Part shown: positions 1-23,827 of the stretch, piece after piece | How the letters are laid out: each line of letters begins with the position of its first letter | Position numbering within the stretch: the stretch's first letter is position 1 | Virus record (IMG/VR): IMGVR_UViG_3300020185_000265 | Location: 1-23,827 of that record | Direction: 5' to 3' (one strand) | DNA length: 23,827 nucleotides | Source of the DNA: a virus | Notes under the pieces: generated by a model | Seen by the model: the letters and a program-made list of their open reading frames with translations, nothing else | Told to the model about the DNA's origin: nothing | The model's database searches: none | Translations under genes and position numbers: made by a program

Positions 1-281
1 TATTCAGGGAGGAGGTTTTTTCTATTATTAGAAGAACCTGCCCCATCAAATATTACATAAACTTGAGTTGGTTGCATTTGACGTATCATCGCTCCTAGGG
101 AACGAAAAAAACCACCTAAACCTCCAATATGTACTCCATCAGGATTAACCATATTAAGTATTGCAAAATTTCTAAAAAATAGATTTAACCCATCTATCAT
201 TAGAATTCTTTCTCCCTCTACAGTCTCTTCTCCTTGCTCATCCATGTTATTGAGGAGCTTAAGTAAATCTTTTTGTTTCAT
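1..281 (-). CDS. rnh: 5'-3' exonuclease / RNase H (FEN-like), N-terminal part, cut by left edge
   Basis: 93 codons are visible; the 3' part lies off the left edge. Reading from ATG at 281, the protein has ILMIDGLNLFFRNF around residues 26-39 and VYVIFDGAG around 74-82. These match the first two metal-binding Asp blocks of the FEN/T4 RNase H family (here D30 and D79), which removes RNA primers and 5' flaps during lagging-strand synthesis. The stretch GGLGGFFRSLG between them is also family-like. The gene follows the UvsX gene after a 53-base gap that holds a strong G6/C6 hairpin ending 14 bases before this ATG. No Shine-Dalgarno site is present; the leader is A-rich. The symbol follows T4 naming. 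The remaining catalytic residues and the C-terminus cannot be checked here. Confidence 0.85.
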   Translation of the reverse strand, partial: MKQKDLLKLLNNMDEQGEETVEGERILMIDGLNLFFRNFAILNMVNPDGVHIGGLGGFFRSLGAMIRQMQPTQVYVIFDGAGSSNNRKNLLPE

Positions 282-295
282 GTGTGTTTTATTAT

Positions 296-320
296 GGGGG
301 GAATATACGAAATTCCCCCC
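296..320 (-). promoter_or_regulatory. G6/C6 hairpin in the uvsX-exonuclease gap
   Basis: A perfect 9-bp stem (GGGGGGAAT with ATTCCCCCC) encloses a 7-base loop. In the minus-strand transcript it begins shortly after the uvsX stop codon and ends 14 bases before the exonuclease start. It is not followed by a U-run (CATAATAAAA follows), so it is a weak candidate for an intrinsic terminator. It could instead be an mRNA processing or stability element, or a translational control element. The loop and 3' arm contain TTTCGTATATT (302-312), which recurs in the gp32 leader at 2290-2300. Confidence 0.6.
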
Positions 321-334
321 GGATAACCTAATTT

Positions 335-1411
335 TTATTTGGGTTCATCTGTATGAGATGTGATGTCAGTGTATGCTTCATCTTCTTCAGCAATTATAAA
401 ATCTCCACCACCTAGAATTTTCGTCCAGGCATCTTTGTGTTCCTCTTTATAATTCTTTAAAGCTTTATCATCATCTAAGATAAAACCATGAGGTGTCATA
501 ACAATTTTACCTCTGGTAGTAACCCCATTAATGTGGTTTTTGTCAATTTGTAGATTAGTACGCTTTGCAAACTCTACCTGCTTACCATCTTTAATTGCTT
601 TAATTTTAGATGTTCCAGCTGACATTACATTACCAAATGTTACTACAAATGTTGAATCAAACCACATAGCATATCCACCCTTATTCATTAGTTTGGGTTG
701 TCCCATAGGTGATTCTGCCTTTAATGTCCATACCTTATTAATACAAACTAAAGTATTTGTATAAGGATTACTTTCTTTACGAGACATTACTATACGTTGG
801 TTAACGTTATTTCCAAATTGAGTTGACATTGCGCCTGCGTTCCACTCGTTATTGTTTTTATTAGACTTTAACGACATTTCACACGGAACCGATCCGATTG
901 AATCCCAACAGAACATTAAGTCATAGGGTAAATTACCACTTTTTTGTTCATCGAGTAAATCTAGGATAAATCCGGCTACATCTTCAATTGAATTAATAGT
1001 TTCTCTATCTACATAGATAAAATTACCATTATAATCAACAACTTCACCTGTTTCTTTATCAACAACTTCATTAACTTCTAACCCCATCATCTTAGCATGT
1101 TCCCAGGACCACTTCATTTCTGTAATGATGAATACTGGTAAAATACCTCGTTTTTGGGCTGATACAGCTCCTTCAATCATTGCTGTTGTCTTACCTGTAT
1201 CTGAGTGACCACGAAGTAGTACAATATGTCCCATAGGAATGCCAGGCACAGAAGTTATCTCTTGATAAGCTTCTGATAGTGGTATCCATGATTGTTCTTT
1301 AAATTTTGCTTTAGAAGATAGTCCTTTCTTAGTTTTAAAGCCATCTAAATTGAAGCTTGCTTTAATTTCTGAGGAGACTGCCTCCGATAGTGATTTTTTA
1401 GGTCTTGCCAT
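335..1411 (-). CDS. uvsX: UvsX-like RecA-family recombinase
   Basis: A 358-residue strand-exchange ATPase for recombination-dependent replication and repair; it should load on ssDNA with the gp32-like partner encoded just upstream. The Walker A motif is GHSDTGKT at residues 68-75. The Walker B strand DLMFCWDS lies at about 164-171. Between them is TEMKWSWEHAKMMGLE, typical of phage UvsX-type proteins. The N-terminus is basic and the C-terminus (about 325-358) acidic, as in RecA/UvsX. The length is close to T4 UvsX. The start at 1411 follows the leader AAAAAATAAAT, with 9 bases between it and the upstream stop. The gene sits in the cluster polymerase-156aa-gp32-uvsX-exonuclease. Family assignment is secure; a different phage RecA name would be the only alternative. 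Confidence 0.93.
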   Translation of the reverse strand: MARPKKSLSEAVSSEIKASFNLDGFKTKKGLSSKAKFKEQSWIPLSEAYQEITSVPGIPMGHIVLLRGHSDTGKTTAMIEGAVSAQKRGILPVFIITEMKWSWEHAKMMGLEVNEVVDKETGEVVDYNGNFIYVDRETINSIEDVAGFILDLLDEQKSGNLPYDLMFCWDSIGSVPCEMSLKSNKNNNEWNAGAMSTQFGNNVNQRIVMSRKESNPYTNTLVCINKVWTLKAESPMGQPKLMNKGGYAMWFDSTFVVTFGNVMSAGTSKIKAIKDGKQVEFAKRTNLQIDKNHINGVTTRGKIVMTPHGFILDDDKALKNYKEEHKDAWTKILGGGDFIIAEEDEAYTDITSHTDEPK

Positions 1412-1420
1412 ATTTATTTT

Positions 1421-2254
1421 TTAAAAAGGTAAATCGTTGGTTTTCTCATCATCATCAAATAGTGAATCGAATTTATCACTAGTTGATTGTTTAGGTTTTG
1501 CACTCAAAGAATAATTTGATTTTGGAGTACTTTTAACATCATTATCAAATGCAACCGCAGGTTCAGAAGTGATTTCTTCATCATCTTCAGGAGTTAACCA
1601 CTCTTGTAGTGCTGATTTCATTTCATCATAGCTTAATGGTTTAAAGACTTTTTTAGGATCAACTTGATCTTCTAAAAATTTCTCAATTTCATCACTACTT
1701 TCAGATAATGGGGATGTTTTCATAGATGGACCTAATGTCGTACGGTTATAAGGAGTACCTGTAGATTCAGGACCAACCGTATTTAACTTAATGTCACGAC
1801 CTTGAGAAAAATCAGTAAAATCACCTACTTCTTCATCAGCAGCTAATTGTAGAAATGCTTCATAAATTTCTTTACCAAATTGCCACAATTTTACTCCTTC
1901 GCTTTCTTCACCACGTACAACTACGGGTGCAAATATACGAGTTTTAGCATCTAACTTTTTTGCTAATCTCCAATTGTCCTTGTCATTACTTTGACGTAGT
2001 TGTTTAGCAAACTCCATAATTGGGTCTTTTTCCCCCCAATTAGCAGGTGATGCCATTACTTTTTTACTACCAATACCATAGTAAAATTTCATCTCTGTAA
2101 ATGGGTTTTCTTTATTGTACTTAAAAGGTACAACTCTAACTGTTTGTTTACCTACTGAGGGTTTCCAAAACATGTTTTTACCTCCACCAGAACCCTGGTT
2201 TGATGAGGATTTTTGCATCTGATTAAGACGCTGTTTGATTACATTCAAATCCAT
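1421..2254 (-). CDS. gp32: gp32-like single-stranded DNA-binding protein lacking the zinc site
   Basis: A 277-residue protein that should coat ssDNA and bridge polymerase, UvsX and nuclease. The OB-fold core begins around residue 28 with MFWKPSVGKQTVRVVPF, followed by NPFTEMKFYYGIG, both typical of T4-like gp32. The C-terminal third is low-complexity and acidic and ends in DDDEKTNDLPF, like the partner-binding acidic tip of SSB proteins. The protein contains no cysteine. The stretch SPANWGEKDPIMEF falls where many gp32 proteins carry their Cys zinc ligands, so the zinc site appears lost. The gene lies between the 156-residue gene and uvsX. Its leader (2255-2319) is A+T-rich and may carry its own promoter. 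The 9-base gap to uvsX implies cotranscription. Confidence 0.85.
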   Translation of the reverse strand: MDLNVIKQRLNQMQKSSSNQGSGGGKNMFWKPSVGKQTVRVVPFKYNKENPFTEMKFYYGIGSKKVMASPANWGEKDPIMEFAKQLRQSNDKDNWRLAKKLDAKTRIFAPVVVRGEESEGVKLWQFGKEIYEAFLQLAADEEVGDFTDFSQGRDIKLNTVGPESTGTPYNRTTLGPSMKTSPLSESSDEIEKFLEDQVDPKKVFKPLSYDEMKSALQEWLTPEDDEEITSEPAVAFDNDVKSTPKSNYSLSAKPKQSTSDKFDSLFDDDEKTNDLPF

Positions 2255-2319
2255 AATATAACTTATTTTTATTTATTTATTAATAACTCAATATACGAAA
2301 CTAATTTGGTAATTCCAAA
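2255..2319 (-). promoter_or_regulatory. gp32 leader with weak hairpin and TTTCGTATATT element
   Basis: The 65-base gap begins (minus strand) with a weak 7-bp hairpin, AATTTGG/CCAAATT (2303-2321), which overlaps the stop codon of the 156-residue gene and has no U-run. Next comes TTTCGTATATT (2290-2300), identical over 11 bases to a sequence in the uvsX-exonuclease gap. The A-rich start leader follows. I read it as a possible promoter for the abundant gp32 protein; no canonical -10/-35 pair is clear. Confidence 0.35.
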
Positions 2320-2790
2320 TTATACTTCGATAATTTTAAAAATCTTTGTATTTAGTTGTTTTAACTCATTATGCTGAGTAAGGAGAATACAGTTTCTATA
2401 ATGTTGCCAATCAATTATAAATTTAGGATCTACAACACCACCATTTAACCCTTTAATTACCTCATTTAGAGCATTAATAGTGTATAAGGTGTTAGAGTCT
2501 TTTTTACGATGTACTAATATTGTATTGTCTGGAATTGTATTTACATTTCCCTGCTCTACATTATAAGTGACAACATATTCATTGTTACTCTTAACATGAA
2601 GAACAAACATCTTATTATACATTATTTTGTACTTAGAAGTAAGATTCTCAATTAAAGAATCTAAATCTTCTAAAGTTGTAAAGGTGCAAAAAAGTTTATT
2701 ATTCAAATCGTTAATGTTTAAGGGAGTAGCAAAATCATACTGTCCCGTATACATATAACTATTATTCTGTAAAATCGTAGGTGTTTCCAT
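2320..2790 (-). CDS. hypothetical protein in replication cluster
   Basis: A 156-residue protein I do not recognise. It has no cysteine cluster, nucleotide-binding motif, signal peptide or membrane segment. It looks like a mixed alpha/beta soluble protein with a notable patch VVDPKFIIDWQHYRNCILL at about 117-135. The chosen start at 2790 overlaps the end of the polymerase gene by 29 bases and has the usual AAAAATAA leader. An in-frame Met at residue 13 (about 2754) would remove the overlap and is a real alternative. Position between polymerase and gp32 suggests a replication accessory role, by context only. I am sure that it is coding and unsure what it does. Confidence 0.75.
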   Translation of the reverse strand: METPTILQNNSYMYTGQYDFATPLNINDLNNKLFCTFTTLEDLDSLIENLTSKYKIMYNKMFVLHVKSNNEYVVTYNVEQGNVNTIPDNTILVHRKKDSNTLYTINALNEVIKGLNGGVVDPKFIIDWQHYRNCILLTQHNELKQLNTKIFKIIEV

Positions 2791-4033
2791 AACTTATTTT
2801 TGATGCTAATTTATAGCTTTTAATTATATTTTTAATAACATTTATAATATCTTTCTCCTCCTTATCTAAATCTAACAAAAAAGCATCATAAGTATATAAT
2901 ACTAACTTTGTTTTTTTACCTCGGAGCGATTTTAATATTTCCCACAATATACGAATGTTGGTTGATGTTTCCAAGTTTTGAAGAACATAATTCAACAACT
3001 TTTGCGGCTTCATATCTTGTGTATCATCCTTCCTAAGTATATACCCGGATTGTGGCATTTTTATCCAACCTTGATATTGAAAAGTATCCCACAAATCATC
3101 CGTATATGCTTGTACTTTTTTAAAAAATTCCAGATTCTTATATTGGTCGAAAACTCCTCCGTATAGTTGTTTAAACGTCAGTTCCTTAGCTTTTTTATAA
3201 TCCACTCCATACATTTTAGCAAAGGCAGCATGAATATCTCCATCATCAAACGTATAACCGATAAGATTAGCCAACAGAGTAGGATGGTAAGCACTAATAT
3301 CCAACTCAAGGAGTAAATCATTCCTTGGTATAAAACATTTTCTCGATCCGTTTTCTTTATTAAGTGCTGCATAATTAACTCCATTAAATGTGTTTGAGGG
3401 ACGTGTTGTAAGGGTTTTTAAATTATATTGTGTGTAAGCATAATTACCATCAATTGGGTGAAATTTCTCCTCAAATAATTCTTTATTTACTCGAAGACCA
3501 CTTGCTTCAATAGCTGAAAATACAATTGAAGATCGTTTATTGAACCACTGACAGTAATCATCTTTACAATCTGTGTTAAATGCGTTTAAATCACTAAAAA
3601 TTGCCTCACAATATTCATAGTGTTTTACTACCGGAATAATGCGGTTTACATCTTTTTTACTACTATGGTGTTTGTAGAAGTGTTTGTAGGTGTGTGGTTG
3701 CTCTGGTATATACGTATTATGTGTGGGTTGAGTGTCAAAAAGAGCTTTTAGAGGTAAATATTGTAATGTTGATTTTTTATTTCTTACATATATTTTTTTT
3801 ACTTTGCCTAGTATTTGTATTACAACGTTTAAATCCAATTGTAATGTCTCACTATGGTTAATGCATAACATATAACCTTTATGTGCGTTTAATGGGCGTA
3901 CATACAATAATGATACGTTGTCAAGTGTTGGATGGGTGGTAAAATTATAAGGGATTACCTCTAAAAACACTTCATCAAAACCTTGACAGCTAAAATCTTC
4001 TAATTGTTCGCTATCTTCTATTAACCAAAACAT
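2762..4033 (-). CDS. divergent family A (Pol I-type) DNA polymerase
   Basis: A 423-residue protein. The C-terminal half matches the family A polymerase palm and fingers. LTTRPSNTFNGVNYAALN (208-225) corresponds to the T-x-GRLSS/NLQN region. Motif A is LELDISAYHP, with catalytic D245. Motif B is AKELTFKQLYGG (282-293). KPQKLLNYVLQNLETSTNIR (342-361) matches the N-x-x-Q region. Motif C is TYDAFLLD, with D383 in place of the usual V-H-D-E. The N-terminal ~140 residues occupy the place of a 3'-5' exonuclease domain but lack its D-x-E signature, so proofreading is probably absent here. Well-studied T4-like phages use a family B polymerase, so this is unexpected. It could be the main replicase or a repair polymerase. 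It lies next to the tail genes after a 44-base gap. Confidence 0.8.
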   Translation of the reverse strand: MFWLIEDSEQLEDFSCQGFDEVFLEVIPYNFTTHPTLDNVSLLYVRPLNAHKGYMLCINHSETLQLDLNVVIQILGKVKKIYVRNKKSTLQYLPLKALFDTQPTHNTYIPEQPHTYKHFYKHHSSKKDVNRIIPVVKHYEYCEAIFSDLNAFNTDCKDDYCQWFNKRSSIVFSAIEASGLRVNKELFEEKFHPIDGNYAYTQYNLKTLTTRPSNTFNGVNYAALNKENGSRKCFIPRNDLLLELDISAYHPTLLANLIGYTFDDGDIHAAFAKMYGVDYKKAKELTFKQLYGGVFDQYKNLEFFKKVQAYTDDLWDTFQYQGWIKMPQSGYILRKDDTQDMKPQKLLNYVLQNLETSTNIRILWEILKSLRGKKTKLVLYTYDAFLLDLDKEEKDIINVIKNIIKSYKLASKISYGNTYDFTE

Positions 4034-4077
4034 ATACCTTCATTTTCGGTTAATATATGAAAATAATAATAATATTC

Positions 4078-4719
4078 CTAGTTTGGTTTAACGAATTGTG
4101 AGTAATTTTTAAAGTATCTAACTAAACCTTTATACTTGTTTTGCTTTTCAACTAATGAAACTACTTTAAGATTAGTTTTAGAAACTTCACTTATTGAATC
4201 TCCTGTTAAAGTCCAAGTTATAGTAAATGGATCATATAAAGAAAATAAATATTCAGAACTAGCATCATTTAACCCATTATATGTATCTTTATTTATTTCA
4301 ATGTAGATATCTTGATTAGTTCTTTTACATAGATATCTCGTAAATATTCCTAAACTATAATCCTTTTCTGTTGGGGTAGGTAAAAAATATTGAGGTATTA
4401 ATTTTATTTCAGGATTATTTATATCTACCCCTCTAGCTAAATCATAAGCTCTAACAGTTTCATAATTAGGATTTAAACCTTCAATTGAACCCGTATCTTG
4501 AACTCCTAAAATTGAGATTGATGAATTACCTGTAAGTGGAGGTTTTGTAAATTTAATTAACTCCTCATATGGGGTATCTTGGGGTGTTTTTTTTGAATAA
4601 AATTTGCCTGATGATGTTGACCAGTATGAACCCCTATAGTTTTCATTTGTTAAAAGGATAACAAACTCACCACCATTAGTGTATAAATTAGTTTTTATTT
4701 GGGATTGTGGAAAATACAT
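4078..4719 (-). CDS. hypothetical protein, probably tail or baseplate associated
   Basis: A 213-residue protein with no function I can name. It is rich in aromatic residues and Thr/Ser and predicted mostly beta. It starts with QSQIKTNLYTNGGEFV followed by NYRGSYWSTSSGKFYS, a style I associate with unnamed structural proteins of uncultured T4-like phages (recollection, not a search). It has no signal peptide or membrane helix. It is the last gene of the tail block, 16 bases after the large 967-residue structural gene, and is followed by the replication genes. By context it may be a minor baseplate component or an assembly factor. The start at 4719 is preceded by TTTAAAATAATAAG, the usual leader style here. 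Confidence 0.75.
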   Translation of the reverse strand: MYFPQSQIKTNLYTNGGEFVILLTNENYRGSYWSTSSGKFYSKKTPQDTPYEELIKFTKPPLTGNSSISILGVQDTGSIEGLNPNYETVRAYDLARGVDINNPEIKLIPQYFLPTPTEKDYSLGIFTRYLCKRTNQDIYIEINKDTYNGLNDASSEYLFSLYDPFTITWTLTGDSISEVSKTNLKVVSLVEKQNKYKGLVRYFKNYSQFVKPN

Positions 4720-4735
4720 CTTATTATTTTAAAGT

Positions 4736-7639
4736 TTATTCTATAGCACCCTTATAATTGTATGTATTATCGGGTGTATTTAAGTCATTGTCATCGTCCA
4801 CACTAGTTACAGTTAATGAATCTATTTTTGTCTTCCACCCATTATTATTAATAGTATGGGTTATTCCTTTACAAATAAATGATAAAGTTTTTGGATATGA
4901 TGGTGGTAGTATTTCTGTTGTAATGTAAAATTTTTCATAAATTCTTAAACCTGAAAAACCATCCATATCTAAATTCATATTAAAAGGAATAAAACCTTGA
5001 GAATTTGGGGGATTTTTGGGAGAATTGGGTTTGGTATCGGGTTTAAATGCAAGCTCTTTGTCCTCAATAGTTGTAATATATCTATTTAAATTAGCATTAA
5101 GAGATTGAGCTGTTTCTTGAACATCACCATCGGGCATTCTTCCAGATTGATAAAATGAAGGGATTAATGCTGATGGTTTATTTAAAGATACAATACTTTT
5201 TGAAAAAATTTCAAAGGGTTTGGATTGTGATGATTTTTTAGAATTAATACCAGCTTTACTTAATTTACTAGGAGTAACACTATCGTTTAGCCCTGTATTC
5301 CACCTGGAGAATGCACCGGCATCAGCAATATCATTAGATTTTTGAGATTGAGCTCCAATTGAAATCATAGTAGCAAACTTATTAGATAGAGTTGTAGAAA
5401 TACCTACACTATGAATAAAGGAAGCATTTTGTTGGAGAGGTTTCCATCCGTTAATATTAAATAATGTTCTTTGTATTGGTGGGACTCGTGTACCTTTTGC
5501 TACTAAAGGATCTAATGGGGTATCATCTCTAAATACTACAGTATTTAAGTCATGGTCGTAGGTTACTGAAAATTTATTAATGCTACCTAATGCCGTGTTT
5601 ATACCATAAAGGAGTTGTTCTAAAAATTTTAATAGTGGGACAGCGTTATTAGATGTGGTTTGTTTTAATACTCTACCTATATAGTGAAGATTAACAGGTA
5701 TGTTTAACATATTAGCTACATAGTCACTTTCGGGGACTTTGAAATTACAACCTTCTAAAACATCACTGTAATAAGAAACAAAATCTCCAATAGTGATTTT
5801 TTCTGTTTTTATTGTTTTACCGTCTGCTCCTTTTTCTTCTTTTTTATCTACTTTTGCAGTTGGGAATTTGAAGGGGATAAGGCAAACATTAGGATCTGAT
5901 GAAAATTGGGTAGGTTGGGTATACATAAAATTTTCCCCATCTAAATCGAAGCTTAAGATTTTTTCATTAAAATCACTAGTTAAATTTTTTGAATTTAAAA
6001 AATCATCTTTTTCTTTTTGGGTTGTTAATTTAGCAAGCTCTTTTTTAACTACTTCAGATTCTGCGGTATCTAATCCTCCATTATAAATTAAAAGTTCTTC
6101 TTCAATAAATTTTAATAATCGTTCTAATTTAATATATTGGTATGGGGCATTTCTTGCAGCTTTAAGCGTTCCACCTATAATCTCCCCTGTATGATCCTGA
6201 ACTTCTCGTAGGGTTGAAGGTTGGATCATTAATAAATCTCCATAATCATCTATTTCTCCTAAAGTATTGAAAGACTTAATTGTTTTTTCAGAACTAGAAG
6301 ATGTAACTATTTCTTTACTATTTGAGTTAAAGTTTTGTTTTAAATAGTTATAATTTTTATATAGAAAAGCATTTAGTTTAGATTTATCTTTACTAGCTAT
6401 TAATACTTGAGGTCCTGGGTCTTCTGGGGTTAAAGTATTTGGTAGGGGTTTTAGAGTAGCTCTTTTAAATGTGGGTAGATTGCCAAATGTACTTTTTGCT
6501 CTCTCATAATTATAACCCGTAGTTTTACCCGTTAAATTTGCTATAAATGAAGGATCTTTATGGTTAGGTTCATCCCAAAATTCATAAAATTTTATTCTAT
6601 TATCATAGTGGACTGTGTAATTGAAGGGTTTATTGTTTCTATCTATAAGATTAAAAGTATAACCATTTTCACCTTCATAATCACTACGCTTACTACTAGT
6701 ACTCCTACTACTATTAGAAATTGTTTTAGGTTTGGATTCAGTAGCAGCTTCAACTCTATCAATTGTTAAAGATTCAATTATATCTCCAGTAGATATAGCT
6801 TTTACTTCTATACTATATGAACCATCAGAATTTAAATTCCAAACAAAGTTAGTAATTTTTCCATAAAACCCATCATAGTTACCTTGGGATCCATTTACTT
6901 TACCCGCATCCTCATCTATAGTAGTCCCATCACCACTTTCCCCATTACCTCTTTCTTTTTTAATAGCTGCAAGTAGTCTTTGTTGGCTTCCCTTTTTATT
7001 ACCATCTAAAAAGTCATTCATCATTAAAAATGGCAAAGTATTAAAATTAGCTCTAGTGTATATTGGAGCTTCTGGAGTGCCTTTAAAATAATTGGTGTGA
7101 CCCCATTCTAAAAGAATAGTATAACCTGGGCGCATAAACAAAGCATCTAAAGCAGCAAATTGCTTAATATTATATGCTTTCATTTTAAAAGAAGCTTTTC
7201 TTAAAGAGCCCCTATTATATGTTGTAATCGATAGATCTTCAATACCCGGCATAGGTACAAGACCTCTTGATGTTTCATATTCAAAACCGTATGCTGAATT
7301 GTTTGGCTGTTGGCCTGCATACACCCCTGAATTTAGATTGGTAGTTTGGTTATAAGTTGTATTACCATCTTTATCGGTATCTTGCCCTAAACCAATAGTA
7401 CCATTAAATAAAACATATTCTTGGGCTAACTTTCCACCCCCAAAATTTTGTCTCCCCGTTAATTCTTCAGCAGTTTTAGCATCTACTTGAACTGCTGAAA
7501 TAGCCCTAATCCAAGCAGTTTTATTTGTCTGCCAAGCCAACATCTCAGGGGTTTTATTTTTAAGACCTAATAACTGTTGTCTAAGATTAACTTGATTCTT
7601 AGCCCATTGGTCAGGATTATTGCCTATAATGTTTGCCAT
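4736..7639 (-). CDS. large virion structural protein, probably baseplate
   Basis: A 967-residue protein rich in Asn, Ser and Thr, without transmembrane helices or an enzymatic motif I can identify. The best-conserved-looking part is residues 125-185, including RGLVPMPGIEDLSITTYNRG and YTILLEWGHTNYF. This segment resembles large baseplate or tail structural proteins of uncultured T4-like phages, from memory. Two low-complexity Ser/Lys stretches (about 300-325 and 440-455) look like linkers. The C-terminal ~100 residues resume a compact beta-rich pattern (GLRIYEKFYITTEILPPSYP). It follows the gp53-like gene by 3 bases, so it should be cotranslated with it. Size and position between wedge-like and end-of-tail genes suggest a baseplate hub or wedge role. 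The specific T4 counterpart is unknown. Confidence 0.75.
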   Translation of the reverse strand: MANIIGNNPDQWAKNQVNLRQQLLGLKNKTPEMLAWQTNKTAWIRAISAVQVDAKTAEELTGRQNFGGGKLAQEYVLFNGTIGLGQDTDKDGNTTYNQTTNLNSGVYAGQQPNNSAYGFEYETSRGLVPMPGIEDLSITTYNRGSLRKASFKMKAYNIKQFAALDALFMRPGYTILLEWGHTNYFKGTPEAPIYTRANFNTLPFLMMNDFLDGNKKGSQQRLLAAIKKERGNGESGDGTTIDEDAGKVNGSQGNYDGFYGKITNFVWNLNSDGSYSIEVKAISTGDIIESLTIDRVEAATESKPKTISNSSRSTSSKRSDYEGENGYTFNLIDRNNKPFNYTVHYDNRIKFYEFWDEPNHKDPSFIANLTGKTTGYNYERAKSTFGNLPTFKRATLKPLPNTLTPEDPGPQVLIASKDKSKLNAFLYKNYNYLKQNFNSNSKEIVTSSSSEKTIKSFNTLGEIDDYGDLLMIQPSTLREVQDHTGEIIGGTLKAARNAPYQYIKLERLLKFIEEELLIYNGGLDTAESEVVKKELAKLTTQKEKDDFLNSKNLTSDFNEKILSFDLDGENFMYTQPTQFSSDPNVCLIPFKFPTAKVDKKEEKGADGKTIKTEKITIGDFVSYYSDVLEGCNFKVPESDYVANMLNIPVNLHYIGRVLKQTTSNNAVPLLKFLEQLLYGINTALGSINKFSVTYDHDLNTVVFRDDTPLDPLVAKGTRVPPIQRTLFNINGWKPLQQNASFIHSVGISTTLSNKFATMISIGAQSQKSNDIADAGAFSRWNTGLNDSVTPSKLSKAGINSKKSSQSKPFEIFSKSIVSLNKPSALIPSFYQSGRMPDGDVQETAQSLNANLNRYITTIEDKELAFKPDTKPNSPKNPPNSQGFIPFNMNLDMDGFSGLRIYEKFYITTEILPPSYPKTLSFICKGITHTINNNGWKTKIDSLTVTSVDDDNDLNTPDNTYNYKGAIE

Positions 7640-7642
7640 ATG

Positions 7643-7945
7643 TTAAAACCTATTTATGTTTAAATAATTTCTTTGAATTGATGATATATTAGTAGGTATT
7701 CTTATTTGAGAACCTACGGGTGGATAAATTGATGTTGGGGGAATAGAAGGGTTGGCTGTGGCTATTATCCACCATAAACCTGTATTACCATAATATTGGT
7801 TAGCTAGCAAGTCATATCTATCTCTATCATCAGTTATAACATATATGTCAGTATCCGATAGTGGGATTGTAGGGTAAAAGTTAGTTGAATAGTAACGATT
7901 GCCTTTATCAGTGTTTAATACTTGTATGTCTTGATATCTATTCAT
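7643..7945 (-). CDS. gp53/LysM-like baseplate wedge protein
   Basis: A 100-residue protein with a LysM-like core: DRYDLLANQYYGNTGLWWII at about 42-61, then IPPTSIYPPVGSQIRIP near 68-84. This is the layout of T4 gp53-type baseplate wedge proteins and tail protein X relatives: a residue stretch for a repeated unit, W-W/I, then P-x-G-x-x-I-x-I-P. In contractile tails these join wedges or anchor the baseplate to the tube. The ATG overlaps the stop of the upstream gene by one base (TAATG), a sign of translational coupling. The next gene starts 3 bases after its stop. The family call rests on motif shape and context. A generic LysM domain protein is the alternative. Confidence 0.75.
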   Translation of the reverse strand: MNRYQDIQVLNTDKGNRYYSTNFYPTIPLSDTDIYVITDDRDRYDLLANQYYGNTGLWWIIATANPSIPPTSIYPPVGSQIRIPTNISSIQRNYLNINRF

Positions 7946-9378
7946 TATGTAGGTGGTAGTTTTGGTCCCTTAAATCTATTAAAATTTTCAGGGTCTGAAG
8001 GGCTAATTTCCCAACCCATATTCCAACTATATGTATCCTCTATTTTACGATCTTTTGGATCAATTGTTGTAGTTTGAGAATTCATCTTGTCGTATCCTAT
8101 AAATTTAGAACCTTTTTGAGGTACAAAATTATGAATTGGAGTAAATGAAAACCCACTAACTTTAAGCACATGGGGTAATTGTGCTATTTCGACATCACCA
8201 AATAAATCTCCATCTTCACCTAAAGGATTACCATTCATCTTTTTAGCAATTTCCCAACTAGATTGTTCAAACCCTCCAATTGATATTCCCTTAAGAACAC
8301 CTGGGACATCCGTTAAATAATCACCTATAGTTAAATACACTAAATTTCCTCTCATAAAACCTTCATCACTATAATCAGGGGCACATACTGATGCCAAATA
8401 ATTAAGTTTTTCATATAGTGGTTTTTGCTCTTGTCTTGATTGGACAGCAACTGTAAAACCCATACTAATTTCTCTACCAAAACCTCCGTAAGTTTGAAAT
8501 TGTTCACCCCTTCCAACATATTGTACACCACTCCATTGAGCACTAAATGAATCACTAAATGAATCTATGAAAGCTCTAAATGTAATCCAAGTTCTTTCTG
8601 AAGGATTATCATTATTTACTACTGAAATTCGGAATTTGATAAAATCACTATTTTCATCCTTTTCATAGACTGTAGCAGAATTATATAGAGGCTTCATAGC
8701 CATTCTATCTGCAGTATCTGCTATTGGCTCACCCGGAAGACTTTTATCATAAACAACGTTATAAAGTTCTTCACCTGTTTTAGATACTCCTCTATTTCTT
8801 CTAACACGTGTGCCTGTGGGGACTCCTAAAACTGTACCTTTTAATAAATTGTTAGTACCAATAGCTACTTTACCTATACCATATACATCACTTTCACCTG
8901 GTTGGAGTTTGGTTGATGATCTTAAATCTGTAGGGCCCGGAAAGGGTTGTGAGAAAAAAGATTTAATATCGGGATTTATGAATGCAGGTGTGTGTCCAAA
9001 TCCTACTCCTGTAGCTACAGCTTGTAGAGGAACTGCAAATGGATTCCATATTTGAAATGGATCTGCTAGTAAACCTTGGGCTACTTGTTTAGCATTAAAT
9101 GATGCCCCCACATTGGTTTCAGTATAAAGTTTAAGCAGCCTTTCTACATCTTCTAAAGCAGCACCGGGTCTTAATAGACCTCCTCTAATCCCAAAATCAT
9201 TACTAGATGTAAATCCTTGTATTCCTTGATCTTCATTTTCATTTGAAGGGATTTGAGGATCTACACCATTAGGAAAGGCAGCAAAAGCCCCTCGAGCATC
9301 TGCTGATGAAGCATTTGCAGGGCGATCGTTGCCAAATCTTAAGGATTTGAGATTGGTTTTTAAGTCTATTAAGGGCAT
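7945..9378 (-). CDS. baseplate / tail-tube initiator-like structural protein
   Basis: A 477-residue protein. The N-terminal ~230 residues are Gly/Pro/Ala-rich with little recognisable pattern. The C-terminal half (about 246-425) looks like a tail-tube fold domain. It contains WITFRAFIDSFSDSFSAQW (264-282), then VGRGEQFQTYGGFGREISMG (288-307) and QKPLYEKLNYLAS (318-330). That sequence style resembles the gp48/gp54 tube-initiator proteins of T4-like marine phages, which cap the baseplate and nucleate the tube. The assignment is by eye and moderate only. Its position between the 88-residue protein and the gp53-like wedge fits a baseplate protein. The start at 9378 is preceded by ATAAAAAATAATAT; the gap to the upstream stop is 10 bases. 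Confidence 0.7.
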   Translation of the reverse strand: MPLIDLKTNLKSLRFGNDRPANASSADARGAFAAFPNGVDPQIPSNENEDQGIQGFTSSNDFGIRGGLLRPGAALEDVERLLKLYTETNVGASFNAKQVAQGLLADPFQIWNPFAVPLQAVATGVGFGHTPAFINPDIKSFFSQPFPGPTDLRSSTKLQPGESDVYGIGKVAIGTNNLLKGTVLGVPTGTRVRRNRGVSKTGEELYNVVYDKSLPGEPIADTADRMAMKPLYNSATVYEKDENSDFIKFRISVVNNDNPSERTWITFRAFIDSFSDSFSAQWSGVQYVGRGEQFQTYGGFGREISMGFTVAVQSRQEQKPLYEKLNYLASVCAPDYSDEGFMRGNLVYLTIGDYLTDVPGVLKGISIGGFEQSSWEIAKKMNGNPLGEDGDLFGDVEIAQLPHVLKVSGFSFTPIHNFVPQKGSKFIGYDKMNSQTTTIDPKDRKIEDTYSWNMGWEISPSDPENFNRFKGPKLPPT

Positions 9379-9388
9379 ATATTATTTT

Positions 9389-9655
9389 TTATCCCGGAAG
9401 ATTGTTTATATACTGTACGGGTGTATCAGCTCCATCTAACACTGAAGGTAGAGGAAGAATATTTAAAACACCATCATCATATTCACCATTAGCAGCATTT
9501 ACTGCTGATTGGAAATTTCCTGATGGGGAGTAACCTTTTTCATTGCCAAACGCATGTAGTTTGGATTGTTGTGTAGCACCTGGGTTGATTGAAGGAGTTG
9601 CTCCTCTTAAACCTAAATTAGATGCTGGGCTGTTTAAACTGCTTAATAAGTCCAT
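9389..9655 (-). CDS. small hypothetical tail-cluster protein
   Basis: An 88-residue protein, Asn/Ser/Gly/Pro-rich, with no predicted membrane segment and no motif of known function. Its end (LPLPSVLDGADTPVQYINNL) looks structured while the first half looks disordered. It lies directly between the tape measure and the tube-initiator-like gene, so a minor structural or assembly role is plausible from context alone. A variant of the proposed late-promoter motif sits 32 bases upstream (9688-9696), and the gap to the tape-measure stop is 45 bases, so it may start its own transcript. The function remains unknown. Confidence 0.7.
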   Translation of the reverse strand: MDLLSSLNSPASNLGLRGATPSINPGATQQSKLHAFGNEKGYSPSGNFQSAVNAANGEYDDGVLNILPLPSVLDGADTPVQYINNLPG

Positions 9656-9687
9656 AATTTTGTTTTGTTAATTGTTAATTGTTTTGT

Positions 9688-9696
9688 TATACATAT
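9688..9696 (-). promoter_or_regulatory. variant of the late-promoter-like motif
   Basis: The minus strand reads ATATGTATAACAAAA here. This differs by one base from the ATATTTATAACAAAA found upstream of the sheath and tube genes. It is 32 bases before the 88-residue gene start, in the short gap after the tape measure. Confidence 0.35.
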
Positions 9697-9700
9697 TATA

Positions 9701-12571
9701 TTACTGCATTCTATAACTGCCTGCTACCATAGCTGTTCCTACTTTTTGTCCATCTAATGTTACGGTACCACCAGCTTCTACGGCTTTTATTAATCTTTCA
9801 AGTAGTTTAATTGTTTTAGCACTATCGGCTCCACCACCTGTTAAATTAGTACCACCCATTACGATATCATCTTTGCGGAATTTTTGAACTGTTCCACCCT
9901 GCATTACAAAGTCTTCGGCTACATCATTTCCTCCTAAAGCTTTTGCTAGTGGGGGTGCTAATGCTTTTTGGATTGCCGGAATAGTACCTATATAATCCCC
10001 AATTAATCCCCCAGCAATACCACCTAAAATAGTTCCTGGACCAGGTAATACAGATCCTAAAACAGATCCTAAAGCACCACCTATTATACTGGCACCTAAA
10101 GGAATTATTTGTTGTGCTTTTTCGAGATCTGTACCTTTACTTGCTAAAATTGATGCTAATGATCCAATATTAATTATAGTACCAATTAAACCACCTTTAA
10201 CAGCTTTGCCTACAAATTTACCAGCTTTACCAATTAAACCTGATTTTAATGCTTTCATTGGGTTTACTTTATCTGCTACAGATTTTACACTACTAACTCC
10301 TTTTGATACAGTTTTACCTATACTAGAATTAGATATTGATTTACCTATATTAGATACACCTTTTTTCATACTGCTAAAAATACCACCTGAAGATTTAGGA
10401 GCTTTAGCAAATTTACCAGATTTAGATTTTGCATTTTTAGGAGACTTAAATTGCTCTGTTACATTCTTTACCATATCGCTACCCTTACCTGCTAACTTTA
10501 CCCAAAGAGCAGAACCTGGGCTGCTTCCATCTTTTTTACCAAACCCAAACAGCTTTAATGCAACTGCACCAGCAGCAGCCCCCCCTAATACTTTAGTAAG
10601 AAATGGATGTTCTTTCATAAAGGATCCAACTTTGGTAATGATTCCTTTAATTGCTGTTCCTACTGCTTCAAATTTACCAGGTAAACCCTTAATAAAGGCT
10701 ATACCTTCAGGACTACTTAAAAATTCTCCTAATGGTTTTGTAATATTTTCTGAAACCATTGAGGCAAATGAGTTTTTTATAGAAGTCCATGCATCTTTTA
10801 TAGCATTGACGGGTTTTTCCATATCTTTATATATTGCTATATTTCCCTCTGCGGCTCTTCTTGCTCTATTTTCTGCTACTTCTCTTGCTGATACCTGTGA
10901 AGTCATAGCTTTAATACCGTCTTCTTGGTTTTTAACTAAATCATCACCTTCAGCCTTCATGTCTTGTTGACCGCTTAACATATTGGACATTTCATCAACA
11001 CCCATACCTGCTGCTTTGGCCAATGCCTCTTGCTGTATAACGTTCATAGACATGAACTCAGCGGCGCCTCCTACCTGTTCTGCTATTAATTTAGCTGCAC
11101 CAACATTATCACCTTTTAAAGCTAAAGCTCTAGCTTCTTCTAAGTTTAACTGCTTACCAGTTAATAATTCAGCTTCCATTTCAGCAGCAATAGAGTCTTC
11201 AAAATTCAAGAGAGATGAAGCCATATCTCTTGCTGATTTCATATTTAAACCTAATGCTTTAGACTGTGCTACAGCATTTACTAATGCTGGTCCTTGACCT
11301 GCAAATTGCAATTTAACATATGCTGATTGATCTGCAGATTCTTCTAGCAAATCTCTTTGGGTCATTGCAAGTTTATTATTTTTAATAGCTGAACCTGCTG
11401 TTTTAGCCATTGCTGAAACTAAAGTACCGGCATCTTCTCCACTTTTTTTAGCGAATTTTTGAAACTTTGCTAAAGAATCAGCTGACATTCCTGCAAATGT
11501 GTTTAACTTAACGAATACTTTTAACGTATTAGCACTAAGTTTTTCAGTTGAACCCATTGCTTTATAAATTCCCTCAATAGATGCTTTTGATTTTGCGGTT
11601 GTTGGACCCATGCCCGCAACTGAGTTTGCTAGTCCGGATGCTGCTTTTTGAGATATGCCTAGGTTTCTAGAGATACCTGTAGTTTCATCACTAATTACCA
11701 TGAAGGCTTCTTCACCTTTTTTATAGGCATCCATAGCAAAACCTACAGCCATTTTTAGCCCTTTCATTGCTACACCCGCTAAAAATAAAGGATCTGTAAC
11801 ATTTTTAAGGATTGATTTACCTACTACTTTAAAAGCAGAACCCATGGTTTTAATTTTGGTTATAAAGCCTCCTGCTTTTTTACCGTTATCAGTTAATCTC
11901 TTAGATGTTTCACGGGCAGCTTCTGATGCTTCTTCAAATACTTCAGACATATTACTAAAGCCTATTTTTTCTAGTGACTTGGTAAGGCCCTTAGTAATAG
12001 CTCCTGTAAGCCCCATGGCTTTTGTTATATTTTTTTCCTGTGCTAAACGTTCTTTAGATAATTTAAGAGCAAGGTTGTTTTGAATGTTTTCACCTTCAAG
12101 TTCCCTAACCAAGTTTTCCTCATTCTTAGTGAGGGCTTCACCATCTGCTTTTTTAGCTTCTAATAAACCTAAAGCTTTTTGTTGGATTGCAATTTCTTTT
12201 TGAATTAAGGTTATACTACCTTTAATTTCTTTAGAATTCATGGTTTGAATTCCTAGTGCATCCTCTTGGAATTTATTACTGATGGATTGGAGTCTGTTAA
12301 AAGAAGACATCGCTACTTTCATCCCATCTGAAGCTTTTCCAAATTCTTTTTTTACATCCTGGAGGATACCATCAATTGCCCCCCAAGTATCTTCTATCTC
12401 ATCTAAAGAAGTTTTATATGTATCTAATTGTTTATTTAAAACATTAAAGGTTTCAGCACTAGCTTCGGAAAATTTTACTTCTATATCGGCTTCACCAAAT
12501 TCTCTACGAAGCTTATTTACATCCGTAAGAAGTTTTTTTAGTTTTAAAAGTTCTTTTTCGTTCAGTGCCAT
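9701..12571 (-). CDS. tail tape measure protein
   Basis: A 956-residue protein that sets tail length and occupies the tube lumen. The N-terminal ~250 residues are heptad-rich, charged alpha helix, starting MALNEKELLKLKKLLTDVNK. The middle is Ala/Lys/Met-rich helix. Basic Ser/Lys segments occupy about 690-770, and hydrophobic Gly/Ala/Ile/Leu stretches follow at about 790-810 and 822-862. The C-terminus has QKFRKDDIVMGGTNL and LLERLIKAVEAGGTVTLDG, which I associate with tape measures of T4-like phages. It is the longest helical ORF of the tail cluster and lies just downstream of the gp26-like/small-ORF pair, where tape measures sit. The start at 12571 is chosen because the upstream ATG at about 12578 is out of frame. 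A hairpin terminator and a late-promoter motif precede it, so it likely begins a transcript. Confidence 0.9.
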   Translation of the reverse strand: MALNEKELLKLKKLLTDVNKLRREFGEADIEVKFSEASAETFNVLNKQLDTYKTSLDEIEDTWGAIDGILQDVKKEFGKASDGMKVAMSSFNRLQSISNKFQEDALGIQTMNSKEIKGSITLIQKEIAIQQKALGLLEAKKADGEALTKNEENLVRELEGENIQNNLALKLSKERLAQEKNITKAMGLTGAITKGLTKSLEKIGFSNMSEVFEEASEAARETSKRLTDNGKKAGGFITKIKTMGSAFKVVGKSILKNVTDPLFLAGVAMKGLKMAVGFAMDAYKKGEEAFMVISDETTGISRNLGISQKAASGLANSVAGMGPTTAKSKASIEGIYKAMGSTEKLSANTLKVFVKLNTFAGMSADSLAKFQKFAKKSGEDAGTLVSAMAKTAGSAIKNNKLAMTQRDLLEESADQSAYVKLQFAGQGPALVNAVAQSKALGLNMKSARDMASSLLNFEDSIAAEMEAELLTGKQLNLEEARALALKGDNVGAAKLIAEQVGGAAEFMSMNVIQQEALAKAAGMGVDEMSNMLSGQQDMKAEGDDLVKNQEDGIKAMTSQVSAREVAENRARRAAEGNIAIYKDMEKPVNAIKDAWTSIKNSFASMVSENITKPLGEFLSSPEGIAFIKGLPGKFEAVGTAIKGIITKVGSFMKEHPFLTKVLGGAAAGAVALKLFGFGKKDGSSPGSALWVKLAGKGSDMVKNVTEQFKSPKNAKSKSGKFAKAPKSSGGIFSSMKKGVSNIGKSISNSSIGKTVSKGVSSVKSVADKVNPMKALKSGLIGKAGKFVGKAVKGGLIGTIINIGSLASILASKGTDLEKAQQIIPLGASIIGGALGSVLGSVLPGPGTILGGIAGGLIGDYIGTIPAIQKALAPPLAKALGGNDVAEDFVMQGGTVQKFRKDDIVMGGTNLTGGGADSAKTIKLLERLIKAVEAGGTVTLDGQKVGTAMVAGSYRMQ

Positions 12572-12584
12572 TGGGACATTTTAT

Positions 12585-12593
12585 TATAAATAT
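12585..12593 (-). promoter_or_regulatory. candidate late promoter motif upstream of tape measure
   Basis: The minus strand reads CATATTTATAATAAAA, with the ATATTTATA core 13 bases before the tape-measure ATG. It directly follows the hairpin at 12596-12621. The same core occurs upstream of the sheath, tube and gp26-like genes. Confidence 0.45.
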
Positions 12594-12595
12594 GA

Positions 12596-12621
12596 AAAGG
12601 CATCAGTTTTTTGATGCCTTT
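12596..12621 (-). terminator. hairpin terminator overlapping a stop codon
   Basis: A 10-bp perfect stem (AAAGGCATCA with TGATGCCTTT) has a 6-base loop and is followed on the minus strand by TTTTCATATTT. The TGA stop of the 112-residue ORF (12603-12605) lies inside the 3' arm. It would separate the sheath/tube/gp26-like transcript from the tape-measure transcript. Confidence 0.7.
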
Positions 12622-12941
12622 GTCACATAACTAGAAGTGTTTGGGTTTTTCTTAGGGGTTACTGAACCTGCTTTTTTCATATTTGCTATAGAATCTTCTA
12701 CAGTACTTTTACTTTGTTCATCATTTTGTTCTTTATAAAACTTATCTATTGAACTATATGTAAACTTTCTAAGCCATATGGGCATGTTATATATAGTATG
12801 GAAGTCATACCCCCCCTTACCATGAAATATAATATCGTGAATGCTTGTAAATAAGTTATTCCGATATACTGATGCTTGTTTAGGCGTCAGGGAAAAAAAA
12901 GTTAATGCCGATAGGTACCTCCATTTCCTTTTCTTCGCCAT
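12603..12941 (-). CDS. small tail protein overlapping the gp26-like gene (possible frameshift partner)
   Basis: A 112-residue, basic protein with no named domain: MAKKRKWRYLSALTFFSLTP at the start, then a helical core with HDIIFHGKGGYDFHTIYNMP, and a Ser/Lys-rich tail. It overlaps the end of the gp26-like gene by 62 bases in another frame and lies just upstream of the tape measure. This is the position of the second tail-assembly chaperone ORF in many phages, often reached by programmed frameshifting. A run of eight T (12893-12900) lies in the overlap. It may be translated from its own ATG at 12941 (leader TTAATAATTA), as a frameshift extension of the gp26-like protein, or both. The role is inferred from position; T4 gp51 is a possible analogue. 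Confidence 0.65.
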   Translation of the reverse strand: MAKKRKWRYLSALTFFSLTPKQASVYRNNLFTSIHDIIFHGKGGYDFHTIYNMPIWLRKFTYSSIDKFYKEQNDEQSKSTVEDSIANMKKAGSVTPKKNPNTSSYVTKASKN

Positions 12942-13698
12942 TAATTATTAATGTTGTTTCTAAACTGATATCGGGTTGTATATGTTTAATATATTCCCTA
13001 AGTGCCCGAGAGTCTCGGGCTAAAAGATAGTTATCTACAAAGTCTCGAATGGTTTTTGGGGTTTCATCACCCTCAACCGATGTTATTAAATGTTTCATTC
13101 GAGTAGATAGTTCTGATGAACTTAATTTATTAATTTTTTTAAGTCCCTTTATCTCATTTTCAATTTTTTTCTCTAAATGACCATCCATTATTCTAAAGGT
13201 GATATTAGTACCTGTGTGGGGTAAAGTAAAGTCAAAATTGTTTTGTCGTTGAGAAAATTTACTTTCATCAATCTCTTTATTTTCTAATAAAGATAAATCA
13301 ACTACATGCTCTTCACCATTATATTCAAATTCATAATCTTTACCATATCCTAAAATACGTGAAGCAATCATTATAGCATTTTTATCACCTACTAAAAGAT
13401 CATTATAATTTACTTTTGTAAGTATAAGAGATTGAAGTAATTTATCTAATACTGTACCATTATTGATAAAGTTTTGATTAGTTAAAATATCTTCTTCTTT
13501 GGCTGTCATGTATTTCATCTCAATTTTACCACTAGCTAGAGGGTGGTCTAAAGGATAAAGTAAACCTTTAGAAGGCAATTCAATAGTTTCGGTTGGGAAC
13601 TTGTATTTAACAGGTTCTTGAGGGGTAGGAGTTCCCGATGTTGGGGGAACTTGTGGGGTTCCCGTTGTTGGGGGAACTTGTGGTACTTCGTTTTCCAT
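12880..13698 (-). CDS. T4 gp26-like baseplate / tail assembly protein
   Basis: A 272-residue protein. It opens with a Pro/Thr/Gly-rich tail holding two copies of the 9-residue unit PQVPPTTGT/PQVPPTSGT. Then comes ETIELPSKGLLYPLDHPLAS (37-56), followed by KIEMKYMTAKEEDILTNQNF, which resembles the T4 gp26-type baseplate family. By position, before the tape measure and overlapping a small ORF, it could act as the first tail-assembly chaperone. It ends GINFFFPDA, with the FFF codons forming an eight-T run that may allow frameshifting into the 112-residue ORF. It is preceded by a strong terminator and a late-promoter motif, so it likely starts a transcript. The chosen start has leader AAATAAAAATTT. 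Confidence 0.75.
   Translation of the reverse strand: MENEVPQVPPTTGTPQVPPTSGTPTPQEPVKYKFPTETIELPSKGLLYPLDHPLASGKIEMKYMTAKEEDILTNQNFINNGTVLDKLLQSLILTKVNYNDLLVGDKNAIMIASRILGYGKDYEFEYNGEEHVVDLSLLENKEIDESKFSQRQNNFDFTLPHTGTNITFRIMDGHLEKKIENEIKGLKKINKLSSSELSTRMKHLITSVEGDETPKTIRDFVDNYLLARDSRALREYIKHIQPDISLETTLIINGEEKEMEVPIGINFFFPDA
12893..12900 (-). other. eight-T run in the overlap: possible frameshift site
   Basis: The minus strand reads AAC TTT TTT TTC CCT in the gp26-like frame, ending 11 bases before its TAA stop. The overlapping 112-residue ORF is in the +1 (equivalently -2) frame over the same bases. A slip on the homopolymer would yield a fusion of roughly 364 residues. No downstream pseudoknot has been established. 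Confidence 0.35.
13631..13684 (-). repeat. two tandem 27-base repeats in the gp26-like N-terminus
   Basis: Two adjacent 27-base units (13631-13657 and 13658-13684) differ at two positions and encode the 9-residue unit PQVPPT(T/S)GT. Each unit contains GTTCCC...GGGAAC inverted arms. Each also carries a CAAGTTCCC complementary to the 5' arm of the terminator at 13754-13776. Confidence 0.85.
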
Positions 13699-13732
13699 AA
13701 ATTTTTATTTGTTTATAACTTAATTGTTCATG

Positions 13733-13741
13733 TATAAATAT
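13733..13741 (-). promoter_or_regulatory. candidate late promoter motif upstream of gp26-like gene
   Basis: The minus strand reads TTCATATTTATACATG, with the core 34 bases before the ATG at 13698. It directly follows the T-run of the terminator at 13754-13776, the same arrangement as upstream of the tape measure and collagen-like genes. Confidence 0.45.
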
Positions 13742-13753
13742 GAATATAAAAAA

Positions 13754-13776
13754 GGAACTTGACATAGCCAAGTTCC
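13754..13776 (-). terminator. intrinsic terminator after the tail tube gene
   Basis: A stem of GGAACTTG with CAAGTTCC (8 bp) and a 7-base loop is followed on the minus strand by TTTTTTATA. It lies 26 bases after the tail-tube stop codon. It should limit read-through from the sheath/tube transcript into the gp26-like gene, favouring excess sheath and tube protein. Confidence 0.8.
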
Positions 13777-13802
13777 CTTTAAAAATAATTGCAAAATTGT
13801 TA

Positions 13803-14291
13803 TTAGTAATTCAATACACAATAATCCATACCAATGGTAACTGTTAGGTTTTGAGCGGCAGCTTCATTATCCCAGTTATATTCACCAAATTCTGCAGCTT
13901 TAACGAAAGCTCCTTTGATGATCCATTCTGAGACTATATCACCCACAGGGCCTAAAATATCAATTGTTAGATCTTTTTTATAAAAATCTGAGTATCCATT
14001 TCTACCTGTTACTGATTCATGATGTAAACGAACCCATTCCATTACTGCTTGAGCTCCTGATGGAGTGATTGGATCGAACATTGTCATTGTTAAATCATTC
14101 CATTTTAATTTACCCTTAATTTTTCTATATGTGTTGATATGATTAAGAACAATTTCTTCCTGCGAGAATCCGACGGATGAAATACCTTTAATTGTATACG
14201 ATGGAACACCATCCACATACATGATAAATCTATTCTGTACCTTAGGTTCAAAAGCTGTGAAAAATATTTCGTTTGGATCTATTACTGCCAT
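13803..14291 (-). CDS. gp19: tail tube protein (T4 gp19-like)
   Basis: A 162-residue protein, matching the usual size of gp19-type tube subunits, which stack as hexameric rings inside the contractile sheath. Family-like features include an early KVQNRFIMYVDGVPSYTIKG (residues 17-36). GFSQEEIVLNHINTYRKIKG (41-60) gives the tube beta-strand and loop. LTMTMFDPITPSGAQAVMEW (67-86) and a late VKAAEFGEYNWDNEA complete the pattern. It follows the sheath gene in the standard sheath-tube order. A late-promoter motif lies 28 bases upstream and a strong terminator just downstream, so it can also be made from its own short transcript, fitting a protein needed in many copies. The start has leader AATATAAAGCAAA. 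The assignment is secure. Confidence 0.92.
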   Translation of the reverse strand: MAVIDPNEIFFTAFEPKVQNRFIMYVDGVPSYTIKGISSVGFSQEEIVLNHINTYRKIKGKLKWNDLTMTMFDPITPSGAQAVMEWVRLHHESVTGRNGYSDFYKKDLTIDILGPVGDIVSEWIIKGAFVKAAEFGEYNWDNEAAAQNLTVTIGMDYCVLNY

Positions 14292-14319
14292 TTTGCTTTA
14301 TATTATGTTGTTATTTTGT

Positions 14320-14328
14320 TATAAATAT
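14320..14328 (-). promoter_or_regulatory. candidate late promoter motif upstream of tube gene
   Basis: The minus strand reads AATATTTATAACAAAA, with the core 28 bases before the gp19 ATG. The 15-base string ATATTTATAACAAAA is identical to the distal copy upstream of the sheath gene. Confidence 0.45.
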
Positions 14329-14343
14329 TAAATTTTCCTTCTT

Positions 14344-16062
14344 TTATGCTGGGAAAGTTGCTCCAGTTGGTAAAACATTGAAATCTAGGTAAATAAATTC
14401 TGCTGTTTTGGTTGGTTGTAAGTAAATTTGACCAATTAATTGGTTTCTATCAATTACATCCGCAGTATTATTTGAAGAATCCATAATTACTTTAAAAGCA
14501 TACAAACCTTGTCTTTGTTGTACTGATTCTAAATATGGGTTAACTTGACTTAAAAATGCATTTCTAGTAGCAATAGTATTTTGTTCAAATACTAAATTAT
14601 CTGCAACTTGTGAAATGTAAGATTTAAGTTGAATTAATAATCTTCTAACATTTACTCTATCTAAAGCGCTTGCTTTTGTTTGTAATGTTTTTTGTCCAAA
14701 TACTACTGTACCGGATCCTGGGAATGAAGCTATTGGATTTACTTTACCTTGGTATAATACATCTCTGTTTGATTGTGAGAATTTTCTTTCAGGACGTACT
14801 ACTGTAGCTAATCCACCTCTATTCAAACCTGCAGGTGCAAACCATGCTTCTCCTACTCTATCATTATAAGCATAAACTCCTGGAATCATTGTTGAAGCTG
14901 GAACCCATACTAATTCTCCTGTTTCTGGACTTGTCGTTTGTAACCATGGGGCATAAACTGCAGCATAACTGGAATTGTATGATTGAGCTTCGGCTGTCAT
15001 GGAACTAATTGTAGCACCATATGTTGAAGCATCTACAATTGCGATTGCATCTCCTCTTTCTTGTACCATATTAATTAATTTGGTAGTTGTAGCAGGTGCT
15101 GTTTCAATCATAATACCAGGTACTGTAATTGAGTTAAATATATATTCATCTTGATTTGATAGTAAATCAATTGAAGTAGTATAATTAGTATTATTTAAAC
15201 CTTGAATATTCGCAGAAGTGGTAATTTTTTCATTAAATGCAGCTCCGGATGTTTCAAAATAAACTTGACCTGTTGCGCCTTCAAATGAACCACTTGCTAC
15301 TGCTGGTAGTGATGATGTATATTCTGATTTAAAATCTCCATTATTATCAAAATATTGGGAAGTTTTAGCATTTACTGCTGAAACATATATATATCTTGAT
15401 CTGTTAGGATAAGTACCATTATCTTGAACGTATGGTGTTGTATCACTAGTGTTAACTGTTTTGTAACTATCACCTATTACTTTTGAAATATAATTTGGTG
15501 CTGTTGGGTCTAATGATAAGTTAGTAAATGATTCTAATACTGTTTTTTGGTCTGTAGTATCACTACCTCGTCTAACTAATAATGTAAACGTACCTGAAGA
15601 TGTGCTAAATTGAGGAATTTCCCATCTTAAATTATCATTTGAACCTGAAACTAAAGCACCATTTACTTCTGAACCTGAACTATTCATAATAGCACCTTCA
15701 CCAAATGTTTTTAATGTAAATGAAGTTGCTACTGCTACCCCACTACCTGAAATATTTGTTGAAGTTGCACTTGTAAATGATCCAGATACAACTCTAGTTA
15801 CTAATAGTGTAGTTCCACCATTATTAAAGTAGTTGTAAGCAGAGTTTGAAGTTAAAAATTCTTGTTGTAAACTTGCACTCATAAAAGTTGTTCCAAATGC
15901 CTGAGTATACTCACTATATGAGGTTACTAAAGTTGGAATTCCAACTGGGCCTTTAACTGTTGGGCCTATGATTGCAGCGCCTGCTTGAATTGGTTGAGCG
16001 GTTATTGCTGAAAGATCGTTCTCTCTAGCTAATACACCTGGTGATAATAATGTTTCTGCCAT
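14344..16062 (-). CDS. gp18: contractile tail sheath protein (T4 gp18-like)
   Basis: A 572-residue tail sheath subunit. The N-terminus ETLLSPGVLARENDLSAI and the following GAAIIGPTVKGPVGIPTLV are the classic sheath signature. The C-terminal domain has RRLLIQLKSYISQV (near 470) and ends with ADVIDRNQLIGQIYLQPTKT and EFIYLDFNV, the conserved sheath core that interlocks neighbouring subunits. The middle (about 90-330) is Ser/Thr-rich and variable, like the protruding domains of gp18. The length is close to T4 gp18 (about 660) with a smaller variable part. It is followed by the tube gene, the canonical order. Two copies of the late-promoter motif lie 12 and 28 bases upstream, fitting one of the most abundant virion proteins. 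Confidence 0.93.
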   Translation of the reverse strand: MAETLLSPGVLARENDLSAITAQPIQAGAAIIGPTVKGPVGIPTLVTSYSEYTQAFGTTFMSASLQQEFLTSNSAYNYFNNGGTTLLVTRVVSGSFTSATSTNISGSGVAVATSFTLKTFGEGAIMNSSGSEVNGALVSGSNDNLRWEIPQFSTSSGTFTLLVRRGSDTTDQKTVLESFTNLSLDPTAPNYISKVIGDSYKTVNTSDTTPYVQDNGTYPNRSRYIYVSAVNAKTSQYFDNNGDFKSEYTSSLPAVASGSFEGATGQVYFETSGAAFNEKITTSANIQGLNNTNYTTSIDLLSNQDEYIFNSITVPGIMIETAPATTTKLINMVQERGDAIAIVDASTYGATISSMTAEAQSYNSSYAAVYAPWLQTTSPETGELVWVPASTMIPGVYAYNDRVGEAWFAPAGLNRGGLATVVRPERKFSQSNRDVLYQGKVNPIASFPGSGTVVFGQKTLQTKASALDRVNVRRLLIQLKSYISQVADNLVFEQNTIATRNAFLSQVNPYLESVQQRQGLYAFKVIMDSSNNTADVIDRNQLIGQIYLQPTKTAEFIYLDFNVLPTGATFPA

Positions 16063-16074
16063 TTTATTGTAGAT

Positions 16075-16099
16075 TATAAATATGTTTTGTTATAAATAT
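16075..16099 (-). promoter_or_regulatory. two copies of the candidate late promoter motif upstream of sheath
   Basis: ATATTTATA cores lie at 16091-16099 and 16075-16083 (minus strand), 16 bases apart and each followed by A/C-rich sequence. They are 28 and 12 bases before the sheath ATG. This is the only doubled site in the window and precedes the gene expected to need the most product. The rest of the 112-base gap (16063-16174) shows no ORF and no strong terminator hairpin. Confidence 0.5.
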
Positions 16100-16174
16100 T
16101 ATACTTTTTATCAAAATTCAAACTAGTATAATAGTTCATTTAATTTTATTCCGCAATACATATGACACATTTGG

Positions 16175-17371
16175 TTAAAAATGTAACACATTTTGGATTG
16201 ATTTTAAAACTTGAGAGGGTTTTATAGATTTAGTACATTCAAAATGTAGTAATGTATCTTTATGATCAGGACACCATTCCCAATCTCCAGGATTTAACCA
16301 CTCACGATTGAAACATCCAGTACAATTACCTTCAGGTGTTGATACTCTTTCACAGTCTTTAAATTCAGTATAAGATTCACTAAAGCCTGAAATTAATACT
16401 ACTGGGGTATTTATAGCCCAAGCTAACCAAGATAACCCACTACCTACACCTATAAAGGCTTCAGCATGTTTAATTTGGTTCATTCTAGTTTCAATTGGAA
16501 AGTCACCCGTTTCATTAATTACATTTAATAAAGTACCCCCTAGTTTTGAATCATGCCACTCATCATTTAAGGGTTCTTGAGTAATCATCATTACTTTATA
16601 ACCTTTTACATTTAAAGTATCAATTATTTTCTGCCAGCCCCCGGGATGGTTCCAATACTTAGCATGTGCCGAAGCATGTGGAGCAATTACAACATATTTT
16701 TCTTCTATTGGGCGACCTGTATCTTGAAAATCTAAAATTGGTTTTACTTCTTTATAATCTAAACCCAAAATTTTGGTTGATGCTTCTTGTAAGGGGATTG
16801 GTTTAAAATCACAAGGTATTCTTTGTGAGTTAAATGTTTTATCATCATTGTAAAACCACCCAACACCATACATAGCATATAAATCTGGAACTGATTCACC
16901 AGGGGTAGAAAATTCTATTTCTGGGTATTTTGTTTCAAACCATTTATTTTTAAATGTAGAAACTATAACATGGCAGTTCCATTTTTTTCTAAATTCTTCA
17001 ACATACGGAAACCATGCTAATGTGTCACCAATAGCATTTGAATCTAAATGAATGTAAACTCTCTTACCTTCAGGATTATATTGATGTTCAAATACTAACT
17101 CATTAGTAGATAATTCATAAATTTTTATTTCCCAACAAACAAAGTATTTTACATTAGTTCTAGTCCACATATTATTACTAATAACAGTATCATGGACAAT
17201 TTCATTAGTATCTAAATTCTTTATTGTAACTTTATATTGTTTATCTTGTTTACCTAAGATTTCTACAAATGCCCCTTCAATAAAATTAATATTAAAAGTA
17301 TTAGAAGGTATCTTAATGGGTAAGTTAAGGTTTTTGATGGAGTTGTATGTATTAATTAATTCTTGTTTCAT
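16175..17371 (-). CDS. BAHT-family (TibC-like) protein O-glycosyltransferase
   Basis: A 398-residue GT-B enzyme resembling bacterial autotransporter heptosyltransferases (TibC, Aah). These transfer ADP-heptose to Ser of repetitive surface proteins in the cytoplasm. It has an N-terminal beta domain (about 1-105), then SNAIGDTLAWFPYVEEF (111-127), VVIAPHASAHAKYWNHPGGW (227-246) and IGVGSGLSWLAWAINTPVVL (307-326). Its C-terminal finger has four Cys at 350, 353, 367 and 379 within NCTGCF, WEWCPDHK and FECTKSI. This is the arrangement of the iron-binding finger of TibC. The ATG overlaps the stop of the GT4-like gene (ATGA), so the two are translationally coupled. The sugar donor is unknown; ADP-heptose is only the family precedent. 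The likely acceptor is the Ser/Thr-rich collagen-like protein of this operon, or a host protein. Confidence 0.85.
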   Translation of the reverse strand: MKQELINTYNSIKNLNLPIKIPSNTFNINFIEGAFVEILGKQDKQYKVTIKNLDTNEIVHDTVISNNMWTRTNVKYFVCWEIKIYELSTNELVFEHQYNPEGKRVYIHLDSNAIGDTLAWFPYVEEFRKKWNCHVIVSTFKNKWFETKYPEIEFSTPGESVPDLYAMYGVGWFYNDDKTFNSQRIPCDFKPIPLQEASTKILGLDYKEVKPILDFQDTGRPIEEKYVVIAPHASAHAKYWNHPGGWQKIIDTLNVKGYKVMMITQEPLNDEWHDSKLGGTLLNVINETGDFPIETRMNQIKHAEAFIGVGSGLSWLAWAINTPVVLISGFSESYTEFKDCERVSTPEGNCTGCFNREWLNPGDWEWCPDHKDTLLHFECTKSIKPSQVLKSIQNVLHF

Positions 17372-18321
17372 AACACTTGATTATATATTTTAAGTAATTC
17401 TATTGTTCTATTTTCCCAACTAAAATCAATACCAGTTTTAGTTGAGTCTTTTATGTATTTACCCCAATTATTTAAAATATCATCTAAACCCCTTTCCATA
17501 TCAAATATATTACGTGGAGATCTCCACATTCCAAAGAAATCAGTTTCCATTTCAATCCAACCAATAATAGGTAAACCACACGCTGCTGCTTCTAATAATG
17601 TAAGATTAGGATGTCCAGCTTCCAACTCTGAAGGATGGAGAAATATATCGTGGTCTAAATAAACTTGCCTTAAATCAGCATTACTAGGTTCCCAAATAAA
17701 TTTTAATTTTGGATAATTTAAAACCCATAAATTTTCATTTATCCAATTTTGATTATTTTTAGGACCTACAATAGTAAGTGGTAAGTTACGTAACATAGCT
17801 AAACCAACACCATATGAAAATCCCTTCCTATCGTGTCCATTTTTACCACCCATACCATTATTAGCAACCATTAATAATTTTGGTTCTTTAGGTACTAATT
17901 TAGGAGTACTTTCAGGATAAAAACCATTAGTATTAACCCCATGTGCAAAATATATGCACTTTGGGTGATTAAAATAATCTACTAACCATTTCGCGGGCAT
18001 TAATGAAATTAATGAACCTTCAATTGCTTCTAAATTTTCTTTAAATGTTGATGATTCTTTACCATAGTATTTTACATGGTGATCATGCAATTGGTAGATA
18101 TATGGAATGCCTCTATTTTTTAAATCTATTGCTAAATTAGCTACATGACAGTGAACTATATCAAACTCACCAGGTTTAATATGACCCGCCAGTTTATGAG
18201 TAGACTCATGACCTAATTTTCTTTGGTTTTCTTCAAACTCCCATATAATTTTTTCTATTGCTCCCCAATTTTTAGGAGGTATATCTAAACCACATGCCGG
18301 GTCAATGTGAACTATTTTCAT
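17368..18321 (-). CDS. GT4-like glycosyltransferase (GT-B fold)
   Basis: A 317-residue retaining-type GT-B enzyme. The N-terminal domain starts with MKIVHIDPACGLDIPPKNWG, the glycine-rich acceptor-side loop, then DIVHCHVANLAIDL (54-67) and GIPYIYQLHDHH (71-82). The C-terminal donor domain has FAHGVNTNGFYP (125-136) and FLHPSELEAGHPNLTLLEA (227-245). The last of these is the nucleotide-sugar phosphate-binding block of GT4-type enzymes, with spacing slightly different from the textbook E-x7-E. It is shorter than typical GT4 proteins (350-400). It overlaps both neighbours by four bases and so forms part of one coupled set of three transferases. Substrate and donor are not deducible. It may extend the glycan begun by the BAHT-like enzyme. 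Confidence 0.85.
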   Translation of the reverse strand: MKIVHIDPACGLDIPPKNWGAIEKIIWEFEENQRKLGHESTHKLAGHIKPGEFDIVHCHVANLAIDLKNRGIPYIYQLHDHHVKYYGKESSTFKENLEAIEGSLISLMPAKWLVDYFNHPKCIYFAHGVNTNGFYPESTPKLVPKEPKLLMVANNGMGGKNGHDRKGFSYGVGLAMLRNLPLTIVGPKNNQNWINENLWVLNYPKLKFIWEPSNADLRQVYLDHDIFLHPSELEAGHPNLTLLEAAACGLPIIGWIEMETDFFGMWRSPRNIFDMERGLDDILNNWGKYIKDSTKTGIDFSWENRTIELLKIYNQVL

Positions 18322-21041
18322 AATGTTGCGTATATTTCAGGGCTATTATTATCCATTCCTTTAAATTCTTGTTCTATAATACTAAAACCTGGTAGGTGTT
18401 TAGTATAAATTTTTTCTGCGGTACCTACTTTTAATTGAGCCACATTACACACCCACATATCAAAAGCATCCCAAGGAGTATTATTGATTTTATTCTGAAT
18501 ATAATTAATTTTATTATTATTAATTAAATATGATTGAGCTGGAATAAATGGTGTTATATCTGTGTAAAGATCTTCAATTTTAGGTCCATTTAAGTTACGA
18601 TTATTAAATGGGTTTCCAAATCCAATAATATCTTGATTATTTTCTTTTGCTAACCTACTAAAACGATCTAATGATTGTTTTAATTCACTAAACGGAGAAT
18701 CTACAATTACATCACCTTCAAAAATTAAGATATAATCATAATCCTTATTATCTTCAGCTAATAGTGCATCTGTATGGGCTTTATAACAACCATAATGTCC
18801 TGGGGCTAATTTATAATGTCCGGGTTTGTCTTGAACATCATCTGGTCTATTGCAATTATCTTTTGGTGGTAGTTCTGTCCAGATTTTATTTATGCGTTGT
18901 TCATATTTAATACCTGTTAATTGGCAAAATTCTTTTACATTTTCGGAAGAACGGATTTCTTTTTCATTTGTATCCGGTTCTGTAACTAAATGCATTAGTT
19001 TAATTTTAGGTTTTATTTCATATTGGGATCTATCCCCAAACCATTCAAATAAACCATTTTTAAATATTTGGTTATTTCTATAATCATCATCAACTATTAC
19101 TGTTTTAGAATCTAATTGAACATTGGTAGCTAAATCATAAGTATCCCAAGTAACTTTAAATATATCTCCTTCAGTAAATTTTACAATATCATATACGTGA
19201 AATTTGCTAGTGATTTGAAATTCTGCGGTATTTGTAATTACCCCATTTTTTTCTAAAGTGTATTTTAATAAACGGCTATCATTACTATTTGAAATTTGTA
19301 CAAATGGAGTAAAGTGGTATGGGATATCACTTGGTAGGATTGTAAAATATTCTATACGTGAATAATCCTTATGGGTAAATGTTTCACCACATTTAGATTG
19401 AAATTTTTCTCTTTCTTCCCAGTAAACATTTGATTCATTTTTAAATCCATGATACATAAGATTTTCTAAACCATTAGATTCAGCTCCCCACTTAGACATT
19501 AACTCATCATACTGTTGGGCATTGTCAATTTTAGGTTTTTGTAAAAAAAATTCAGGACGAATACCTAAAAACCAAGTTGTTATTTGTTTACCCTCTAATG
19601 CTTGATCTTCTCCAAAAAATGCATCTTTAGTATTAAGGATAGAACTAATTTTATTTACATAAGATTCATCTTTTAAGATGTAGTCATAATTAAGAAAATA
19701 TACCTTTTCAATACCTAAACCCTCAGCTAAAGCACACCCATTATAATAATTTGTATAACAAGTAGGACCATGATATACATCATTATCTTCACCTGTTAAA
19801 TTAATGTGAGCTTTCATCTCATTTGTAGACATCCATGAATTTGTATAAAAGGTATGTTTAGTTAAAATATTATGATTATCATTAATTGAGTAATCTGCTA
19901 ATTTATCTAATTCTTCTGGTATTGGTATGTGGGATGTTAGGATAACTTTACGCCCTGTAGCTTTAACAGCTTTAATACACTCTATAGTTGTATCAATTAC
20001 AGCTTTAGTATTAGGGTAGGTAGAAATGATAAATGCTTCCTCTTTAGGATCAATGTTTAAAGGTTTTTCATATTTAAAATCTGATAAATCTAAAACTGAA
20101 GAGATTATATCCTTGTTTTGATTTTTATCTTCGGTATTTAAATAATCTACACTATCAAATGTATCAAAATAATCTAAATATACTGGAAGATTATAAATGA
20201 GTAGGTTCATATTCCATGAAATAGCTTCACGAATTACTAGAGGCATTGTTTCTTTATCCGTGTTAGTTCCACGAGAAGTAAATAGAAATAAGTCCATCGC
20301 CTTATAAAAGTTATCCACATCACTACGTTCATTCCACCAAGTTACATTGGTAGGTTTGTCAGCCATTAATGGCTCCCAATAATGTCTAAAATTATCTGCT
20401 TGATTACCAACACTGTGAAATTGAACATCAGGAAGCATTTTAGCGTATTCAAAAAACTCTGCTTGATTTTTTCTAGGTGTAAATAACCCAACGTGTAAAA
20501 CATGTTTTTTATTAGGATCTAAACCTAAAGCACTTAATGCTTCTTCTCTATTTGGGCGTTCTTTATACTCAATTGGATAATAAATTACCTCTTGAGGTAC
20601 GTTAATATTTTTATATTGTTTTTTCTGCCATTCTGATACAAAAATAAACTTATCTGGTAAGAATGTTTTATTATTAGTATCCATTGATGAATCGTGGGAT
20701 GTTTCTATTAAAGAATAAGATCTATCTTGATTATATAATCTTTTAGCAATCTCAAAATCCATAAAATATTCAGGAATTTCTTCTAGATGAATTATGTCGG
20801 GTTGGATTTGATCGATAATATCGAAAAGTTCAGTTTTATCTTCACCTAAAATAAAAAATCGTTCAGGGGGGATCATATTTTGTAATCGATCCTTTTGAAC
20901 AACTAGAACACCACCCGTTAAATTATCCCATTCAATTAAATATACTTCAATTTCATCTTTTATTAATTCTACTTTTTTAGTAAGATATTGGGGTAGCCCT
21001 CCTGTAGATAAGTGAGGGGCAATGCAAAGCAATTTTTTCAT
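18318..21041 (-). CDS. three-module glycosyltransferase (GT4-like, middle module, GT25-like)
   Basis: A 907-residue multidomain enzyme. Module 1 (about 1-325) is GT4-like: CIAPHLSTGGLPQYLTKKVE (6-25), LHVGLFTPRKNQ (182-193) and DLFLFTSRGTNTDKETMPLV (250-269). Module 2 (about 333-660) starts EAFIISTYPNTKAVIDTTIE and has VILTSHIPIPEEL and FLNYDYILKDE. This is a transferase-like domain seen in phage polyproteins, followed by a beta-rich segment; its function is uncertain. Module 3 (about 680-907) is GT25-like: LAPGHYGCYKAHTDALL (745-761), then YDYILIFEGDVIV (768-780) with the acidic metal site, and PFIPAQSYLI. GT25 enzymes act on lipooligosaccharide or hydroxylysine of collagen. The four-base overlap with the next gene gives coupling. 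It follows the collagen-like gene after 64 bases without a clear terminator. Confidence 0.82.
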   Translation of the reverse strand: MKKLLCIAPHLSTGGLPQYLTKKVELIKDEIEVYLIEWDNLTGGVLVVQKDRLQNMIPPERFFILGEDKTELFDIIDQIQPDIIHLEEIPEYFMDFEIAKRLYNQDRSYSLIETSHDSSMDTNNKTFLPDKFIFVSEWQKKQYKNINVPQEVIYYPIEYKERPNREEALSALGLDPNKKHVLHVGLFTPRKNQAEFFEYAKMLPDVQFHSVGNQADNFRHYWEPLMADKPTNVTWWNERSDVDNFYKAMDLFLFTSRGTNTDKETMPLVIREAISWNMNLLIYNLPVYLDYFDTFDSVDYLNTEDKNQNKDIISSVLDLSDFKYEKPLNIDPKEEAFIISTYPNTKAVIDTTIECIKAVKATGRKVILTSHIPIPEELDKLADYSINDNHNILTKHTFYTNSWMSTNEMKAHINLTGEDNDVYHGPTCYTNYYNGCALAEGLGIEKVYFLNYDYILKDESYVNKISSILNTKDAFFGEDQALEGKQITTWFLGIRPEFFLQKPKIDNAQQYDELMSKWGAESNGLENLMYHGFKNESNVYWEEREKFQSKCGETFTHKDYSRIEYFTILPSDIPYHFTPFVQISNSNDSRLLKYTLEKNGVITNTAEFQITSKFHVYDIVKFTEGDIFKVTWDTYDLATNVQLDSKTVIVDDDYRNNQIFKNGLFEWFGDRSQYEIKPKIKLMHLVTEPDTNEKEIRSSENVKEFCQLTGIKYEQRINKIWTELPPKDNCNRPDDVQDKPGHYKLAPGHYGCYKAHTDALLAEDNKDYDYILIFEGDVIVDSPFSELKQSLDRFSRLAKENNQDIIGFGNPFNNRNLNGPKIEDLYTDITPFIPAQSYLINNNKINYIQNKINNTPWDAFDMWVCNVAQLKVGTAEKIYTKHLPGFSIIEQEFKGMDNNSPEIYATL

Positions 21042-21105
21042 AAACTAATTTTAACAATATAACATATTATAATAACTAATATTTACATATCCAAATTATA
21101 ACCTA

Positions 21106-22596
21106 TTACTGAGTCCAAGCAGGCATCCAATAATCTGTACCCCCAATATTAACTACTACCCAACCGGCAGCAAATAATCCAGTATTATCTGGAACTTCTG
21201 GATCTAAAAACCCATTAGTTGCAGGACTATTGAATGCAGGGTTAAACGTATGAGTGGTACCGCCTCCGGCACCACTTGTACCTGAAGTACCTACTACCCC
21301 TGCAGCACCACTAGTACCTGAGGTACCTACTACCCCGGCAGCACCACTTGTACCTGAAGTACCTGGGGAACCTGAGCCTGAAGTACCATTTGAGCCTTGA
21401 ATTGAAGATCCTGCAGTATTAGATGCCCCTGAAGTACCTGCAGTACCCGTAGTACCTGAAGTATTTGAACCACCTGAATTACCACCTATACCTGAAGTAC
21501 CTGTTGAACCTGCTGTACCAGAGATACCGGATGTACCTGCTATACCTGAAGTACCTGCTATACCTGAAGTACCTGATAAACCTGAAGTACCTGATTCTCC
21601 TGAAGTACCATTTGCACCATTTGAACCTGAGGATCCAGTCGAACCTGAAGTGCCTGATGTTTTACTTAAACCCGAAGCTCCTGCTATACCTGTTGTTCCT
21701 GTTGAACCTGAGGTTCCTGAAAGGCCTGAAGAGCCTGTTGAACCCGCTGTACCTGATATTCCGGCTGTACCTGATTCTCCTGAAGTACCATTTGCACCAT
21801 TTGAACCTGAAGATCCAGTTGAGCCTGAAGTACCTGAAGTCTTACTTGAGCCTGCTGCTCCTGCAATACCTGAAGTACCTGTTGAACCGCTTGTACCAGT
21901 TGTACCTGAAGTACCTGATGTTCCGGCTGTACCTGATTCTCCTGAAGTGCCTGAAGCGCCTACTGTACCTGAAGTACCTGTTGAACCTGAAGTTCCTGAA
22001 GTCTTACTTGAGCCTGAGGTACCTGCAATACCTGAAGTACCTGTTGTTCCTCCTGAACCTGCAGTTCCTGAAGTACCTGCTGTACCTGAAGTACCATGTG
22101 AACCTCCTGAAGTACCGGATGTACCTGATCTACCACTTGTACCATCAGCACCTACTGTGCCTGAAGTTCCAGTTGAACCACTTGTACCAGCTGTACCTGA
22201 AGTACCTGATGTCCCTGTTGTACCTGAAGTGTTTGATATACCTCCGGCACCGGCCGATCCTGAAGATCCTGAAGATGTAGAATTCCCAGTTGAACCTGAA
22301 GTACCTGCTGCCCCCGTTGAACCTGAAGTTTTGCTTAAACCTGCAGTTCCTGCAGTTCCTGATGTACCTGATGTTACGCTTCCTCCAGAAGAACCTGATG
22401 TTCCATTTGAACCTCCACCACCACCACTACCACCAATAACAGAAACCACACGGCCATCTTTATTAGTAGCTAAAACTCTATCAGTTCCTGCATTATCTAT
22501 AGAACCTGTAGGGACACTTAGTAAGAACAAATCTTGTTTGAAAACTGATTGTCCTGGTGTATCTCGTCTACTGGAAAATTTTCTATTTTCAGCCAT
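21106..22596 (-). CDS. collagen-like Ser/Thr-rich repeat protein, probable virion fibre
   Basis: A 496-residue protein. The head (1-55) is basic then hydrophobic (VFKQDLFLLSVPTGSIDN). A poly-Gly hinge follows. Residues about 63-444 are almost pure G-x-y triplets with x/y being T, S or A (GTS, GTA, GST, GIA) and a single proline, at 411. A C-terminal cap (445-496) contains NPAFNSPATNGFLDPEVP and WVVVNIGGTDYWMPAWTQ. Regular G-x-y suggests a collagen-type triple helix. Without proline it would need other stabilisation, and O-glycosylation of Thr/Ser is the known solution in some collagens and in spore-coat BclA. It is the first gene before three glycosyltransferases. A tail or head fibre is likely. 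The start at 22596 follows a terminator and a motif variant. Confidence 0.85.
   Translation of the reverse strand: MAENRKFSSRRDTPGQSVFKQDLFLLSVPTGSIDNAGTDRVLATNKDGRVVSVIGGSGGGGGSNGTSGSSGGSVTSGTSGTAGTAGLSKTSGSTGAAGTSGSTGNSTSSGSSGSAGAGGISNTSGTTGTSGTSGTAGTSGSTGTSGTVGADGTSGRSGTSGTSGGSHGTSGTAGTSGTAGSGGTTGTSGIAGTSGSSKTSGTSGSTGTSGTVGASGTSGESGTAGTSGTSGTTGTSGSTGTSGIAGAAGSSKTSGTSGSTGSSGSNGANGTSGESGTAGISGTAGSTGSSGLSGTSGSTGTTGIAGASGLSKTSGTSGSTGSSGSNGANGTSGESGTSGLSGTSGIAGTSGIAGTSGISGTAGSTGTSGIGGNSGGSNTSGTTGTAGTSGASNTAGSSIQGSNGTSGSGSPGTSGTSGAAGVVGTSGTSGAAGVVGTSGTSGAGGGTTHTFNPAFNSPATNGFLDPEVPDNTGLFAAGWVVVNIGGTDYWMPAWTQ
21265..22410 (-). repeat. collagen-like triplet repeat region with higher-order repeats
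   Basis: About 1.1 kb of 9-base-periodic and 3-codon-periodic DNA encodes G-x-y triplets. Nested in it are three longer modules (22011-21472) of 54, 60 and 66 residues. Each begins with (S/L)SKTSGTSGSTG and passes through GTSGESGT. Near the end are two exact 12-residue units, GTSGTSGAAGVV (21363-21292). Module length differs only by whole triplets. The antisense frames are long and open only because the repeat lacks stops. Confidence 0.9.
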
Positions 22597-22623
22597 TTAA
22601 GGTTTGTTCGTTTATCTTGTGAT

Positions 22624-22632
22624 AATAAATAT
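22624..22632 (-). promoter_or_regulatory. variant late promoter motif upstream of collagen-like gene
   Basis: The minus strand reads TTCATATTTATTATCACA, one base off the ATATTTATA core. It lies 27 bases before the start of the collagen-like gene and just after a terminator hairpin. Confidence 0.4.
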
Positions 22633-22642
22633 GAAGATAAGA

Positions 22643-22658
22643 AGGGGCATTAGCCCCT
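22643..22658 (-). terminator. hairpin terminator upstream of collagen-like operon
   Basis: A 6-bp GC-rich stem (AGGGGC/GCCCCT) with a 4-base loop is followed on the minus strand by TCTTATCTTC. It lies 25 bases after the stop of the 47-residue gene. It separates the fibre-end genes from the collagen-like/glycosyltransferase unit. The U-tract is broken, so termination may be partial. Confidence 0.6.
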
Positions 22659-22683
22659 CCAAATTTTAATTTTAACTCAAATA

Positions 22684-22827
22684 TTACTTTTTATTATTTA
22701 ATGAATGTTTTTTAACAGCTTCTCCATCTAAAAATTTAGCATTTTTTAATTCTTCGTAAGTTATCCGGATGGTGGGTTTCCCACTATCCTTAATTTGCTT
22801 AAATATTTCAGGAGTTAATTTATACAT
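22684..22827 (-). CDS. 47-residue hypothetical protein
   Basis: A short ORF: MYKLTPEIFKQIKDSGKPTI, then RITYEELKNAKFLDGEAVKK, ending in a Lys/Asn-rich tail. It is charged, soluble and probably two helices with a short strand, and I recognise no motif. Support for coding is the typical leader TTAATAAATAAAA directly before the ATG, the 16-base spacing to the stop of the 80-residue gene, and the terminator 25 bases after its own stop. Its function is unknown; it is the last gene of the fibre-end transcript. Confidence 0.6.
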   Translation of the reverse strand: MYKLTPEIFKQIKDSGKPTIRITYEELKNAKFLDGEAVKKHSLNNKK

Positions 22828-22843
22828 TTTTATTTATTAATCT

Positions 22844-23086
22844 CTATGTTATGTCTGGTTGGGTAACATAAAAGTCTGTTGGGGCACCTAATATGACTCT
22901 AATGCTATCAGTAAACATAATATACCAAAATACGGGTGTATCTAAATCTGCTTCGATATAATTAACCCAGTAAAGAGTTATGTCTTCTGGTGTTTTTGGA
23001 AGACCGTAATGGTCAGCGCATTGTTTTCGGGCTGCTATCGCATCTGCCTCTGTGGTGTATTTGTATCCGTTTACTTGTTCTATCAT
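22844..23086 (-). CDS. hypothetical protein following the fibre gene
   Basis: An 80-residue protein with no named domain: MIEQVNGYKYTTEADAIAAR, then QCADHYGLP, TLYWVNYIEADLD, VFWYIMFTDSIRVILG and a short tail. I have the impression that similar small proteins accompany fibre genes in Bacteroidota phages, but this is memory and not a search. Its ATG overlaps the stop of the upstream fibre-like gene (ATGA), so the two are translationally coupled. It could be a fibre-assembly factor or a minor virion part. It has no signal peptide or transmembrane helix. Confidence 0.75.
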   Translation of the reverse strand: MIEQVNGYKYTTEADAIAARKQCADHYGLPKTPEDITLYWVNYIEADLDTPVFWYIMFTDSIRVILGAPTDFYVTQPDIT

Positions 23087-23827
23087 GGTGTATAAATTGA
23101 GTAATGCGCGTTAATGTTATTTCTGATTCCCACTTGATTTGAAGACTCATCAGTTGAATAAATAACAAGTTCTTGCATTTTACCTAGCCAACCCCTGCCT
23201 GTAATAGCCCTATCTTTTGAAATACTATCAGCCCTACCAGTTGAAGAAGTGTGAATCATAGATAGAAGAGTTTGATTTAATGCTCTTGTTGTGTTTTCCA
23301 GGTCTGTAGTAACGCCATTTATCTTGTTATCGCCTCCAGTTACTTGTGGGTTGCCTGCTGAATACAACCATTGTTGCGATGGACCGGCATGATAATCGAC
23401 ATATGTCGTTGAACCCAACATAAATTGCTGCCAAGTTATGCCGTTTATTTCTGGGTTTAAAGTATAGAAAACTGACCTAATATTACTAAGCGCTGTAGTC
23501 ATATTAAAATGCAACAATCCAGATGAATCGAATTGAATTGATGGTTTTCCGTTATCGGTTATAACCACACCAGCAGAAACTAGTTTAGGCTGTAAATTTG
23601 CAGTAGTTTGTGTTGCATTGTTTCCATTTCCAGATTGATCATACCAAATCGTTACAAATCCATCGTTGGTTAAACCTGTACCTGTAAAAGCTAATAATGT
23701 GCCATCAGTAATTTGCGCTGCTGTAAAATCTTGCTCGGCATTATCGCTACTTCTACGGATTTTTACAACATTAGTTGTTGTAGATTTTAAATTTCTCAGA
23801 GAATAACCAGCAGAAGCACCTGTATAT
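23083..23827 (-). CDS. tail fibre / lectin-like protein, C-terminal part, cut by right edge
   Basis: 247 residues are visible. The frame is open to the right edge, so the true start lies outside; the GTG at 23568 is internal. The visible part has YSLRNLKSTTTNVVKIRRSS, then DNAEQDFTAAQITDGTLLAF, then FVTIWYDQSGNGNNATQTTA. This pattern is shared with the arabinofuranosidase-B/concanavalin-like (LamG-type) domains of phage fibres. It continues with GKPSIQFDSSGLLHFN and a C-terminal GRGWLGKMQELVIYSTDESS, the end of such a beta-sandwich. I see no clear catalytic site, so carbohydrate binding is more likely than hydrolysis. A host-receptor adhesin or tail fibre is inferred. Confidence 0.7.
   Translation of the reverse strand, partial: YTGASAGYSLRNLKSTTTNVVKIRRSSDNAEQDFTAAQITDGTLLAFTGTGLTNDGFVTIWYDQSGNGNNATQTTANLQPKLVSAGVVITDNGKPSIQFDSSGLLHFNMTTALSNIRSVFYTLNPEINGITWQQFMLGSTTYVDYHAGPSQQWLYSAGNPQVTGGDNKINGVTTDLENTTRALNQTLLSMIHTSSTGRADSISKDRAITGRGWLGKMQELVIYSTDESSNQVGIRNNINAHYSIYTP

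Follow-up and report, generated by a model that had tools for sequence, protein, structure and literature searches.

A proline-free collagen-like tail fibre gene and adjoining glycosyltransferase genes of a phage: a candidate system for virion decoration

The locus raises the question of what three glycosyltransferases (GTs), encoded directly behind the collagen-like tail fibre gene of a phage, might modify. An earlier note on this DNA had proposed that the phage builds the fibre and then glycosylates it. We consider a dedicated glycosylation of the phage's own collagen-like fibre, and thus a decoration of the virion, to be the probable function of the cassette (probability roughly 0.6), as judged from genes and sequence comparison. 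The linkage of (Gly-Thr-Ser)n (GTS) collagens with genes of the BAHT family across phages, described below, supports this proposal. The window, i.e., the whole analyzed stretch of 23,827 nucleotides, found no match in a near-identity search of the phage collection. The cassette adjoins tail genes of a marine or freshwater phage.

Organization of the cassette and the fibre gene

Table 1. Features of the cassette and its surroundings
Feature	Position	Strand	Length	Basis
Hairpin resembling a terminator, immediately upstream of the fibre gene	22641..22660	-		consensus match only
Collagen-like fibre gene	21106..22596	-	496 aa	PF01391 122.6 bits; PHROG tail-fibre families; codon-position test
Multidomain glycosyltransferase gene	18318..21041	-	907 aa	PF00534 4.2e-11; PF01755 1.2e-3; AlphaFold and fold search
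GT4-family glycosyltransferase gene	17368..18321	-	317 aa	PF00534 2.7e-9
BAHT (TibC/Aah-like) protein O-heptosyltransferase family member	16175..17371	-	398 aa	TIGR04414; TibC 4rb4
Tail sheath gene, adjoining the cassette on its downstream side	14344..16062	-		phrog_23 1.7e-77

The gene order and common strand given in the earlier note were confirmed. The last two GT genes are each joined to their predecessor by a four-base ATGA overlap (18318-18321 and 17368-17371), as had also been noticed. Between the fibre gene and the first GT gene lies a gap of 64 bp, in which no terminator-like site was found; the nearest strong hairpin is the one upstream of the fibre gene. This location suggests that the fibre gene and the GT genes form one transcription unit. 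The designation of the operon as "self-contained" was too strong, since the window contains no genes for the synthesis of the donor sugar. The tail sheath shows 54.7% to that of Flavobacterium phage immuto, a phage in which neither a GTS tract nor BAHT was found.

The fibre consists of a conserved N-terminal head, a proline-free G-T-S/G-T-A tract and a conserved C-terminal end (...GWVVVNIGGTDYWMPAW). Its description as a proline-poor collagen-like protein holds: the score against the Pfam Collagen model is far above the cut-off of 27.2 bits, a long tract has glycine at each third position, and the Gly-X-Y tract contains about 0.4% Pro and 46% Ser + Thr. Differences from most relatives in the conserved termini are located mainly at third codon positions, which indicates that the fibre is a real gene.

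The three glycosyltransferases

The 398-aa enzyme matches TIGR04414 over its full length (residues 27-395) with 322.4 bits, at a curated cut-off of 200, and the TibC structure 4rb4 with an E-value of 1.4e-55. The signature of enzymes O-glycosylating Ser in repetitive surface proteins, recognized earlier, therefore corresponds to this family (BAHT). In the alignment with 4rb4 the catalytic base is kept (D116, Asp-110 in TibC), as are the donor-site residues K238, R296 and W315 (Lys-230, Arg-286 and Trp-305), while S234 is a conservative change for Thr-226. The cysteines of the iron finger (C350, C353, C367 and C379; 339, 342, 358 and 370 in TibC) are invariant in 12 aligned sequences. The Phe-Val tip of the hydrophobic beta-hairpin thumb of TibC is not evident. 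An autotransporter gene was not found in the cassette and the collagen-like fibre stands in its place. By its sequence, the protein is a true member of the BAHT/TibC family, and the cassette is not an autotransporter system.

These enzymes could instead modify the lipopolysaccharide (LPS) or another surface polysaccharide of the host, e.g., for the exclusion of competing phages, the fibre being a neighbor within a host-interaction island. GTs next to the tail fibres of phages are usually interpreted in this way in the literature, for instance in pelagimyophages (PMC7029224), and LPS enzymes occur in the families GT9, GT4 and GT25. However, the GT9 enzyme of the cassette belongs to the protein-acting BAHT family far above the cut-off, whereas models of LPS heptosyltransferases score far below theirs. 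In addition, the fibre and all enzymes are predicted to be soluble, and neither a membrane segment nor a flippase or polymerase was found within the cassette. Host modification would also not predict an association with GTS collagens but not with Gly-Pro-Gln collagens, as found below, and is in our view unlikely.

The 317-aa GT4 enzyme shows a mean column identity of 71% over 20 relatives. The 907-aa protein is composed of a GT4 domain (about residues 1-330), a GT-A domain (335-556), a beta domain (about 560-650) and a GT25-like module (670-907); its AlphaFold model has a pLDDT of 79.9. The GT25-like module, already assumed in the earlier note, has tentative support at the level of the fold but stays below the Pfam sequence cut-off (PF01755, 19.1 bits versus 24). 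In the fold search, the top PDB matches of the C-terminal half are the human collagen galactosyltransferase COLGALT1 and LH3 (best E-value 2.4e-9), at a TM-score of about 0.2 and an identity of 8-10%, and tandem GT-A domains could inflate this ranking. A homology of the beta domain (residues 553-668) to the N-terminal barrel of BAHT was considered and is unsupported (hhalign probability 9%). Lysine in GTS tracts varies with the presence of a GT25 module (p 0.012), although in few lineages.

Co-occurrence of BAHT and GTS collagen across phages

The gene order GT4, GT4s, BAHT, sheath is conserved in relatives, with the fibre located upstream. Among phages with a related tail sheath, the presence of BAHT and of (GTS)n collagen agrees in 60 of 61 loci when whole records are checked, and none of the 39 BAHT-negative records of this clade contains a GTS tract. 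We also searched without bias for DNA encoding GTS collagens, with Gly-Pro-Gln collagen records and sheath relatives as controls. BAHT was present in 18/50 GTS records, compared to 1/40 Gly-Pro-Gln records and 2/50 sheath relatives; for records of at least 60 kb the values are 15/19, 1/15 and 0/10, respectively (Fisher 3e-5 to 9e-5). The single BAHT-positive Gly-Pro-Gln record also holds 38 GTS matches. The conserved linkage of GTS repeat proteins with BAHT-like genes, which had been suggested as a check, is thus strong. BAHT is absent from 4 of the 19 large GTS records, most of which lack a recognizable GT beside the fibre.

The earlier note had regarded related phages with the same transferases and without any Ser/Thr-rich repeat protein as evidence against its proposal. 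Most apparent cases of BAHT without GTS are of another kind, since 5 of the 7 records examined carry GTS tracts elsewhere; the large genome LR756504 (636 kb), however, does contain BAHT and no GTS tract. Two further candidates were discarded. The first bases of contig L225, a supposed GTS-free exception, already lie in the C-terminal half of a fibre resembling the L074 fibre, and the tract of the latter is GTS. L146, a supposed GTS case without BAHT, has a Gly-Leu/Ile-Ser tract and no (GTS)3 match in its record.

It has to be considered whether one lineage happened to carry both genes without any functional relation. The tree of the sheath contains only four supported independent contrasts; most pairings give a concordance of 4/4 (p 0.125), which formally leaves room for shared ancestry on this tree. 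However, both traits changed about 8-9 times on this tree with one disagreement, and BAHT and GTS collagen recur together in unrelated genomes, among them those of a phage of Microcystis and of a phage with 735 kb, juxtaposed in varied orientation and with differing gene fusions. Mere inheritance is therefore very improbable. Within records, the proximity of BAHT and GTS genes gives P values from 0.0002 to 0.14, varying with the number of GTS genes per genome.

Another virion protein might be the substrate, most likely the adjoining tail sheath. In nearly all loci of the clade BAHT is located directly upstream of the sheath gene or one gene away, and virion proteins of mycobacteriophages can be glycosylated, according to Freeman et al. 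2023 as cited in PMC12894461. The Ser/Thr content of the sheath, however, does not clearly differ by BAHT status (20.2% versus 19.7%, p 0.06), and many phages, among them the Microcystis phage and the megaphage, have BAHT next to a GTS gene and at a distance from the sheath gene. This makes the sheath a quite unlikely target. The core GTs are also found beside proline-rich and YadA-like fibres in relatives, which shows that the substrate is not fixed by adjacency alone.

Proposed fibre glycosylation and known systems

The recurrent pairing of BAHT with the GTS fibre, in a large number of unrelated phages, makes it probable that such phages glycosylate the fibre they encode. Our inference as to enzyme-substrate link, sugar, order of addition and purpose is as follows. 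The phage would produce a proline-free collagen-like tail fibre with mostly Thr and Ser in the X and Y positions. The BAHT-family enzyme would add the first sugar to Ser/Thr hydroxyls of the fibre in the cytoplasm, by family a heptose taken from ADP-heptose of the host. The glycan may then be extended or varied by the two other enzymes, GT4 (317 aa) and GT4/GT-A/GT25 (907 aa). Relatives carry accessory genes for FkbM methyltransferases, sulfotransferases or extra GTs, which may cap it. The purpose would probably be stiffness or hydration of the fibre without hydroxyproline, together with masking of the surface. Phage-encoded ADP-heptose synthesis was considered and rejected: upstream of their GT genes, relatives encode a GT2-methyltransferase, DUF6445, a 2OG oxygenase and a sulfotransferase, and the "cytidylyltransferase" of Microcystis phage Mel-JY01 is a marginal Pfam hit only.

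The components are already known, and their combination is new. The bacterial autotransporter heptosyltransferases TibC and Aah (TIGR04414) share with the phage enzyme the full-length sequence family, catalytic Asp, donor-site residues and four-Cys iron finger, and their genes likewise adjoin a gene for a Ser-rich repeat surface protein. The known substrates of TibC are beta-helices. In contrast to this autotransporter partner, the phage partner is a collagen-like fibre; the thumb tip is not evidently kept, and in some phages BAHT is fused to other GT modules. Mimivirus L230 is a lysyl hydroxylase/glycosyltransferase of viral collagen (PMC9614988). This virus, like the phage as proposed here, encodes both a collagen and the enzymes for its glycosylation, with a GT25-type module that is putative in the phage. 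The present phage, however, infects bacteria, the proposed acceptor is Ser/Thr instead of hydroxylysine, and the main enzyme is GT9/BAHT. In the mycobacteriophages cited above the sugar is on the phage's own virion proteins, as is proposed here from the genes. In Bacillus, glycosylation has been reported for the collagen-like protein BclA (PMC8968730), which is likewise prokaryotic but belongs to the spore surface and not to a virion.

If fibre glycosylation is correct, the protein O-heptosyltransferase family of bacterial adhesins would also be a tool of phage virion maturation, with collagen as substrate, and one way would be given by which proline-free collagens might gain stability in prokaryotes. 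The interpretation of many GT genes that adjoin tail fibre genes of phages would change as well; at present such genes are mostly annotated as modifying LPS. At least one cultured phage, Mel-JY01, has both BAHT and GTS collagen, which makes the idea directly testable.

More tentatively, aquatic phages might possess a dedicated, exchangeable system of collagen maturation, in which O-glycans begun by BAHT would give stiffness and a shield to proline-free GTS fibres, sister phages with proline-rich fibres would add prolyl-hydroxylase-like enzymes, and a change in fibre chemistry would go along with a change of the modifying enzyme. The replacement by a proline-rich fibre was observed three times in sister phages and was accompanied in each case by the gain of a PKHD-type (prolyl-hydroxylase-like) hydroxylase, an observation that also counts in favor of fibre glycosylation. 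In unbiased short chunks the link of hydroxylase and proline (4/82 versus 1/90) is too weak alone. Locus L241 has oxygenases with no collagen in view, and in L512/L261 an oxygenase adjoins a tract of 1.4% Pro.

Gene layout of the cassette and its relatives

The window, a 23.8-kb piece of a virus record, belongs to a T4-like phage whose tail sheath shows 54.7% identity to that of Flavobacterium phage immuto, and the order sheath, tube, hub and tape measure is the same in both. On the minus strand, the gene of a proline-poor collagen-like fibre is followed by three glycosyltransferase (GT) genes, joined by ATGA overlaps, and then by the sheath gene. The 64 bp between the fibre gene and the first GT gene hold no terminator-like site; one such site lies just ahead of the fibre gene. 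The fibre ends are conserved among relatives and the tract length differs. An open reading frame opposite the fibre gene was rejected as an antisense shadow of the Gly-Thr-Ser (GTS) repeat.

Coordinates of the features in the window and in related records
Feature	Record	Positions	Strand	Remark
Tail sheath	window	14344-16062	minus	
398-aa GT (BAHT)	window	16175-17371	minus	TIGR04414
317-aa GT	window	17368-18321	minus	
907-aa GT	window	18318-21041	minus	
496-aa collagen-like fibre	window	21106-22596	minus	
316-aa Pro/Glu/Val-repeat ORF	window	21650-22600	plus	not a gene
Virion structural protein fragment	window	23083-23826	minus	phrog_10356; ahead of fibre; window stops within it
1430-aa fibre	L066	1-4293		GGGxNTASG repeats, YadA-head-like
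491-aa ORF	L081	7515-8990	minus	inserted opposite-strand between sheath and tube genes
Gly-Leu-Ser/Gly-Ile-Ser fibre	L146	6347-9682		adjoins sheath
PKHD-type oxygenase beside proline-rich fibre	L036	2571-5046		
First listed GTS matches	LR756501.1	near 103.5-106 kb		clustered

Of 192 viral stretches with BAHT, 80 were kept. Wherever the flanks suffice, the order is fibre, GT4-GT-A, GT4s, BAHT and sheath, and some cassettes carry insertions (FkbM methyltransferases, additional GTs, sulfotransferases). In relative L066, the 1430-aa fibre takes the place of the adjacent collagen; its cassette holds a second GT9-like gene as well as one for a sulfotransferase, and sulfated glycans are possible there. 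The same cassette, with 74% BAHT identity, was found on a 17-kb contig of a Winogradskyella MAG (L525, JABDKL010000107.1), itself a phage fragment, which makes a flavobacterial host plausible. Its presence in this MAG is either binning contamination or a hint of the host.

The glycosyltransferases and a proposed mechanism

The 398-aa enzyme matches the autotransporter O-heptosyltransferase family Aah/TibC (TIGR04414, NCBIfam) with a score of 322 bits (cut-off 200); the LPS heptosyltransferase models of NCBIfam score far under their cut-offs. The only solved relatives found are the TibC structures 4rb4/4rap (E 1.4e-55). In the alignment with TibC, D116, S234, K238, R296 and W315 correspond to TibC Asp-110, Thr-226, Lys-230, Arg-286 and Trp-305, and four cysteines align with the TibC iron finger (PMC4358343). 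All 12 aligned sequences, even the divergent one of a 636-kb phage, keep these cysteines. The donor of TibC is ADP-heptose. At least one uncultured phage protein already carries the name 'Aah/TibC' in a public library.

In the 907-aa enzyme a GT4 at the N-terminus is followed by a central GT-A domain, a beta domain and, at the C-terminus, a GT25-like module, whose sequence match lies under the Pfam cut-off. AlphaFold models (pLDDT 80) were searched against the PDB. The top fold matches were WaaG and human COLGALT1 for the whole protein and COLGALT1 and LH3 for its C-terminal half, with TM-scores of about 0.2 and 8-10% identity; the models therefore point to a layout of tandem GT-A folds in common with collagen transferases, which does not prove kinship. 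The GT25 module is mobile among relatives, missing in some and fused to BAHT in others (L074, L081).

Since neither the enzymes nor the fibre contain a membrane segment, modification would occur in the cytoplasm, prior to virion assembly. BAHT would put the first sugar on Ser/Thr; the glycan would then be lengthened by the GT4 and GT-A/GT25 enzymes. Bacterial collagens are proposed to gain stability from hydration through side chains that are polar or glycosylated (PMC8968730), and glycosylation may serve this purpose here. GTs encoded next to phage fibres are commonly interpreted as modifiers of LPS (PMC7029224). Mimivirus is a known example of viral collagen glycosylation (PMC9614988), and mycobacteriophages are one of virion glycosylation (cited in PMC12894461). 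No paper linking BAHT to phage collagen was found in our literature search, most subscription journals lying outside its coverage. The single pieces are known; the proposed link between BAHT and phage collagen is a new combination.

Co-occurrence of BAHT and GTS tracts

Whether BAHT goes along with GTS fibres was analyzed in 63 distinct sheath loci of one sheath clade, each with at least 7 kb upstream. In the first count, 23 loci held both, 7 only BAHT, 1 only GTS and 32 neither. The discordant loci were re-examined across whole records. GTS tracts are present elsewhere in the records of L076, L066, L138 and L171, the contig of L225 is truncated within a fibre related to others of the set, and no score was given to L052. 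After this check, both traits were concordant in 60 of 61 loci, and no (GTS)3 match was found in the 39 BAHT-negative records. L146 lacks BAHT, and its collagen-like fibre is not of the GTS type, most Thr being missing from the tract. Raw Fisher values are not reliable alone because of shared ancestry. On the sheath tree the two traits change 8 and 9 times, and four supported independent contrasts are concordant in most pairings (p 0.125, significance being out of reach with four).

In addition, viral contigs were scanned with a codon-degenerate (GTS)3 pattern, and 50 records among the matches listed were checked for BAHT. It was present in 18 of these 50, and in 15 of the 19 of at least 60 kb, compared with 1/40 Gly-Pro-Gln collagen records (1/15 at ≥60 kb) and 2/50 sheath relatives (0/10 at ≥60 kb); Fisher values for the listed matches against these sets range from 3e-5 to 9e-5. 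GTS matches, 38 in all, also occur in the sole BAHT-positive Gly-Pro-Gln record. BAHT and the GTS gene are at most about 9 kb apart in roughly half of the neighbourhoods retrieved, and their orientations and fusions vary. Two named cases are independent: Microcystis phage Mel-JY01, in which a GTS fibre is followed by a 1227-aa GT4...BAHT fusion, and the 735-kb phage LR756501, with 965 matches to the codon pattern and a GTS gene adjoining a GT pair. The complete Flavobacterium phage immuto shows no GTS match and, in its phage-collection record, no BAHT match. Counter-cases are the 636-kb phage LR756504, with BAHT and no GTS tract, and 4 of the 19 listed GTS records of at least 60 kb, which have no BAHT. 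In L529, one of these four records, other GTs and a sugar epimerase surround the GTS fibre.

Proline-rich fibres and oxygenases

Within the sheath clade, every locus whose collagen tract holds 9-29% proline also has a PKHD-like 2OG oxygenase (PF13640; solved relative PiuC), frequently accompanied by DUF6445, a GT2-methyltransferase and the GT core. Close tree neighbours differ in fibre proline and oxygenase (L050/L076, L167/L036, L166/L171); the contrasts stand at 3 to 0 and are underpowered, and the link is weak outside the sheath-clade locus. Judged from sequence, fibre chemistry and modifying enzymes appear to change together in this clade. PKHD-type 2OG-Fe(II) oxygenases, often with DUF6445, adjoin proline-rich collagen-like fibres in L036, L076, L077, L171 and L102/L108/L109, and these loci are candidates for prolyl hydroxylation by a phage of its own fibre.
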